From contig NZ_CAHJXN010000001.1 in the NCBI RefSeq assembly GCF_903645285.1, positions 350,001-414,000 of the forward strand: a stretch of 64,000 nt of DNA, in the 5' to 3' direction. Every line of letters starts with the position of its first letter. Position 1 is the first letter of the stretch. Positions 1-64,000 of the stretch are shown here, piece by piece. This stretch comes from Streptococcus thalassemiae. Lineage in GTDB: Bacteria > Bacillota > Bacilli > Lactobacillales > Streptococcaceae. The notes under the pieces were generated by a model that saw nothing but the letters and a program-made list of their open reading frames with translations, had not been told where the DNA came from and did no database searches. The translations under genes were made by a program, and so were the position numbers.

Positions 1-315
1 TTGCAAGGCATTGAGTTTGGATAGAAGAAAGAACTGCTGAAAGACAAAACCGATTTGTTGGTTGCGAACCTTGGCTAGTTGTTTTTCACCAAGTCCAGCC
101 ACTTCTTGACCTTCAAGATAATACTCTCCACTACTTGGTGTATCCAACATCCCAATCGTATTCATGAGAGTAGACTTACCAGAACCAGATGGTCCCATAA
201 TGGCAACAAACTCACCCTCATTCACTTCTAGGTTGATATTTTTAAGAACCTGCAGTTCTTGGTCACCGTTACGGTAGCTTCTGCAGATATTTTTTAGACT
301 AATTAGTTGCTTCAT
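1..315 (-). CDS. ABC transporter ATP-binding protein, 5' part (MacB-type efflux ATPase)
   Basis: The first 105 codons are present; the rest runs off the left edge. The product starts MKQLISLKNICRSYRNGD and shows a Walker A motif (GPSGSGKST) and a Q-loop (FVFQQFF), as in LolD/MacB-type ATPases that energise MacAB-like export. It starts at 315 and overlaps the stop of the upstream membrane fusion gene by 17 bases, so the two are translationally linked. By gene order this should match the pneumococcal Spr0693-0695 MacAB-like pump, with the permease gene expected just outside the window. Substrate cannot be read from the sequence. Confidence 0.93.
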   Translation of the reverse strand, partial: MKQLISLKNICRSYRNGDQELQVLKNINLEVNEGEFVAIMGPSGSGKSTLMNTIGMLDTPSSGEYYLEGQEVAGLGEKQLAKVRNQQIGFVFQQFFLLSKLNALQ

Positions 316-1504
316 CAGCCTTCACCTCTTTTCCTTCCTCTAGAGAAGACGTTGGGTTACTGATGACCTTGACTCCATTTGTCAGACCTGAAGTGATTTC
401 TTGGTTGTCTGCATCAGCATTACCCAAACCAACTTCCACTTTCTTGGCCTTTTTCTGCTCGTCAAGCACCCAGACATAGTTCTTATCATTTTCAGTCACA
501 ACACTTGTTAGAGGAACCAAAATGGCTTTACTCTTATTTTTGACCTCAACACTTACTGAGAATCCTTGTTTCAAATCACCGATTTCACTTGTAACATCAA
601 TAGTGTATGGATATTTAGAACCAGAATTACCAGAAGCTGCGGCAGCTGGACTAGCTGCTTCACCATTGTTTTTAGGATAGTCAGAAATATAGCTTAATTT
701 CCCAGTCCATTTTTTATCAGGATACACTTTAGAAGTAAAGCTTACTTCTTGACCTACAGATAGGTTGGCGAGGTTATATTCAGATAGTTCTCCCTTAACT
801 TGCAAGTTTTCATTACTTACGACATGAACGACTACTTGGCTAGCTCCTGTTGGAGATTTAGAAACATTGTGGTTGACTTCGACCACAGTTCCCTCTAGGG
901 TACTGAGAACCGTCATTGCATCTAACTGACTTTGAGCCTTACTTAATTGTGCTGCTGCATCTGCACGAGCATCACGGGCATCACCCAACTGAGCGTCAAT
1001 AGAAGCAACAGAATTTCCAGCCACTGGAGTTGGGCTTTGCACCGTTGCATCTTCTCCTCCTGCTGGCGCAGAGACTTGAGGAGCCGGAGCTGAAGCGGCT
1101 TCATTTCGTGCTTGATTGAGTTCATTGATATGACGATCTGCCTTAGCTACTGCTCGACTAGCTGAATCATAGGCCGCCTGCGCTTCTGAACTACTGTACT
1201 TGACTAAAGCCTGCCCTTCGCTGACCTTATCGCCCACAGAAACAAGGATTTCATCTAAATCTCCCTTGCTAGCATCAAAATAAACGTATTGTTCATTTTT
1301 TGCCGTTACTGTTCCTGACAATAAAACAGAGGATGCCACGCTTCCTTCCTTGGCAACAACAAGATGAGTAGCCTCATCTTTTACAGCAGTCTGAGATGGT
1401 TGTCTAAAGAGCAAAATCCCCCCAGCACCCAATACAACTACACTGGCAGCACCGATTGCTGCATACAATTGCCACTTTTTAGCTTTACCATTCTTTTTCT
1501 TCAT
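299..1504 (-). CDS. Membrane fusion protein of a MacA-like ABC efflux pump
   Basis: A 401-residue periplasmic-adaptor-like (HlyD/MacA) protein, expected to sit on the outer face of the membrane and link to an ABC permease. It has one N-terminal membrane helix (about residues 13-33), split lipoyl/barrel segments (near 58-100 and 198-300), and two helical arms (about 104-135 and 166-196). The arms are joined by a low-complexity Ala/Pro/Gly linker (about 137-164). The arms fit a coiled-coil hairpin. The ATPase gene follows with a 17-base overlap. By position this is the homologue of pneumococcal Spr0693, which forms a MacAB-like pump linked to antimicrobial peptide and drug export; that role is known for the family, not shown here. 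Confidence 0.9.
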   Translation of the reverse strand: MKKKNGKAKKWQLYAAIGAASVVVLGAGGILLFRQPSQTAVKDEATHLVVAKEGSVASSVLLSGTVTAKNEQYVYFDASKGDLDEILVSVGDKVSEGQALVKYSSSEAQAAYDSASRAVAKADRHINELNQARNEAASAPAPQVSAPAGGEDATVQSPTPVAGNSVASIDAQLGDARDARADAAAQLSKAQSQLDAMTVLSTLEGTVVEVNHNVSKSPTGASQVVVHVVSNENLQVKGELSEYNLANLSVGQEVSFTSKVYPDKKWTGKLSYISDYPKNNGEAASPAAAASGNSGSKYPYTIDVTSEIGDLKQGFSVSVEVKNKSKAILVPLTSVVTENDKNYVWVLDEQKKAKKVEVGLGNADADNQEITSGLTNGVKVISNPTSSLEEGKEVKADEATN

Positions 1505-1647
1505 AATGAAACTCCTTTTCTTTTTTACAATACTTTGCTATTATACCAAATTCCCCTCCAGCAAACAATGCAGTTCAGATGGAAATAATGACAGTTCAGG
1601 ATTAAACAATCGTTCGGAAATCCTTCTTTTTTTATTGTACTAGTTAT

Positions 1648-1676
1648 ATAATACACTATCTTGACTTATTTGGCAA
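1648..1676 (-). promoter_or_regulatory. Probable promoter of the MacA-like efflux operon
   Basis: On the minus strand a -35 box TTGCCA (1671-1676) and a -10 box TATTAT (1648-1653) are 17 bases apart. The leader before the efflux gene start at 1504 would be about 140 nt. The rest of the 1505-1791 gap holds no gene that I can see. The assignment is by consensus only. Confidence 0.5.
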
Positions 1677-1791
1677 GCTTTTTTGCAATTTTTTGTGCGT
1701 AGCAGATTTTTGCAATCAAATCAAAAAAAAGATAGAATATGACTATCAAAAAAGACACTCGACTATTTAAAAGAGTACAAAGGAGTTTTTA

Positions 1792-3138
1792 ATGAGAGAA
1801 TACGATATCATTGCTATCGGTGGAGGTAGCGGAGGAATCGCTACCATGAACCGTGCTGGTGAACATGGAGCCAAAGCAGCCGTTATTGAGGAAAAGAAAT
1901 TAGGTGGAACCTGTGTCAACGTCGGTTGTGTTCCTAAAAAAATCATGTGGTACGGGGCGCAAATCGCTGAGACTTTCCATCAATTTGGAGAAGACTACGG
2001 CTTTAAGACTACTGATCTTAACTTTGACTTTGCAACCCTACGTCGCAATCGTGAAGCCTACATTGATCGCGCTCGTTCTTCTTATGATGGTAGTTTTAAA
2101 CGCAACGGTGTAGACTTGATTGAAGGTCATGCTGAATTTGTAGATTCTCATACTGTAAGCGTAAATGGTGAACTGATTCGTGCTAAACATATCGTGATTG
2201 CTACAGGTGCCCATCCAAGTATTCCTAATATTCCTGGTGCTGAGCTAGGTGGCTCTTCTGATGATGTATTTGCCTGGGAAGAACTTCCAGAGTCAGTTGC
2301 CATTCTAGGCGCTGGTTATATCGCCGTTGAATTAGCTGGCGTACTCCACACTTTTGGTGTCAAGACAGATCTCTTTGTTCGCCGCGATCGTCCTTTACGT
2401 GGTTTTGATTCCTACATCGTTGAAGGTTTGGTCAAGGAAATGGAAAGAACAAACTTACCACTTCACACTCACAAAGTCCCTGTCAAGTTAGAAAAAACTA
2501 CTGACGGCATTACCATTCATTTCGAAGATGGTACTAGTCACACAGCTAGCCAAGTTATCTGGGCTACAGGCCGCCGTCCAAACGTTAAGGGCTTGCAACT
2601 TGAAAAAGCTGGAGTGACTCTGAACGAACGTGGCTTTATCCAAGTGGATGAATACCAAAATACTGTTGTTGAGGGACTCTATGCTCTAGGTGATGTAACG
2701 GGCGAGAAAGAACTGACTCCAGTTGCAATCAAGGCCGGACGTACCCTATCTGAACGTCTCTTTAACGGAAAAACTACTGCAAAAATGGATTACTCAACTA
2801 TTCCAACTGTTGTCTTTTCACACCCTGCTATCGGAACTGTTGGTTTGACAGAAGAGCAAGCTATTAAAGAATACGGTCAAGACCAAATCAAGGTTTATAA
2901 ATCAAGCTTTGCATCTATGTACTCTGCTTGCACTCGCAACCGTCAAGAATCCCGTTTCAAACTCATAACAGCTGGTTCAGAAGAAAAAGTTGTCGGACTT
3001 CATGGAATTGGCTACGGCGTTGATGAAATGATTCAGGGATTTGCCGTTGCTATCAAAATGGGAGCAACCAAGGCAGACTTTGATGCAACTGTGGCGATTC
3101 ACCCAACTGCATCCGAAGAATTTGTAACCATGCGTTAA
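1792..3138 (+). CDS. gor: Glutathione-disulfide reductase
   Basis: A 448-residue FAD- and NADPH-dependent flavoprotein that reduces oxidised glutathione. It has the FAD loop GGGSGG (10-15), the redox cysteines in GGTCVNVGC (C41 and C46), an NADPH fold (GAGYIA followed by an RRDRPLR stretch typical of NADPH rather than NADH), and the C-terminal HPTASEE motif with catalytic H437 and E442. Length is normal. An AAAGGAG ribosome site lies 7-10 bases before the ATG. The gene stands alone between divergent efflux genes and bioY. Pneumococci do not make glutathione but import it, so this enzyme recycles a scavenged thiol against the cell's own peroxide; that is background knowledge. Confidence 0.96.
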
Positions 3139-3146
3139 TCGAAACA

Positions 3147-3182
3147 AAAGAAGCTGATACAAATGTGTCTGCTTCTTTTTTG
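3147..3182 (+). terminator. Terminator of gor
   Basis: A hairpin with an AGAAGC/GCTTCT stem base is followed by a T run, directly after the gor stop codon. Confidence 0.75.
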
Positions 3183-3273
3183 ATGTCTTACAAATCTACA
3201 AAAAAATTATCCAACTTAACCAATAAGCAAAATCGGCCGTTACAGTGTTTGTTACCTTGTTTTTAAAAATTGA

Positions 3274-3334
3274 TTGACAATAATTACGCTACGAGTATAA
3301 TAGTTACTATACATCAGAAAAGAGGTTAACTATT
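3274..3334 (+). promoter_or_regulatory. bioY promoter with probable BirA operator
   Basis: A promoter is formed by TTGACA (3274-3279) and TATAAT (3296-3301), 16 bases apart. Overlapping it is an inverted repeat, AATAGTTA (3299-3306) and TAACTATT (3327-3334). The right arm extends inward to GGTTAACTATT. The 20-nt gap matches the spacing of BirA operators (GTTAACC, about 14-15 nt, GGTTAAC). The left arm covers the -10 end and the right arm covers the ribosome site and reaches the TTG start region. Biotin-dependent repression is inferred from the site and the gene it precedes. Confidence 0.65.
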
Positions 3335-3871
3335 TTGAAAAAAGCTCACATTTATGCTATACCTGCTATTGGGGCTGCTCTCATTGCTGTTTTGGCACAA
3401 ATCAGTCTTCCAATTGGACCCGTCCCCTTCACTCTGCAAAACTTTGCAATCGGCTTGATTGCTACTGTCTTTAGACCGAGAGAGGCTGTACTTTCTGTTG
3501 GACTCTATCTTCTTCTAGGTGCTATCGGTCTTCCTGTTTTTGCAGGAGGTGGAGCTGGTTTTCAGGCTTTAGTTGGTCCCACTGCAGGCTATCTTTGGTT
3601 TTATCTTGTATACTCTGGACTTACTTCTTCCCTAACTAACAGCAAGAGTGGTGTTGTCAAGATTTTTCTTGCCAACCTCTTGGGTGATGCCCTTGTCTTT
3701 ATCGGAGGGATTCTTAGCTTGCATTTCCTAGCTGGAATGGCATTTGAAAAAGCTCTTGTTGTGGGGGTATTTCCCTTTATCATCCCAGATCTTGGTAAAA
3801 TTATTGCTATTAGTATTATTAGCCGTCCACTACTTCAACGCCTTAAAAATCAGGCTTACTTTGCTAACTAA
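3335..3871 (+). CDS. bioY: Biotin transporter substrate-binding subunit BioY
   Basis: A 178-residue integral membrane protein of the BioY family, the S component that binds biotin for an energy-coupling factor transporter. It has about six hydrophobic helices and family segments such as QISLPIGPVPFTLQNFA near residues 22-38 and GAIGLPVFAGGGAGF. It starts at a TTG codon, supported by an AGAGG ribosome site 7 bases upstream; no better ATG exists. No bioMN genes are adjacent, so it presumably shares the general ECF module encoded elsewhere. A BirA-like operator overlaps its promoter. Confidence 0.93.
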   Translation: MKKAHIYAIPAIGAALIAVLAQISLPIGPVPFTLQNFAIGLIATVFRPREAVLSVGLYLLLGAIGLPVFAGGGAGFQALVGPTAGYLWFYLVYSGLTSSLTNSKSGVVKIFLANLLGDALVFIGGILSLHFLAGMAFEKALVVGVFPFIIPDLGKIIAISIISRPLLQRLKNQAYFAN

Positions 3872-3912
3872 AAAAGGATATCGAGTTGCCATGACTCAAT
3901 ATCCTTTTCTTT
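3872..3912. terminator. Bidirectional terminator between bioY and the PC4-like gene
   Basis: A stem AAAAGGATAT...ATATCCTTTT with an inner GAGT/ACTC pairing and T runs on both strands separates the convergent genes. Confidence 0.8.
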
Positions 3913-3924
3913 CATTTTAAAAAC

Positions 3925-4140
3925 TTAGTTTCCTTTAAAAGCATCCACCATCGTTTGAAATTCTTCATTGGAGAGAGTAATCCCTTTGCCCATTTTAGTA
4001 TGATCTGGACTCCAAGCACGAATATCAAACTTTGCAGGGGCACCATTAAAGCTCACACGGTTGATTTCCTTGGTCCAACCTTTTTCGTTTTCAGAAAGAG
4101 TCAACAAGTGCTCTTCGATTTCAAATGTAAATTCTGCCAT
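3925..4140 (-). CDS. YdbC/PC4-like single-stranded DNA binding protein
   Basis: A 71-residue protein starting MAEFTFEIEEHLLTLS and containing WTKEINRVSFNG and FDIRAWSPDH. These are hallmarks of the YdbC family, small bacterial relatives of the eukaryotic coactivator PC4 that bind single-stranded nucleic acid through a beta sheet. It is a single-gene unit with a good ribosome site (AAGGAGAAGAAA) before the ATG. Its cellular role is not settled in streptococci. Length matches the family. Confidence 0.82.
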   Translation of the reverse strand: MAEFTFEIEEHLLTLSENEKGWTKEINRVSFNGAPAKFDIRAWSPDHTKMGKGITLSNEEFQTMVDAFKGN

Positions 4141-4238
4141 TTTCTTCTCCTTTTTTAGCTTTCATCTGATTATTCGTAAAATCTTGTAGATTTTAGGAAA
4201 ATTTTATATAATATTGATATAAAAGAAGGGAGGCCAAT

Positions 4239-4559
4239 ATGAGACATAAATTCCAGCAAGTTCTAGGTAAAATACATGACTTTTTAAATGGACATGAAGA
4301 ACCAGACCAGACTGAAAGCAACTCCCTTACAGCCACTATTGAAGAGGCTATCCAGAAACAAACCGCTGTTCACCTTATCTTGTCTGAGACAAGCTTTACA
4401 GGTAACATCATCAAATACGATCAGCAAGGACAGCAAATTATCGTGAAAAATTTTGCCAAAAATGTGACCCGTATTATCCGCATAAGCGATATTCAACGCC
4501 TGCGATTTGTCCCTTCAACTGTCCAAACAGCCCAAAAAAATAGATTTAAGAAAGAGTGA
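4239..4559 (+). CDS. Conserved hypothetical protein, 106 residues
   Basis: I do not recognise a named family. The product is soluble and basic at its C terminus. Residues 1-45 look helical and charged; residues 45-92 look like a small beta fold (AVHLILSETSFTGNIIKY, then IIVKNFAKNVTRIIRISDI) resembling SH3- or Sm-like barrels. That fold guess is inference only. An AAGGGAGG ribosome site lies 6-7 bases before the ATG, and the gene ends at a bidirectional terminator, so it is very probably real. Confidence 0.75.
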   Translation: MRHKFQQVLGKIHDFLNGHEEPDQTESNSLTATIEEAIQKQTAVHLILSETSFTGNIIKYDQQGQQIIVKNFAKNVTRIIRISDIQRLRFVPSTVQTAQKNRFKKE

Positions 4560-4588
4560 GATGTAGTTGCTTCATCCCACTCTTTTTC
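4548..4588. terminator. Bidirectional terminator
   Basis: AAAGAGTG...CACTCTTT forms a stem, with an inner GATG/CATC pairing, A/T-rich on both sides. It lies between two convergent genes. Confidence 0.8.
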
Positions 4589-4927
4589 TTAGCGAATTTG
4601 TTCAAAATGTAAATGAACAGCGATATGGTCTCCATAACCACTTCTTTCCAAGTCACGTTGTAGACGATAGGAAATGTAGTGTTCTGCAATGGTAATGTAA
4701 CCTGCACCCAATAAACGATGTTCAACCATAGATTGAATCATACTGATAGTCGCACGTTCCACCTTGGCCTCTTCCAAATCCAAAACCACTTTCTTAGTGA
4801 CTTGTGCAAGGTTTTGACGCAAATCATCTGTCAATACATAGACAGTCTGGGCTGCCTTTAAGATAGCTTGGTAAATCTTATCTGGATTAAATTCAGCAAT
4901 TTCTCCATCACGTTTGATTACTTGCAT
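4589..4927 (-). CDS. ATP-cone domain protein
   Basis: A 112-residue protein made almost entirely of one ATP-cone domain: MQVIKRDGEIAEFNPDKIYQ then ILKA...VYVLTDDLRQNL...VEHRLLGAGYITIAEHYISYR. This domain binds ATP/dATP in ribonucleotide reductases and in NrdR. The zinc ribbon of NrdR is absent, so it is not NrdR. It is downstream of trmD with only 11 bases between, probably in the same operon. Function is unknown; a nucleotide-sensing role is inferred from the domain. Confidence 0.85.
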   Translation of the reverse strand: MQVIKRDGEIAEFNPDKIYQAILKAAQTVYVLTDDLRQNLAQVTKKVVLDLEEAKVERATISMIQSMVEHRLLGAGYITIAEHYISYRLQRDLERSGYGDHIAVHLHFEQIR

Positions 4928-4938
4928 AGGTTTCTCCT

Positions 4939-5658
4939 TTATTCTTTGTTTTCTTTAATTTCTGCCAGCATTTTTTCTTCTTCTGCTGTCAGTTGATAAT
5001 CTTCAAGCAAATCCGGTCTGCGCTCGTAGGTTTTCTTTAAACTCTCATACAGGCGCCACTGACGAATCTTTTCATGGTGCCCGCTCATCAGAACATCTGG
5101 GACAACCATGCCTCGATAATCATAGGGACGTGTGTACTGAGGGTATTCAAGAAGGCCTGAAGAAAAACTATCATCTTGGTGGCTAGACTCCTTGCCAATC
5201 ACTTCTGGAATCAGGCGTACCGTAGCATCAATCATGGTCATAGCCGCCAATTCCCCACCAGTCAAGACATAGTCGCCCAGGGAGATCTCATCTGTCACCA
5301 AGGTCTTAATGCGCTCATCATAACCCTCGTAGTGCCCACAGATAAAGATTAGCTCTTCCTCTTGAGCTAAATCCTCAGCATAGGCCTGATCGAACTGTTT
5401 CCCTGCAGGATCGAGAAGGATGACGCGAGGATTTTTCTTTTCAATAGCATCAAAGGCATCGAAAATAGGTTGGACTCGGAGCAGCATCCCCTGACCGCCT
5501 CCGTAGGGCTCATCGTCGACATGGCGGGCCTTTTCAGCATTTTCTCGAAAATTATGATACTGGATATCCAAGAGCCCTTTTTCACGAGCCTTTCCAACAA
5601 TTGAGTGCTCTAGCGGAGAAAACATCTCTGGAAAAAGGGTTAAAATATCAATCTTCAT
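4939..5658 (-). CDS. trmD: tRNA (guanine-N1-)-methyltransferase TrmD
   Basis: A 239-residue SPOUT methyltransferase that makes m1G37 in tRNAs, preventing +1 frameshifting. The deep trefoil knot that holds S-adenosylmethionine is seen in GHYEGYDER (108-116) and [11 protein letters not shown] (126-136). The N terminus [13 protein letters not shown] and the DPAGKQFDQ segment are also typical. The start codon lies inside the end of rimM (11-base overlap), the common rimM-trmD arrangement. Confidence 0.97.
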
Positions 5659-6166
5659 CGTCTAACCCTTCTAAGATTTCCACATCGACGCGGTTATTTG
5701 GAATATCAACATTGAGAACCACTGGTGGGATATAAGGCAATAATAAATCACGCTTGCCTTTTCGCTTGACCACCCAGACATCGTTGGCACCTGGTTGCAG
5801 GATTTCCTTGATGGTTCCAATCAAGTTATCACCCTCATAGACTTCCAAACCGATAATCTCGTGATAGTAGAATTCACCATCGTCTAGGTCATTCAAATCT
5901 TCCTCAGCAACCTTGAGACTGTATCCCTTGTACTTTTCGATAGCGTTTATATGGTACATATCTTTGAATTTAATAATGTCAAAGTTCTTCTGTTTACGGT
6001 GGCTAGCGATAGTCACTGTTTGGACAAACTGATCTTTTTCATCAAACAAAGCCAGCTCAGCCCCTTTTTTAAACCGTTCTTCTGCAAAATCCGTCACAGA
6101 CAAGACTCGCATCTCACCCTGCAACCCCTGCGTATTGACGATTTTCCCAACATTAAAGTAGTTCAT
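5648..6166 (-). CDS. rimM: 16S rRNA processing protein RimM
   Basis: A 172-residue ribosome maturation factor that binds S19 and assists late 30S head assembly. The N-terminal beta barrel begins [20 protein letters not shown]; the C-terminal PRC barrel includes [18 protein letters not shown] and [14 protein letters not shown]. Its end overlaps the start of trmD by 11 bases. In many Firmicutes the order is rpsP-khpA-rimM-trmD; here a hydrolase and a MazG-like gene separate rpsP-khpA from rimM-trmD. Confidence 0.96.
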
Positions 6167-6196
6167 CTTGTCTCCTGTACTCTATTTCTATCCATC

Positions 6197-6985
6197 TTAT
6201 TCTGACAATTCTCGAATAATAGTCGCAATTTTTTCGGATTCTGACCATTGTAAATAATGGTGATTCCCTCCTAAAATGAGTTTAGTATTGGAAGTCCAAT
6301 ATTCTGATTCTCTGTACTCTTTTTCTCTGTAAGGCTGACAAAAAACAAATACAGGGATACAATCTGGTATTGATACATCCTCAAAATCTTCCTCAGTAAT
6401 CTCTCCAGATATCTGAAATCCTGGATTTTGCTTTTCTAACTCTAAGCCTTTTTCTTGCATTATTTCCCAGATTTCTTTATTCGTTTCAGGACTAAATGTT
6501 GCTTGAGTTAAGTTCTTAAAATAAAGTTCAGGATCACACTCGTCAATCAGCCTCATCTGCTCTTCCATTTCTGGATAAGGATTTTCTGAAAAATCAGCAA
6601 ACATGATTTTTTTAGTTGTCGGTTCAATTGCTAGTAAAGCCTGACACTTAATTGATTTGTTGAGTAATTTGCAAGCTAAAATTCCACTCAAACTATGTAC
6701 ACAAAGTATATATTCAAAAATCGCCAATTCTTCAAGCACTTCATAAACTGCATCTGCAAGATTATCTAGATTTTTTCCAGTTTGGTCATGAATCGGACTC
6801 CTACCTGTGTTCGGAAAATCAATTGTCAAATAACCAATTGTAGGAGGAAGTTTTTCAAGTATAAGTGAAAAATTTTCATAACTTGGTAGCAAACCTGCGC
6901 CACTTAAACAAACTAGCATTTTCTTTTGCTTTTGATAAGTAACAGAGAGACTACCAATCTCTGTAGATACTTCAAACCTCTTCAT
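6197..6985 (-). CDS. Alpha/beta hydrolase family protein
   Basis: About 262 residues with an alpha/beta hydrolase layout. There is an oxyanion-side segment LSGAGLLPSYENF, a TIDFPNTGRS turn like the DxxGxGxS motif of this family, a nucleophile elbow VHSLSG near residue 100, and a C-terminal GGNHHYLQW that could carry the catalytic histidine. I prefer the ATG at 6985; an in-frame GTG at 6997 would add four residues but has a poorer ribosome site. Substrate is unknown. It lies between rimM and the MazG-like gene, and is AT-richer than rimM-trmD, so it may be a later arrival. Confidence 0.78.
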   Translation of the reverse strand: MKRFEVSTEIGSLSVTYQKQKKMLVCLSGAGLLPSYENFSLILEKLPPTIGYLTIDFPNTGRSPIHDQTGKNLDNLADAVYEVLEELAIFEYILCVHSLSGILACKLLNKSIKCQALLAIEPTTKKIMFADFSENPYPEMEEQMRLIDECDPELYFKNLTQATFSPETNKEIWEIMQEKGLELEKQNPGFQISGEITEEDFEDVSIPDCIPVFVFCQPYREKEYRESEYWTSNTKLILGGNHHYLQWSESEKIATIIRELSE

Positions 6986-7019
6986 AAAGAAATCCACTCA
7001 TTCTATATAATGAATTATT

Positions 7020-7061
7020 AAAAATCCTTATCCTTTATTTTATCATGTTCCAAGGATTTTC
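7020..7061. terminator. Possible terminator after the MazG-like gene
   Basis: AAAATCCTT and AAGGATTTT form inverted arms around a long (about 24-nt) AT-rich loop. The loop is large, so this call is weak. Confidence 0.35.
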
Positions 7062-7088
7062 TCAAGTTGGAGGAAGGGGACAACATCT

Positions 7089-7415
7089 CTACTTTCCATT
7101 CAAAAATCCTTCCAAATCACGTTCATGCTGATATTTGATAGACGCCTTTTTGTCTTTTTCAAAAATAGTCTTGGTTAGATCTATGTCGTTGATGGCCGCA
7201 ATTGCGACAGTGTAGTGAATAATATCAGCCAGTTCTTTTGCTAGTTCCTCGTTCGAATCTTGAACTCCTTCTTTTCTACCAGAACGACCATTCAAAACCT
7301 CAGCTACTTCTCCGACTTCCTCCACTAACTTCATAAAGAGACCTTCCTCAGTTCGAGACTGCTGGTAATGTTCCAGTAGGTAGTCTTGTAATTGTCTAAA
7401 CGTTAAATCTTTCAT
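7089..7415 (-). CDS. MazG-like nucleotide pyrophosphohydrolase
   Basis: A 108-residue all-helical protein with the metal-binding EExxE of the MazG/dUTPase-like superfamily (KLVEEVGEVAE) and a second acidic motif ELADIIHYTV. Members hydrolyse NTPs to NMP and pyrophosphate and often clean up non-canonical nucleotides. The start is set at 7415 because GGAGCAGGAT precedes that ATG. A longer reading from 7445 would begin inside the hairpin that terminates the khpA transcript. Function beyond the fold is inferred. Confidence 0.82.
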   Translation of the reverse strand: MKDLTFRQLQDYLLEHYQQSRTEEGLFMKLVEEVGEVAEVLNGRSGRKEGVQDSNEELAKELADIIHYTVAIAAINDIDLTKTIFEKDKKASIKYQHERDLEGFLNGK

Positions 7416-7430
7416 ATCCTGCTCCTTGCA

Positions 7431-7454
7431 AAAAAAGCGAGACATTCGTCCCGC
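7431..7454 (-). terminator. Terminator of rpsP-khpA
   Basis: On the minus strand GCGGGAC and GTCTCGC pair closely and are followed by a run of six or more T. It lies directly after khpA. Confidence 0.8.
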
Positions 7455-7459
7455 CCTTC

Positions 7460-7699
7460 TTATTTTTCGTCAATAACGATTCTTACTTTTTTGTCTTCAG
7501 TTGGGACAGAGTAGACAATCGTTCTTATCGCAGAAATAGTGCGACCCTTACGACCGATTACACGACCCACATCACTTTGATCAAGATCCAAATGATATTC
7601 CAAAAATTCTGGTGTATCTTCTATCTTGATAGTTAAGGCATCTGGTTGTGAAATCAAGGGTTTCACAATCGCAATAATAAGATTTTCAATCGTATCCAT
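7460..7699 (-). CDS. khpA: KH-domain RNA-binding protein KhpA
   Basis: A 79-residue single KH domain with the nucleic-acid gripping loop in [18 protein letters not shown]. In pneumococcus KhpA pairs with KhpB (EloR) and affects cell elongation and division. Gene position right after rpsP (19 bases apart) is conserved in Firmicutes, and the pair ends at a strong terminator. Confidence 0.94.
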
Positions 7700-7718
7700 C
7701 TGTCAACCTACTTTAAAC

Positions 7719-7991
7719 TTATTTTGAGAATTTAGAATCGTGGAATTTCTTCAATACACCTTCTTTTGAAAGGATGTTGCGAACTGTATCTGAAGGTTGA
7801 GCTCCATCAGCCAACCATGCAAGAACGCGGTCTTCTTTCAAAGTTACTTGGTTTTCAGCAACAAGTGGGTTGTAAGTTCCAACTGTTTCGATGAAACGTC
7901 CGTCACGTGGTGAACGTGAATCTGCTACGTTGATACGGTAGAAAGGTTTTTTCTTAGAACCCATACGAGTCAAACGGATTTTAACTGCCAT
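7719..7991 (-). CDS. rpsP: 30S ribosomal protein S16
   Basis: A 90-residue ribosomal protein beginning [20 protein letters not shown], the standard S16 N terminus, followed by [21 protein letters not shown]. It binds 16S rRNA in the 30S body. It is the first gene of the rpsP-khpA unit and has an AAAGAGAC ribosome site before its ATG. Confidence 0.98.
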
Positions 7992-8134
7992 TTTTAAAGT
8001 CTCTTTTCTTATTTTTTATTTCGGTGAAATAGCTGAGCTATTTAGCACATGTTCTATTATAGCAGATTTCTGACAGGTGTCAAGAAAAAAACTTGACAGA
8101 CTATAAAATTTTTAAACCATTTATAAATTTGTTA

Positions 8135-8560
8135 GAAGTAGGAAATAAATGTTTGAAAGAGGCTATCAGTGAATACTATTTTAGAAAAATGTGATAAAGA
8201 CCACCAAGTTAAGCCCTTCATCTCACCTGAACATGATTTGAATGCTTGGCTCCTAAATCCCAAGCGAAATATCAAGGATTTTAAGAAAGATATCTACTAA
8301 TTTTAGTTTATAAAATATGAATCAATAGATTCTAAATAGGGGAATAATTTAGTTCTATAAAAATTAACTTCTACACCTACAACGCCTATTCTGACAGACT
8401 TTGTAACAGTCTAAGAAAAAAAGTAGATATTCATACAGTATCTAGATTTTTCAAAAATTCTTTATCATCAAATATTATTAACGAAACTATCCAAACCAAA
8501 TCCGATGCATTGCTTCAAAGAATTCTTTAGTTGTTTGACTATCATGGGCTTTTATTAAAA
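8135..8560 (+). pseudogene. Gene remnant region
   Basis: The 7992-8680 gap holds no intact gene. A short frame from a GTG at 8170 to the stop at 8300 gives about 43 residues (containing HDLNAWLLNPKRNIKDFKKD). An ATG just upstream (MFERGYQ) is one frameshift away. Later stretches give other broken frames. This reads as the decayed 3' part of a larger gene that I cannot identify. It may once have been linked to the membrane protein/XRE pair that follows. Confidence 0.35.
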
Positions 8561-8615
8561 AATTTTTTCAAATAATTGCCACCTTGGCACATAAATTCTT
8601 GCTTTCCGAATTTAA

Positions 8616-8664
8616 ATGTGATATATTTATAACATAAAATTTAAGTGTTATATATTTATAACAC
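8616..8664 (+). promoter_or_regulatory. Two tandem palindromic operators before the membrane protein/XRE pair
   Basis: A perfect inverted repeat, GTGTTATA (8645-8652) and TATAACAC (8657-8664), lies 16 bases before the ATG at 8681. A second copy at 8616-8635 has one mismatched pair, 29 bases upstream. The surrounding TTTAAnTGT and AACAnAAAA bases are also repeated. Two operators of this kind directly before a regulator operon fit autorepression by the XRE protein encoded at 9262. The binding is inferred. Confidence 0.6.
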
Positions 8665-8680
8665 AAAAAAGGAGTCTATC

Positions 8681-9259
8681 ATGAAAAAAAGTCAAAAAAT
8701 GCATGGCCTCATTGCAATGATTGCCGTAGCTCTCTTTATTGATTTTATTGTTGTATTTGGTTCTAATCTTAGTTGGGGACCCAAGTTAGTTATTACTGGT
8801 ATTTCAGTGTCAGGTCAAATTGTAGCTATATCGAGCTGGCTACATAAGAGTCAGAAAGGTAAGAGAAAAATTATTTTTGACTTGTCTGCTAAGCTTTACA
8901 CGATACTTGTGTTTGCAGCAAGCATTTTTTATACAGTAGGAATTTGGGTTGCGACCCCAAGCGAAAGTTCTGGTATTAAAGAATGGATTTTGGGAATTGG
9001 CCTCGTTATTGAAGTGATTCTATTTGGTTTTTTCTCTTTAAAAAATGTCAAGGAAACTCCGGACGAACGCTTTTATGCTAATTTAGCCAAGGCAGCTAGC
9101 TTGATGTTTGTTTTTATACTAGGCGCACTGATAATCCTAGCAGTTATCATTGGGTATATGGGGTCTCTCACTCTTTACATGGGCCAGATCTTTATTAGCA
9201 TAGCTGCCTTGATTTTCATCTTTGCGGTTGTCTATTTTATCTTGGAACGTAGAGGATAA
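8681..9259 (+). CDS. Membrane protein paired with an XRE regulator
   Basis: A 192-residue protein with about six hydrophobic segments. Two charged loops stand out: HKSQKGKRKIIFD, and LKNVKETPDERFYANLAKA between the fourth and fifth helices. The second loop is seen in small DUF-type membrane proteins encoded beside XRE regulators. The start is the ATG at 8681 after AAAAAAGGAG; an upstream in-frame GTG falls inside the operator and is rejected. It ends two bases before the regulator gene, so the two form one transcript. Function is unknown. Confidence 0.78.
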   Translation: MKKSQKMHGLIAMIAVALFIDFIVVFGSNLSWGPKLVITGISVSGQIVAISSWLHKSQKGKRKIIFDLSAKLYTILVFAASIFYTVGIWVATPSESSGIKEWILGIGLVIEVILFGFFSLKNVKETPDERFYANLAKAASLMFVFILGALIILAVIIGYMGSLTLYMGQIFISIAALIFIFAVVYFILERRG

Positions 9260-9261
9260 GC

Positions 9262-9486
9262 ATGGCCAAAGAAAGCAAGATTATTACTAATCTCAAATCT
9301 GTTCGTGAGTCCACAGGCATGACCCAGCAGGAGTTAGCCGACCTCATCGGCATTCGACGCGAGACAATTCTTCACTTGGAAAATAACCGTTACAATCCTT
9401 CGCTGGAAATGGCTCTTAAAATTGCTCAAGTTTTTAATCTGAAAGTAGAAGAGCTCTTTGAACTCAGACAGAAAGAGGAAGCATAA
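9262..9486 (+). CDS. XRE-family transcriptional regulator
   Basis: A 74-residue protein that is little more than one helix-turn-helix domain: residues about 10-64 (LKSVRESTGMTQQELADLIG, then RRETILHLENNRYNPSLEMALKIA in two parts). It belongs to the small Cro/CI-like family with an LELF/EELFELR tail. It is translated just after the membrane protein gene and probably represses the operon through the paired palindromes at 8616-8664. The signal it responds to is unknown. Confidence 0.9.
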   Translation: MAKESKIITNLKSVRESTGMTQQELADLIGIRRETILHLENNRYNPSLEMALKIAQVFNLKVEELFELRQKEEA

Positions 9487-9791
9487 TTCTTTTCGAGACC
9501 TAGTATTAAGTCCATTGATTCATTAGGAATTGAAGCCAAAAGAAAAAATCCTTTTAAAATGTGCTCTTTTAAAATATAGTAATTCTTTCAAATTAACCTT
9601 TACTAATTGTGATGCTTTACGAGCTTTCTTAAGATCTGGTTCCCTAAATACTTTGAGTATACTTATGGTATTGATGCCCCTAAGCAAGCGACTTTCTGGT
9701 TGGCTTCCTCTTAAACTGTCTTGTCACTAACATTTGAAATCCACTTCCTTTTAGGGTACAATGGTAGAAATGAATTTTTGAGAGGATCAGA
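9487..9791. other. Gene-free stretch with degenerate frames
   Basis: Between the XRE gene and slrA I see only short frames without ribosome sites. One is a 66-codon frame on the plus strand (9530-9730); another is a start-less frame of about 65 residues on the minus strand. Neither resembles a family I know. The last 70 bases hold the slrA leader with a GAGAGGAT ribosome site. Confidence 0.4.
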
Positions 9792-10595
9792 ATGAAAAAA
9801 CTAGCAACCCTTCTTTTACTATCCACTGTAGCCCTAGCTGGGTGTAGCAGCATCCAACGCAGTCTGCGTGGTGATGACTATGTAGATTCTAGCTTGGCCT
9901 CTGAGGAAAGCTCCAAAGCAGCAGCCCAATCTGCCAAGGAGTTAAACGATGCTTTAACAAACGAGAATGCCAATTTCCCGCAACTTTCTAAGGAAGTTGC
10001 TGAGGATGAAGCCGAAGTGATTCTCCACACAAGCCAAGGTGATATCCGCATTAAGCTCTTCCCTAAACTGGCTCCTCTAGCGGTTGAAAACTTCCTCACT
10101 CATGCCAAAGAAGGCTACTATAACGGTATTACCTTCCACCGTGTCATCGATGGCTTTATGGTCCAAACTGGAGATCCCAAAGGAGACGGTACAGGTGGTC
10201 AGTCCATCTGGCATGACAAGGATAAGACTAAAGATAAGGGAACTGGTTTCAAAAACGAGATTACTCCTTATCTCTATAACATCCGTGGTGCTCTTTCTAT
10301 GGCTAATACTGGTCAACCAAACACCAATGGCAGCCAGTTCTTCATCAACCAAAATTCTACAGATACCTCTGCTAAACTCCCTACAAGCAAGTATCCAAAG
10401 AAAATCATCGAAGCCTACAAAGAAGGTGGAAACCCTAGTCTAGATGGCAAACACCCAGTCTTTGGTCAAGTAATTGACGGTATGGATGTTGTAGATAAAA
10501 TTGCTAAAGCCGAAAAAGATGAAAAAGACAAGCCAACTACTGCTATCACAATCGATAGCATCGAAGTAGTAAAAGACTACGATTTTAAATCTTAA
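9792..10595 (+). CDS. slrA: Lipoprotein peptidyl-prolyl cis-trans isomerase (cyclophilin) SlrA
   Basis: A 267-residue surface lipoprotein. The signal peptide ends in the lipobox LAGC with the lipidated C18. The mature part is a cyclophilin domain with [15 protein letters not shown] and QFFINQN, the usual active-site strands, plus short inserts. In pneumococcus SlrA (streptococcal lipoprotein rotamase A) catalyses proline isomerisation in secreted proteins and aids colonisation. The residue 20-75 linker is rich in Ser/Ala/Glu and probably tethers the domain through the wall. Confidence 0.94.
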
Positions 10596-10604
10596 AAAAA
10601 ACAA

Positions 10605-10640
10605 AAAATACAGTATCCACATTTGGTACTGTATTTCTTT
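10605..10640. terminator. Bidirectional terminator between slrA and the ABC-F gene
   Basis: AAATACAGTA and TACTGTATTT form a stem of ten base pairs with A/T runs on both sides. Confidence 0.8.
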
Positions 10641-10651
10641 TACTCTCATTC

Positions 10652-12193
10652 TTAAGTTAAATTATTAAAATCCCATATTTGATCCATCCAACCTTCATAG
10701 AAGTCTGGCTCGTGGCAGACCATAAGAATCGATCCCTTGTATTCTTTGAGAGCACGTTTGAGTTCATCCTTGGCATCCACATCCAAGTGGTTGGTCGGCT
10801 CGTCCAGCACTAAAACATTGTTTTCACGATTCATCAAGAGACAGAAACGAACCTTGGCTTGTTCCCCACCTGACAAGACCTGAATTTGGCTTTCGATATG
10901 CTTAGTTGTCAAACCACAACGGGCAAGGGCTGCACGGACTTCTGCTTGGTTGAGAGCTGGAAAGGCATTCCAGACAGCTTCAAGAGGAGTTTGGCGATTG
11001 CCACCTTCTACTTCCTGTTCAAAATAACCGAGTTCTAGGTAGTCACCGCGTTCCACTTCCCCAGCGATTGGCGGGATAATCCCTAAAAGGCTCTTCAAAA
11101 GAGTTGTTTTCCCGATACCATTTGCCCCGATAATAGCAACCTTTTGATTGCGTTCAAAGGTAAGATTTAAAGGCTTGGTCAGAGGACGTTCATAACCAAT
11201 TTGCAAATCCTTGGCTTGGAAAATAAAGCGTCCTGGCGTACGAGCTGGTTTGAAATCAAAGGACGGCTTTGGTTTCTCACTTTGCAACTCGATAATATCC
11301 ATCTTATCCAATTTCTTCTGACGAGACATGGCCATGTTTCGTGTTGCAACACGCGCTTTATTACGTGCGACAAAGTCTTTGAGATCTGCAATCTCTTTCT
11401 GCTGACGTTCGTAGGCAGCCTCTAGCTGAGATTTCTTCATCGCATAGACTTCTTGGAACTGATAGTAGTCACCAGAATAACGCGTCAGCTGTTGATTTTC
11501 CACATGATAGACGATATTGATAACGTCATTTAGGAACGGAATATCGTGTGAAATGAGAACAAAGGCATTCTCATAGTTTTGGAGATAGCGCTTGAGCCAG
11601 TCAATATGCTCAGCATCCAAGTAGTTGGTCGGCTCGTCCAAAAGCAAGATATCAGGCTTTTCAAGGAGAAGTTTAGCCAAAAGCACCTTGGTTCTTTGTC
11701 CACCTGACAAAGAGGTTACATCCGTATCCATGCCAAAGTCCATAACACCAAGGGCACGCGCTACTTCGTCAATCTTAGCATCCAAGGTGTAGAAATCACG
11801 ACTCTCCAGACGATCTTGGAGTTCTCCCACTTCTTCCATGAGAGCATCAACATCCGCACCGTCTTCAGCCATTTCCATATAGAGGTCATTGATACGAGCT
11901 TCTGCTTTAAACAGCTCATCAAAGGCCGTACGGAGAACATCGCGCACCGACTGCCCTTCAGCAAGGACGGAGTGCTGATCCAAGTAACCAGCAGTCACAT
12001 ATTTGGACCACTCAACCTTCCCTTCATCTGGCAGCATTTTACCAGTCACGATACTCATAAAGGTTGATTTTCCTTCACCATTGGCACCGACCAGGCCGAT
12101 ATGTTCTCCTTTGAGAAGACGGAAGGACACATCTTCAAAAATTGCACGGTCACCAAAACCGTGACTCAGATTTTTAACTTCTAAAATACTCAT
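10652..12193 (-). CDS. ABC-F family ATPase (YfmM-like)
   Basis: A 513-residue protein with two ABC domains and no membrane segments. The first has Walker A GANGEGKS, signature LSGGQRTK and Walker B LLLDEPTNYLD. A charged linker of about 80 residues (near 240-320) follows. The second has GANGIGKTT, LSGGEQAKV and LVLDEPTNHLD. ABC-F proteins act on ribosomes, often relieving stalls or giving antibiotic tolerance. Overall it resembles the housekeeping YfmM type rather than a known resistance factor. It is a single-gene unit with a BOX element just upstream. Confidence 0.9.
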   Translation of the reverse strand: MSILEVKNLSHGFGDRAIFEDVSFRLLKGEHIGLVGANGEGKSTFMSIVTGKMLPDEGKVEWSKYVTAGYLDQHSVLAEGQSVRDVLRTAFDELFKAEARINDLYMEMAEDGADVDALMEEVGELQDRLESRDFYTLDAKIDEVARALGVMDFGMDTDVTSLSGGQRTKVLLAKLLLEKPDILLLDEPTNYLDAEHIDWLKRYLQNYENAFVLISHDIPFLNDVINIVYHVENQQLTRYSGDYYQFQEVYAMKKSQLEAAYERQQKEIADLKDFVARNKARVATRNMAMSRQKKLDKMDIIELQSEKPKPSFDFKPARTPGRFIFQAKDLQIGYERPLTKPLNLTFERNQKVAIIGANGIGKTTLLKSLLGIIPPIAGEVERGDYLELGYFEQEVEGGNRQTPLEAVWNAFPALNQAEVRAALARCGLTTKHIESQIQVLSGGEQAKVRFCLLMNRENNVLVLDEPTNHLDVDAKDELKRALKEYKGSILMVCHEPDFYEGWMDQIWDFNNLT

Positions 12194-12216
12194 TTTAATT
12201 CCTTATCTTGTTTTTA

Positions 12217-12318
12217 TACTCTTCGAAAATCTCTTCAAACCACGTCAGCTTCACCTTGCCGTACTCAAGTACAGCCTGCGGCTAGCTTCCTAGTTTGCTC
12301 TTTGATTTTCATTGAGTA
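12217..12318 (+). repeat. BOX element, boxA-boxC
   Basis: About 102 bp running from TACTCTTCGAAAATC to ATTTTCATTGAGTA. The boxA core CGTCAGCTTCACCTTGCCGTA matches the element targeted by BOX typing. No boxB copy is present. The right end supplies the stop codon and the last two codons of the vanZ-like gene. Confidence 0.88.
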
Positions 12319-12782
12319 TTATGTAATTGTTTATAGAGGAGCCAAGCCAGATAGCCACCCAAGGTATTGGTCCACAAATCATCAATTTCAAAGACGCGAT
12401 TAAAATCAAAGAAAAAGTCCAAGACTAACTGCGTACACTCGATTCCAAGACTTAAGAGAAAACTGAAAAGAAGAACTCTTTTTGTTTTCCTTAAGTTTGG
12501 AAAGAGATAGATAAGTTGAAAGACCAGAGGAAAAAGCAAGAAGACATTGAGGATATTTTGTAAAAAAATCCAACATAATTGTCCAATGTCACTTACTTCA
12601 CCCAGTTTCCAAAAAGAATTGAAAGGAGTCAAAAGAAAAACCAGGCGTCCAAGATGCTGAATACCTGGAGTTTCCACTCCCACGGGAGATTGTTCTTGAG
12701 GAGTAAAGCAAAAATAGACGATACAAATGCTATAGAAAATGACCCCCCAGACCAAAATATGATTATAAGTCTTCTTCATCAT
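12309..12782 (-). CDS. VanZ-like family membrane protein
   Basis: A 157-residue protein with four or five membrane helices and the VanZ-family signature ECTQLVLDFFFDFN, then R-x-x-E-x-DDLWTNTLGG. Family members are linked to low-level glycopeptide resistance in enterococci; most streptococcal copies have no known role. Its start overlaps the rlmN stop (TAATG), so it is co-translated with rlmN. The last two codons (Thr, Gln) and the TGA stop lie inside a BOX element, so the native C terminus has been replaced or clipped. Confidence 0.85.
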   Translation of the reverse strand: MMKKTYNHILVWGVIFYSICIVYFCFTPQEQSPVGVETPGIQHLGRLVFLLTPFNSFWKLGEVSDIGQLCWIFLQNILNVFLLFPLVFQLIYLFPNLRKTKRVLLFSFLLSLGIECTQLVLDFFFDFNRVFEIDDLWTNTLGGYLAWLLYKQLHNTQ

Positions 12783-13867
12783 TAAGGATTGACTGCTGCG
12801 ACTGCTTTCTGGCGGTCACGTTTCATTGTATTGGAACGCAATTGTCCACAAGCTGCATCAATATCTGTTCCGTGCTCTTGACGAACCACACAGTTAACCC
12901 CTTTTTTCTTAAGCGTATCATAGAAAGCCAACACGCGCTCTTTAGGACTACGGCTATATTGGTCATGCTCACTAACTGGGTTATAAGGAATCAAGTTTAC
13001 ATAAGACAATTTCTTGATATTCTTGAGCAATTCAGCCAATTCCAAGGCTTGTTCTACACCATCATTAACTTCATTGAGCATGATATATTCAAAGGTCACA
13101 CGACGGTTGGTTGTCTCAATGTAATACTCAATGGCTGCGAAAAGCTTTTCAATCGGAAAGGCACGGTTAATCTTCATGATACTTGAGCGCAGTTCATTAT
13201 TAGGTGCGTGAAGGGAAACGGCAAGATTGACCTGAACTCCTTCATTAGCAAAATCACGAATTTTATGGGCCAAACCTGAGGTTGAAACCGTAATGTGACG
13301 AGCACCGATGGCCATTCCCTTGTCATCATTGATAGTACGAACGAAATTTAAGACATTGTTGTAGTTATCAAATGGTTCACCAATTCCCATGACAACGATA
13401 TGGCTGACACGTTCGTCCTGACCACGCTCATCAAAGTATTTCTGAACCAGCATGATTTGCGCTACGATTTCACCGTTATTGAGGTCACGTTGTTTCTTAA
13501 TCAAACCAGAAGCACAGAAGGTACAACCGATATTACAGCCGACCTGAGTGGTCACACAGACTGACAAACCATAGTGCTGTCTCATCAATACTGTCTCAAT
13601 CAGCATGCCATCAGGCAATTCAAAAAGATATTTAACGGTACCATCAGCAGACTCTTGAACGATACGTTGTTTCAAGGGATTGACCACAAACTGGTCATTG
13701 AGCTTAGCAATCAAATCCTTGGAAAGGTTGGTCATTTCTTCAAATGACTGGACACGTTTACGGTAAAGCCATTCCCAGATTTGGTCTGCACGGAATTTCT
13801 TTTCTCCCTGCTCCAAAACCCATTCCTGCATGGTTTGACGTGTTAAACTATAAATTGACGGTTTCAT
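12782..13867 (-). CDS. rlmN: Dual-specificity 23S rRNA/tRNA adenine-C2 methyltransferase RlmN
   Basis: A 361-residue radical SAM enzyme that makes m2A2503 in 23S rRNA and m2A37 in tRNAs. The iron-sulfur cluster cysteines are in [11 protein letters not shown] (C111, C115, C118), and the methyl-carrying cysteine is near C340 in [11 protein letters not shown]-binding strands ([22 protein letters not shown]) are present. The product is close to the usual length. The gene is followed by the vanZ-like gene with overlapping stop and start codons and preceded, 20 bases away, by the yutD-like gene. Confidence 0.97.
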
Positions 13868-13886
13868 TTCTTCTCCTTATTTCTAC

Positions 13887-14417
13887 TCACTTCTGACGAA
13901 TGACAAAATGACGTTGTCCCTTGTCCTCTTTCTGAGAATGCTGGTCTTTCTGACGACGTCTATTTTTCTTCTCTGTATTCGATTTTCGTTTTGTTTGAGT
14001 CGGTTTCTTTCCTTTTCTAGAAGGCGTTTCTTCTTCCTTCTTACGCATTTTCTTGTCAAATGATGCGCGCTTAGGGGCTTCATTTTCTAAGACAAAATAA
14101 GCACAACCATAACTACAATACTCTAAAAGGTAGTCTTGTAAACGACTGATTTTTTCAAGTTTTTCTTCTGTTCGGTCATCCTTGTAAAAACCTCGTAGGC
14201 GAAGCTGTTCATTACTCCAGTCCCCCACGATATAATCAAACTTGGTTAAGACTTCTGAAAAACGCTGATTAAAAGTCGTCACATCAAAGGCTTCCTTGAT
14301 ATTTTCCACCAAGGAAAAAGCTATCCCTTCCGTTTCGACCTTGTCCCCGTGTAAATGAAACTCAGGACCAGGAAACTTGTTATAGTTGTATAATTCAGGT
14401 GCAATTTCTTTTCGCAT
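13887..14417 (-). CDS. YutD-like protein (DUF1027)
   Basis: A 176-residue protein. Residues 1-115 form the YutD-like domain (NYNKFPGPEFHLHGDKVE, FDVTTFNQRFSEVLTKFDYI, LEYCSYGCAYFVLENE). The rest is a very basic tail rich in Lys, Arg and Gln, suggesting nucleic acid contact or disorder. It is directly upstream of rlmN, 20 bases away, so an RNA-linked job is possible. No activity is established for the family that I know of. Confidence 0.82.
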   Translation of the reverse strand: MRKEIAPELYNYNKFPGPEFHLHGDKVETEGIAFSLVENIKEAFDVTTFNQRFSEVLTKFDYIVGDWSNEQLRLRGFYKDDRTEEKLEKISRLQDYLLEYCSYGCAYFVLENEAPKRASFDKKMRKKEEETPSRKGKKPTQTKRKSNTEKKNRRRQKDQHSQKEDKGQRHFVIRQK

Positions 14418-14494
14418 AGATATCCTTTTTTCACGATTACTTAATACTTTATTCTACCATAATTTCTAGCAGTTAGCACGTTTCTCATAAAAAT

Positions 14495-14522
14495 GAAAAA
14501 AGTCTGACGATTTTGTCAGACT
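14495..14522 (-). terminator. Terminator of sodA
   Basis: AGTCTGAC and GTCAGACT pair around a short loop, followed on the minus strand by a T-rich run. Downstream (14527-14563) an 18-bp A-rich unit, ATCATATnACCTAAAAAA, occurs twice in a row. Confidence 0.75.
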
Positions 14523-14591
14523 CGAATCATATGACCTAAAAAAATCATATAACCTAAAAAAGAGAAGAACCATTCTTCCCTCCAACTATCA

Positions 14592-15197
14592 TTATTTAGC
14601 GGCTGCGTACAATTCATCTACTTTGTTCCAGTTGATTACTGAGAAGAAAGCTTTGATGTAGTCAGGACGCACGTTGCGGTATTTCACGTAGTAAGCATGT
14701 TCCCAAACGTCCAGGCCCAAGATTGGTTTTTTACCTTCTGAGATTGGTGTGTCTTGGTTTGCTGTTGAAGTCACTTCAAGTTTACCTTCTTTATTGACAA
14801 CCAACCATGCCCATCCTGAACCGAAACGAGTTGTTGCTGCTGCAGTGAAGGCTGCTTGGAATTCTTCAAATGAACCAAATGTTGCATCGATTGCTGCTGC
14901 AAGTTCTGCTGATGGAGCTGTTTTCTCAGGAGTCATCAATTCCCAGAAAAGAGCGTGGTTCAAGTGTCCACCACCGTTGTTGATAAGTGCTTGACGGATA
15001 TCAGCTGGAATAGATTCTACATCAGCAAGCAAGGCTTCAAGATCTTCACCGATTTCAGGGTGTTTTTCAAGAGCTGCATTAGCATTGTTGACATAAGTTT
15101 GATGGTGTTTGTCATGGTGCAAGTGCATTGTTTCCGCATCGATGTATGGTTCCAAAGCGTCGTATGCATATGGAAGATCTGGTAAGATAATAGCCAT
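14592..15197 (-). CDS. sodA: Manganese-dependent superoxide dismutase
   Basis: A 201-residue Mn/Fe-type dismutase: [20 protein letters not shown], metal ligand H27 in LHHDKHHQ, a second in [10 protein letters not shown], and the D-x-W-E-H pair in [14 protein letters not shown]. It converts superoxide to peroxide and oxygen. It has its own transcript ending in a good terminator. The upstream region holds a BOX element with three boxB copies about 110 bases before the start. GC content at third positions is higher than in most neighbours, as expected for a highly expressed gene. Confidence 0.97.
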
Positions 15198-15304
15198 CTG
15201 TAATACCTCTTTTTCTTTCTATATGAAAATGATAACGCAAACATTCACTTTTTTCAAGTTTTTTGCTTATAGATGAAGAAATCACTGAAATACTTTCTAA
15301 CTAA

Positions 15305-15543
15305 TACTCTTCGAAAATCTCTTCAAACCGCGTCAACGTCTCCTTGCCGTAGATATGGTTACTGACTTCGTCAGTTTCATCCGCAACCTCAAAACGGTGT
15401 TTTGAGCTGACTTCGTCAGTTCTATCCACAACCTCAAAAACATGTTTTGAGCTGACTTCGTCAGTCTTATCTACAACCTCAAAGCAGTACTTTGAGCAAC
15501 CTGCGGCTAGTTTCCTAGTTTGCTCTTTGATTTTCATTGAGTA
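15305..15543 (+). repeat. BOX element with three boxB copies (AB3C)
   Basis: About 239 bp: boxA from 15305, three copies of the 45-bp boxB (each starting CTGACTTCGTCAGT and containing AACCTCAAA...TTTGAG), then boxC ending GAGTA at 15543. It lies between holA and sodA. Because 45 is a multiple of three, the minus strand reads through as an 84-codon open frame with repeated FEVVD-x-TDEVSS-like units; this is a by-product of the repeat, not a supported gene. Confidence 0.92.
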
Positions 15544-15616
15544 TAAAACAAGCAAATCAGCAAGAAACCCACGACAAGATAATCCTGACGCGGGTTAAAA
15601 AGTTTTTCAAAAAATA

Positions 15617-16654
15617 TCAATTTACCTGACTAGCAATCTGTAGGAGTGCTTTTTCAAAAAGGAAACCTTTTTCATAAAGACCTGTCTTAATCTGATAGTC
15701 TGTCTCAATCAAATAAGAAATAGCTTGCTTCAAAAATCTCAAGGAAAGTCCTCGCGCATCTCTCAGCGCAAACTTGATTTGATAGGGATTGGGATTGCGT
15801 CCGAGAAAACTGCCTAAACTACTTGCTATCTGCGATTCTGTTTGCCCAGACTCTGACAAAATTTTCACCTGAGTAAAAGTCCGAAATTGTCCTAGCATGA
15901 CTGCAATCAACTTGATTTCATCTTCCCCTTGCAAGGTCAAGTCTCTCACCAAATCACGCGCCTGGTCCATCTTTTTAGTCAGAATAAACTGAGTTAAATC
16001 AAAAATATTGTCCTGCAAGGTCTTAGGAATTGCCTCGACAATGTCCTTTTCCTCAATCACCCCATCTGATTTATAGGACTGTAAAAAGAGGAGATTTTTC
16101 TGAATTTCACTAAATTGAAAACCCGACTTGACGAGAAGATTTTCAAAAGAATGATTAGCAAACTGCAGACCTTGTTTCTGACTCCACTTTTGGAAATACT
16201 GGCGCAATTCTTGTTCTTTGGCTTCTACTGCATCAAAAACCTTAGCATCACGCTTCAGTAATTTAACCAACCGTCTTTTGCTATCCAGTTTTCCTTCTGC
16301 AAAGATTAACAACTTGGTTGTTGGTGAAGGATTATCAAGGTATTCCTCAAACGACTTGAGTTCATCATCTGTTAAAAAGCGTTTCTTGGCTGTTGTGATA
16401 TCGACAAAATGATCCAATATCACGATTTTCTCATCCGCAAAGAAAGGAAGGCTGACTAACTCCAGTTCCACATCCTTGTAAACTACTTCTTTCATATCAA
16501 AGTAGGCAAAGTTGAGGTCAGCAGAATCATAGCCAATCTGTTTCAACACTTGACTCTTCATAACTTCAAACTGACCCTGGTCTGTCCCTGTAAATAGGCT
16601 CAGGCTAGGTAAATTTGATAAAGTCAACTTCTGGCTTTCTTCAATAGCTAGCAT
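15617..16654 (-). CDS. holA: DNA polymerase III subunit delta
   Basis: A 345-residue clamp-loader subunit: MLAIEESQKLTLSNLPSLSL, LFTGTDQGQFEVMKSQVLKQ near the N terminus, IVILDHFVDITT, and a C-terminal helical domain (LGRNPNPYQIKFALRDA, YLIETDYQIKTGL). It has the AAA+-like fold without a working P-loop, and opens the beta clamp. Length is normal. It lies between pyrDA and sodA with a BOX element after it. Confidence 0.95.
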   Translation of the reverse strand: MLAIEESQKLTLSNLPSLSLFTGTDQGQFEVMKSQVLKQIGYDSADLNFAYFDMKEVVYKDVELELVSLPFFADEKIVILDHFVDITTAKKRFLTDDELKSFEEYLDNPSPTTKLLIFAEGKLDSKRRLVKLLKRDAKVFDAVEAKEQELRQYFQKWSQKQGLQFANHSFENLLVKSGFQFSEIQKNLLFLQSYKSDGVIEEKDIVEAIPKTLQDNIFDLTQFILTKKMDQARDLVRDLTLQGEDEIKLIAVMLGQFRTFTQVKILSESGQTESQIASSLGSFLGRNPNPYQIKFALRDARGLSLRFLKQAISYLIETDYQIKTGLYEKGFLFEKALLQIASQVN

Positions 16655-16687
16655 CTTCTCTCCTTTCTTCTGATTTTTCGATTTAAT

Positions 16688-17623
16688 TTAGTCAATATAG
16701 CGCAATTTCCCACGAAAATCTTCTAGGCTTTCGTACCCTTTTTCCGCCATGATTGCCTTCAGTTCATTGGTAATACGTTCGAAAGCACCGACGCCTTCTT
16801 TGTGAAGGGTGGTTCCCACCTGTACCATACTGGCACCACAGAGGATGTGTTCAAAGGCATCACGACCAGTCAACACGCCACCTGTTCCGATGATTTGGAT
16901 TTGAGGATTTAAGCGTTGGTAGAAAGCATGAACATTGGCTAGAGCAGTCGGTTTGATATACTCCCCACCAATCCCCCCAAAACCATTTTTAGGACGGATA
17001 ACGACGGACTCATCTTCTATATATAGGCCATTTCCGATAGAGTTGACGCAGTTGACAAACTTAAGAGGATACTTGTTAAAAATAGCTGCCGCTTGGTCAA
17101 AGTGAACAATATCAAAATATGGTGGCAATTTAATTCCAAGAGGTTTGATGAAGTAGGCAAACACCTCTGCCAAAATCCGATCTGTTGTCTCAAAATCATA
17201 GGCAATCTGAGGTTTACCTGGAACATTTGGACAGGAGAGGTTTAGCTCAGTCAGACCACGAAAATCACTCTCTTGGACTTTTTTCAAAATAGTATGGGTT
17301 TCCTCTGGAGACATGCCAACTAGAGATAAGAAGAAAGTCCGGTTTGGCTCTTTTTCCTGCAAGTCCAAAAGGTAGTCCAGATAGTAGTCTAAGCCCTTAT
17401 TTGGCAAACCCATAGAGTTGATAGAACCAAGTGGAACATCCTGATAACGTGGTTCAGGGTTTCCCTGACGAAAGTCCAAGGTCGCTGTCTTTGTGACAAA
17501 GGTTCCTGCAACTGAGTTTTTAACCCCTTCTAACTCCTCTATCGTCATACAAGCCACACCTGCTGCATTCATCAAGCAATTGTCAAACTCAAAACCAGCA
17601 ATTTGTGATTTTGTTGATACCAT
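16688..17623 (-). CDS. pyrDA: Dihydroorotate dehydrogenase A (fumarate)
   Basis: A 311-residue class 1A dihydroorotate dehydrogenase, a soluble FMN enzyme that oxidises dihydroorotate to orotate using fumarate. Key features are the active-site loop [17 protein letters not shown] with the catalytic cysteine, FMN contacts around [11 protein letters not shown], and the [19 protein letters not shown] phosphate site. It is separate from other pyr genes here. holA follows 33 bases downstream and may share its transcript. Confidence 0.95.
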
Positions 17624-17689
17624 GATTCTGATCCTCCAGATTCCTTTTATTGCTAATATTATACCACAGTTTTAATTCTAGGTTTACTA

Positions 17690-18040
17690 GATTCTATGGT
17701 TCTATCTATTTATTCGGAAAAGAAAGTCTAGTGCAGAAGTCATGCTATGGAAACAGCTAGTGTATTGGAAGTTTGAACAAGGCTTGGGTAACAGACTTTT
17801 GAATGAAGTCCAAGCAACAAGGAAAAATCTCAACCATGAGTCCATTCCATGACTCTGTTGCTCTAGAAAACCTTGCAATAGTCAAGTGATAACGAATAAA
17901 ACTTTGGATTGAAATATCCCCATGATTATCTATTACGAGGAGAAATCTCAACCTTTGTCATTTTTAAAGAAATACATGTAAATCTCTACTTTCGCAAAAT
18001 GGATTTTCAGAACAGTATCCCAGCATAGTTAAAAACTATA
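17690..18040. other. Gene-free stretch with decayed reading frames
   Basis: Between pyrDA and metK I see no intact gene. A plus-strand run near 17910-18030 reads GEISTFVIFKEIHVN-like peptide before a stop. A minus-strand 64-codon frame (17757-17951) lacks a ribosome site. This looks like eroded coding DNA of unknown origin. Confidence 0.35.
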
Positions 18041-18064
18041 AAAAAGAGGGAGTTCCCTCTTTCT
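18041..18064 (-). terminator. Terminator of metK
   Basis: AAAGAGGGA and TCCCTCTTT pair with a two-base loop region, followed on the minus strand by T residues. Confidence 0.78.
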
Positions 18065-18073
18065 TCAATTCAT

Positions 18074-19264
18074 TTATTTGACTGCTTCTTTTAAAGCATC
18101 TACCTTGTCCAAACGTTCCCATGGAAGATCAATATCTGTACGTCCCATGTGTCCATAAGCTGCTGTTTGACGGTAGATTGGACGTTTAAGATCCAACATT
18201 TGGATAATTCCTGCAGGGCGAAGGTCAAAGATTTGACGGGCTGCTTTTTCAAGCTTGCTTTCAGCTACTGTTCCTGTACCAAAGGTATCGATACGAACAG
18301 AGACAGGCTGGGCAACACCGATAGCGTAGGCCAACTGCACTTCTGCCTTCTTAGCAAGGCCTGCTGCAACAATATTCTTGGCAATATAACGAGCTGCATA
18401 TGACGCAGAACGGTCCACCTTAGTCGCATCCTTACCAGAGAAGGCACCACCACCGTGACGAGAGTAGCCACCATAGGTATCCACGATAATCTTACGACCA
18501 GTCAAGCCTGAGTCTCCTTGAGGTCCACCGATTACAAAGCGACCAGTTGGATTGATGAAGAATTTTGTTTGCTCATCCAAGTACGAGGCTGGAATAACCT
18601 CTTTGATAACCTTGTTAATGACATCATTGTGAATTTGTTCGTTGCTGACTTCTGGATCGTGCTGAGTTGAAATAACGACTGTGTCCACACGTACTGGACG
18701 GTCATTTTCATCATACTCAACTGTAACTTGTGATTTAGCATCTGGGCGAAGATAGCTGATTTCCCCAGATTTACGAAGATCTGCTAAACGACGAACTAAC
18801 TTGTGGCTGAGTGAAATTGGCAATGGCATGAGCTCTTCTGTTTCATCCACAGCAAATCCAAACATGAGCCCTTGGTCTCCAGCACCAATCAAGTCCAGCG
18901 GATCTTGATCTGCATTTCCACGGACCTCCAAGGCTTCGTTAACACCTTGGGCAATGTCTGGTGACTGCTCAACAAGTGACGGATGGACTCCCACCGTCTC
19001 AGCAGAAAAACCATACTCTGTATTGGTGTAGCCAATTTCTGCAATGGTATCACGAACCACACGGTTAATATCCACATAGGCATTTGTAGAAATTTCACCA
19101 AAAACGTGGACAGATCCAGTATAGACAGCTGTCTCAGCAGCAACGTGAGCTTCTGGATCCTCTGCTAAAATAGCATCCAAAATCGCATCTGAAATTTGGT
19201 CTGCAATCTTATCCGGATGCCCTTCAGATACAGATTCAGACGTGAATAATTTACGTTCTGACAT
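18074..19264 (-). CDS. metK: S-adenosylmethionine synthetase
   Basis: A 396-residue methionine adenosyltransferase. Motifs include [16 protein letters not shown] (ATP site), [12 protein letters not shown], and the P-loop-like [17 protein letters not shown]. It makes SAM from methionine and ATP. An exceptionally G-rich ribosome site, AAGGGGGGAC, lies 6-7 bases before the ATG. That site is the last piece of an SMK (SAM-III) riboswitch, so translation should drop when SAM is plentiful. The gene is a single-gene transcript. Confidence 0.98.
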
Positions 19265-19270
19265 AAAAAT

Positions 19271-19638
19271 GTCCCCCCTTAAAAATAGTGTTATAGAGTT
19301 ACAAAGTACTGGTAGGTATTTCCATTATCTAAGAGTTACGACGCGAAAGAAATAAAAACGATACTTTTTTATTTCTGAAGCTAGTAAGGTGCATAGGGTG
19401 ACCGCATTATAGCGGCAACCGTAGAATGACGCACGACTTTGGAGCTGTCAGTCTTTGCGAGTTACGACGCGAAAGAAATAAAAACAATACTTTTTTATTT
19501 CTGAAACTAGTAAGGCGCATAGGGTGACTGCCTTATAGCGGCAACCGTAGAATGACGAGCGACTACTTTGTAGCTATCAGTCTTTGCGAGTTACGACGCG
19601 TAAGAAAAAATAGAAATACCTACCATCTTATCGGGACT
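19271..19638 (-). promoter_or_regulatory. SMK box (SAM-III) riboswitch of metK, split by a large insert
   Basis: Read on the minus strand: GUCCCGAUAAGAUGG (ending near 19623), then after the insert CCAGUACUUUGUAACUC, then GGGGGGAC. This matches the SMK order (UUCCC, GAUGG hairpin CCAG, CUUUGUAAC, GGGGGA), in which the ribosome site pairs with the 5' strand when SAM binds. GUCCC pairs with GGGAC to form P1. The internal hairpin is a perfect 12-bp helix (19311-19322 with 19613-19624), but its loop is a 290-nt insert. Promoter element TATAAT lies at 19652-19657, so the RNA starts almost at P1. Confidence 0.85.
19323..19612 (-). repeat. 290-nt insert with 2.2 copies of a ~127-bp repeat
   Basis: GAGTTACGACGCG begins at 19333, 19459 and 19588, giving units of 126 and 129 bp and a short third copy. 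Each unit holds AGAAATAAAAA and TTTTTATTTCT arms (a strong hairpin) and the segments GCATAGGGTGAC and TAGCGGCAACCGTAGAATGACG. It has no reading frame of note and is not a BOX element. It sits entirely in the loop of the SMK hairpin. Confidence 0.8.
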
Positions 19639-19651
19639 ATATAACTTTATC

Positions 19652-19657
19652 ATTATA
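19652..19657 (-). promoter_or_regulatory. metK promoter -10 element
   Basis: Minus-strand TGGTATAAT is a good extended -10. No clear -35 is seen at 17 bases. The implied start is a few bases before the riboswitch 5' helix. Confidence 0.6.
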
Positions 19658-19725
19658 CCATTTTTAAACACAATTTGCAGTCTTTAATGTGGTATTTCGG
19701 TTTAGATAGTTCGTTCTCATAAAGC

Positions 19726-19751
19726 AAAAAGTTGGAGCTCAGTACTCCAAC
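19726..19751 (-). terminator. Terminator of cshB
   Basis: GTTGGAG and CTCCAAC pair around a seven-base loop, followed on the minus strand by TTTTTG. Confidence 0.78.
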
Positions 19752-19759
19752 GATTACTA

Positions 19760-21103
19760 TTAAAATGTTTGGCGTTTAGCTTTACGCTCGGCACGACCGC
19801 GAGCACGATTTTCGGCACGCTTGGTCTTACGGCGCTTTTCATCAACCGCCCATTGAATTTTCTTCTTATAACCCGGTTTGACTTTTTTCTTTTTCTTTTT
19901 AACCAGACCAATCATTTCAATATCAAGCTTATCTTGTTTTTTCTCACGGTTTGCACGACGATCACGGTCATAGGTATCTTGAAATTCCCCGTCTTTTACC
20001 ATCTTCGGAGTAAATTTAATTCCTAATTTCTCCAACTCACGGATATCCGAATCATCGCTTGGTTGGTAAAGGGTAATGGCTGTACCTGGTAGGCCATTTC
20101 GTCCAGTTCGACCAACTCGGTGCACAAAGAAAGACAAGTCTTGCGGAATGGCATCATTGATGACATGGCTGACACCTTCAATGTCAATTCCACGCGCTGC
20201 CAAGTCTGTTGCGACAATATACTCAAAATCCAGATTTTTCACCTGATTCATAATACGCTTGCGCTCACGAGGGGCAATATCTCCATGGATTTTTGCTACC
20301 TTCAATCCTTGAGCAGTCAGATATGAATGCAATTCATCAGCACGTGTCTTAGTGTTAACAAAAATCATTGCCAAATAAGGCTGCATCAACTGAGTCAACT
20401 GATAAATTTGAGCATTCTTGTCACGTCCCTTAGTAGAAATCAACCAATTATCAATGGTATCAGAAATGACCGTTTTGGTCTTGATTTTCTCCATGACAGG
20501 ATTTGACAAATATTTTTTCAAGAATGGTTGCAACTTTTGTGGAATAGTCGCTGAGAAGACCATGAATTGCAGGTCTTTTGGAAGGCTGCTAGCAATCTTA
20601 TCAACAGTTTCTAAGAATCCCATATCCAAGGTCATATCTGCCTCATCAACCACAAAGGTCTTGGCTTTATGAATAGCTAAATCACCAGATTTAACCAAGT
20701 CGTAGATACGGCCTGGTGTTCCAATAACAATATGAGGCTGATTGCTTGCCAATTTTTCAATCTGGCGAGCCTTATCAGTACCACCCACATAATTAACCAC
20801 ACGAACTTCCACTTCTGAGTGGGCAGCAATCTGACGGGCTGCTTGGTAAATTTGAGTAGCTAATTCACGGCTCGGTGCAGTAATCACTGCTTGTACACTA
20901 TCGCTAGCTTCATCTAATTGCTGGAAAATCGGTAACAAGAAAGTATGAGTCTTACCTGAACCTGTTTTTGATTCTCCAACCAAATCTCGGCCTGCCAAGA
21001 CAATGGGAATCAACTTATCTTGCACCTCTGTTGGAGTTATAAATTTCAGCTCCTGCAAGGCTTCTCTAATATAGTTTTTAAATTGAAATTTCGTAAATGA
21101 CAT
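19760..21103 (-). CDS. cshB: DEAD-box RNA helicase, CshB type
   Basis: A 447-residue RNA helicase with all core motifs: ESKTGSGKTH (I), TAPSREL (Ia), VDEADMTLD (II), FSATIP (III), ATDLAARGIDIEGVSHVIN (V) and HRVGRTGR (VI). The last 75 residues are very basic (KKKKKKVKPGYKKK), suited to RNA contact. It resembles Bacillus CshB, which acts in RNA folding at low temperature and in ribosome assembly. It is a monocistronic unit; two BOX elements lie upstream. Confidence 0.92.
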   Translation of the reverse strand: MSFTKFQFKNYIREALQELKFITPTEVQDKLIPIVLAGRDLVGESKTGSGKTHTFLLPIFQQLDEASDSVQAVITAPSRELATQIYQAARQIAAHSEVEVRVVNYVGGTDKARQIEKLASNQPHIVIGTPGRIYDLVKSGDLAIHKAKTFVVDEADMTLDMGFLETVDKIASSLPKDLQFMVFSATIPQKLQPFLKKYLSNPVMEKIKTKTVISDTIDNWLISTKGRDKNAQIYQLTQLMQPYLAMIFVNTKTRADELHSYLTAQGLKVAKIHGDIAPRERKRIMNQVKNLDFEYIVATDLAARGIDIEGVSHVINDAIPQDLSFFVHRVGRTGRNGLPGTAITLYQPSDDSDIRELEKLGIKFTPKMVKDGEFQDTYDRDRRANREKKQDKLDIEMIGLVKKKKKKVKPGYKKKIQWAVDEKRRKTKRAENRARGRAERKAKRQTF

Positions 21104-21174
21104 ACTATCCTCGATTCTATCTATCTTACCAATTATACCATATTTTATTCCATTTCAGTAGCCTCACTCATTTA

Positions 21175-21277
21175 TACTCAATGAAAATCAAAGAGCAAAC
21201 TAGGAAGCTAGCCGCAGGCTGTACTTGAGTACGGCAAGGTGAAGCTGACGTGGTTTGAATTTGATTTTCGAAGAGTA
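21175..21277 (-). repeat. BOX element, boxA-boxC, first of a tandem pair
   Basis: About 103 bp, from TACTCAATGAAAATCAAAG to TTTTCGAAGAGTA, no boxB. The boxA core reads TACGGCAAGGTGAAGCTGACG. The inner right end reads GAATTTGATTTTC instead of the usual GAAGAGATTTTC. Confidence 0.9.
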
Positions 21278-21308
21278 TTAGGCTATTTCCAGTAGCTTTT
21301 CTAATCAG

Positions 21309-21345
21309 AAAAAGGCTGGAATTTCATTATTCCAACCTCTTTTCA
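21309..21345. terminator. Terminator-like hairpin, copy 1
   Basis: AGGCTGGAAT and ATTCCAACCT pair in the 68-bp stretch that follows the first BOX element. The same stretch recurs after the second BOX. Confidence 0.6.
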
Positions 21346-21447
21346 TACTCAATGAAAATCAAAGAGCAAACTAGGAAACTAGCCGCAGGCTGTACTTGAG
21401 TACGGCAAGGCGACGTTGACGTGGTTTGAAGAGATTTTCGAAGAGTA
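21346..21447 (-). repeat. BOX element, boxA-boxC, second of a tandem pair
   Basis: About 102 bp, with the boxA core TACGGCAAGGCGACGTTGACG. Together with the 68 bp after it, it repeats the preceding 171-bp unit almost exactly. Confidence 0.92.
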
Positions 21448-21479
21448 TTAGGCTATTTCCAGTAGCTTTTCTAATCAGA

Positions 21480-21516
21480 AAAAGGCTGGAACTTGTGAAT
21501 CCCAACCTCTTTTCAG
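21480..21516 (-). terminator. Terminator-like hairpin, copy 2, after the EEP hydrolase gene
   Basis: AAAGGCTGGAA and CCCAACCTCTTT give a less perfect stem than copy 1. It lies directly downstream of the minus-strand gene ending at 21520. Confidence 0.55.
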
Positions 21517-21519
21517 TTA

Positions 21520-22335
21520 TTATTTCCAGTTTAAAATAGCATTCAAGCCATAGTGATCACTGACTTGCGGACTATTGTTACCATCAAATACAACATGTAA
21601 ATTTTCTACCTCTAACTCTTTGGTAGTAAAAACATAGTCGATTCGAAGGGGTTCAGTGTTCCCTTTCCAGCCATCAATTTCTGGTGGAACGGTATAGCTA
21701 CCGCTTTTCTCTTGAGCAACTTCAAAAGCGTCTTGTAAGCCTAATGGACTAGCTAAAATAGCTTGGTAGCCTTCCTGTCCAGCCGGATTGTTAAAATCTC
21801 CAGCGAGTAAAAGTGGCTTGTTCAATTCTTTCAAGACAGCCTCAAATCGTGCCCATTCTTCTTGGAAACCTTTATCCCACCAAGAGAGATGAACACTGGC
21901 AACTGCTAGCTCCTTACCATCGACTACAGTCTCAGCTAGGGCAACACGACGAGTATGATAGTCTGTTGGATCATCCACATCTGAAACCAAAATTTCTCTG
22001 GCTTCAATCGGTGTTTTAGACAAGATAGCCACACCTTCGTGGTAGCGATCATAACCGATATGGTTATAAGCCCAGGTCCAGTAGTAATTTTTCCCTTGCT
22101 CAGACAACTTTTCAACCAAGAGTCTAACATAGTGATCTTGGTGAATAGACTCAGCTGCTGGCAAAGCTTGATAAAGATCATTAACCTCCACCTCTGGAGA
22201 TGTGATCTCCTGATTGATTTCTTGGAAACAAATCAAATCATAGTCCTTTTCAAGAATATCCTCAAGCAAAATCTGGAATTTTTCCTCAGCTTCTTTTTCC
22301 ATCCAACTGTGAGTATTGAGTGTTAAAAATTTCAT
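21520..22335 (-). CDS. Endonuclease/exonuclease/phosphatase family protein
   Basis: A 271-residue EEP-fold hydrolase. Motifs run in order: MKFLTLNTHSW, the metal-binding Glu in DLICFQEINQE, a central HTRRVALAE segment, GDFNNPAG and the C-terminal SDHYGLNAIL. The fold covers DNases, phosphodiesterases and sphingomyelinase-like enzymes; the substrate cannot be told from the sequence. There is no signal peptide, so it acts inside the cell. It lies 51 bases after ptsG with a hairpin between, so it may be partly co-transcribed with the glucose PTS gene. Confidence 0.85.
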   Translation of the reverse strand: MKFLTLNTHSWMEKEAEEKFQILLEDILEKDYDLICFQEINQEITSPEVEVNDLYQALPAAESIHQDHYVRLLVEKLSEQGKNYYWTWAYNHIGYDRYHEGVAILSKTPIEAREILVSDVDDPTDYHTRRVALAETVVDGKELAVASVHLSWWDKGFQEEWARFEAVLKELNKPLLLAGDFNNPAGQEGYQAILASPLGLQDAFEVAQEKSGSYTVPPEIDGWKGNTEPLRIDYVFTTKELEVENLHVVFDGNNSPQVSDHYGLNAILNWK

Positions 22336-22353
22336 GCTTTTCTCCCAAAATAA

Positions 22354-22379
22354 GAGGTTGGAATACAGCTTCCAACCTC
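22354..22379. terminator. Hairpin between ptsG and the EEP hydrolase gene
   Basis: A perfect ten-base stem (GAGGTTGGAA with TTCCAACCTC) and a six-base loop. There is no long T run, so it may be a processing or partial termination site. Its stem sequence matches the hairpins at 21309 and 21480. Confidence 0.5.
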
Positions 22380-22386
22380 AAGTATA

Positions 22387-24567
22387 TTACAATTCTACTT
22401 TAGCAACTGCTGTTTTAGCTGCAAGAGAACCTGTTTTTTCTAATTTAACTGATTTAATTGCATCACCATTTGTGAAGACAACTACTGTTGAAGTTTCACG
22501 TCCTGCTGCACGGATAGCGTCCAAGTCAGCTGTGACAAGGAGATCACCTGCTGCAACTTTTTGTCCTTCAGCAACATGAACTGTAAATGGTTTACCTTCA
22601 AGACTTACTGTATCCAAACCAATGTGAACCAATACTTCAAGACCTGCTTCAGTCACAATACCAAGAGCATGTTTTGTTGGGAAGATGCTTGATACAGTAC
22701 CTGAAACTGGAGATACAATGTTTCCATTTGCAGGTTCTACTGCAAATCCATCACCCATCATTTTTTGAGCAAATACTGGATCTTTTACTTGTTCCAAAGC
22801 AACAACTTGACCGTCTGCTACTGAGTAAACTTCCTCAGTAAGACCTTTGAAGTGAACAGTGTTTTGTTGTGCTTCAGTCATTTGGCTTGGAAGAGTTTCA
22901 GGAATGATTTCACCTGAATCAAGAATATCTTGGATATCAGATTTCAATACGTCAGCTTTTGGACCGTAGATAGCTTGAACCCCTTGTCCTTTCATGACAA
23001 GACCCATAGCCCCTTCTGCTTTCCATTGCTCTGCATTTCCTACTTTATCTGCATCTTTAACAGTTACACGAAGACGAGTCATACATGCGTCAACATCAAC
23101 GATGTTTGCACGTCCACCAAGAAGGTTAATAATGTTTACAGCTTGAGAACCAGCTGCAACTTTCACTTCGCTGCTAGATTCTTCTGAACCTTCAGCAGTT
23201 TCGTAGTTTCCGTTACGCCCTGGAGTTGCGTAGTTGAATTTTTGAATCATGAAGTTTGCGATAAAGTACATGATTACAGCAAAGAGAACAGTTACCCAAA
23301 CGAAGTTAATGATATCCATACCGATACCAGCACTGATTGCAATAGGTGTACGAGTCAAGAACTCGATTGAACCGAATGAGTGCATACGTAGGTTTACAAC
23401 GTCAGCCATAGCGAAGGCAGCACCTTGAACAAGTGAGTAAACAAGATACATAGGTGTTGCAACGAACATGAACATGTATTCGATTGGTTCAGTAACCCCT
23501 GTCAAGAATGTTGCAAGAGCTGTCGCAATCATCATACCTTTGTATTTGTGTTTCTTGTCAGCATCAACATTACGGTAGATAGCCACAACCACACCCATCA
23601 AGATACCGAATGAACCAATCATTTGTCCAACTTTGAAACGAGCTGGGTGAACAGTATCTAACAAGTGTTGGTATTGACTAGCATCAGTACCTTTAAGGTT
23701 TACAAGGTCTGTTACCCATGCAAGCCAAAGTGGATCTTGACCAAATACTTGGCTACCTTTTGCTGCACCAGTTAAGACCTCATAAGTACCACCAAGAGCT
23801 GTGTAGTTCATTGGGATAGTCAACATGTGGTGAAGACCAAATGGCAAGAGCAAACGTTCCAATGTACCATACAAGAATGGTGCAAGGATTGGAGCAGTTT
23901 CTTGTGAGTTGGCAATCCAGATACCAAAGCTATTGATACCAGTTTGCACAAGTGGCCAGAAAGCAGCAAGTACAATTGCAGCAATTATTGAACGAAGAAT
24001 AACTACAAATGGTACAAAACGTTTTCCGTTAAAGAATGAAAGTGCATCAGGAAGCTTACGGAAGTTATAGTATTTATTGTAAGCAGTTGCTCCAATAAAA
24101 CCAGAAATAATCCCTACGAATACACCCATGTTAAGTGCTGGGGCTTCCATTACACTAATGAAGTAATCAGCAACTTTGATTGATCCACCAAAGAGAGTTG
24201 TTACCATAGCTTCTGGATTCTTCAACATGTCTCCTGATACGCCAAAGATTGTACCAGTGATACGGTTAATCAAGATGAAGGCAAGACCAGCGGCGAAAGC
24301 ACCACCAGCACGTTCCTTAGCCCAGCTTCCTCCAATAGCGAGGGCGAACAAGATATGAAGGTTAACGATAACCCCCCAACCGATTTGCTCTAGGACACCA
24401 CCAGTAATAACGAGTGGAGCAAAGTTAGGGTTAATCATCACGATAGACTTACCGATTGAAATCATCAAACCAGCAGCCGGCATAACCGCGATAACCACCA
24501 TCAAAGCCTTACCGAATTTTTGCCAAAATTCGAAAGACAAGACATTTTTGAATGTATCTTTCATCAT
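22387..24567 (-). CDS. ptsG: Glucose-type PTS permease, fused EIICBA
   Basis: A 726-residue three-domain sugar phosphotransferase. The IIC membrane part covers about residues 1-430 and includes GLHHMLTIPMNYTALGGTYE and FLTGVTEPIEYMF. The IIB domain carries phosphocysteine C495 in DVDACMTRLR. The IIA domain carries phosphohistidine H648 in VLVHIGLDTVSLEG. It imports and phosphorylates glucose or related hexoses. Length is as expected. A 25-bp palindromic CcpA-type site lies in the leader just before the ribosome site. Confidence 0.93.
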   Translation of the reverse strand: MMKDTFKNVLSFEFWQKFGKALMVVIAVMPAAGLMISIGKSIVMINPNFAPLVITGGVLEQIGWGVIVNLHILFALAIGGSWAKERAGGAFAAGLAFILINRITGTIFGVSGDMLKNPEAMVTTLFGGSIKVADYFISVMEAPALNMGVFVGIISGFIGATAYNKYYNFRKLPDALSFFNGKRFVPFVVILRSIIAAIVLAAFWPLVQTGINSFGIWIANSQETAPILAPFLYGTLERLLLPFGLHHMLTIPMNYTALGGTYEVLTGAAKGSQVFGQDPLWLAWVTDLVNLKGTDASQYQHLLDTVHPARFKVGQMIGSFGILMGVVVAIYRNVDADKKHKYKGMMIATALATFLTGVTEPIEYMFMFVATPMYLVYSLVQGAAFAMADVVNLRMHSFGSIEFLTRTPIAISAGIGMDIINFVWVTVLFAVIMYFIANFMIQKFNYATPGRNGNYETAEGSEESSSEVKVAAGSQAVNIINLLGGRANIVDVDACMTRLRVTVKDADKVGNAEQWKAEGAMGLVMKGQGVQAIYGPKADVLKSDIQDILDSGEIIPETLPSQMTEAQQNTVHFKGLTEEVYSVADGQVVALEQVKDPVFAQKMMGDGFAVEPANGNIVSPVSGTVSSIFPTKHALGIVTEAGLEVLVHIGLDTVSLEGKPFTVHVAEGQKVAAGDLLVTADLDAIRAAGRETSTVVVFTNGDAIKSVKLEKTGSLAAKTAVAKVEL

Positions 24568-24592
24568 TCAAATCTCCTTTATTTTTATTTAG

Positions 24593-24617
24593 GCAAACGT
24601 TTTACGAAAACGTTTGC
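24593..24617 (-). promoter_or_regulatory. Palindromic catabolite-responsive (cre) site before ptsG
   Basis: Perfect arms GCAAACGTTTT and AAAACGTTTGC are separated by three bases. TGCAAACGTTTTCG on the minus strand fits the cre consensus core. It lies 26-50 bases before the start codon, probably downstream of the transcription start. Confidence 0.65.
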
Positions 24618-24761
24618 ACCTTTTATGATTTAATTATACCACTTTAATTTTTTTTGTAAAGGCTTTTATTCAAAAAAATCCTCTTTTTTCAAAAATTTTC
24701 TAGGTGCTAAATTTCAAGTTCAAGTTAGCCATCAAGAAGTCTTCTCTGAGCGACTTCTTTA

Positions 24762-24885
24762 TACTCTTCAAACCACGTCACGTCGTCTTACCGTATATAT
24801 CTGACTGACTTTCTACAACCTCAAAACAGTATTTTGAGCATCCTGTGGCGAGCTACCTAGTTTGCTCTTTGATTTTCATTGAGTA
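24762..24885 (+). repeat. BOX element with one degenerate boxB
   Basis: About 124 bp. boxA lacks 12 bases: TACTCTTC joins directly to AAACCACG, as expected from a deletion between the two CTCTTC repeats. A diverged boxB (AACCTCAAAACAGTATTTTGAG) and boxC ending GAGTA follow. The rest of the 24618-24961 gap shows no gene. Confidence 0.85.
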
Positions 24886-24916
24886 TTAGAAGTCCCTTTT
24901 CTAAAATTTTTGTAGC

Positions 24917-24940
24917 AAAAAAGGAGATTTTACAATCTCC
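24917..24940 (-). terminator. Terminator of ftsEX
   Basis: GGAGATT and AATCTCC pair around a four-base loop, then TTTTTT on the minus strand. Confidence 0.8.
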
Positions 24941-24961
24941 TCATAAAAATAATTATTTTAC

Positions 24962-25888
24962 CTAAATCTTCAAGAATCGGCGCATGGATATTCCTGATCC
25001 CAATGAACCAATGAAAATCCCAATCACAAATAGTAGGGCAATCATCAAAGGACTAAATAAATCTGGACTAATCATAGATAGATTTTGTCCTACCAACGAT
25101 TTGTTGACAGATTGGTAAACCATTTGATAAACAATAAAGACTAAAACAGATGGTGCGATAGCTCCCAATAAACCGATAAAGGCTCCTTCTAACAAGAACG
25201 GTCCACGGATATAACTGTTTTTAGCTCCGACCAAGCGCATGATTTGAATTTCGCGACTACGGGAAATAATGGTAATACGAATGGTATTTGAAATCAAGAA
25301 AACTGCGACAAAAATTAACAAGGCAGCAATCCCTAGTCCCCAAACACGGATAAATGAAGCTAACTTGAAGAGTCTTTCTGTATTGGCACCGCCATCTTGA
25401 ACCTCAGAAACTCCTTCAATTTTTTTAGCATCTTCGGCTATAGTTTTTACATCATTTGGAGTATTTGCCTCTACAATATAGGCATCATAGAGAGGATTGG
25501 CATCTCCTTCAAAGATTTTCCAGTTATCTCCCATTGTCTCGGTTAATTTTTCATATTGTTCTTCTTTACTTGAAAAGGTAACACTCTTAACCGTAGACAT
25601 GTTCTTCAAAGAATCATATACCTTGTGGTAGTCATTATTTGTAACAGTTTGACCTTCTTTTTCAATTGTCTGACTGTTATCTTCCACATCCTTTCGGATA
25701 TAAACTACTACACGGACATTATTTTCAATATCTGTAGCTAGTTTCGCTGTATTGAAAATAACAGATGCAAATATTGCCACCAAGGTCAAAGTAATCATGA
25801 CTGAACTGACAGCAGCTACTGTCATCCAACCATTTCGTTTCAAACTTTTTAAGGCTTCAAATAAATGGCGAAAAAATCTACTAATCAT
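24962..25888 (-). CDS. ftsX: Cell division ABC transporter permease FtsX
   Basis: A 308-residue protein with four membrane helices and a large extracellular loop between the first and second (about residues 45-170). It acts with FtsE to drive peptidoglycan hydrolase PcsB at the septum in pneumococcus. The C-terminal FtsX domain contains ISRSREIQIMRLVGAKNSYI. Start chosen as MISRFFRHLF at 25888, eight bases inside ftsE. An in-frame upstream reading adds 21 residues but lies entirely within ftsE and lacks a usable ribosome site. Confidence 0.95.
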   Translation of the reverse strand: MISRFFRHLFEALKSLKRNGWMTVAAVSSVMITLTLVAIFASVIFNTAKLATDIENNVRVVVYIRKDVEDNSQTIEKEGQTVTNNDYHKVYDSLKNMSTVKSVTFSSKEEQYEKLTETMGDNWKIFEGDANPLYDAYIVEANTPNDVKTIAEDAKKIEGVSEVQDGGANTERLFKLASFIRVWGLGIAALLIFVAVFLISNTIRITIISRSREIQIMRLVGAKNSYIRGPFLLEGAFIGLLGAIAPSVLVFIVYQMVYQSVNKSLVGQNLSMISPDLFSPLMIALLFVIGIFIGSLGSGISMRRFLKI

Positions 25889-26573
25889 CGTATCCATACT
25901 CTCCTTTTGATTCGTCACGAACGACACGGCCATTTTCAATGGCAATGACACGGTGGCGCAAGGTATTTACAATCTGGCTATTATGAGTCGCCATCAAAAT
26001 AGTTGTCCCTTGTAGGTTAATCCGTTCCAAGAGATTCATAATTTCCCATGAATTATCAGGATCCAGGTTTCCTGTTGGTTCATCGGCTATCAATACTTTG
26101 GGATTATTTACAATGGCACGCGCAATCGCAATCCGCTGTTGCTCCCCACCTGAGAGTTCATTTGGGAAAGAACGAACCTTATGCTTCAAGCCAACCAAGT
26201 CCAAAACTTCCATCACTCGTTTTTTGATATTACGGCGATTTTCCCCGATTACTTCCATAGCGTATGCAATATTCTCATAAACCGTTTTCTTTGGCAACAG
26301 TTTATAATCCTGGAAGACAACCCCAACACTACGACGTAGAAGCGGGACATCTTTCTTTTTAATCTTAACCAGATTAAAACCAGCAACTGATAGGCTTCCT
26401 TTATCGATTTTTACTTCACGATACAGAGAACGAATAAAAGTTGACTTACCTGCTCCTGAAGGTCCTACGATGTAAGCAAATTCCCCTGGTTGAACACTGA
26501 CCGAAACACCGCGTAGGGCAGTCGTTCCGTTGTCGTATTTTTTGACGACATCTCTCATTTCAATGATTGACAT
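25881..26573 (-). CDS. ftsE: Cell division ATP-binding protein FtsE
   Basis: A 230-residue ABC ATPase with Walker A GPSGAGKST, signature ELSGGEQQR, Walker B LIADEPTGNLD and switch ATHNSQIVNTL. It powers FtsX-dependent control of septal wall hydrolysis and is essential in pneumococcus. It overlaps ftsX by eight bases and follows prfB by 17 bases, so prfB-ftsE-ftsX form one operon. Confidence 0.97.
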   Translation of the reverse strand: MSIIEMRDVVKKYDNGTTALRGVSVSVQPGEFAYIVGPSGAGKSTFIRSLYREVKIDKGSLSVAGFNLVKIKKKDVPLLRRSVGVVFQDYKLLPKKTVYENIAYAMEVIGENRRNIKKRVMEVLDLVGLKHKVRSFPNELSGGEQQRIAIARAIVNNPKVLIADEPTGNLDPDNSWEIMNLLERINLQGTTILMATHNSQIVNTLRHRVIAIENGRVVRDESKGEYGYDD

Positions 26574-26590
26574 GTGACTTCCTTTCTATA

Positions 26591-27686
26591 TTAGCTAATT
26601 CGCCACTTGAGATAGGCATCGATAAAACCATCTAGGTCCCCATCCATAACCTTATCTACCTGAGCAACCTCAAAGCTAGTTCGGTGATCTTTTACCATAG
26701 TATAAGGTGTGAAGACATAAGAACGGATTTGGCTTCCCCATGTGATTTCTTTTTTCTCACCCTTGAGAGAATCTACCTCCGCAGCCTTCTTCTCTTGCTC
26801 CATTTGATAGAGCTTAGCCTGCAACATTTTCATGGCACGATCTCTATTTCCATACTGGGTCCGATCCACTGTTGATTGGACAACAATTCCAGTTGGAATG
26901 TGGGTCAAACGCACACCTGTTGAAACCTTGTTGACGTTTTGTCCACCGGCACCACCTGAACGGAAGGTATCCATCTTGATGTCATCTTCACGGATTTCCA
27001 CTTCAATAGTATCATCCAATTCTGGCATCACTTCTACAGATGTGAAAGAGGTATGGCGACGTTTGGCAGAGTCGAACGGCGAAATTCGCACCAAACGGTG
27101 CACACCCATTTCTGACTTGAGAAGGCCATAGGCATTAGGCCCTTCAAATGATAAAGTTACTGACTTGATACCAGCTTCATCTCCTGCTTGGTAATCCAAT
27201 ACTTCTACTTTAAAGCCTTTAGCATTGCCATAACGAGTATACATACGCAGCAACATATCACCCCAGTCCTGAGCCTCAGTACCACCAGAACCTGGATGGA
27301 TTTCCAAGATGGCATTGTTGTGGTCATAAGGTTCTGACAAGAGTAGAGTCATCTCATAGCTGGTCATCATCTTATCAAGTTCGGCTAACTGCGCTACCAG
27401 TTCTTCTTGAACCAACTCGTCTTCTGCTAAAAAGTCCAATAAAATTTCGACTTCATCCTGCAACTCTTCCATTTTGTGGAAAGTGTTATAGGTGTTTTTT
27501 AATTCATTTAATTCTTGCGACGTTTTTTGGGCCGCGATATTATCGTTCCAAAAATCAGGTTCTGTCATCTTGTTTTCCAAGATGGCAATCTCTTCCTCTA
27601 GCCCTTCGAGGTCAAAGAGACCCCCTGAAAGAAGCTAATTTTTCACGATTTGCGTCAATTTTCTGACGAATTACTGAAATGTCCAT
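26591..27686 (-). CDS. prfB: Peptide chain release factor 2, made by programmed +1 frameshift
   Basis: Release factor RF2 (364 residues) reads UAA and UGA stops. The first 24 codons start at the ATG at 27686 and end at CTT followed by an in-frame TGA (27612-27614). An internal AGGGGG lies just upstream of CTT-TGA-C, the classic RF2 shift site. After a +1 shift the reading continues [12 protein letters not shown] to the stop at 26591. The recognition tripeptide SPF ([12 protein letters not shown]) and the hydrolysis motif GGQ ([15 protein letters not shown]) are present. Low RF2 favours the shift, giving self-control. Confidence 0.96.
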
Positions 27687-27764
27687 AAATACTCCTTTTT
27701 GCATCATTTCATTATAGCATATTTTATCATTTCTTTCCATCTTTTGCTATAATCCCTTTTTATG

Positions 27765-27786
27765 AAAAAAGAAGCCTTTCGGCTTC
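27765..27786 (-). terminator. Terminator after the CBS/ACT gene
   Basis: GAAGCC and GGCTTC pair around a four-base loop, with TTTTTT following on the minus strand. Confidence 0.8.
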
Positions 27787-27791
27787 CCTTC

Positions 27792-28448
27792 TTACAAGAC
27801 TTTTGCTGAAGTGCGAGTGATTTCTTCCACTTGAATACCATTTGCTTCAAATTTTTCTTTCAAGGCTGGTAAATCAATTGAGCCATCGATTTGCACTTCG
27901 ATAATGACCTTACCATCCTTACGCGGAATATTGACTGTATGGGAGATATTCAAATTTTCTTCAACGATTAGAGAAACAATCTTTCCGAGAACACCAACTT
28001 CATCTTCTGTAACAAAGCGCACACGAATTCCTTCTTCTCCATAACCAGCAATTTCAAGAAAGGCTTGGAAAACGTCACGGTCCGTAATAACCCCATAGAC
28101 TTGATGGTTATCAACGACAGGAAGAATACCAATCTTGTTTTTCAACATCAAATAAGTTGCATCCTCAAGACTCGCATAGCCTGAAACAGTGACAACATCG
28201 CGAATCATGACATCTTTTACTTTTGTCTTATTCAGAAGATAATTCATCTCATAGATAGAAAGACTTGTTGCTTTCGATGGACTTGCTTGTGCAATGGTTC
28301 CCTCAGTCACCAAACCAACCAATTGATCATTTTCGATAACAGGCAAGCGGTGCAAACCTTGCTCTCTCATCAAATCTGCTGCATGAGATACTGTTGTATC
28401 TGGACTAATATACACTACCTTGCGGGTCATAAAATCTTTAACTGCCAT
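27792..28448 (-). CDS. CBS-ACT domain protein (AcuB-like)
   Basis: A 218-residue protein with two CBS domains (about residues 7-60 and 78-135; VKDFMTRKVVYISPDTTVSH and VKDVMIRDVVTVSG) and a C-terminal ACT-type domain (about 138-215). CBS pairs usually bind adenosine nucleotides and ACT domains bind small ligands such as amino acids, so this is probably a ligand-sensing regulator. It lies just downstream of the branched-chain amino acid transporter operon, though a terminator separates them. Its target is unknown. Confidence 0.85.
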   Translation of the reverse strand: MAVKDFMTRKVVYISPDTTVSHAADLMREQGLHRLPVIENDQLVGLVTEGTIAQASPSKATSLSIYEMNYLLNKTKVKDVMIRDVVTVSGYASLEDATYLMLKNKIGILPVVDNHQVYGVITDRDVFQAFLEIAGYGEEGIRVRFVTEDEVGVLGKIVSLIVEENLNISHTVNIPRKDGKVIIEVQIDGSIDLPALKEKFEANGIQVEEITRTSAKVL

Positions 28449-28554
28449 GAGACTTCTCCTTTTCTATTCTTATCCCTATTATACAATCTTTTTGTAAATC
28501 TATCAAACGCTTACATTTCTTTTTCAAAATTCAGAAAAGTATGAATAAGCTAGC

Positions 28555-28579
28555 AAAAAGAGCTCTGAAATCGAGCTCT
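28555..28579 (-). terminator. Terminator-like hairpin downstream of the liv operon
   Basis: AGAGCTC and GAGCTCT form a stem with a seven-base loop and a TTTTT tail on the minus strand. Confidence 0.7.
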
Positions 28580-28635
28580 GTGAATGAAGGCAAGATACGT
28601 TTCATTCGATTTTTTCAATTATTAGAAATTAAGCT

Positions 28636-28806
28636 TTCAATGTAGATGAATATTGCTTTGCAATCTCAATCTGCCGACTAAAACAATCCACTGGATTTGA
28701 TGATTGCTTCGCAATCTCTATCCACCGATTAAAAAGGTCCCCCGGACTATAATGATGATTACTTCATAATCTTTATCTGCAACCTAAACTAGTCTCCCAG
28801 ACTAGT
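28636..28806. repeat. Three degenerate tandem modules, each ending in a short hairpin
   Basis: Three units of about 52 bp share the pattern GATGAnn-TTGCTTnGCAATCTnnATCnnCC followed by a hairpin: AATCCACTGGATT, GTCCCCCGGAC, and ACTAGTCTCCCAGACTAGT. The hairpin stems differ in sequence while the flanking part is conserved. They fill the gap after livF. Confidence 0.55.
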
Positions 28807-29517
28807 TTAGCCACCAAGATACGCTTTTCTTACTTCTTCTGATGAAGCGAGTTCTTTTCCTGTTCCTGATAGAACGATTTTTCCTGTTTCCAATACATAT
28901 CCTCGGTCAGAGATTGCGAGTGCTTTATTGGCATTTTGTTCAATCAAGAGGACAGTTGTTCCTTGTTTCTGGATGTCTTGAATGATATCAAAAATCTCTT
29001 GGATAAAGATTGGGGCAAGTCCCATTGATGGTTCATCTAAAAGAAGAAGTTTTGGTGTTGACATAAGAGCGCGTCCCATGGCAAGCATTTGTTGTTCTCC
29101 TCCTGAAAGAGTGGCTGCGTCCTGGTTCTTCCGTTCTTCAAGACGTGGAAAGCGTGAGAAAACTTTCTTCAAGTTAGCTTGATTTTCTTCACGATTTTTC
29201 TTCAAAAAAGCTCCCATTTCTAGATTTTCCATAACAGTCAAGCCAGGGAAGACGTGGCGTCCTTCTGGAACTTGTGAAAGACCACCTGCCACGATTTTCT
29301 GAGCTGGCATTTTTTGGATTTCTTGACCTAAGAATTCAATCTTTCCTGAACTTGGTCGAACCAAACCAGACAAGGTACGGAGAATGGTTGTCTTACCTGC
29401 ACCATTGGCACCGATAAGGGAAACAACTTCTCCCTCATTCACTTCAAAGCTTACATCACGGACTGCTTGGATCATACCGTAATGCACAGAAAGATTTTCA
29501 ACTTTTAACATAGACAT
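28807..29517 (-). CDS. livF: Branched-chain amino acid ABC transporter ATPase LivF
   Basis: A 236-residue ATPase with Walker A GANGAGKTT, signature TLSGGEQQM and Walker B LLLLDEPSMGL. One of two ATPases powering uptake of leucine, isoleucine and valine. The ATG shares a base with the livG stop, so the two are translated together. It is the last gene of livJHMGF. Confidence 0.95.
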   Translation of the reverse strand: MSMLKVENLSVHYGMIQAVRDVSFEVNEGEVVSLIGANGAGKTTILRTLSGLVRPSSGKIEFLGQEIQKMPAQKIVAGGLSQVPEGRHVFPGLTVMENLEMGAFLKKNREENQANLKKVFSRFPRLEERKNQDAATLSGGEQQMLAMGRALMSTPKLLLLDEPSMGLAPIFIQEIFDIIQDIQKQGTTVLLIEQNANKALAISDRGYVLETGKIVLSGTGKELASSEEVRKAYLGG

Positions 29518-30281
29518 TAGGCTTCACCTCCTAGATAAGCTTCGATAACGCGTTTATTGGTCTTAATTTCGTCAGGAGTTCCTTGTGCAATCAAACGACC
29601 GTATTCAAGTACGTAGATACGTTCTGTAACTTCCATGACCAGATTCATATCGTGTTCAATCAGCATGATCGTAATCTTAAATTCATCTTTGATGCGACGA
29701 ATTAACTCAGTCAATTCGGCTGTTTCCTGCGGGTTCATACCTGCTGCTGGTTCATCTAAGAAGAGAATTTTAGGTTCCGTAGCGAGGGCACGAACAATTT
29801 CCAAACGACGTTGTTGTCCGTAGGCAAGATTTTTAGCAAGAGTTTCTGCATCACCATCTAAATCAAAGATTTTCAACAATTCCAAAGCCTTAGCCTTTAA
29901 TTCTTTTTCACTCTTGTAAAAAGCTGGTAAGCGTAAGAAACTAGCAAAAACATGTTGTTTGTGATGGTTGCCAAAAGCAATCAAAACATTGTCCAAAACT
30001 GTTAAATCTTTAAAGAGACGGATATTTTGGAATGTACGTCCAAGTCCCAAAGAAGCAATCTTATAAGGTGCCTTTCCATTCAAAAGGTGACCATCTAAGG
30101 TAACTGTTCCCTCACTTGGTTCATAAACACCGGTCAAAAGGTTGAAAAGGGTTGTTTTACCAGCTCCATTTGGACCGATTAGTCCAACCAGTTCCCCTTC
30201 GTTCAATTCAAGAGTCACATCTCCAACAGCTGTTAGACCGCCAAAATGTTTGGTTAACTGTTTTACTTCAAGTAATGCCAT
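29517..30281 (-). CDS. livG: Branched-chain amino acid ABC transporter ATPase LivG
   Basis: A 254-residue ATPase, with Walker A GPNGAGKTT, the LivG-typical GLGRTFQNIRLF segment, signature LAYGQQRRLE and Walker B ILFLDEPAAGMNPQE. It is the second ATPase of the transporter and overlaps livM and livF by single bases. Confidence 0.95.
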   Translation of the reverse strand: MALLEVKQLTKHFGGLTAVGDVTLELNEGELVGLIGPNGAGKTTLFNLLTGVYEPSEGTVTLDGHLLNGKAPYKIASLGLGRTFQNIRLFKDLTVLDNVLIAFGNHHKQHVFASFLRLPAFYKSEKELKAKALELLKIFDLDGDAETLAKNLAYGQQRRLEIVRALATEPKILFLDEPAAGMNPQETAELTELIRRIKDEFKITIMLIEHDMNLVMEVTERIYVLEYGRLIAQGTPDEIKTNKRVIEAYLGGEA

Positions 30282-31237
30282 TAGTTTTGTTCCTCCTTCT
30301 TAGATTTTTTAAAGAAACGTGATAGGCTCAATTCCCATGTTCCAAGGAGTCCACCTGGTCTGAAAATCATTACCAATACCAAGGCCAAAGCATAAATAAT
30401 CATACGCACGCTGGCAACATCTTGGAGAAGCATATTCAAAATTCCAAGAACAATAGCTGAAACAATGGCACCTGTAATGGAACCAAGTCCACCAAATACA
30501 ACAATGATCAAAACGTTGATTGAGTTGATAAAAGTGTAATCTTTCGGTACAACTGAACCGATAAATCCTGCCTGAAGTGACCCTGCAATACTTGCAGTAA
30601 TGGCACCAAAGACAAAGGCAATGATTTTAATTTTAGTTGTATTAACACCGACTGACTCTGCAGCGATTTCATCCTCACGAACGGAGAGGGTTGAACGACC
30701 AATTGGACTACGCAAGAAGTTCAAGGTTGCAATGGTTGTAATCACAACAAAGAAGTAAACCATTTGCCAAGTTGTAAAGTTTGGAATTCCCAAGATACCT
30801 GCCGCACCATTTGTAAGGCTTCCGCCATTGATGATAAAGATACGGATAATTTCAGAAACACCTAGAGTCGCTACCGCAAGATAGTCCCCCTTCAAGCGCA
30901 AGGTTGGAATTCCGACAAGTAAAGCAACTACTCCTGAAAGCAAAGCTCCTACCAGCATAGCTCCAAAGAAGGCACCGTAGGTTGGTGATTTAGAACCAAT
31001 AATAGCTGCTGCATAGGCACCAATCGCCATGAAACCAGCATGACCAAGTGAAAATTGTCCTGAAAAACCAACGATTAAGTTGAGACCAACAGCCAGAATA
31101 ATATTAATTCCGATTTGTTGTAAAATCTGAACATAGAATAGGTTGAGTACTCCGACTGAGACCAGCACACTAATCAAGCCATAACCAGCTAACAAAAGGA
31201 GTAACCATAGAATATTAACTTTTAAATTTTCCTTCAT
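30281..31237 (-). CDS. livM: Branched-chain amino acid ABC transporter permease LivM
   Basis: A 318-residue permease with about nine or ten membrane helices and the family segments NLIVGFSGQFSLGHAGFMA and LRLKGDYLAVATLGVSEIIR. It forms the membrane channel with LivH. It lies four bases after livH and overlaps livG by one base. Confidence 0.95.
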   Translation of the reverse strand: MKENLKVNILWLLLLLAGYGLISVLVSVGVLNLFYVQILQQIGINIILAVGLNLIVGFSGQFSLGHAGFMAIGAYAAAIIGSKSPTYGAFFGAMLVGALLSGVVALLVGIPTLRLKGDYLAVATLGVSEIIRIFIINGGSLTNGAAGILGIPNFTTWQMVYFFVVITTIATLNFLRSPIGRSTLSVREDEIAAESVGVNTTKIKIIAFVFGAITASIAGSLQAGFIGSVVPKDYTFINSINVLIIVVFGGLGSITGAIVSAIVLGILNMLLQDVASVRMIIYALALVLVMIFRPGGLLGTWELSLSRFFKKSKKEEQN

Positions 31238-31240
31238 CGT

Positions 31241-32110
31241 TTACACCTTCTCTTTCACATTTTTACCAAGGATACCAGCTGGGCGGACAATCAAGATCAA
31301 CAACAAGATTCCATAAACAATGGCATCACGGAAGTCTGACATTCCAAAGGCTGTCGCAAAGGTTTCCAATAGACCAATTACAAAGCCACCAAGAGCCGCA
31401 CCAGGAATGATTCCGATACCACCAAGTACTGCGGCAACGAATGACTTAAGACCTGGAGTAACCCCCATCAAAGGCTCAAGAGAGTTATAATAGAGGGCAA
31501 TCAGAACACCAGCCGCCCCCGCAAGAGCAGAACCCAAAGCAAAGGTAAAGCTGATCGTACGGTTTACATTGATTCCCATCAATTGCGCCGCATCGCTATC
31601 TACAGATACTGCACGCATGGCTTTCCCCATCTTTGTCTTTTGAACAATGACTTGTAACAAAATCATCAAAATCAAGGAAATCGCCAAAATCATTAACTGC
31701 ACGTTTGTTAGGCTAACTGGTCCCAAATCATAGCGAACTGTTTGAATCGCTTGAGGGAAGGCGCGAGTATTGGCACCAACCAGATAGACCATGCCATACT
31801 CCAGTAGGAAAGAAACCCCAATAGCCGTAATCAAAACAGCAATACGCGTAGAGTGGCGCAAAGGTCGGTAAGCAAGGAACTCAATCACGACACCAAGAAT
31901 GGCTGTCGCTAGCATGGCTACAATAAGCGCTACAAAGAAATTCATTTGGAAAGAATTGATCAAGAAATAACCGATAAAGGCTCCCATCATATAAATATCA
32001 CCGTGGGCAAAGTTGATGAGCTTGATAATTCCGTAAACCATGGTATATCCTAGGGCTAACAGCGCGTAAACACTACCTAGAATCAAACCATTTACTAGTT
32101 GTTGGAGCAT
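31241..32110 (-). CDS. livH: Branched-chain amino acid ABC transporter permease LivH
   Basis: A 289-residue permease starting MLQQLVNGLILGSVYALLA, with the family segments INFAHGDIYMMGAF and GIGIIPGAALGGFVIGLLE. I set the start at 32110, after an AAAGAGTG ribosome site. A longer frame to 32176 would begin beside a hairpin and adds 22 polar residues that the family lacks. Confidence 0.93.
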   Translation of the reverse strand: MLQQLVNGLILGSVYALLALGYTMVYGIIKLINFAHGDIYMMGAFIGYFLINSFQMNFFVALIVAMLATAILGVVIEFLAYRPLRHSTRIAVLITAIGVSFLLEYGMVYLVGANTRAFPQAIQTVRYDLGPVSLTNVQLMILAISLILMILLQVIVQKTKMGKAMRAVSVDSDAAQLMGINVNRTISFTFALGSALAGAAGVLIALYYNSLEPLMGVTPGLKSFVAAVLGGIGIIPGAALGGFVIGLLETFATAFGMSDFRDAIVYGILLLILIVRPAGILGKNVKEKV

Positions 32111-32184
32111 AAGATTCACTCTTTCTATATGTGATTTCGAGGGTTTTCCCTCACTTTTTGATAGGTTCTTAAACATCGAAACAG

Positions 32185-32220
32185 GGAGTGAGTCCGAGGC
32201 TCATTCCCTATTTCAACATT
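32185..32220 (-). terminator. Intercistronic hairpin between livJ and livH
   Basis: AGGGAATGAG and CTCACTCCCT pair with a seven-base loop on the minus strand, with only a short T stretch after it. This suits partial termination or mRNA protection, giving more binding protein than permease. Confidence 0.6.
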
Positions 32221-32226
32221 TTTCTA

Positions 32227-33387
32227 TTATGGTTTTACAACTTCTGCTGCTTCAACCTTACCATTGTTCATGGTCATCATGTAAGCAGTTTTGACTGTGT
32301 TATGGTCTGCATCGAAGCTTGTTTGACCAGTTACACCTTCAAAGTCTTTTGTTTTAGCAAGGTTATCCTTGATTTCACCTGAGTTTTTAGCACCTTTTGC
32401 TGCGTTTGCTACAAGGTGAACTGAGTCATAAGCCAAGGCTGCAAATGTTGAAGGCTCTTCATTGTACTTAGCGCGGTAAGCGTCAAGGAAGGCTTTGGCT
32501 TTAGCTGAAACTTCTACAGTAGTTGAGAAACCTGAGATAAAGTAGATGTTTGATGCTTTTTCAGCAGTTGCTTGTTGTACAAACTCTTCACCGTTAAATC
32601 CATCACCACCAACGATTGGTTTATCAATTCCCATACCACGCGCTTGGTTTACAATCTTACCAGCTTCAGTGTAGTAACCAGGGACGATGATAGCATCAAA
32701 ATCTTTCCCTTTCATTTTTGTAAGGGCTGCTTGGAAGTCTGTGTCACCTGCTACGAAAGTTTCATCTGCAACGATCTCACCCTTGTAGGATTCGCGGAAA
32801 GATTTAGCAATCCCTTTAGCATAGTCACTGGCATTGTCAGTGTAAAGAACCACTTTCTTAGCATTTAATTTTTCAGAAACATAGTTTGAGATAATTTTTC
32901 CTTGGAAGCTATCTTGGAAAGTTCCGATAAAGAGGTAATCTTGACCTTTAGTCAATCCATCTTGCGTCGCACTTGGTGAGATCAATGGAACACCTGCTTT
33001 TGTAGCGTTCGCTACCGCAGCTGCAGTTGCACCAGATGTCGCAGGTCCTACGATTGCTGATACTTTAGATTGAGTTACAAGGTTAGTTGTTACTGAAGCA
33101 GCCTCTGCTGTTTCAGACTTGTTATCTTTATCGACTACTTCGATTTGTTTTCCATCGATACCACCTGCTGCATTGATTTCATCAACAGCCAATTGGGCAC
33201 CTTTTTGTTCAGATGTTCCGTAGGCTGCTACGGCACCAGTTTCCTCGAAGTTAAATCCGATTTTGATTGTCTTTTCCTCTACTGAGTTACCAGCAGTGTT
33301 GACTGCTCCAGACTTCACTTCTCCACAGGCTGCAAGAAGTGCTACACTTGCAAGCGCCACAAACGATAGGGCAAATTTTTTCTTCAT
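32227..33387 (-). CDS. livJ: Branched-chain amino acid binding lipoprotein LivJ
   Basis: A 386-residue substrate-binding lipoprotein. The signal peptide ends in the lipobox LLAAC (C21). The mature part is a type I periplasmic-binding fold (IKIGFNFEETGAVAAYG, LISPSATQDGLT, ASDYAKGIAKSF, GGDGFNGEEF). It delivers Leu, Ile and Val to LivHM. First gene of the operon; its promoter carries a CodY-like box. Confidence 0.95.
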   Translation of the reverse strand: MKKKFALSFVALASVALLAACGEVKSGAVNTAGNSVEEKTIKIGFNFEETGAVAAYGTSEQKGAQLAVDEINAAGGIDGKQIEVVDKDNKSETAEAASVTTNLVTQSKVSAIVGPATSGATAAAVANATKAGVPLISPSATQDGLTKGQDYLFIGTFQDSFQGKIISNYVSEKLNAKKVVLYTDNASDYAKGIAKSFRESYKGEIVADETFVAGDTDFQAALTKMKGKDFDAIIVPGYYTEAGKIVNQARGMGIDKPIVGGDGFNGEEFVQQATAEKASNIYFISGFSTTVEVSAKAKAFLDAYRAKYNEEPSTFAALAYDSVHLVANAAKGAKNSGEIKDNLAKTKDFEGVTGQTSFDADHNTVKTAYMMTMNNGKVEAAEVVKP

Positions 33388-33425
33388 CTTTTTTTGTCTC
33401 CTTATTTCTTAAATAGTCTGTTAAG

Positions 33426-33454
33426 AATATACCGAATTATCAGAAAATTGTCAA
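33426..33454 (-). promoter_or_regulatory. livJ promoter with CodY box in the spacer
   Basis: On the minus strand TTGACA (33449-33454) and TATATT (33426-33431) are 17 bases apart. Between them AATTTTCTGATAATT (33435-33449) matches the CodY consensus AATTTTCWGAAAATT at 14 of 15 positions. CodY bound here would block polymerase when branched-chain amino acids are high; repression of liv genes by CodY is known in streptococci. Confidence 0.8.
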
Positions 33455-33471
33455 CACTTTTCTTTAATTTT

Positions 33472-33738
33472 TTATCTGATAACGTTTTCTTCTCGGTAAA
33501 GATTGCCCACAAAGGGTGTTTCCAGCTCTTGGATATGACAAACTCTGACTTTTTTTATAAATTTTTCCTTGCCCAAGCGCCCGACCAATTGCTCCACTTC
33601 TTGAGTTGGAACATAGAGTTGTAAGTAACGATGTTTCTTGGAATGATAGGTAATATCTCCATAATCCTGCAGTTTTTTGGCATCACGATTATAGTAAAGA
33701 TAGATAATCAAGCCAGATCGATTGACTTTTTCAAACAT
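33472..33738 (-). CDS. YlbG-like protein (DUF2129, UPF0298)
   Basis: An 88-residue cytosolic protein matching the YlbG family: [33 protein letters not shown] and the C-terminal [15 protein letters not shown] small conserved Firmicutes protein without a firm function. It lies between clpP and livJ, each with its own control elements. Confidence 0.87.
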
Positions 33739-33777
33739 GATAAATCCTCTTTCTAAGAAATCTCTCCCTATTATACC

Positions 33778-33805
33778 AAAAAAAGCAAACCCAGTCGAGT
33801 TTGCC
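33778..33805 (-). terminator. Terminator of clpP
   Basis: GGCAAAC and GTTTGCT pair around an eight-base loop, followed by a T run on the minus strand. Confidence 0.75.
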
Positions 33806-33816
33806 TTCTTTCATCA

Positions 33817-34407
33817 TTAGTTCAATGAATTGTTGGCCATGATTTCATCAATAAAGCCATATTCGAGTGTTTCTTGGGCACTCATCCAGTTATCGCGTTC
33901 TGCATCTGCATGGACTTTTTCGATTGACTGACCTGAATTTTCAGCCAAGATTTTTTCCAAGATGTTACGAGTTTTGAGCAAGTGTTCTGCAGCAATCGCC
34001 ATATCGGTTTGTTGAGTACCACCACCTGTACCGCCCATTGGTTGGTGAATCATGTATTCAGCATTTGGAAGCATGAAACGTTTCCCTTTTGCTCCACTTG
34101 ATGCGATGACTGTTCCCATAGATGCAGCCATTCCCATAACGATGGTTTGGACATCTGCCTTGATAAAGTTCATGGTATCAACGATTGCCAAACCAGCTGA
34201 AACGGAACCACCAGGTGTATTGACATAAAGGTAAATATCTTTTGTACTATCTTGGGCATCTAAGAAAAGCAATTGGGCAATAACAGAGTTAGCCATATTG
34301 TCTTCAACTGGACCTGTCAGCATAATGATGCGGTCTTTGAGAAGACGTGAGTAAATATCGTAGGAACGTTCTCCACGGCTTGTTTGTTCAATAACTACAG
34401 GAATCAT
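33817..34407 (-). CDS. clpP: ATP-dependent Clp protease proteolytic subunit
   Basis: A 196-residue serine protease with catalytic Ser in [12 protein letters not shown], His in [10 protein letters not shown] and an Asp in [12 protein letters not shown]. It forms the barrel that degrades proteins handed over by Clp ATPases; it controls stress and competence in pneumococcus. Single-gene unit with a CtsR operator over its promoter. Confidence 0.97.
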
Positions 34408-34460
34408 TCAATTCTCCTTTTGAGTTTTAATTTTGTTGGTCAAATGACTGAAGATAAGAC

Positions 34461-34491
34461 TATTATAATATCTTGGTCAAAAAAGGTCAAA
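34461..34491 (-). promoter_or_regulatory. clpP promoter with CtsR operator
   Basis: GGTCAAA-AAA-GGTCAAA (34475-34491, plus strand reading) is the CtsR heptad direct repeat. On the minus strand the distal repeat supplies a TTGACC -35 box 17 bases before TATAAT (within 34461-34470). Heat-shock derepression by loss of CtsR binding is the known mode. A further single GGTCAAA half-site lies at 34438-34444. Confidence 0.85.
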
Positions 34492-34580
34492 TTTTTGCTC
34501 TGTTTTCATTAGACAGAAACAAAAATTCAACCTCCTTTCGTAACTGGAACTTCTTTTCCAAGTCAATCTTCTTTTCGATC

Positions 34581-35210
34581 TTATTTCGTACCGAACAAGC
34601 GGTCCCCAGCATCTCCAAGACCTGGAACGATATAACCGTGTTCGTTCAAGCGTTCATCCAAGGCTGCTGTAAAGATTTCTACATCTGGATGAGCTTCTTG
34701 AAGGGCTTTAACACCTTCTGGAGCAGATACAAGGCAGACAAATTTGATATTTGATGCGCCACGTTTTTTAAGCGAGTCAACAGCCAAGATCGCTGACCCA
34801 CCTGTTGCCAACATTGGGTCTACTACAAAAATTTGACGTTGGTTAATGTCCTCAGGCAATTTCACCAAGTATTCAACTGGTTGAAGTGTTTCTTCATCAC
34901 GGTACATACCGATGTGACCAACTTTAGCAGCTGGAACCAAGCTCAAGAGACCATCAACCATCCCGATACCTGCACGCAAGATTGGAACGATGGCCAATTT
35001 CTTACCTGCCAATTGTTTTTGAACTGTTTTTGTAATTGGTGTTTCGATTTCCACATCTTCTAGTGGAAGATCACGAAGTACTTCATACCCCATCAACATT
35101 GCAATCTCATCTACTAGCTCACGAAAAGCTTTTGTAGAAGTATCTGTACGACGCAAGATTGACAATTTGTGTTGAATCAGTGGGTGATTAATAACTTCAA
35201 TTTTTCCCAT
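34581..35210 (-). CDS. upp: Uracil phosphoribosyltransferase
   Basis: A 209-residue salvage enzyme that makes UMP from uracil and PRPP. The PRPP loop is [13 protein letters not shown]; the N terminus [16 protein letters not shown] and the C-terminal [11 protein letters not shown] are typical. The start is the ATG at 35210 after AAGGAAC; a TTG upstream overlaps that ribosome site and is rejected. Confidence 0.96.
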
Positions 35211-35251
35211 TTTTGGAGTTCCTTCTTTCAATTTATTCTTCTTATTATACC

Positions 35252-35285
35252 AAAAAACGGTTTAAAAATCTTTCTAAACCATTTA
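35252..35285 (-). terminator. Terminator between the dCMP deaminase gene and upp
   Basis: TGGTTTA and TAAACCG form a stem with a loop of about 12 bases and a TTTTTT tail on the minus strand. Confidence 0.6.
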
Positions 35286-35298
35286 TTTTTGATAATTT

Positions 35299-35766
35299 TT
35301 ACATTAGATCAGCCTCTTTAAGAGCGGCCTGTACTGTCTCAAGTGGTAAATGAGTCAATTCTGTTCCCTTTTCTTGATAGAGGTATTGGGCATAGTCATC
35401 CATTCGGTACTGGTTGATATAAACCACGCGCTTGCAACCAACCTGCAGCAATTGTTTTGTACAGTTCAGACAAGGGAAATGCGTCACATAGGCTGTAAAG
35501 CCTTTAGGAACACCACGTTCTGCACCTTGAAGGATAGCATTGACCTCAGCGTGAAGGGTGCGAACACAGTGGCCTTCGATGACCAGACATTCGTGATCAA
35601 TACAATGCTCGGTACCTGACACCGAACCATTGTAACCAGTGGAAATCACCTTATTATCCTTAACCAGAATTGCACCCACTTTAGCGCGTTTACAAGTGGA
35701 ACGATTAGCAATTAGTAGGGCTTGGGCTGCAAAATACTCATCCCATGCTAGTCTTTTTTCAATCAT
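35299..35766 (-). CDS. dCMP deaminase (ComEB-like)
   Basis: A 155-residue zinc deaminase: zinc and catalytic motif HAEVNAI plus FPCLNCTKQL. It turns dCMP into dUMP for thymidylate synthesis. The N-terminal WDEYFAAQALLIANRSTCKRA segment is typical of dCMP deaminases and of Bacillus ComEB. Together with upp it makes a small pyrimidine-salvage neighbourhood. Confidence 0.92.
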   Translation of the reverse strand: MIEKRLAWDEYFAAQALLIANRSTCKRAKVGAILVKDNKVISTGYNGSVSGTEHCIDHECLVIEGHCVRTLHAEVNAILQGAERGVPKGFTAYVTHFPCLNCTKQLLQVGCKRVVYINQYRMDDYAQYLYQEKGTELTHLPLETVQAALKEADLM

Positions 35767-35784
35767 CTCTTTTCTCCTATTTCT

Positions 35785-36342
35785 CTATTTTTTAAAAAAT
35801 GGTAAACCTAAATCCGCTATCTTTTCAGCAGGTACCTTCATGCCATCCTTGATCCATTTTAGAAGGACAGAGACGATGGCTGAGCTCCAGAAGGAATGAA
35901 GATAAGAGCTGACACCTTTTGATTTTCCATGGTATTTTTCCAGAAATTCCTGCATGGCTTGGACAAAGATTTTTTCCAGATGGTAATCCAAGGCCAGTTG
36001 AATCACTCTGGCTTCCTTTCTTGCTTCTCGGAAAAGGTGAACCCAGACCAGATAAAGGTCTGTCTTTAAATCATAATAATGCAACTGTTCCATAATATTG
36101 TGGACAGTTCGTTTAAAGACACTTTCTAAAATCTCCTCTTTGGAATCATAATTGCGATAAAAGGCCGCACGCGAAACGCCTGCACGTTTGACCAATTCAG
36201 AAATACTAATCTTGGTCAGGTCCTTTTTTTCCAAGAGTTGCAAGAGGGCTGTTTCGATGGCTTCTCTAGTTAATAAATTGGATTCTTGGTTTGATTTTCT
36301 GAGATTTTCAAGAGACTTTTCAGAGATTCTACGTTCAGACAT
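35785..36342 (-). CDS. TetR-family transcriptional regulator
   Basis: A 185-residue regulator. The N-terminal helix-turn-helix spans about residues 23-70 (TREAIETALLQLLEKKDLTK, then SELVKRAGVSRAAFYRNY). The C-terminal ligand domain contains a WSSAIVSVLLKWIKDGMKVP helix, typical of the TetR C33/DhaS-like group. It is divergent from the DegV gene, and a 25-bp palindrome in the DegV leader is a candidate operator. Ligand unknown. Confidence 0.88.
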   Translation of the reverse strand: MSERRISEKSLENLRKSNQESNLLTREAIETALLQLLEKKDLTKISISELVKRAGVSRAAFYRNYDSKEEILESVFKRTVHNIMEQLHYYDLKTDLYLVWVHLFREARKEARVIQLALDYHLEKIFVQAMQEFLEKYHGKSKGVSSYLHSFWSSAIVSVLLKWIKDGMKVPAEKIADLGLPFFKK

Positions 36343-36428
36343 AACATTTTCTTTCTACTTGTCACAACAGACGGATGAGGCTTTTGTTTCAATGGCTTTC
36401 ATGATATAATTGTAAAAAAAGACAGAAC

Positions 36429-36453
36429 CTTTGTCAATGTATAACTGACAAAG
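36429..36453 (+). promoter_or_regulatory. Palindrome in the DegV leader, candidate TetR operator
   Basis: Perfect arms CTTTGTCA and TGACAAAG are separated by nine bases. A TATAAT -10 lies upstream at 36405-36410. The site is between the promoter and the start codon, where a repressor could block transcription. Binding is inferred. Confidence 0.5.
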
Positions 36454-36466
36454 ATGGAGAATTTCT

Positions 36467-38543
<2,077 letters not shown>

Positions 38544-38591
38544 ATCTAAATTATTCAATGGAACAATCAGCCCCAAAAGAAAGGAAGTCCT

Positions 38592-39113
38592 TTGGAACAT
38601 ATTATCTTGTTAAGGGGAGTTACTCCTAATGGAAAAAATGCTATCCCTAAAATGTCTTATCTAGTAGATATCTTGACAGAAGCTGGTTTTCAACAAGTTC
38701 GAACCTATATTCAAAGTGGGAATATCATTCTTGAAAGTGACTTAGATTTAGAAAAAATACAAGAACGTGTCCATACTCTAATAAATGAAAATATTGGTGC
38801 TGACTTAAAAATGGTAATCAAGAACAAAAGTGATTTTAAAAAAATTGTCCAAGAAAACCCGTTTGGAGAACACTATCTTTATGACCGTATACACGTGATT
38901 TTTTATCAAGAATCTATTCAAAGTCTCCCTTTAGAAAAATTGAAAATTGATTACGGTGAAGAAGAAATTTGTATCGGTAACCATTGTCTTTACCTCTATC
39001 TCCCTAGAACTGCAAAACAAAAGAAACTCCATACCAACTATCTTGAAAAACTTTTTAATGTAGATTTGACAATGCGAAAGCTAAATGTAGTAGAAAAATT
39101 ATTAAGCAAGTAA
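38592..39113 (+). CDS. DUF1697 family protein
   Basis: A 173-residue protein beginning at TTG: MEHIILLRGVTPNGKNAIPK, followed by QVRTYIQSGNIILES, the hallmark of DUF1697. Function unknown. A ribosome site AAAGGAAG is correctly spaced from the TTG, and no suitable ATG precedes the conserved N terminus. It lies 48 bases after the flavoprotein gene and is AT-richer than it. Confidence 0.85.
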   Translation: MEHIILLRGVTPNGKNAIPKMSYLVDILTEAGFQQVRTYIQSGNIILESDLDLEKIQERVHTLINENIGADLKMVIKNKSDFKKIVQENPFGEHYLYDRIHVIFYQESIQSLPLEKLKIDYGEEEICIGNHCLYLYLPRTAKQKKLHTNYLEKLFNVDLTMRKLNVVEKLLSK

Positions 39114-39128
39114 TGCTTGAATTTAGTA

Positions 39129-39157
39129 AAAATCGGAAGAATACTCCTCCGATTTTA
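39129..39157. terminator. Bidirectional terminator
   Basis: AAAATCGGA and TCCGATTTT pair between the convergent DUF1697 and MerR genes. Confidence 0.82.
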
Positions 39158-39895
39158 TTTTGTCTGAGTTTGGACATAGTGGGCAATCACATCTGATGTG
39201 TACTGGGCTGTTCCAGATCCAAATTTGTCAATGTTTTCCTTAAATTCTGGGTTGTAGACGTAGCCTTTACCGATATGACCGAATACTTCAACGGAGCAGT
39301 CAAATCCATAAGTACGAATAGCTTGCAAGAGTTTGGCAGCTTCTTCTTGGTTTTCTGTTGCTGTTACAGGCAGTCCAGCTTGAAGATTTTGTGACAAGGC
39401 TCGAAAAACTTGGTTGAAGGCAGCCGTAGCCTCGTCTTCGTGACCTTTTTGGCGCTCGAGCGCTTGGTCCATCACTTCTTGTCCATATTTCTCTACCGCC
39501 TCTTGGTGGTATTTTTGATGGTCTTGGTAGTTAAATCCAGCAAATTTCTCTTGAATGCTCATTTCTCTTTCTCCTTTATATTCTTGAATGGTTTTTTGCA
39601 AGGTTGAAATCAAAGTATCCAGATGTTCCCTTTCTCGAGTCAAATAGTCCAACTGCCTGGTCAAATGAGGCAATAAGTCTGATCTATCTTCCTTTAACAG
39701 CTCTGATATTTTTTCTAAAGAAAAGCCTAGATATTTGTAGTAAAGAATGACCTGAAGGCGTTCCAAATCCTCCTGACTGTAGGTTCGATAGCCGTTTCCC
39801 GACTTTAAAGGAACTAAGAGTCCTATCTTATCGTAGTGGTGCAGGGTCTTGACAGAGACCCCTGAAAGCTGGGCAGCTTCTTTTATATGGTACAT
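39155..39895 (-). CDS. MerR-family regulator with TipAS domain
   Basis: A 246-residue regulator. Residues 1-70 are a MerR DNA-binding domain (YHIKEAAQLSGVSVKTLHHY, GLLVPLKSGNGYRTYSQEDL). A coiled coil (about 75-110) follows, and residues 120-246 match the TipAS domain, which in other bacteria traps thiopeptide antibiotics. The SNF-type transporter gene is divergent, with about 235 bases between them. A drug-sensing role is inferred from the domain. Confidence 0.88.
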   Translation of the reverse strand: MYHIKEAAQLSGVSVKTLHHYDKIGLLVPLKSGNGYRTYSQEDLERLQVILYYKYLGFSLEKISELLKEDRSDLLPHLTRQLDYLTREREHLDTLISTLQKTIQEYKGEREMSIQEKFAGFNYQDHQKYHQEAVEKYGQEVMDQALERQKGHEDEATAAFNQVFRALSQNLQAGLPVTATENQEEAAKLLQAIRTYGFDCSVEVFGHIGKGYVYNPEFKENIDKFGSGTAQYTSDVIAHYVQTQTK

Positions 39896-39994
39896 GATTT
39901 CCTCCTTACATTGATAGTATAACCCCTCCCCTTAGGTCAGAGTCAAGCGATTTTGCGAAATTTTTTACTTTATCATAACATGAAAATGGTTTTC

Positions 39995-40023
39995 TTGACA
40001 GACCTTAGAAAACATGATAGGAT
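39995..40023 (+). promoter_or_regulatory. Promoter of the SNF-type transporter leader
   Basis: TTGACA (39995-40000) and TAGGAT (40018-40023) are 17 bases apart. Transcription from here gives a leader of about 100 nt before the ATG at 40130. Confidence 0.55.
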
Positions 40024-40100
40024 AGTCAAGTCTATCAATCAAAAGAAACGCTCACTTTGAGTACTGATGAGGCTAGTTGCCAAGGGCAGTAGCTTTTTCT
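40021..40100 (+). promoter_or_regulatory. Attenuator-like leader of the SNF-type transporter
   Basis: The leader has a short hairpin (GATAG/CTATC, 40021-40036), a CTCACTTTGAG stem-loop, a CUGAUGAGG stretch, then a terminator-like hairpin: GCTA-GTT-GCC with GGC-AG-TAGC (40072-40093) and a TTTTT run. An intrinsic terminator between promoter and start codon implies a regulated decision. I could not match it to a riboswitch class I know; a T-box, lysine or glycine class does not fit. Confidence 0.5.
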
Positions 40101-40129
40101 TTTGTAACACTAATTTTAGGAGTTTAACT

Positions 40130-41470
40130 ATGTCTGAAAAATCTCAATGGGGTTCTAAACTGGGCTTTATCCTAGCATCTGCTGGTTCAGCCATCGGACT
40201 TGGAGCCGTTTGGAAATTCCCTTACATGACTGCTGCTAACGGTGGAGGAGGCTTTTTACTGGTCTTTCTCGTTTCCACTATTTTAATCGGTTTCCCTCTT
40301 TTGCTAGCTGAATTTGCCCTCGGCCGAAGCGCTGGTGTCTCAGCTATCAAAACCTTTGGAAAACTAGGCAAGAATAGTAAGTACAACTTTATCGGTTGGA
40401 TTGGTGCCTTTGCCCTCTTTATCCTTCTCTCTTTCTATAGTGTTATTGGAGGATGGGTCTTCATTTATTTAGGTATCGCTATCGGTAAAGCTCTCCACCT
40501 AGGCATTACCAATGACTATGCTCAGCTCTTTACCGATATTATTTCCAATCCAGCCATTGCCCTAGGAGCTCAAGCTGCCTTTATCTTGTTGAATATCTTT
40601 ATTGTATCACGTGGGGTTCAAAAAGGGATTGAAAGAGCTTCGAAAGTCATGATGCCTCTGCTCTTTATCATCTTTGTCGTCATCATCGGTCGTTCTCTCA
40701 GTTTGCCAAATGCCATGGAAGGCGTTCTCTACTTCCTAAAACCAGAGTTCTCTAAGCTGACAAGTGCTGGTCTCCTCTATGCTCTGGGACAATCTTTCTT
40801 TGCCCTCTCACTAGGGGTTACAGCCATGCTGACCTATGCGTCCTACTTGGACAAGAAAACCAATCTAGTTCAATCAGGGATTTCTATCGTTGCCATGAAT
40901 ATCTCAGTATCCATCATGGCAGGTCTAGCCATTTTCCCAGCCATGTCAGCCTTCAATATCCAGTCTGAAGGGGGACCGAGCCTGCTCTTTATCGTCTTGC
41001 CTCAACTCTTTGACAAGATGCCTTTTGGAACCATTTTCTACATCCTCTTCCTCTTGCTCTTCCTCTTTGCGACGGTCACTTCTTCCGTTGTTATGCTGGA
41101 AATCAATGTGGGCAATATCACCAATCAGGACAACAGCAAGCGTGCTAAATGGAGTGTTATTTTAGGAATTTTGACCTTTGTCTTTGGAATTCCTTCAGCC
41201 CTATCTTACGGTGTTATGGCGGATGTTCACATCTTTGGGAAGACCTTCTTTGACGCTATGGACTTCTTGGTTTCCAATCTCCTCATGCCATTTGGAGCTC
41301 TCTGCCTTTCACTTTTTACAGGCTATATCTTTAAAAAGGCTCTTGCAATGGAGGAACTCCATCTCGATGAAACAGCATGGAAACAGGGACTGTTCCAAGT
41401 CTGGCTCTTCCTTCTTCGTTTCATCATTCCAATCATCATCATCGTGGTCTTCATCGCCCAATTTATGTAA
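40130..41470 (+). CDS. Neurotransmitter:sodium symporter (SNF) family transporter
   Basis: A 446-residue membrane protein with about 11-12 helices. The N-terminal signature GLGAVWKFPYMTAANGGGGF places it in the SNF/NSS family (LeuT-like), which takes up amino acids or related amines with sodium. The ATG at 40130 follows AGGAG. A longer frame back to 40067 runs through the leader hairpin and is rejected. Substrate is not evident; the family and leader hint at an amino acid. Confidence 0.9.
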   Translation: MSEKSQWGSKLGFILASAGSAIGLGAVWKFPYMTAANGGGGFLLVFLVSTILIGFPLLLAEFALGRSAGVSAIKTFGKLGKNSKYNFIGWIGAFALFILLSFYSVIGGWVFIYLGIAIGKALHLGITNDYAQLFTDIISNPAIALGAQAAFILLNIFIVSRGVQKGIERASKVMMPLLFIIFVVIIGRSLSLPNAMEGVLYFLKPEFSKLTSAGLLYALGQSFFALSLGVTAMLTYASYLDKKTNLVQSGISIVAMNISVSIMAGLAIFPAMSAFNIQSEGGPSLLFIVLPQLFDKMPFGTIFYILFLLLFLFATVTSSVVMLEINVGNITNQDNSKRAKWSVILGILTFVFGIPSALSYGVMADVHIFGKTFFDAMDFLVSNLLMPFGALCLSLFTGYIFKKALAMEELHLDETAWKQGLFQVWLFLLRFIIPIIIIVVFIAQFM

Positions 41471-41472
41471 TC

Positions 41473-41511
41473 AAAAAGGACTTGAGTAGTGAACTCAGGC
41501 CCTTTCTTTTT
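41473..41511. terminator. Bidirectional terminator between the SNF gene and manA
   Basis: AAAGG, TTGAGT and ACTCA, CCTTT pair around a short loop, with T runs on both strands. Confidence 0.75.
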
Positions 41512-42455
41512 TATGGATGGCTAACAATCAATTCCAAAGCTTGCCCTTCCAATGTCCAAGCTTCAACATCACTTGGTAGGATAAAGTGGCTGCCTTTTTG
41601 AATTGGATAATTTTTCCCGTCAACAGTTAGCTGACCTTGACCAACTAGGACACTCAATAAGCTGTAGTCAGCTGTCTTTTCGAAGTCAACTTTTCCAGTA
41701 ATTTCCCACTTGTAAACTGCAAAGAAATCATTGGATACAAGGAGAGTTGAGTATAAATCATCAGCTTTGACAGTTACAGGACGGCTATTTGCAGGCTCAC
41801 CAATGTTCAATACATCAATGGATTTTTCAAGGTGAAGTTCACGCAAGTTTCCCTTATCATCCTTACGGTCAAAGTCATAGACGCGATAGGTGGTGTCACT
41901 AGATTGTTGGGTTTCAAGAATCAAGATACCCGCACCGATAGCATGCATAGTGCCACTTGGTACATAGAAGAAATCTCCAGCTTTAACTGGTACTTTTGTC
42001 AGCAAGGCATCCCAGTTCTTGTCCTCAATTTGCTGACGAAGTTCATCTTTTGACTTGGCATTGTGACCGTAGATAATCTCTGAACCTTCATCCGCAGCGA
42101 TGATGTACCAGCATTCTGTTTTTCCAAGTTCGCCTTCATGCTCTAGTCCATAAGCATCGTCTGGGTGAACTTGGACGCTGAGCCAGTCGTTGGCATCGAG
42201 GATTTTGGTCAAAAGCGGAAATACAGGTTCTGGACGATTGCCAAACAATTCACGGTGTTCTGCATACAAAGTTGCTAGGTCTGTTCCCTCAAAACGACCA
42301 TTGGCAACTTTAGAGACACCATTTGGATGGGCTGAGATGGCCCAATATTCTCCGATTTTTTCACTTGGGATGTCGTATCCAAACTCATCACGTAGCTTGG
42401 TTCCACCCCAGATTTTTTCTTGCATAACTGATTGTAAAAATAATGGTTCTGACAT
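41511..42455 (-). CDS. manA: Mannose-6-phosphate isomerase, class I
   Basis: A 314-residue cupin-type zinc isomerase that interconverts mannose-6-phosphate and fructose-6-phosphate. Motifs: QEKIWGGTKLRDEFGYDIP, zinc ligands in SVQVHPDDAYG, and FYVPSGTMHAIGAGILILE. The start is the ATG at 42455 after GGAGATCAAG; the open frame further upstream adds a nonfamily sequence that crosses a terminator hairpin. Confidence 0.94.
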   Translation of the reverse strand: MSEPLFLQSVMQEKIWGGTKLRDEFGYDIPSEKIGEYWAISAHPNGVSKVANGRFEGTDLATLYAEHRELFGNRPEPVFPLLTKILDANDWLSVQVHPDDAYGLEHEGELGKTECWYIIAADEGSEIIYGHNAKSKDELRQQIEDKNWDALLTKVPVKAGDFFYVPSGTMHAIGAGILILETQQSSDTTYRVYDFDRKDDKGNLRELHLEKSIDVLNIGEPANSRPVTVKADDLYSTLLVSNDFFAVYKWEITGKVDFEKTADYSLLSVLVGQGQLTVDGKNYPIQKGSHFILPSDVEAWTLEGQALELIVSHP

Positions 42456-42492
42456 CTTGATCTCCTGTCTGATTTTTCTTCCTTCATTATAG

Positions 42493-42522
42493 CAAAAAAA
42501 GAGTTCCATTTGAACTCTTTTT
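42493..42522. terminator. Terminator-like hairpin upstream of manA
   Basis: AAAAAGAGTTC and GAACTCTTTTT pair around five bases. It sits about 40 bases upstream of manA; the open 42528-42688 stretch before it holds no gene that I can see. Confidence 0.7.
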
Positions 42523-42688
42523 AACATCTTATAAAGTAGGGAGAAGATTTTATAAAAATAGTAACGATATACTTTTTTCTTTGATAGAGACGAACATAAA
42601 AGACTCTCGTAAAGCTAGCTGTAACTGGACTTGTTCCCTCAACTCTCATTCAAAAATTACTTTAATGAAGCATCTATTTTCATAAAAG

Positions 42689-42715
42689 AAAAAGACTGAA
42701 AGCAGTCTCCTTTTT
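42689..42715 (-). terminator. Terminator of the SemiSWEET gene
   Basis: AAAGACTG and CAGTCTCCTTTTT (one bulge) pair around a short loop beside the stop codon. Confidence 0.7.
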
Positions 42716-42974
42716 AAATCAAAGCTGTGATAGCCGTTACTAAACCAAAAACGATACCTGGTGCATTAGCAGCTGCAAGTGGAATATCTCTTTCCTTCTT
42801 GAAAAGACCATAGTAAACCCAGAGACTACAGTTGATAGCTGCGACTAGGGGTTGAATGAAGTTGCCTTTTTGACCGGCAAGATTATTCATGATTTGTGGG
42901 AAATATGACACATACATCATAACAGACATAAATGTCGCTGCCCAGCCCAACACTTTCATTTGTTTTTCAGACAT
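42714..42974 (-). CDS. SemiSWEET family sugar transporter
   Basis: An 86-residue protein with three membrane helices and the PQ motif in MMYVSYFPQIMNNLAG, the hallmark of SemiSWEET sugar carriers that work as dimers. NCSLWVYYGLFKKERD matches the third-helix region. The start is the ATG at 42974, eight bases after AGAGG. The exact sugar is unknown. It lies next to manA but is a separate transcript. Confidence 0.88.
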   Translation of the reverse strand: MSEKQMKVLGWAATFMSVMMYVSYFPQIMNNLAGQKGNFIQPLVAAINCSLWVYYGLFKKERDIPLAAANAPGIVFGLVTAITALI

Positions 42975-43090
42975 TTTCAAAACCTCTTTTATTCTTTTAT
43001 ACTTTCTATTTTATAATTTAATACAAAAATAAGCAAGACTTTAAGAGTTTTATTATAAAAATGTAAACTATCACAGTCTTGTAATAAGAA

Positions 43091-43114
43091 ACAGACCGGA
43101 TTGCTCCGATCTGT
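43091..43114 (-). terminator. Terminator of the bacteriocin transport operon
   Basis: GACCGGATTGCTCCGATC forms a stem-loop (43094-43111). The same 18-base core occurs at 46468-46485 and 46922-46939. Confidence 0.75.
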
Positions 43115-43306
43115 TCAGTCTTTTTCTTCACGTACATAATTCCAAATCGCAATAGCTAAAGATAACAAACTTAGTAAGCAAATCATCTGTATAATTAGCT
43201 TTGTAGGTTGACGCAGTAAACCAAACTGAGTCAGTATTACAAAGAGAGAAGAACCAAAAATCATTACTTGGAAAAAAATTGTTGTTAAACTAAATTTTGT
43301 TTTCAT
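43115..43306 (-). CDS. Small membrane protein of the bacteriocin locus
   Basis: A 63-residue protein with two hydrophobic helices (about residues 8-28 and 34-54). It overlaps the ATPase gene by four bases and ends the operon. Its place at the end of a lactococcin-972-type locus suggests an accessory or immunity role, but I recognise no family. Confidence 0.7.
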   Translation of the reverse strand: MKTKFSLTTIFFQVMIFGSSLFVILTQFGLLRQPTKLIIQMICLLSLLSLAIAIWNYVREEKD

Positions 43307-43938
43307 ATCTTTTCCTTTCTAATTTCTACAACCTGATCCATTCGTTCATATACACTACTATCATGAGTTGCAATAATAATCGTACGTTTTTCATTTCGTA
43401 ATCCAAGAATAAGGTCAATAATTTCACGACTATTCCTACTATCTAAAGATGCTGTTGGTTCATCTGCTAAGATTATTGGGGAATCTTTCAACATTATTTT
43501 AGCAATTGCGACACGCTGTGCTTCACCACCTGAAAGAGTAAAAATCTTACGTTTTAAATCTAATTGTAAATGAACATGCTTCAAGGCTTCTCTCATAAGA
43601 GCTTCTTGTTCTTTTTTGCTTTCTTTTCTCCCAATAAATGCAAGTTCTAAATTATCTTTAATACTCTTATTTTCAATTAAACCATAATTTTGAAATAAGT
43701 AGCTTACATAATCCTTAAAATAGATTTTTTCCTTAATTTGTTTTAAGTCCTTACCATCAACTTCTACTGAGCCACTTTGGACAGTTTCTAATTTACCTAT
43801 AATATTTAAAAGAGTTGTTTTGCCTGCTCCAGACTCACCTATCAAAGCATAGGTCTGACCTTCATGAAATTGATAATTAAAGTCTTTAAAAATAACATAA
43901 TCATCAAATTGTTTACAAATATCTTTCAATTCAATCAT
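43303..43938 (-). CDS. ABC transporter ATPase of the lactococcin-972-type bacteriocin locus
   Basis: A 211-residue ATPase with Walker A GESGAGKTT, signature LSGGEAQR, Walker B IILADEPTASLD and the His switch ATHDSS. It belongs to the MacB/LolD-like group usually found with bacteriocin-associated permeases. It lies one base after the permease gene. The pair is thought to give immunity or export for lactococcin-972-like peptides. Confidence 0.9.
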   Translation of the reverse strand: MIELKDICKQFDDYVIFKDFNYQFHEGQTYALIGESGAGKTTLLNIIGKLETVQSGSVEVDGKDLKQIKEKIYFKDYVSYLFQNYGLIENKSIKDNLELAFIGRKESKKEQEALMREALKHVHLQLDLKRKIFTLSGGEAQRVAIAKIMLKDSPIILADEPTASLDSRNSREIIDLILGLRNEKRTIIIATHDSSVYERMDQVVEIRKEKI

Positions 43939-43939
43939 A

Positions 43940-45937
43940 CTAACCTCCTTTTAGATATAAAATATTAGCCTTTTTATCTTGTCTCAGTTGAAGAAGAAAA
44001 ATTCCTGTAAATAATAGCAATGAGAGCAAAGGAATAGAAATCACAAACAAATTAAAGCCTAATATTACCGACAATAAAGTGCAAAAAATATAGCTACTAG
44101 ATAAAATCGAAAAATAAACATGATGAATTTCAAAAAGTGACTTCCCTGCTAATCTCTCAATGAAATAAGTTTTGCGCCCTTGATAGAGGTAAAGAGTGTT
44201 CAGTAATACCATCAATAAAATGGAACTCACAAAACTAATCATCATCGCAAAAAATAATATAAATCTATCTGTCTCTACTTTTTGAATTCTATTTTCAAAT
44301 GAATACATGCCATTTGAAAAACTACCAATACTAGCTGTTAACTTGTATTTAGAAATCAATTCTTTCACTACCTCGGGTTTATCAAAAATATAATGTGCCA
44401 AAGAAAATTGGCGAATTGTTCTATTTTCATAAGCAGAACCAAACACAGTAATAATTGGTTCATGAACAAAAGCATTTTGATTCACTAAGTAATTAGCCGA
44501 AGTAAAGATTGGGTAAACAAATAGATTTTCACCGCCTTGATAAGTGGCTATCTCAATTTTCTCATTAGGATCTTTCTTTTTTACAGGAGCATCGTCTGGA
44601 GCAAAGCCTTTTTGTTCATATCGCAACCAAGCCTTGTGTAATTCTGAAAAGTTTGATTCTTGATTCTTTGGTATTAAAACGAGACGATCAAAATCTCCCA
44701 TCTGTTCAAAGAATGCTTGAGCTTCCATACTCAACTGAATGCCACTTGTTTCAATAAAACGTCGATTCACACGAATTTCATTTGATACCATATCTGGGGT
44801 AGGATAATAAGAATTAGCTGAAGAACTCTTTTGAAAAGCAATTCTATCTAAATTTGTATCTATATAAAGGAAATTTGTTTTTTGACTAAGTTCTGAATAA
44901 AAAGCTACTTCTGCTTCTCTGTCTTTATTTGACTCTCCAGTATATAATTCATTAGTAGCAAAATAATTAGAATGCTTACTCCATTCGTCTCGTCCTACTT
45001 GTAATGTTGACAATTGTTGATTTAAGTTAACAACACCATAAACGCTATACATCACGATTAAAAGAGATAGTAACTGCGTCAAAATAACCAAAATGAACAC
45101 AAGATGCAAAGGTGCCTTACCTTTTATGGATAGATTAAGAGCTTGCTTTTGTAAAATATGGTAAAAAATATTTGATAAAAAGAAATTTAAAAAAAGTAAA
45201 AGAAATAACCAAGAAAGCAAAGGATAAAATACTAGACTTAAGGACAAAATGTTTACAGTTCTAGTAGAGAATAAGAATAAAACTGTCGCTAAATAAACTA
45301 TACTTGCTATCAATATTAAGAAAATACTATCTTTGCTAATATTTCTTAAAGCAATTTGATATTTTCCTCTACCTGACAATCGTTCTATACTTACAGAACG
45401 CAGTTTGGCTATGTAGTCAGCTAGTGTCAGAGTCCCAAAAGCAATTATCAAAACCAATGTAAAAGTAATCGATTGAGGATAAGTCAAAAATACCTTTAAC
45501 AAAGTCAAACCAGAACTTGATTGTTCAACAATTGCTTGATGTCCTTTTTGGTTTAAAGTTTGTGCTAGTTCCTGTGCACTTAAGTTTCCTCTTACAATCA
45601 AATATAAGGTGTCATCAGATGCATTTTGGATTAGGTTTTGATCTTGTTGTAATGGTAAATCTACAGGTAGTTCACCTCCAATTGGTATATAGGTATTTTC
45701 TGTCTTTCCCCTAACATTATCCTTTACAGAAACAATTCTCCGAGCTAAAACACTCTGTTTATCTTTTGCAATCTCTTCTAAATCCTTCTTAATGGTAGTA
45801 GTAGATTTCTCTACAGAAATCATCTTACTGTATCCACCCAACATTTCACTTTTATATTGGCTAATAAAGAAAAGGCTAACAAAAGCAATTAAAACAAAGG
45901 AAAAAGTTGCAAGGCTTCGTTTTAGTATGTTATACAT
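43940..45937 (-). CDS. Bacteriocin-associated integral membrane protein
   Basis: A 665-residue FtsX-like permease with a first helix at about 10-30, a cluster of four helices between about 150 and 320, a large extracellular domain (about 325-560), and three helices at the C terminus. This layout fits the bacteriocin-associated membrane protein family found with lactococcin-972 homologues. It is downstream of the bacteriocin gene with a hairpin between, and directly upstream of the ATPase gene. Confidence 0.88.
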   Translation of the reverse strand: MYNILKRSLATFSFVLIAFVSLFFISQYKSEMLGGYSKMISVEKSTTTIKKDLEEIAKDKQSVLARRIVSVKDNVRGKTENTYIPIGGELPVDLPLQQDQNLIQNASDDTLYLIVRGNLSAQELAQTLNQKGHQAIVEQSSSGLTLLKVFLTYPQSITFTLVLIIAFGTLTLADYIAKLRSVSIERLSGRGKYQIALRNISKDSIFLILIASIVYLATVLFLFSTRTVNILSLSLVFYPLLSWLFLLLFLNFFLSNIFYHILQKQALNLSIKGKAPLHLVFILVILTQLLSLLIVMYSVYGVVNLNQQLSTLQVGRDEWSKHSNYFATNELYTGESNKDREAEVAFYSELSQKTNFLYIDTNLDRIAFQKSSSANSYYPTPDMVSNEIRVNRRFIETSGIQLSMEAQAFFEQMGDFDRLVLIPKNQESNFSELHKAWLRYEQKGFAPDDAPVKKKDPNEKIEIATYQGGENLFVYPIFTSANYLVNQNAFVHEPIITVFGSAYENRTIRQFSLAHYIFDKPEVVKELISKYKLTASIGSFSNGMYSFENRIQKVETDRFILFFAMMISFVSSILLMVLLNTLYLYQGRKTYFIERLAGKSLFEIHHVYFSILSSSYIFCTLLSVILGFNLFVISIPLLSLLLFTGIFLLQLRQDKKANILYLKGG

Positions 45938-45956
45938 AGACTACTCCTTTCATTAG

Positions 45957-45982
45957 CAAAAAAGGAGGAGAAGCCTCCTCCC
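45957..45982 (-). terminator. Hairpin between the bacteriocin gene and its permease
   Basis: GGAGGAG and CTCCTCC pair with a four-base loop, followed by TTTTTT on the minus strand. It would limit transcription into the permease genes, a usual arrangement when the peptide is needed in excess. Confidence 0.75.
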
Positions 45983-45997
45983 TGTCTGTATTAAGAG

Positions 45998-46300
45998 TTA
46001 ATAGCCTCCATTTGAGCTATAATAAAAAGTAGCAGGATCCCAAACATCCCAAATCCAAGCTTTTGACCAAACTCCAGATTCAGCATTAGCTGTATTAGTA
46101 TCTCCATTATTTCTATTTTTTACTCTAGAACCATGATAATTATATGAATGATAATAATCTGAATACGCGTTAATACCAGTAGTATAACCATAGGACCATG
46201 TGCCGCCCTCTACATCAACAGTCTATGCTATACTAACAGTAGCTGTTACTGCTGAAAGTGCCAACGCACTAACTAATAAAACGTTTTTTAATTTTCTCAT
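45998..46300 (-). pseudogene. Lactococcin-972-like bacteriocin gene with in-frame amber stop
   Basis: A 100-codon frame starts at the ATG at 46300, after GGAGGAAAATCCT. Residues 1-25 are a clear signal peptide (MRKLKNVLLVSALALSAV, ending VSIA). Codon 26 is TAG (46223-46225). The rest reads TVDVEGGTWSYGY, then ESGVWSKAWIWDVWDPATFYY, matching lactococcin 972 and its relatives (EGGTW start, GVWxKA, FYY end). The only defect is the TAG, which falls exactly at the expected cleavage site and could arise from a CAG. Without suppression no mature peptide is made. Confidence 0.85.
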
Positions 46301-46322
46301 AGGATTTTCCTCCTTCCCCAGG

Positions 46323-46393
46323 ATTAGCAAAGTAAAACTTTTTCTAAAAAGCAACTCTTCCTCCCTTCTTTATTATTAAAAAGCTTTACTTCT
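46323..46393 (-). repeat. Long inverted repeat in the bacteriocin leader
   Basis: In the leader, AAGTAAAGCTTTTT and AAAAAGTTTTACTT pair with a bulge around a purine-rich loop, before the ribosome site. It could form a stable 5' structure. Function is unknown. Confidence 0.45.
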
Positions 46394-46407
46394 CCTATTT
46401 CATCATT

Positions 46408-46436
46408 ATTATATCATGCTAGGAAAGCGTTGTCAA
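46408..46436 (-). promoter_or_regulatory. Strong promoter of the bacteriocin locus
   Basis: Perfect TTGACA (46431-46436) and TATAAT (46408-46413) on the minus strand, 17 bases apart, preceding the bacteriocin gene. Intact consensus suggests the locus is still well transcribed. Confidence 0.8.
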
Positions 46437-46462
46437 CTATTTATATGCAATTTCTTTATATT

Positions 46463-46488
46463 AAAAAGACCGGATTGCTCCGATCTTT
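46463..46488 (-). terminator. Terminator-like hairpin, second GACCGG copy
   Basis: Core GACCGGATTGCTCCGATC flanked by A and T runs, between the VOC gene and the bacteriocin promoter. Confidence 0.7.
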
Positions 46489-46554
46489 CAATAGTTCCTA
46501 TTCTCAATTTCTGTTTTAAAAATAGCTAAGGTTATCTTCAAATGACTAAGCGCC

Positions 46555-46902
46555 TTATTTCATACGATAAAAATCAATCACTAGACCAGCAGGACCTTTT
46601 ACAAGCAAGGATTCTGTTCCCCAATCGGTTACAGTTGGACCGTTTAAAACCTGGACACCAAGCTCGTTCAACCGTTTGTAGTTCTGATCTACATCCTCAA
46701 CCTCGATATGAAGAATGATTCCTGACTGAAAATTTTCCAAAGGAACCAAATGATTTTGGGACAACATGAGACAGTGACTGCCAATCGTAAACTGAGCAAA
46801 ACCTTGGTCAACATAGTCTGCCTGTTTATCCAAAATACGCTCCAAGTCCGCACAGACTTGGGGAACATCTGAAACGATAATATCTAATTGATTTAAATCC
46901 AT
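46555..46902 (-). CDS. VOC (glyoxalase/bleomycin resistance) family protein
   Basis: A 115-residue protein with the paired beta-alpha-beta-beta-beta units of the VOC superfamily: LDIIVSDVPQVCADLERIL, GIILHIEVEDVDQNYKRL and TDWGTESLLVKGPAGLVIDFY. Metal ligands of true glyoxalase are not clearly present. Substrate unknown. It lies between spxB and the bacteriocin locus, bracketed by two copies of the GACCGG hairpin. Confidence 0.82.
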   Translation of the reverse strand: MDLNQLDIIVSDVPQVCADLERILDKQADYVDQGFAQFTIGSHCLMLSQNHLVPLENFQSGIILHIEVEDVDQNYKRLNELGVQVLNGPTVTDWGTESLLVKGPAGLVIDFYRMK

Positions 46903-46913
46903 TTACTATCCTC

Positions 46914-46941
46914 CATAAAAAGACCGGATTGCTCCGATCTT
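46914..46941 (-). terminator. Terminator-like hairpin, third GACCGG copy
   Basis: Core GACCGGATTGCTCCGATC with flanking A and T runs, directly upstream of the VOC gene and downstream of spxB. Confidence 0.7.
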
Positions 46942-46946
46942 TTCAA

Positions 46947-47011
46947 GTTTCTCTCTATGAAAATTAAAGAATAAAATCTACAAGTTTTATATTTGATTTT
47001 CGGCGAGAGAA
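46947..47011 (-). repeat. Large imperfect palindrome after spxB, possibly a decayed BOX core
   Basis: TTTCTCTC and GAGAGAAA are the outer arms; inside, ATGAAAATTAAAG faces TTTGATTTTCGGC. The ends resemble BOX termini (CTCAATGAAAATCAAAG and TTTGATTTTCGAAGAG) but boxA and boxC cores are missing. It may act as the spxB terminator. Confidence 0.4.
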
Positions 47012-47012
47012 A

Positions 47013-48788
47013 TTATTTAATTGCGCGTGATTGCAACCCTTCTTCTTCCAAGAAGAGACGGAATGGTACGAGTTCTTCTGCTTCGTATTTTTCCTTGAAG
47101 GCTTTGATTGCTTCTTCTGAGTGTTGTTTTGGATCCAACTCAAGTACTTCTACTGGAAGTGGACGGTGTGGAGTGATGCGAGCATCGATCACAACAGTTT
47201 TACCTTCTTTGTTCAATTTAACAGCTTCTGCAACAACTGCATCGATGTCTTCGATACGGTCAACTGTAAATCCTACAGCACCTTGTGCTTCAGCGATTTT
47301 CGCATAGTCAGCATTAGAGAAGTCACAACCAAACAAGTGTTTGTTTGTGTCTTCGTATTTGTCCTTGATGAAGGCATATTTACCATTTGAGAAGACAACG
47401 TTGATAACTGGAAGGTCGTATTGAACGTTTGTGATAACGTCTGGGTAGCACATGTTGAATGCACCGTCACCCATGATGTTCCATACTTGGCGATCTGGAT
47501 TGTCTTTCTTAGCAGCGATACCACCAGGCAGGGCAATACCCATTGTCGCAAAGAGTGGAGATGTACGCCACATGTTCTTAGGTGTCATGTGAAGGTGACG
47601 AGTAGATGTTTGAGTAGTGTCACCTACGTCGATTGAGTAGATAGCGTCTTGATCAGCATGTTTGTTGATTGCATTGTAAACTTGATACAATTGCAATTCA
47701 CCCTCAGTTTTACCTTCGAGTTTGTTCATGTAATCACGCCAGTTTTGGTTATTCTTAACGTTTGCACGCCACCATGGAGTAGATTCAACTGGATTCACTT
47801 TGTCAAGGATTGCTTTGGCTGCTTGACCTGCATCACCAAGGATTGAAGCGTCTAGGGCATGACGTTTACCAAGTTTGTAAGGGTCGATATCCACTTGGAT
47901 GAATTTTTCAGTGTTCTTGAATGCTTCGTAAACTTCAGCAAATGGGAAGTTTGAACCAAGGAAAAGAACTGTGTCTGCTTCAAAGACCACTTCGTTGGCT
48001 GGTTTCCAACCAACACGGTAAGCAGAACCTGTCAATCCTTCATAGTTCCATTCGAAAGCTTCAAAGTTTTTACCAGTTGTGATGATTGGTGCTTTGATTT
48101 TACGTGACAATTCAGTAATCACTTCACCAGCTTTAACACCACCGTAACCAGCATAGATAACTGGACGTTCAGCATTGTTCAAGATTTCAACAGCTTTGTC
48201 GATTTCAACTTCGTTCAAAGCAGGAGCGATGAATGAGCGTTCGTATGAACCTGATCCATAGTATGAGTTTTCGTCGATTTCTTGGAAACCAAAGTTTACT
48301 GGGATTTCAACAACAGCTGGACCTTTTTTAGAAACTGCAGCACGGCAAGCTTCGTCGATTACTTTTGGCAATTGCTCAGCGTAAGCTACACGTTTGTTGT
48401 ATACAGCGATGCCGTTGTACATTGGGTTTTGGTTCAATTCTTGGAAAGCATCCATGTTGAGTTCGTTAACTGGACGTGATCCAAGGATTGCTAGGAATGG
48501 AGTGTTATCCATAGCTGCATCGTAAACACCGTTAATCAAGTGAGTCGCACCTGGACCACCTGAACCAACTGCAACCCCGATTGAGCCACCGAATTTAGCT
48601 TGCATAACCGCTGCAAGAGCACCTGTTTCTTCGTGGCGAACTTGCAAGAAGCGGATATCTTTTTCTTCAGCCAAAGCGTCCATCAATGAGCTGAGTGTTC
48701 CTGATGGGATACCGTAGATTGTGTCTACGCCCCATGTTTTCAATACGTTAAGCATTGCTGCAGATGCAGTAATTTTCCCTTGAGTCAT
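47013..48788 (-). CDS. spxB: Pyruvate oxidase
   Basis: A 591-residue thiamine diphosphate/FAD enzyme that converts pyruvate, phosphate and oxygen to acetyl phosphate, CO2 and hydrogen peroxide. The N-terminal Glu that activates the cofactor is in [11 protein letters not shown]; the cofactor motif is [17 protein letters not shown]. It is the main source of pneumococcal hydrogen peroxide. A cre-like site lies in the leader. It is a monocistronic gene; high expression fits its low-AT codon choice. Confidence 0.97.
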
Positions 48789-48841
48789 AGTGATAACTCT
48801 CCTTCAATTTTTTTAGACTTGGAGAATACGATTACATAGAA

Positions 48842-48856
48842 TTGGAAACGTTCTCC
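48842..48856 (-). promoter_or_regulatory. Catabolite-responsive (cre) site in the spxB leader
   Basis: TTGGAAACGTTCTCC matches the cre consensus WTGNAANCGNWNNCW at all but the last position. It lies about 60 bases before spxB. A TATGATACA -10-like element is upstream on the minus strand, so the site is near the transcription start. CcpA control of spxB is known in streptococci. Confidence 0.65.
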
Positions 48857-48994
48857 AAACTTTTACTATTCCACTGTATCATATTTATGCTGACTTTTCT
48901 AAAAATCTGCTCAAAACTCTCTATTCTCTATTCTAATACAGTTTTGAAAATGCTGCCATTCCTGTTTTATAACAAAGAAATCTAGTCATTACTT

Positions 48995-51238
48995 TTAGTC
49001 TATTTTACTAAAGTTTAAGAGAAGGGAACTGGTCAGAACGGATACAGAACTAAAGGCCATGGCTAGACCAGCTAGTTCTGGATTGAGGACTAGTCCAACA
49101 CCAGAAAAGACTCCTGCTGCAATCGGAATTCCGGCGACATTGTAGATAAAGGCCCAGAAAAGATTGAGCAGAATTCGATTAAAGGTTTTCTTACTCATGT
49201 CAAAGGCACGAACCACTCCTAGGAGGTTATTAGTTGTCAACACCAAATCTGCTGACTCGATGGCAATATCTGTTCCAGCTCCCATGGCAATCCCCACATC
49301 TGCTACACTAAGGGCAGGAGCGTCATTGATACCGTCCCCAACAAAGGCTACTTTACCAGCTGATTGTAGTTTATGAATTTCATGAGCTTTTTCTTCTGGT
49401 AAAACACCTGCAATGACCTCTTCGATTCCGATCTGATCCGCAATAGCACGCGCCACACCTACATTGTCTCCTGTCAGCATGACTGTTTTAAGACCTCGTT
49501 TTTTCAACTGACTGATGGCAAGCTTAGCATTTTCCTTAGGAATATCTTGCAAAGCAAGCAAGCCTTTGATTTCATTGTCCACAGCCAAGAAAACAACTGT
49601 CTTAGCTTCTTTTTCTAGCTCTTCTAGTTTTGCCTGATAAGTGCTAGAAATATCCATGCCATCCAGCATTTTAGCATTTCCAAGCAAAACTTTTTTTCCA
49701 TTGATTTGCCCTGAAACACCTTTTCCGTGCAAGGCTTGGAAATTTTCCACAGTGTGAAGCTCAAGTCCAGTTTCAGTCGCTCGCTTGACAATGGCCTCAG
49801 CCAGTGGGTGTTGAGAAGCTTCTTCCAAGGAAGCTGCCAATCCGAGCACTTCTACTTCGTCGCCGATGATATCTGTGACCACAGGTTTCCCTTCCGTCAA
49901 AGTCCCGGTCTTATCAAAGACGATAGTTTGAACTTTCTGGATTTCCTGTAGAACCATTCCATTTTTGAGGAGAACTCCCATCTTGGCACTGCGTCCTGTC
50001 CCCACCATAAGAGCTGTCGGTGTTGCAAGTCCCAATGCACAAGGGCAGGCAATAATCAGAACTGCTACTCCATAGAGAAGCGAAGACACAAAGCTCGCTC
50101 CAAGCACGACTACACTATCCCTGAGCAAGACGAACCAAACCCAAAAGGTCACAATCCCTAAAATGACAACTGCTGGGACAAAAATCCCTGAAATTTTATC
50201 CGTCAAGTCCTGAATCGGCGCACGACTTGTCTGAGCTTTCTTCACAAAATCCACAATCTGAGCCAAAACAGTCTCTGAACCAACTTTTTCTGCTCTAAAA
50301 ACAAGTGTTCCGCTATTATTGATAGTTGAGCCAATCACAGTATCTCCAACTGTCTTGTCCACAGGCAGACTCTCACCTGTCACCATAGACTCATCAATAC
50401 TAGAGATACCTTCTACTACGACACCATCAACCGCAATCTTTTCACCGGGACGCACTCGAATCAGGTCACCTACCTTGACTTGCTCCAAAGGAACTTGAAC
50501 ATAGTTATCCTCACGCAAGACTTCTGCAGTTTTAGCCTGCAAGTCAAGTAATTTCTCCACAGCTTGGGAAGTATTTTTCCGCATTTTCTCCTCAAAAACG
50601 GCTCCCATAAGAACGAAGAAGAAGATAAATGCAGCACTTTCAAAGTAAACGGGGAGACCAGCGAAGAGGGCAACTAAGCTATAGAAATAGGCCACTAGGG
50701 TTCCCAGAGCAACCAAGGTATCCATGTTGGCATTGTGCTTTTTAAAACTAGCCCAAGCACTTTGGATATAAGGACCACCTGCTACTAGCATAATCGGTGT
50801 TGTAGCTAAAAAGGTGCCCCAACGCATGACTTGGTGACTAATTCCTCCTGTCGACATCCCAATCATGAGAATCACAAGAGGCACAGTAAAGATACTAGTA
50901 ATCCAAAAACGCTGTAAAAGTGATAGAGATTTTCGAGTCTTCTCAACTACGGTATAACTCCCCTTTTGCATCTTCATGCCACAAGAAAATTCATGTTGGC
51001 CTAATTCTTGAGGTGTAAAACGAATGACTTTCTCCTCATCTAAGCCGATTGGTTCTAAGATGCCTTCTTCTTCAAACAGAATTTCCTTATAACAGTTTGA
51101 AGGTGTCACACGGTGAAAGGTGATCTCAGCAGGAACTCCTTTTTGCAGTTGAATGTGGGCTGGATGATAGCCTTTGTCTGCCGTGATACGGATTTTTTGA
51201 ACACCATTTTCAAGACTTGCTTTTACAATTTCAGTCAT
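48995..51238 (-). CDS. copA: Copper-exporting P-type ATPase CopA
   Basis: A 747-residue P1B-type ATPase that pumps Cu(I) out. Motifs: transmembrane ACPCALG, phosphorylation [13 protein letters not shown] (VTGESLPVD), and [10 protein letters not shown]. Instead of the usual CxxC heavy-metal domain, residues 1-95 form a cupredoxin-like domain with C49 and CGMKM (86-90), like CupA. It is the last gene of copY-cupA-copA, nine bases after cupA. Confidence 0.96.
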
Positions 51239-51247
51239 ATCATTCTC

Positions 51248-51619
51248 CTATTCTACAATCATCTTACCGTGCATCATATTCATGCCACAAGAGAAACCAT
51301 ACTCTCCAACCTGCTCAGGCGTGATTTCCACTACATACTCTTCACCCATAGGTAGGTCTGCATGTACACCAAAATCTGGAAAGACAATTTGGTCCAAACA
51401 TGGTGAAGGATCCTTACGGTCAAAGACAATGCGAGCTGGCACTGATTTCTTGAGGATAATCAACTCAGGCGTATAGCCTCCCATGACCTCCACTCGAATC
51501 TCTTGGTAGCCCTTTTTTTGCTGGGCCTTTTGTCCAGATTTTTCAGGCTTTTTGAAAAACCAAAACAAGATAAACGCGATAAGGGCAATACAAACAATGG
51601 TTACAATACTATTTAACAT
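51248..51619 (-). CDS. cupA: Membrane-anchored cell-surface copper chaperone CupA
   Basis: A 123-residue protein: one N-terminal membrane helix (about 4-22), a basic linker, then a cupredoxin domain with copper ligands C74, C111, M113, M115 and M116 (CGMNMMHGKM). In pneumococcus it binds two Cu(I) and is needed for copper tolerance with CopA. Its fold and CGM motif are shared with the CopA N terminus. It lies between copY and copA in one operon. Confidence 0.95.
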   Translation of the reverse strand: MLNSIVTIVCIALIAFILFWFFKKPEKSGQKAQQKKGYQEIRVEVMGGYTPELIILKKSVPARIVFDRKDPSPCLDQIVFPDFGVHADLPMGEEYVVEITPEQVGEYGFSCGMNMMHGKMIVE

Positions 51620-51629
51620 GACGTCTCCT

Positions 51630-52025
51630 TTACATACAATTACATTTTACTTCTGTCACAGCGTTTGATTTCTTCTCAGAAATCACAGCTTCCAAGTCTT
51701 CCAAGTCGGCCTGAGTAAAATCACATTCAGCAATCAAATCAGCCAACAAGTTCTTAATCCTACGAGAACAAACCTTGTCCTTGATATCTTGGACAAGTAA
51801 ATCCCGACTTTGGTCCAAAGTTAAAAGAGCTGAATAAACAAAGGACTTGCCTTCTTTTTTCCTTGTCAGACACTCTTTCTCAACCAAACGAGCCAAGAGA
51901 GTTTGAATGGTTGACTTGGACCAGTCGAACCGCTCCGCCAGAACCCTGATCAAATCCGTACTAGTCTGCTCTCCTTGCATCCAAATAATCTTCATCACTT
52001 GCCATTCCGCATCTGAAATCTGCAT
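51630..52025 (-). CDS. copY: Copper-responsive repressor CopY
   Basis: A 131-residue BlaI/MecI-type winged-helix repressor (ISDAEWQVMKIIWMQGEQTS, WSKSTIQTLLARLVEKECL). It blocks the cop promoter and is released when copper replaces zinc. The C terminus ends KCNCM: I see one Cys-x-Cys, not the double CxC seen in enterococcal CopY. Start at 52025 is preferred, seven bases after GGAGG; the ATG three bases upstream is too close. Two cop boxes lie upstream. Confidence 0.93.
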   Translation of the reverse strand: MQISDAEWQVMKIIWMQGEQTSTDLIRVLAERFDWSKSTIQTLLARLVEKECLTRKKEGKSFVYSALLTLDQSRDLLVQDIKDKVCSRRIKNLLADLIAECDFTQADLEDLEAVISEKKSNAVTEVKCNCM

Positions 52026-52043
52026 CATCACACCTCCAAAATC

Positions 52044-52097
52044 TACATTTGTCAATTACATCCCTTAGTATACTCCTAAAATCTACATTTGTCAATT
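52044..52097 (-). promoter_or_regulatory. cop promoter with two CopY operators
   Basis: GACAAATGTA, which fits the CopY box KACANNTGTA, occurs twice (52044-52053 and 52084-52093). The start points are 40 bp apart, close to four helical turns. On the minus strand the distal copy sits in a TTGACA -35 box, followed after 17 bases by TATACT (-10). The proximal copy lies downstream. Occupation of both would close the promoter. Confidence 0.85.
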
Positions 52098-52186
52098 ATA
52101 AAATCAATCTTTTCTTTGAAAAATTGAATTTTAACCATATAATACAGGATTTTCAGTCAAATCTTACTATATAAACTATAAAAATA

Positions 52187-52195
52187 TGCTATACT
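52187..52195 (+). promoter_or_regulatory. thiD promoter, extended -10
   Basis: TGCTATACT, an extended -10, lies about 15 bases before the TPP riboswitch. No good -35 at 17 bases. The cop promoter is divergent. Confidence 0.6.
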
Positions 52196-52210
52196 AAAGA
52201 AAAAAAGAAA

Positions 52211-52300
52211 ACAACCACTAGGGGTGCGTAAAGCTGAGATTAACGACTGTTAGATCCCTCTGACTCAATCTAGGTAATGCTAGCTGATGGAAGTGGAAAT
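52211..52300 (+). promoter_or_regulatory. TPP riboswitch of thiD
   Basis: GGGGTGC, GCTGAGAT, GATCCCT and CTAGGTAATGCTAGC...TGGAAGTGG are the conserved order of the thi-box. It lies about 90 bases before the thiD start; the downstream region shows no clear terminator, so translation control may be used. Confidence 0.88.
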
Positions 52301-52391
52301 GATAATGGGGACTAGCAGTCTTCTATTACCTTTCTAAAACAGACCAGCTTGTTCTTGAGAATACAAACTTCAGTTGGTTGGGAGGTTTTAG

Positions 52392-53183
52392 ATGACTTAT
52401 TTACCCGTTGCTTTGACCATTGCAGGGACTGACCCTAGTGGCGGTGCTGGCATTATGGCTGATTTAAAGTCATTCCAAGCGAGAGATGTCTATGGAATGG
52501 CCGTTGTGACTAGCCTTGTTGCTCAAAATACCAGAGGTGTTCAGCTAATCGAGCACGTTTCTCCTCAAATGTTGGAAGCCCAATTGGACAGTGTCTTTTC
52601 TGATATTCCACCTCAGGCTGTAAAAACTGGGATGTTGGCAACTACTGACATCATGGAAATCATCCAGCCCTATCTTAAAAAACTGGATTGTCCCTATGTT
52701 CTTGATCCTGTTATGGTTGCTACAAGTGGAGATGCCTTGATCGACTCAGGTGCTAGAGACTATCTCAAAACAAACTTACTACCTCTAGCAACGATTATTA
52801 CGCCAAATCTTCCTGAGGCAGAAGAAATTGTTGGTTTTTCAATCCATGATCCAGAAGACATGCAGCGTGCCGGTCGCCTGATTTTAAAAGAATTTGGTCC
52901 TCAGTCTGTGGTTATCAAAGGTGGGCATCTCGAAGGCGGTGCCAAGGATTTCCTCTTTACCAAGGATGACCAATTTGTCTGGGAAAGCCCAAGAATTCAA
53001 ACCTGTCACACCCATGGTACTGGATGTACCTTTGCTGCAGTGATTACGGCTGAACTAGCTAAGGGGAAAACCCTCTATCAAGCAGTCGATAAGGCCAAGG
53101 CCTTTATCACGAAAGCCATCCAAGATGCTCCTCAACTTGGTCATGGTTCTGGCCCAGTCAACCATACAAGCTTTAAAGATTAA
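52392..53183 (+). CDS. thiD: Hydroxymethylpyrimidine/phosphomethylpyrimidine kinase
   Basis: A 263-residue ribokinase-fold kinase that phosphorylates the pyrimidine half of thiamine, with TIAGTDPSGGAGIMADLKSF (substrate), VLDPVMVATSG and HTHGTGCTFAAVITAELA (anion hole and catalytic Asp region). A TPP riboswitch precedes it. It is the only thiamine gene here on the plus strand, and completes salvage with ThiM and ThiE encoded nearby. Confidence 0.95.
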   Translation: MTYLPVALTIAGTDPSGGAGIMADLKSFQARDVYGMAVVTSLVAQNTRGVQLIEHVSPQMLEAQLDSVFSDIPPQAVKTGMLATTDIMEIIQPYLKKLDCPYVLDPVMVATSGDALIDSGARDYLKTNLLPLATIITPNLPEAEEIVGFSIHDPEDMQRAGRLILKEFGPQSVVIKGGHLEGGAKDFLFTKDDQFVWESPRIQTCHTHGTGCTFAAVITAELAKGKTLYQAVDKAKAFITKAIQDAPQLGHGSGPVNHTSFKD

Positions 53184-53226
53184 AAAAACTCTCTAGTTCC
53201 CACTTTAAGGGAATTAGAGAGTTTTT
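53184..53226 (+). terminator. Terminator of thiD
   Basis: AAACTCTCTA and TAGAGAGTTT pair, with inner TTCCC/GGGAA, and a T5 tail. Confidence 0.85.
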
Positions 53227-53227
53227 A

Positions 53228-53384
53228 TACTCTTCGAAAATCTCTTCAAACTACGTCAGCTTCCATCTGCAACCTCAAAACACTGTTTTGAGCTGACTTC
53301 GTCAGTCTTATCTAAAACCTCAAGCCAGGGCTTTGAGCAACCTGCGACTAGCTTCCTAGTTTGCTCTTTGATTTTCATCGAGTA
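53228..53384 (+). repeat. BOX element with a partial and a full boxB
   Basis: About 157 bp. boxA is cut short after CGTCAGCTTC, then come a partial boxB (AACCTCAAAACACTGTTTTGAG), a full boxB beginning CTGACTTCGTCAGT, and boxC ending in ATCGAGTA. The boxA-boxB fusion suggests an internal deletion. It separates thiD from the convergent thiE. Confidence 0.88.
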
Positions 53385-53388
53385 TTAG

Positions 53389-54021
53389 TTAGGAAATAAT
53401 GTCATGCAACTTTGTTAAAAAGGCTTGGGTTTTTGCCTCAATATCTTCTGCCTGCATCAGATCGCGTACGACTGCTACTCCAGCTATACCCGTGCCCATA
53501 AGTTGGGCAATATTCTCTGAAGTCAAGCCTCCAATAGCAACTACTGGAATGGCAACCGTTTGGCAAATTGTTTTCAAGGTTGAAATCAGGGTGATAGGCG
53601 CATTTTCCTTGGTGGTGGTTGGGAAAATGGCTCCTGTCCCCAAGTAATCTGCACCTGATGTTTCTGCTTCCAGAGCTCTTTTTATTGTTTTAGCGGTGAC
53701 ACCGAGGATTTTTTCAGGTCCCAAGACTTGTCGGGCAACCGAAACGGGTAATTCATCATCTCCGATATGCAGACCTGCTGCATCAACCGCAAGACAAACA
53801 TCCAACCGATCATCGATGATCAAGGGTACCTGATAAGCATCTGTTATTTCCTTGACTTGTTTTGCCAGTTGATAGTATTGATTGGTTGTGAGATTTTTTT
53901 CTCGCAATTGGACTATGGTAACCCCTGAACGGCAAGCCCTCTCAATCTTTGCAAGAAAGCTTTCCACGGAATCTTGGTAGCGATTGGTTACCAGATATAG
54001 TCTAAGTGCTTCTCTATTCAT
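53389..54021 (-). CDS. thiE: Thiamine-phosphate synthase, copy 1
   Basis: A 210-residue TIM-barrel enzyme that joins the pyrimidine diphosphate and thiazole phosphate. Family motifs: [61 protein letters not shown], and [12 protein letters not shown]. Start at 54021 after AGGAGAGG; it overlaps thiM by eight bases. A second, AT-richer copy is at 59009. Confidence 0.94.
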
Positions 54022-54817
54022 AAACCTCTCCTTTGATAGCATCTAGCCAGTTTTCATCTCTTTTGAGGAGTGAAAGTTGATTGAGTACTTGGTAACGAAA
54101 TTCTTCCAATCCCATTCCTTGGACAACGATTCTCTCAGCGGAGATATTGAGATAAGAGACTGCTAAGCAAGAAGCTTCAAATGCAGTCTTTCCTTGGCTG
54201 AGAAAAACGGCTGTTAAGGCTCCAACCAAATCTCCTGTCCCTGTTATCCAGTCTAATTCTGCACAGCCATTTCCCAGTACAGCGACCTGATTCTTCGAAA
54301 CGATGAGGTCCTTGGGGCCAGTAACTAAGAATGACATACCAGGATAAAGCTGACACCAGTCTTTCAAGACTTGAAGTAAATCCTCAGTTTCTTGATCTTT
54401 AGCACTCGCATCGACCCCAACGCCGTGGTATTTTAAGCCAACAAGACTTCGGATTTCCGACATGTTTCCTTTAAGGACCGTAGGACTGTAGTCTAAAAGG
54501 TCTTCAACTAAGCTCTTACGAATGGATGAAGCCGTTACGCCAACCGCATCTACTACCATTGGAAGAGAAACTTGAGCTGCATAAGAAGCTGCCATACGGA
54601 TTGCTTTTTCCTTCTCAGCTGACAAATGCCCCAAATTGATGAAGAGAGCCTGACTTTGCTTAGTAAAATCAAGAACCTCACGGGGATCATCTGCCATGAC
54701 AGGTTTGCATCCCAGAGCCAAAATCCCATTTGCCAGCATCTCACAAGAAATCTCATTGGTAATACAGTGAATGAGGGAACTAGAGCCTATCGGAAAAGGA
54801 TTTGTCAATGCCTGCAT
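54014..54817 (-). CDS. thiM: Hydroxyethylthiazole kinase, copy 1
   Basis: A 267-residue kinase that phosphorylates the thiazole half of thiamine. Segments: [31 protein letters not shown] (substrate and trimer contact) and [16 protein letters not shown] (ATP site; the usual Cys after GTG is Asp here). It is overlapped by thiE and starts where thiW ends. Confidence 0.93.
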
Positions 54818-55341
54818 CAGTCTATCCTTTCAGCAAAGAAATATCCCTGCACTTTTTTAAAGAATTCCTGCTTGATTAAAAATCGAAAGGCAATAAAGGA
54901 AATCGCTGTACCGATTAAGGTTGCTCCGAAAAATCGAGGAGTGTAGATAAACCAGCTAAGCTTAGCAGCTGATCCTGTAAAGAGTACCATAACAGGATAG
55001 GAAACAATAGAACCAATGATACCTGTTCCCAAAATCTCTCCTAGAGCAGAATAGTGAAATTTTCGACCATACTTATAAAAGAGACCTGCTAGAAGGGCTC
55101 CAAAAGTCGCTCCTGTGAGAGCTAAAGGCGGAATCCCTTGAGTCGTCATACGGATAAAAGCTGTCACTGTAGCCATAGCCAAGGCATAAACAGGTCCCAT
55201 CATGATTCCTGCTAGAATATTGACTACACTGGACATCGGTGCCATTCCCTCAATCCGAAAGATAGGCGTAAGGACTACATCAAGGGCAATCATCATAGAT
55301 AAAATGGTTAATTTGTGAACTTGTAGTTGGTGCTTTCTCAT
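54817..55341 (-). CDS. thiW: ThiW-family ECF substrate-binding protein
   Basis: A 174-residue membrane protein of the ThiW family with about five or six helices, segments [40 protein letters not shown] and [21 protein letters not shown]. ThiW is a predicted thiazole (hydroxyethylthiazole) transporter S component, which fits its position directly before thiM. It shares one base with thiM and lies four bases after tenA. Confidence 0.88.
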
Positions 55342-55345
55342 ATTT

Positions 55346-56038
55346 CTATTCTTCTCCTGTTTCTAAAGACTGTAAATCACTCTTCCATGTCTGGTGTTGG
55401 TAGGCCATTTGCCAAAACTTAGCTTCCATATGAACACTGATGTGGAAGGCATCTAGCATTTTTTTCTTGTCTGTCTCGTCACTTTCTCGATAGAGTTGAT
55501 TGACTAGCGCTTCTTCCTCTCGAATCTGTTGCTCCAACTCATCCGTAATATAAGTTTCAATCCATTGTTGGTAGAGAGGATTTGGTGATGGTTTAAGATT
55601 AAGTGATTTTCCTATATCATGGTATAACCAAGGACAAGGTAGCAAACTTGCAAAGGCAATGGCTAGATTTGCTTCTTCAAATTGACGATAAATGTGAGAA
55701 ATGTAATGATAGCAGGTGGGAGCGATTGGATGTTGCTCCATTTCCTGATCGCTGATTTCCAATTCCTTGAAAAATTGTTGGCGGATAAACAACTCACCCT
55801 CCAGTAGACTCTGAGCATTTTGTTTCAAGAGTCTTTTCATCTCTTGGTTTGAAGTCTTATCAGCCAAAAGGTGATAGATTTCTGAGAAGGCCTTCAGATA
55901 GTAGGCATCCTGAATCAGGTAATAGCGGAAAATGGCAGGTTCTAAATTCCCCTCTTGTAATTGTAAAATAAAGGGATGATGAAAGGAAGCCTGCCAAGCT
56001 TCCTTGGATAATTCCATCGCAATATCTGTAAATTCCAT
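55346..56038 (-). CDS. tenA: TenA family thiaminase/aminopyrimidine aminohydrolase, Cys type
   Basis: A 230-residue TenA protein that salvages the pyrimidine of degraded thiamine. The active-site C135 is in SLLPCPWLYHDIG, placing it with the TenA_C group. Start chosen as MEFTDIAMEL at 56038 after GGAGTTATT; a frame running 129 bases further back lies inside the ecfT-like gene and is rejected. A second TenA at 60552 lacks the Cys. Confidence 0.93.
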   Translation of the reverse strand: MEFTDIAMELSKEAWQASFHHPFILQLQEGNLEPAIFRYYLIQDAYYLKAFSEIYHLLADKTSNQEMKRLLKQNAQSLLEGELFIRQQFFKELEISDQEMEQHPIAPTCYHYISHIYRQFEEANLAIAFASLLPCPWLYHDIGKSLNLKPSPNPLYQQWIETYITDELEQQIREEEALVNQLYRESDETDKKKMLDAFHISVHMEAKFWQMAYQHQTWKSDLQSLETGEE

Positions 56039-56048
56039 AATAACTCCT

Positions 56049-56699
56049 TTATAAAAATAGACTGGTTTGAAGCAATAAAAAGAACAGCAGGTAGATGAAT
56101 ATTGTCCTTTTAGGAATATAAAAAGTCCGATAGCTATTCTCCACCTGTGCATGTTCGTCATATCCATGCGCTGACAGAGCTCTCAGGTAAAGATGGCGCC
56201 ACCTAAAGACTGTCATCAGAACCTTACTGTAAATCAAGGGAGACCAAAAATGCAGTTCTTGACCACGTAATAGGCAAGCTTCTTTTAGGGACTTGATTTC
56301 TTGCTGAATGAGGGGGAAGGAATTGAATACCACAATTAAGGCATAAGCCCAAGACCGTGATAACCCCTTTTGGGCCAAGTACAAGAGAAGCTCTTTTAGG
56401 GAAATAGAGGAAACAAAGACAAGGCCGATACAAACTGTCACAAAGGCCCTAGTTCCAAGCATGACTGCCTGCGAAACATCTCCATGTAACTGAACTGCCC
56501 AGTAGTTGGCAAAGGATGGCAAAATGGCAAGCAGAATCATCCAAGCCAACATCTTAAATCGACGGTAATAGAGCATAAAGAGAATACAGAATGCGACTAC
56601 CGAAAGATTCAGAGCAATCGAAGGAATGAAAGATGTTTCCAGCGATAAAATCAACAAGAAGAGACTGATAATTGGTGTCTGGGTTGCTACTTTGACCAT
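56049..56699 (-). CDS. ECF transporter transmembrane protein, YkoC-like (EcfT)
   Basis: A 216-residue membrane protein with about five helices and the ARG-type coupling helices typical of EcfT (LRGQELHFWSPLIYSKVLMT, then WRHLYLRALSAHGYDEHAQV). It is the scaffold linking the S component to the ATPases in a dedicated ECF transporter for hydroxymethylpyrimidine or thiamine. One base after the ATPase gene. Confidence 0.88.
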   Translation of the reverse strand: MVKVATQTPIISLFLLILSLETSFIPSIALNLSVVAFCILFMLYYRRFKMLAWMILLAILPSFANYWAVQLHGDVSQAVMLGTRAFVTVCIGLVFVSSISLKELLLYLAQKGLSRSWAYALIVVFNSFPLIQQEIKSLKEACLLRGQELHFWSPLIYSKVLMTVFRWRHLYLRALSAHGYDEHAQVENSYRTFYIPKRTIFIYLLFFLLLQTSLFL

Positions 56700-56700
56700 A

Positions 56701-58086
56701 CTATCTCACCTCCCCTTGGGTATTGCTACTCTGAGATGTGAGTGGTTTGGTAATTGTCACTTCTTTCACATGACTGAGCCCCTGACTAGTCATCTCAATC
56801 CAATAATCAACCACAGAGATCAAGGGATCTAAACGATGGCTAATGATCAGAAAACTTCTTCCTTGATTTCTTTCCTCCAGAATCCACTGACAAAAATAAT
56901 GGCAGGCTCTATCATCCAAACCTGCAAAAGGTTCATCTAGCAAGATCACGGAAGCTTTACTGGTCAAGATAGTCAAGAGCTGAAGAATCTTTTGCTGGCC
57001 ACCACTTAATTGATAGGGACTCTTATCGACTGCCTGCTCCAGATCAAAATACCGTAAAGCTTGGAAAATTCGTTGATTTCTTTCAGAATCAGGTCCATCT
57101 AATTGAAGTTCCTCTCGCAGACTGGCTCTGATAAACTGTTTCTCAGCTTCCTGAACAACACCCGTCAGGTCACGGTACAAACTCTTTTTCTTTTTCAGGA
57201 CTGTCCCCTTCCAGATAATGCGCCCCTTATACTTTTGAAATTGAAGAATAGACCGAAAGAGGGTGGATTTCCCGACACCATTATCACCCAAGATACAAGA
57301 AATTCCTTGGTAGAATGTAAAATCTGCAATTGAAAAGAGGGAGCGCTTATTCAGCTCACAAGTTGTTTTGTCCATATGGAATAGTTCTGGGCTAGAAGCA
57401 GCTTCCTTTGAAGTAACCTGTATCATCTCAGAAATAGGGATTTGATTTATTTCCCTTAGTTTTCCGTCTCTTAGCTCCACCATATGGTCGATATAGGCTT
57501 CATAATCAGATAAATCATGGTCGCACAAAATAACTGTCTTCCCATCAGAGACCAACTCTTTTAGAATCTCCAATATCTCTATCCTGCTCTTGCGGTCAAT
57601 GGAAGCGAAGGGCTCATCCAAGAGATAGACCCTAGGATTCATAGCAAAGAGAACAGCCAAAGCAGCCTTTTGCTTTTCCCCACCTGATAAGTGATGAATT
57701 GGACGGTGCAAGATGTCCTTGCAACGACATTGCTGGACCACCTCTGCTATTTTAGAATCAATTTCCTGAAGGTGATAGCCGATATTTTCCATGGTAAAAA
57801 CCAACTCCTCAAACAAGCTCTCCATGGTAAATTGATGATTGGGATTTTGAAAGAGAATACCAACCGTCTGGACACGTTCGATGATAGAAAGCTGACTGAC
57901 TTCGCTCCCATCTATCAGGACTTGACCGCTATAGGGAAGAGAACTAACTTGGGCAATAACTTGAAAAAGGCTCGATTTTCCTGAACCACTGCTCCCAACT
58001 AACAAGGTAAAGGCTTGCTCATGAAAAGTAAAATCAATCGGTTCCGAAAAAATTGGGGACTGAATCTCCCGTAATTCCAGACCCAT
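56701..58086 (-). CDS. ECF transporter double ATPase, YkoD-like (EcfA)
   Basis: A 461-residue protein with two ABC domains fused in one chain. First half: GSSGSGKSS, LSGGEKQKAAL, VYLLDEPFASID. Second half: GDNGVGKST, LSGGQQKILQL, VILLDEPFAGLD. This is the EcfAA' unit of YkoEDC-type transporters. It sits between YkoE- and YkoC-like genes in a TPP-controlled operon. Confidence 0.92.
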   Translation of the reverse strand: MGLELREIQSPIFSEPIDFTFHEQAFTLLVGSSGSGKSSLFQVIAQVSSLPYSGQVLIDGSEVSQLSIIERVQTVGILFQNPNHQFTMESLFEELVFTMENIGYHLQEIDSKIAEVVQQCRCKDILHRPIHHLSGGEKQKAALAVLFAMNPRVYLLDEPFASIDRKSRIEILEILKELVSDGKTVILCDHDLSDYEAYIDHMVELRDGKLREINQIPISEMIQVTSKEAASSPELFHMDKTTCELNKRSLFSIADFTFYQGISCILGDNGVGKSTLFRSILQFQKYKGRIIWKGTVLKKKKSLYRDLTGVVQEAEKQFIRASLREELQLDGPDSERNQRIFQALRYFDLEQAVDKSPYQLSGGQQKILQLLTILTSKASVILLDEPFAGLDDRACHYFCQWILEERNQGRSFLIISHRLDPLISVVDYWIEMTSQGLSHVKEVTITKPLTSQSSNTQGEVR

Positions 58087-58647
58087 CTATGCCTTGCCCC
58101 CAGCTGCAAACTGATAATAGAGTTTGACAATGGCACGAACCAAGATAGTACAGAAGAAATAAACAGAAATAAAACGTACCACAAGCAAGGAAAGGACAAA
58201 CGGAAGGGAAAAGGCGTAGTAACCTAACTTAATGTATTCATAGACAAAGCTAACAAGCGTAATCCCAATACTATTAGCAGTTAGAGAGAGCCAACTCTCA
58301 TAGCGATTTCTAGTTACGATAAAACCAAGTTCACTTCCCAAACCTTGAACCAAGCCGGACAAAAGGGCACCTAGACCGAATTGGCTACCATAAAGGACTT
58401 CAGCAAGCGCAGCTAGCACTTCTCCAATCGTTGCACTTCCGACTCTCGGAACAAAGATGGCAGCAATGGGCGCAGCCATACACCAGAGTCCAAAGAGGAT
58501 TTCATTGGCAAAAGCCTGTAAACCAAGAGGTGTTAAGAGTAGGCTGAGAATATTATACACATATCCTGAACCAACGAAAACCCCACCAAAAAAGATAGAC
58601 AAGAAAGCAAGCAAGATAACATCTTTTAACTGCCATTTTTTCAACAT
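58087..58647 (-). CDS. ECF transporter S component, YkoE-like
   Basis: A 186-residue protein with about five or six helices and the YkoE segment SATIGEVLAALAEVLYGSQFG, followed by GLVQGLGSELGF. YkoE binds the thiamine pyrimidine (or thiamine) for uptake. It is the first gene of the second TPP riboswitch-controlled operon: ykoE-D-C, tenA, thiW, thiM, thiE. Confidence 0.92.
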   Translation of the reverse strand: MLKKWQLKDVILLAFLSIFFGGVFVGSGYVYNILSLLLTPLGLQAFANEILFGLWCMAAPIAAIFVPRVGSATIGEVLAALAEVLYGSQFGLGALLSGLVQGLGSELGFIVTRNRYESWLSLTANSIGITLVSFVYEYIKLGYYAFSLPFVLSLLVVRFISVYFFCTILVRAIVKLYYQFAAGGKA

Positions 58648-58732
58648 AAAAAACTCCTTTTTTTAAAGAAAAGTGGGGCACTCAAGGTGAGCTACCAAAA
58701 GGCTTTATATCACCTTCATCCAGTTTCGTAAA

Positions 58733-58768
58733 AGAAAAAACTCTAATTACAGATAGGAATTAGAGTTT
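58733..58768 (-). terminator. Riboswitch terminator of the ykoE operon
   Basis: AACTCTAATT and AATTAGAGTT pair, followed by a run of T on the minus strand, between the TPP aptamer and ykoE. TPP binding is expected to let this hairpin form. Confidence 0.85.
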
Positions 58769-58814
58769 AGCTTACAAGATTAGACCGTTCTTTTCGACAT
58801 ACGAAAAAAACATT

Positions 58815-58889
58815 TCACATTTCCCTTCGCCAGTATTAACTGTATCAGGTTCAATGGGTATCATCTCAGCCTAAAGCACCCCAAATGTC
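58815..58889 (-). promoter_or_regulatory. TPP riboswitch of the ykoE operon
   Basis: On the minus strand: GGGGTGC, GGCTGAGAT, ACCC, GAACCTGAT and ACTGGCGAAGGGA, the complete thi-box order. A promoter precedes it: TTGAAC and TATAAT (58912-58917), 17 bases apart. Confidence 0.95.
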
Positions 58890-59008
58890 TTTATTATTTA
58901 ATTATGTGATTATTATAACACACATTTTATACTAGTTCAAGAAATTGAACCGGAAATACAGCCTTGCACTCACAAAGATAGCAGATCTTTCTTGGGTTAG
59001 ATCTATAT

Positions 59009-59638
59009 CTATTGTTCACTCATTTCCCGAACAGTTTTTTCTATATTTTTTGCATACGATATTGCTGAAATGATTGAAACACCATCCATATTGGTCTTTA
59101 TAATGTCTTTAATATGTTGCGTCTGTATCCCACCAATTGCAACTAAGGGCATTTGTGGTAGCAGTTTTCTCATCAATTTAAGACCTTCATAACCTATAGC
59201 ACCTCCAGCATCATCTTTTGACTGGGTATCAAATACAGGACCAACACCAACATAATCTACATATTCAACTTTTGATTGTTGAAATTCTTCCTTGTTTTTT
59301 ATAGAAAGACCAATTATTTTATCTGGCATCAATTTTCTAATTTCATCAACTCCAAGGTCATCTTGTCCTACATGTACGCCATCAGCGTCAATTTCCATCG
59401 CCAAATCAATATCATCATTAACAATAAACGGAACATTGTATTTTTTACAAAGATCCTGTAGTTTAATTGCTAATTTAACTTTTTCTTTACCTTCCAGGGC
59501 TCCCTCACCTTTTTCACGGAATTGAAATAAGGTTATACCACCTTTTAAGGCTTCCTCAACGACTGTATATAGATCTTTTCCTTGGCAAGTAGTCGTTCCA
59601 CAAATAAAATATAGTTTTAGTAATTCTTTATGAAACAT
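59009..59638 (-). CDS. thiE: Thiamine-phosphate synthase, copy 2
   Basis: A 209-residue ThiE: TLFQFREKGEGALEGKEKVK, VNDDIDLAMEIDADGVHVG, GLSIKNKEEF, YVGVGPVFDTQSKDDAGGAIG and VAIGGIQTQHIKD. It differs widely from copy 1 (copy 1 begins [13 protein letters not shown]) and is noticeably AT-richer with A/T-ending codons, suggesting separate origin. It is one base after the second thiM. Confidence 0.93.
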   Translation of the reverse strand: MFHKELLKLYFICGTTTCQGKDLYTVVEEALKGGITLFQFREKGEGALEGKEKVKLAIKLQDLCKKYNVPFIVNDDIDLAMEIDADGVHVGQDDLGVDEIRKLMPDKIIGLSIKNKEEFQQSKVEYVDYVGVGPVFDTQSKDDAGGAIGYEGLKLMRKLLPQMPLVAIGGIQTQHIKDIIKTNMDGVSIISAISYAKNIEKTVREMSEQ

Positions 59639-59639
59639 C

Positions 59640-60443
59640 TTACTTCACTCTTTTGAATTTCTTTACATCTTCATCTGAAATCTCGTATAAGGCATTCATA
59701 AATTCAACTTTAAATGTTCCAGGAAGATGTCCATTTGGACGTTTTTCTGCCATTTCTCCAGCGATATTGTAAACCAACATTGCTGTTTCTAATGATTTCA
59801 ATTCTTGACCTTTTTCTAGTCCGATAAAGCTTGCTACCACTGCCCCTAATAAACATCCTGTCCCAATGACTTTTGGCATCATGGCACTACCATTATGAAT
59901 CGTTACCACTTCTCCATTTACCGCAATGGCATCCACTTCACCTGTTACTACTATTGGAACATTGAACTTTTCATTTGCTGCTAGAGCAATTTCGTCAATA
60001 TTATCTACGCCCGCACTATCTACTCCTTTAGACGCCACATTTATACCTACTAAAGAAGCAATCTCGCCAGCATTTCCTCTAATCGCTGCTAGTTTATAAT
60101 TGTTGATTAGATCATCTGCTACTTTTTTTCTATATTCTCCTGCTCCACAAGCTACTGGATCTAATACTGCTGGGACATTATATTTCTCTGCAATTTTCAG
60201 AGCAGCTTGGTATAATTTCCAATTATCATCCGTTAAAGTCCCAATGTTAATCAATAATCCTCCAGCATATTTTAATAGATCTTCTAAGTCTGCTGGGTAC
60301 TCGCTCATAGCTGGTGAGGCACCCAGTGCTACTAATCCATTTGCTGTGAAATTTTTTACTACATCATTGGTTATGCAAATGACTAATGGTGCTTTTTCTT
60401 TTAATAATTTTAAACTTGTCATATTGAAATTCTTCCTTTTCAC
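59640..60443 (-). CDS. thiM: Hydroxyethylthiazole kinase, copy 2
   Basis: A 267-residue Thi[48 protein letters not shown] and [16 protein letters not shown], which includes the usual GTGC active-site cysteine. AT-rich like the thiE copy beside it. tenA lies 109 bases upstream; all three follow the third TPP riboswitch. Confidence 0.93.
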
Positions 60444-60551
60444 TTTATACGATATACTGATTTCGATTTATCTCTATCTTTTGTTAAGAAATTTTTTTCA
60501 TTTACATTGAATGATGTACCTCATCAAATTTGTAACTATCCTAAACTTTCT

Positions 60552-61220
60552 CTAGGCGTCATAACCAATATCAAAAAAGGCTAATTCTAAAGCGACCGCT
60601 TGATTCCAGCGTTGCTGAAGTTCTGTCAAATCTTCTCGACCTTTCCCAACACGATTGAGTTCGTCAACCAGAAATTGAACCCACTCTGCAAAGAAAGAAC
60701 CTCTGTGTAGATTGATCCATTCCGAATGAATATAGCCTTCAGATATAGGCAGATCTTTAGAACCCCAGTCTAAATAGAGACCCTCTGCAATGACCAGCAT
60801 GACCAAAAGATGAGCATAGTCTGATGATGACACAGCAGAATACATAAGCTCCTGAAAGGCTTTTGTTACAGGGTGCAAGCTCACTTCCAGATAGTCATTC
60901 TCAGATACTTTTAACTCTTTGAAAGCCTTTTGGAAATAACCATCTTCATCTGCTTCAAGAAAGCCTAGTTGCTTGGCAAAACGAAGCTTGGATTCAAGCT
61001 GGTCTGCGTGGGCTACGCAGGCACCCAGCATGGATAAGAAGGCATCAAAGAAGTGATAATCTTGAATCAGGTAGTCCTTTAAGACCTTATTCTCAATTGT
61101 CCCCGCAAAAAGTTCCTTGACAAAACGATGATTGATTGCAGCCTGCCAATCATTCTGACTACTTTTTAATAATTCTCCAACAGTCAAACCTGGCTGAAAT
61201 GCATAAATCTGTGTTTCCAT
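60552..61220 (-). CDS. tenA: TenA family protein, lacking the active-site Cys
   Basis: A 222-residue TenA-fold protein: AAINHRFVKELFAGTIENKV, LKDYLIQDYHFFDAF, and MLVIAEGLYLDWG, where the Cys-type TenA has a Cys (C135 in the paralogue). It fits the TenA_E group, which uses Glu and can act on different thiamine breakdown products. First gene after the third TPP riboswitch. Confidence 0.9.
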   Translation of the reverse strand: METQIYAFQPGLTVGELLKSSQNDWQAAINHRFVKELFAGTIENKVLKDYLIQDYHFFDAFLSMLGACVAHADQLESKLRFAKQLGFLEADEDGYFQKAFKELKVSENDYLEVSLHPVTKAFQELMYSAVSSSDYAHLLVMLVIAEGLYLDWGSKDLPISEGYIHSEWINLHRGSFFAEWVQFLVDELNRVGKGREDLTELQQRWNQAVALELAFFDIGYDA

Positions 61221-61356
61221 ATTTATTTTTCCTCTCTTTACTCCTTAGTAATCAATAAAATACCAAGCAAAATCCTAGTTTCACTTGACCCTTTTAAAGA
61301 AAATCTAGGGCATTTGCAGAGAGCTACCTAAACAAGCCTATCCAGTTTTATATAAA

Positions 61357-61391
61357 CAAAAAAACTCCAATTACAATCAAGAATTAGAGTT
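61357..61391 (-). terminator. Riboswitch terminator before tenA copy 2
   Basis: AACTCTAATT and AATTGGAGTT form a stem (one G-T pair on RNA), followed by a run of seven T on the minus strand. Same design as at 58733. Confidence 0.82.
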
Positions 61392-61437
61392 GACTTACAA
61401 GATTAGACCGTTCATTTCACCATACGAAAAAAACTGT

Positions 61438-61511
61438 TCACATTTCCCTTCGCCAGTCTTAACTGTATCAGGTTCAATGGGTATCATCTCAGCCTAAAGC
61501 ACCCCAAATGT
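61438..61511 (-). promoter_or_regulatory. TPP riboswitch of the tenA-thiM-thiE operon
   Basis: Contains GGGGTGC, GGCTGAGAT, ACCC, GAACCTGAT and ACTGGCGAAGGGA on the minus strand. Nearly identical to the ykoE riboswitch over aptamer and linker. A TGCTATACT extended -10 lies upstream at about 61535-61543. Confidence 0.95.
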
Positions 61512-61629
61512 CTTTATTATTTAATTACTGCATCAGTATAGCAAAAAATGAAAGCCCTAGCAAGATATTTGACCGAAAAATATCTTTATATAGTTTTTGA
61601 TAGCGATTTATTCTTCCAATACACGAAGA

Positions 61630-61652
61630 AAAACCTCCACATTCAGTGGAGG
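61630..61652 (-). terminator. Terminator of lctO
   Basis: CCTCCAC and GTGGAGG pair around a five-base loop, with TTTTT on the minus strand. Confidence 0.85.
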
Positions 61653-61664
61653 CAATCTCTTTTA

Positions 61665-62801
61665 TCAATACAATTTTAAGTCACGAGGATCAACTGGGAA
61701 GGTTGGGTTGTATGGGTTATGACGAAGTTTAAAGTGTTTAACATCTTCAATCGTTTGAGTTCCAGACAATTGCATAACTGTCTTCAATTCTGCATTCAAG
61801 TGTTCAAAGACTTGACGCACACCAACACTACCGCCGAGGGCCAAGCCATAGATAACCGGGCGACCAATAGCTACCAAGTCTGCACCTGAAGCCAAGGCTT
61901 TAAAGACGTGTTGACCACGACGAACACCAGAGTCAAAGACGATTGGTACGCGTTTATCAACCGCTTCTGCCACTTCTTGAAGCGAGTCAAAGGCAGCTGG
62001 TCCACCGTCGATTTGACGACCACCGTGGTTGGTTACCCAGATACCAGAAGCTCCTGCAGCAAGCGAACGTTCAACGTCCTCACGGCATTGTGGTCCCTTG
62101 ACATACACAGGAAGACCAGAGTATTCAGCGATAAATTCTACATCGCGTGGAGACAAGCGTTGTTTAGCTGATTTGTAAACAAAGTCCATTGATTTACCAG
62201 CACCTTCTGGCAGGTATTCTTCAACAATCGGCATGCCAACTGGGAAGACAAAACCATTACGCTTATCCACTTCACGATTACCCCCTACAGTAGCATCTGC
62301 CGTCAAGACAATCGCTTTATAACCTTCAGCCTTCACACGATCCATGATGTGGCGGTTAATTCCATCATCTTTACTAAAGTAAAATTGGAACCAATGAGGT
62401 GTCCCTTGAAGGGCTTCCGTAATTTCTGGAAGGTCGACAGTAGAGTAAGAGCTGGTTGTATAAAGAGAACCAAACTCATGCACACCACGCGCAGTCGCCA
62501 CTTCACCTTGTTCGTTTGCCAATTTATGAGCCGCAACAGGCGCCATAATGATTGGTGAAGATAGTTTTTCACCTGCAAATTCAATCTCTGTACTTGGATT
62601 TTCTACATTGCAAAGCGTATGCGGAACGATGAGTTTGTGGTTAAAGGCACGGATATTCTCACGTAAAGTGAAAGTATCTTCCGCCCCACTAGCGATATAG
62701 CCAAAGGCTGCTTTAGGGATCACTTGTTGCGCCATGGGCTCCAAATCATAGGTATTGATGAAATCTACATGACCTTCTGCATTGCTTGTTTTGTATGACA
62801 T
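61665..62801 (-). CDS. lctO: L-lactate oxidase
   Basis: A 378-residue FMN-dependent alpha-hydroxy acid oxidase. Catalytic His and Arg lie in WVTNHGGRQIDGGPA; FMN contacts in VFDSGVRRGQHVFKALASGA. It turns lactate and oxygen into pyruvate and hydrogen peroxide; SpxB can then use the pyruvate. N-terminal YDLEPMAQQVIPKAAFGYIASGAEDT is family-typical (stretch spans residues 18-41). It has a monocistronic unit with a cre-like site before the start. Confidence 0.95.
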   Translation of the reverse strand: MSYKTSNAEGHVDFINTYDLEPMAQQVIPKAAFGYIASGAEDTFTLRENIRAFNHKLIVPHTLCNVENPSTEIEFAGEKLSSPIIMAPVAAHKLANEQGEVATARGVHEFGSLYTTSSYSTVDLPEITEALQGTPHWFQFYFSKDDGINRHIMDRVKAEGYKAIVLTADATVGGNREVDKRNGFVFPVGMPIVEEYLPEGAGKSMDFVYKSAKQRLSPRDVEFIAEYSGLPVYVKGPQCREDVERSLAAGASGIWVTNHGGRQIDGGPAAFDSLQEVAEAVDKRVPIVFDSGVRRGQHVFKALASGADLVAIGRPVIYGLALGGSVGVRQVFEHLNAELKTVMQLSGTQTIEDVKHFKLRHNPYNPTFPVDPRDLKLY

Positions 62802-62816
62802 AAACTGTCCTCCTTG

Positions 62817-62836
62817 ATTAAGTAAGCGTTTGCTTT
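62817..62836 (-). promoter_or_regulatory. Probable cre site before lctO
   Basis: On the minus strand AAGCAAACGCTTACT matches the cre consensus with one mismatch and lies about 20 bases before the lctO start. CcpA control of lctO is known in related streptococci. Confidence 0.6.
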
Positions 62837-63186
62837 TTACTATACAACTATAATAACTCTTTTTTCAATCATTTTCAAGAGTTTTGCTTAAAAACCATCT
62901 TATTTTTCATACAATATACTATCCCTACTTTCCTTAAACTCTAAACTTTAGTCTATATTAAGTGAATCGTTAATATTTTTTGCTGCCAGACATTTGAACT
63001 ACTTTTTTATTTGCTGATTCTATCTACTAATGCTATAAAAAACAAGTGAATAAGACACCAGAGCATCCTCTAATAGGGCCTATGGACTTATATCAGTTCC
63101 ATATATACTGTTTAATCAAGATACTATCCTAGTTGACGCTAACTTCCTATCCCACTTATTAATTTTTTATTTATAGTGAATCTGAA

Positions 63187-63310
63187 CAAATCAATTGGAG
63201 AATCCAAGTCAATTTCTAGTACTTTTTGAAAAGTTTCAGCGTACTATCGTAAAATGAAATAAAACATGCGCAAATTGATTAGGGAATTTAAACCAATTTC
63301 TAACAATGTC
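63187..63310. repeat. Two diverged copies of a ~60-bp repeat
   Basis: Segments starting at 63187 and 63271 both read CAAATnnATT, then AATnnAA-nCAATTTCTA and end in GTACTAT. They are 84 bases apart and only loosely alike. The 62837-63387 gap otherwise holds no gene that I can see. Confidence 0.4.
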
Positions 63311-63387
63311 TTAGAAATCAAAGTGTACTATTTCAACTTCAATACACTATACTTCATTTTCTCCTTAAATTCAGTCTCTTTTTTCAT

Positions 63388-63417
63388 CAAAAAATCCTCT
63401 GGCAAGTACCAGAGGAT
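63388..63417 (-). terminator. Terminator of lysS
   Basis: ATCCTCTGG and CCAGAGGAT pair around six bases, with TTTTTT on the minus strand. Confidence 0.88.
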
Positions 63418-63423
63418 AAGAGC

Positions 63424-64000
<577 letters not shown>

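Follow-up and report, generated by a model that had tools for sequence, protein, structure and literature searches.

The ends of IS200/IS605-type insertion sequences and the attC sites of integrons are folded single-stranded DNA with conserved joints, variable stems and an internal tetranucleotide complementary to the flank. CGTC-tagged REP repeats have been assigned to five named phyla, and Firmicutes is not among them in the part of the source that was accessible (PMC3733652). In streptococci, the repeats BOX, RUP and SPRITE occur almost only in S. pneumoniae and S. mitis, BOX also having relatives in S. suis, and one BOX element of S. pneumoniae forms a composite with two T-box riboswitches, according to the available portion of the report (PMC3049150). 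The metK leader of Streptococcus thalassemiae, located in the 64-kb stretch of DNA analysed here (the window), carries a repeat array within what is likely an SMK (SAM-III) riboswitch, judging from its sequence. As far as the same partly accessible source describes BOX elements, they share with this repeat unit a modular, structured and interspersed character and the ability to merge with a riboswitch leader, whereas they differ in their build, compared by description, and in their reported near-absence outside S. pneumoniae and S. mitis (PMC3049150).

An earlier note on this DNA had described a minus-strand SMK core whose internal hairpin is a perfect 12-bp helix closing a 290-nt loop, and all of these parts were re-found where they had been placed (Table 1). 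As in the SAM-III class (RF01767), a 5′ half with the anti-Shine-Dalgarno sequence GTCCC is joined by a closing stem to a 3′ half with CTTTGTAAC before metK, whose Shine-Dalgarno sequence is complementary to the GTCCC. Unlike described members of this class, the window leader holds a 290-nt array in its hairpin loop, and with this insert present it gave no Rfam match to SAM-III or to any other family at gathering or relaxed thresholds. The metK gene itself shows 97–99% identity to the five nearest named Streptococcus loci. The loop contains two units, 93% alike across 106 nt and spaced by 126 and 129 nt, together with a 19-nt piece of the 3′ end of a third unit, so that the earlier count of 2.2 copies was a fair description. 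This remnant probably occupies the place of the first SMK 3′ half of many relatives. Both units matched the covariance model described below at E 4e-23, although both are among the 30 sequences from which the model was built. A 22-mer of the unit, with up to three mismatches allowed, had two matches in the window and none in 100 shuffles. The fold of the window leader had a z-score of −4.75, with no equally low value in 100 shuffles, and the closing helix was part of the predicted fold.

Table 1 Features of the metK leader in the window (positions counted from the first nucleotide of the window)
Feature	Position	Strand	Remark
SMK P1 5′ strand GTTATATAG	19637..19645	-	can pair with CTCTATAAC
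SMK 5′ half GTCCCGATAAGAT, with anti-Shine-Dalgarno GTCCC	19625..19637	-	
Loop-closing helix, 5′ arm GGTAGGTATTTC	19613..19624	-	
Remnant TATTTTTTCTTACGCGTCG, probably from a lost hairpin module (its right arm and its end)	19594..19612	-	reading inferred
Unit 1, three-way-junction (A) module	19508..19594	-	covariance-model match 19461-19594
Unit 1, hairpin (h) module, 43 nt	19465..19507	-	covariance model
Unit 2, three-way-junction (A) module	19382..19465	-	covariance-model match 19335-19465
Unit 2, hairpin (h) module, 43 nt	19339..19381	-	covariance model
GTAACTCTTAGATAATG, unit 2 terminal GTAAC and spacer before the 3′ arm	19323..19339	-	
Loop-closing helix, 3′ arm GAAATACCTACC	19311..19322	-	
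SMK 3′ half AGTACTTTGTAACTCTATAAC	19290..19310	-	its GTAAC is the motif where the units of relatives sit
metK Shine-Dalgarno GGGGGGAC	19271..19278	-	complementary to GTCCC
metK, S-adenosylmethionine synthetase, 396 aa	18074..19264	-	start at 19264

A separate transcription unit, which by the earlier note would have refuted its reading, has weak evidence against it: a consensus scan, which likewise missed the metK promoter, saw no promoter-like or terminator-like site on the minus strand of the insert. On the plus strand, the region had four promoter-like sites, two of them within the insert, with 1.6 expected, which is about the shuffle level. The same kind of scan gave no support for the hairpin module as an intrinsic terminator in the metK leader.

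A degenerate pattern of the SMK 5′ half was present in 282 of 284 Streptococcus genomes; some of these matches are due to chance, at a lower rate as judged by a reversed control. For the closing stem, 118 distinct metK leaders were compared, an uneven sample drawn from the unit search, from named metK relatives and from places with the SMK pattern in genomes G001-G112. Five of them were dropped, the core pattern not being found, and the remaining 113 gave 136 arm pairs, leaders with two halves contributing both of them. Each of the first five pairs was represented by several standard pair types, and hence the closing stem covaries across the genus, a point that the earlier note had proposed to check. 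Only these first five or so pairs of the 12-bp helix are the stem conserved in the genus, while its full length of 12 bp turned out to be peculiar to this lineage and a few relatives. In one leader (L279), the closing stem was absent from the expected place.

A scan of 15 metK-bearing loci with the Rfam SAM-III model (cut-off 45 bits) detected two Enterococcus leaders at 69 bits. Six of the eight unit-free streptococcal leaders (L039, L040, L044, L047, L191 and L219) matched at 29.6–39.7 bits, under the cut-off; the other two (L046 and L048) gave nothing, and nor did five unit-bearing leaders (L036, L037, L038, L041 and L042). A scan at the cut-off therefore overlooks streptococcal SAM-III leaders even when they are free of units. 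Elsewhere in the window, three TPP riboswitches scored over the Rfam cut-off (52210-52308, 58805-58893 and 61428-61516), and the minus strand carries a repetitive ORF of 84 aa (15301-15555) that looks like a putative BOX element.

An alignment of 30 units from metK leaders and from other places, from which the covariance model was made, revealed a single architecture, in which a three-way-junction module (ca. 83–86 nt) is followed by a hairpin module (41–43 nt), between GTAA and GTCGTAA. GTAA is followed by one strand of a short helix (P0), by hairpin P1 and by hairpin P2, an ACGG hairpin whose loop contains TAT; then come CCTA, the second strand of P0, CTTACTAG, a hairpin whose loop contains TATCG, and GTCGTAA. 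A script could parse 119 of the 150 units, and among these 81 A modules were 83–86 nt and 113 h modules 41–43 nt long. The 150 units (139 of them distinct), which were the best of 198 matches, were aligned by fitting to the model, which favours the structure; in this alignment, 92.6% of the cells were paired as compared to 31–43% with slid partners, and 37 of 40 pairs had changes on both sides. When the 30 units were aligned with MAFFT, 87.0% of the cells were paired and 32 of 40 pairs had changes on both sides, and RNAalifold recovered P0, P1 and P2 by itself. The covariation of the stems in these alignments indicates that the fold of the unit is genuine. The pairing of GTAA with TTAC involves conserved letters, so that no covariation is possible, and one of its four pairs was formed in only 65 of 132 units.

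The ends of the unit are direct repeats (GTAAC ... GTCGTAAC) and not the terminal inverted repeats of a MITE. Like REP palindromes tagged with GTAG or CGTC, many units have a hairpin module followed by CGTC, and REP elements are palindromes at the DNA level, but the unit differs in being a 126-nt structure of two modules with a three-way junction, in its head-to-tail arrays and in having no association with a Y1 transposase, as far as REP is described in the accessible part of the source (PMC3733652). A Y1 transposase (PF01797) was absent from the genome of the window, and in 45 genomes no association was seen, 15 of 25 element-rich genomes having the gene against 11 of 20 genomes without a unit match (10 of these 11 over the cut-off). 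The enzyme was therefore rejected as a dedicated mobiliser, and its lack of association sets the unit apart from IS200/IS605-derived and RAYT-type elements. The conserved joints, the variable stems and the internal tetranucleotide complementary to the flank nevertheless appear to liken the unit to IS200/IS605 ends and attC sites, from which it differs in this lack of a transposase association and in the absence of cassette genes from the arrays that were read.

The unit was detected in 257 of 284 Streptococcus genomes with the covariance model (E 0.01, strict filters); at most a dozen or so candidates were scored per genome and copy numbers are lower bounds. Because adjoining units share a few bases, the copies in an array are undercounted by the model search, from which only presence was taken. 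An order-wide sample of 246 genomes contained 31 positive genomes in two of 64 genera. The sole carrier outside Streptococcus (locus L390 in genome G422, from another family of the order) had a single copy at 1501-1633 with 51 bits, which is weaker but looks genuine by eye. BLAST with the insert found a match in 120 of the 284 genomes, many in metK leaders and many elsewhere. The earlier note had asked for the repeat elsewhere, and in the genome of the window itself the model matched 11 times, the weakest match having E 0.13. Four of these matches are at argS and two at metK; prfC, a lac-type PTS gene and carA have one each, another lies between metF and pnp, and a partial match is located between grpE and dnaK. 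BLAST of the insert against this genome gave no further convincing copy; such copies are missed since conservation lies mainly in the structure and a few motifs. The repeat unit thus does occur outside metK, while its description has to be corrected to a genus-wide family of two-module units.

Rfam 15 contained nothing matching the window units up to E 5, and the family had no match at the cut-off; no match reached the cut-off at 12 unit-rich loci either. Two sub-threshold candidates were set aside: S35, which scored 29.8 bits in L142 (cut-off 69) where it overlaps the end of a weak unit match, and which scored equally in L042 far from its unit, and SSRC8_2 in L153, which lies outside the unit. 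Phage and plasmid collections yielded no unit match at nucleotide-level sensitivity. No description of the family was found in the literature on SMK insertions, streptococcal repeats and the joint sequence, of which most subscription papers were outside reach, nor in the accessible parts of PMC3049150, PMC3733652 and PMC2267715.

Outside metK, 80 loci were drawn from the better-scoring matches, two of which (L280 and L318) duplicate L149 and L134 in position. In the set of the 150 best matches, the start of 58 out of 89 array segments (60 of 91 if the duplicates are included) fell on the stop codon of a same-strand ORF of at least 60 aa, and several of the remaining segments are inner parts of arrays split by the grouping. 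Recurrent sites were groEL, dnaK, grpE, obgE, argS, prfC, a corA-like gene, a parE-like gene, two unnamed genes with the C-terminal tails QGDVRFSEQF and GSNQCESCVI, and an intergenic site between pdh genes where the unit is antisense; the gene names were read from C-terminal residues or translations and not from database matches. Some arrays were antisense to their neighbours (pdh and pnp). On the tree of units, copies grouped by locus, with 22 label changes against a minimum of 13 and a shuffled mean of 107.8, a result to which near-copies contribute. Since the units cluster by locus, most copies would seem to be old residents and not recent jumps.

The 3′ end of argS, fetched from 30 of the 88 genomes searched, was used to follow the modules at one site. 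By eye, two loci (L388 and L389) had no array immediately after the argS stop codon, and 28 arrays could be parsed by script. In these, A modules (mostly 82–85 nt) or short modules of ca. 33 nt alternated with h modules, which were nearly all 42–44 nt long and had quite different stem sequences. The partners varied with the genome: A1 was followed by h1, h4, h7 or h9, A3 by h1, h3 or h5, and A4 by h1, h3, h4 or h5. The argS stop codon was TAA in 20 and TGA in eight of the 28 cases (L360-L387). All eight TGA cases carried A2 or the similar A15, and A2 occurred once after TAA (L383). Since the type of stop codon goes with the type of the adjoining module, these results suggest that the exchanged segment includes the stop codon. 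Much of this reassortment could be explained by unequal homologous recombination.

Of the 118 metK leaders, 59 contained a unit according to the covariance model; an earlier count by regular expression had missed some (51 of 118, with 22 changes on the tree). The unit followed a complete SMK core in 25 of these leaders, lay between two 3′ halves in 23 and lay only upstream of the 3′ half in 10, including the window, with one leader unclassified. An insert in the SMK hairpin loop, as reported in the earlier note, is hence true of the window but represents a minority arrangement. In some species the units started at the GTAAC of CTTTGTAAC, in others at another TAAC immediately downstream of it. 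Close relatives within the mitis group had 0, 1, 2, 3 or 4 copies, and the leaders of the sample ranged from 84 to 954 nt in length. On a tree of metK (up to 300 codons), presence and absence of the unit required 23 changes, 16 of which were forced by well supported branches, as compared to a shuffled mean of ca. 39.6; recombination between strains can inflate such numbers. The leader L226 keeps the 3′ end of a unit and has no unit, an apparent deletion scar. No empty site was seen with a near-identical filled counterpart and a clean junction, and the metK junctions that were compared contained extra duplicated or altered sequence. In the longest leader, L126 / L216 (954 nt), the model matched the array five times, and some of the matched units have a larger insertion within P2. 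The SMK loops of L250, L251, L252, L255, L256, L276 and L278 share another sequence, around a stretch like CTTGATATACTTCAGTATTATCTGCGATTTCGCTG, so that inserts of different kinds may be accommodated in this loop.

A C-to-U change in an RNA stem is retained as a G-U pair, and G.T combinations should therefore far exceed A.C combinations in the aligned DNA. In 36 pairs of the element stems, 73 G.T and 59 A.C combinations were counted beside 195 other mismatches and 4324 Watson-Crick pairs, so that these stems are not conserved through G-U pairs as those of a structured RNA would be. The four GTAA/TTAC pairs, excluded from the 36 and counted alone, gave seven G.T and 48 A.C. Thinning the units gave G.T:A.C ratios of 23:18 (49 units under 80% identity) and 10:13 (32 units under 70%), and the 24 pairs of RNAalifold in 30 units gave 15:14. 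In the SMK stem of the metK leaders (136 arm pairs), which was read by position and not by pairing, 111 G.T and only four A.C combinations were found with 548 Watson-Crick pairs and 17 others, or 41:4 in the 49 distinct arm pairs. The element and the SMK stem differed in the most cautious comparison as well (p = 0.0004). Controls gave 57:0 for SRP RNA (five variable pairs, 30 sequences) and 15:0 for tRNA (ten tRNAs from the fetched loci), in both cases with pairs picked by a program that favours pairing. TPP leaders did not serve as a control, RNAalifold giving only seven pairs (two G.T, no A.C) and the cmscan TPP alignments being uncounted. Given near-equal G.T and A.C counts in the element and 111:4 in the SMK stem, the fold of the array looks as if it is maintained as DNA. 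Stem variation by Watson-Crick pairs only would be expected of single-stranded or cruciform DNA, or of stems perfected by template switching. The suggestion that the repeat adds a second sensing function found no support, the stems of the unit varying unlike those of RNA.

On these grounds, we consider it probable (roughly 0.7) that the window contains a likely SMK leader with, in its loop, an array of a Streptococcus-wide repeat built from two interchangeable modules, which by our prediction acts as DNA and which the switch would tolerate. It is most likely that this modular repeat has repeatedly entered the metK leader at the TAAC of the SMK box itself. The unit would enter at TAA(C). In metK this target belongs to the conserved CTTTGTAAC in the 3′ half of the SMK box, and at other loci it is frequently a stop codon. 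The GTAA at the flank could pair with the internal TTAC of the unit, and it recurs at the 3′ end of the unit (GTCGTAA); because of this repetition, recombination between identical unit ends would allow an array to grow, shrink and leave scars. In the lineage of the window, a unit may first have been situated between two copies of the 3′ half, the proximal copy then being replaced by a unit end, which would have left the array in the loop. The array is presumably tolerated since the SMK halves still pair: the SMK stem would bring them together, GGGGGGAC could pair with GTCCC on SAM binding, and the switch is predicted to be functional. Selection or DNA repair would see single-stranded or cruciform DNA in the array and not the transcript.

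A function as RNA, in which the hairpins protect the transcript, set its decay or recruit a factor and provide a second layer of control in metK, appears unlikely. The strong fold conserved on one strand, the retention of the same loci across the genus, and a metK insert that is part of the leader and whose own strand showed neither promoter-like nor terminator-like sites would all be in keeping with it, as would the many sense arrays directly behind the stop codons of conserved genes, a position compatible with a role in mRNA. However, G.T is about as rare as A.C in these stems, in contrast to the three RNA controls, some arrays are antisense to neighbouring genes, and copy number in metK varies from none to four among mitis-group relatives. 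We are somewhat doubtful that the family is an old immobile repeat, inserted early and once per locus and then altered locally by duplication, deletion and conversion through homologous recombination, with loss and recombination between strains producing the pattern at metK. Such a history would fit the clustering of units by locus, the local variation of array size and the lack of nucleotide-level matches in phage and plasmid collections, but the metK units need five label changes on the unit tree (the starred branches force only one), units occupy two different TAAC points of the leader depending on the species, and the genome of the window has units at sites that do not recur in the sample, such as the lac-type PTS gene and carA.

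It is very unlikely that the riboswitch is dead and collects insertions free of selection. Leader length is indeed highly variable and other sequences occupy some loops, but the SMK pattern is nearly universal in the genus and pairing of the stem is kept, by means of compensatory changes and G-U pairs, in almost every one of the 113 leaders that were read (five others were dropped), L279 being an exception. The chance that the unit belongs to BOX, RUP or SPRITE is almost negligible: size, hairpins and intergenic position are similar, but these families are almost absent outside S. pneumoniae and S. mitis in the accessible text (PMC3049150), against 257 of 284 genomes for the unit, and, compared by description, RUP (ca. 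107 bp, inverted ends), SPRITE (an 18-bp duplex with a U-rich tract) and the boxA-B-C build are unlike a junction and a hairpin with direct-repeat ends. Returning to a DNA-level repeat tolerated by the switch, we tentatively extend this reading to a hitherto unrecognised cassette system of streptococci, which is possible at best. In such a system, a recombination activity on folded single-stranded DNA would reshuffle, add and remove hairpin and three-way-junction modules of near-constant length, joined at conserved ACTA and GTCGTAA sequences, where housekeeping genes end. The metK riboswitch, which has the target TAAC in its SAM aptamer, would for that reason be hit again and again.

These observations describe a structured modular repeat family that is present in about nine of ten Streptococcus genomes, that was not shown by Rfam or by the literature searched, and whose copies often sit on the stop codons of conserved genes such as groEL, dnaK and argS. 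The count of G.T against A.C provides a simple comparative test for telling repeats folded as DNA from those folded as RNA, applied here within one leader. The same switch with 0–4 inserts in close relatives constitutes a set of natural experiments on how much cargo a riboswitch tolerates.
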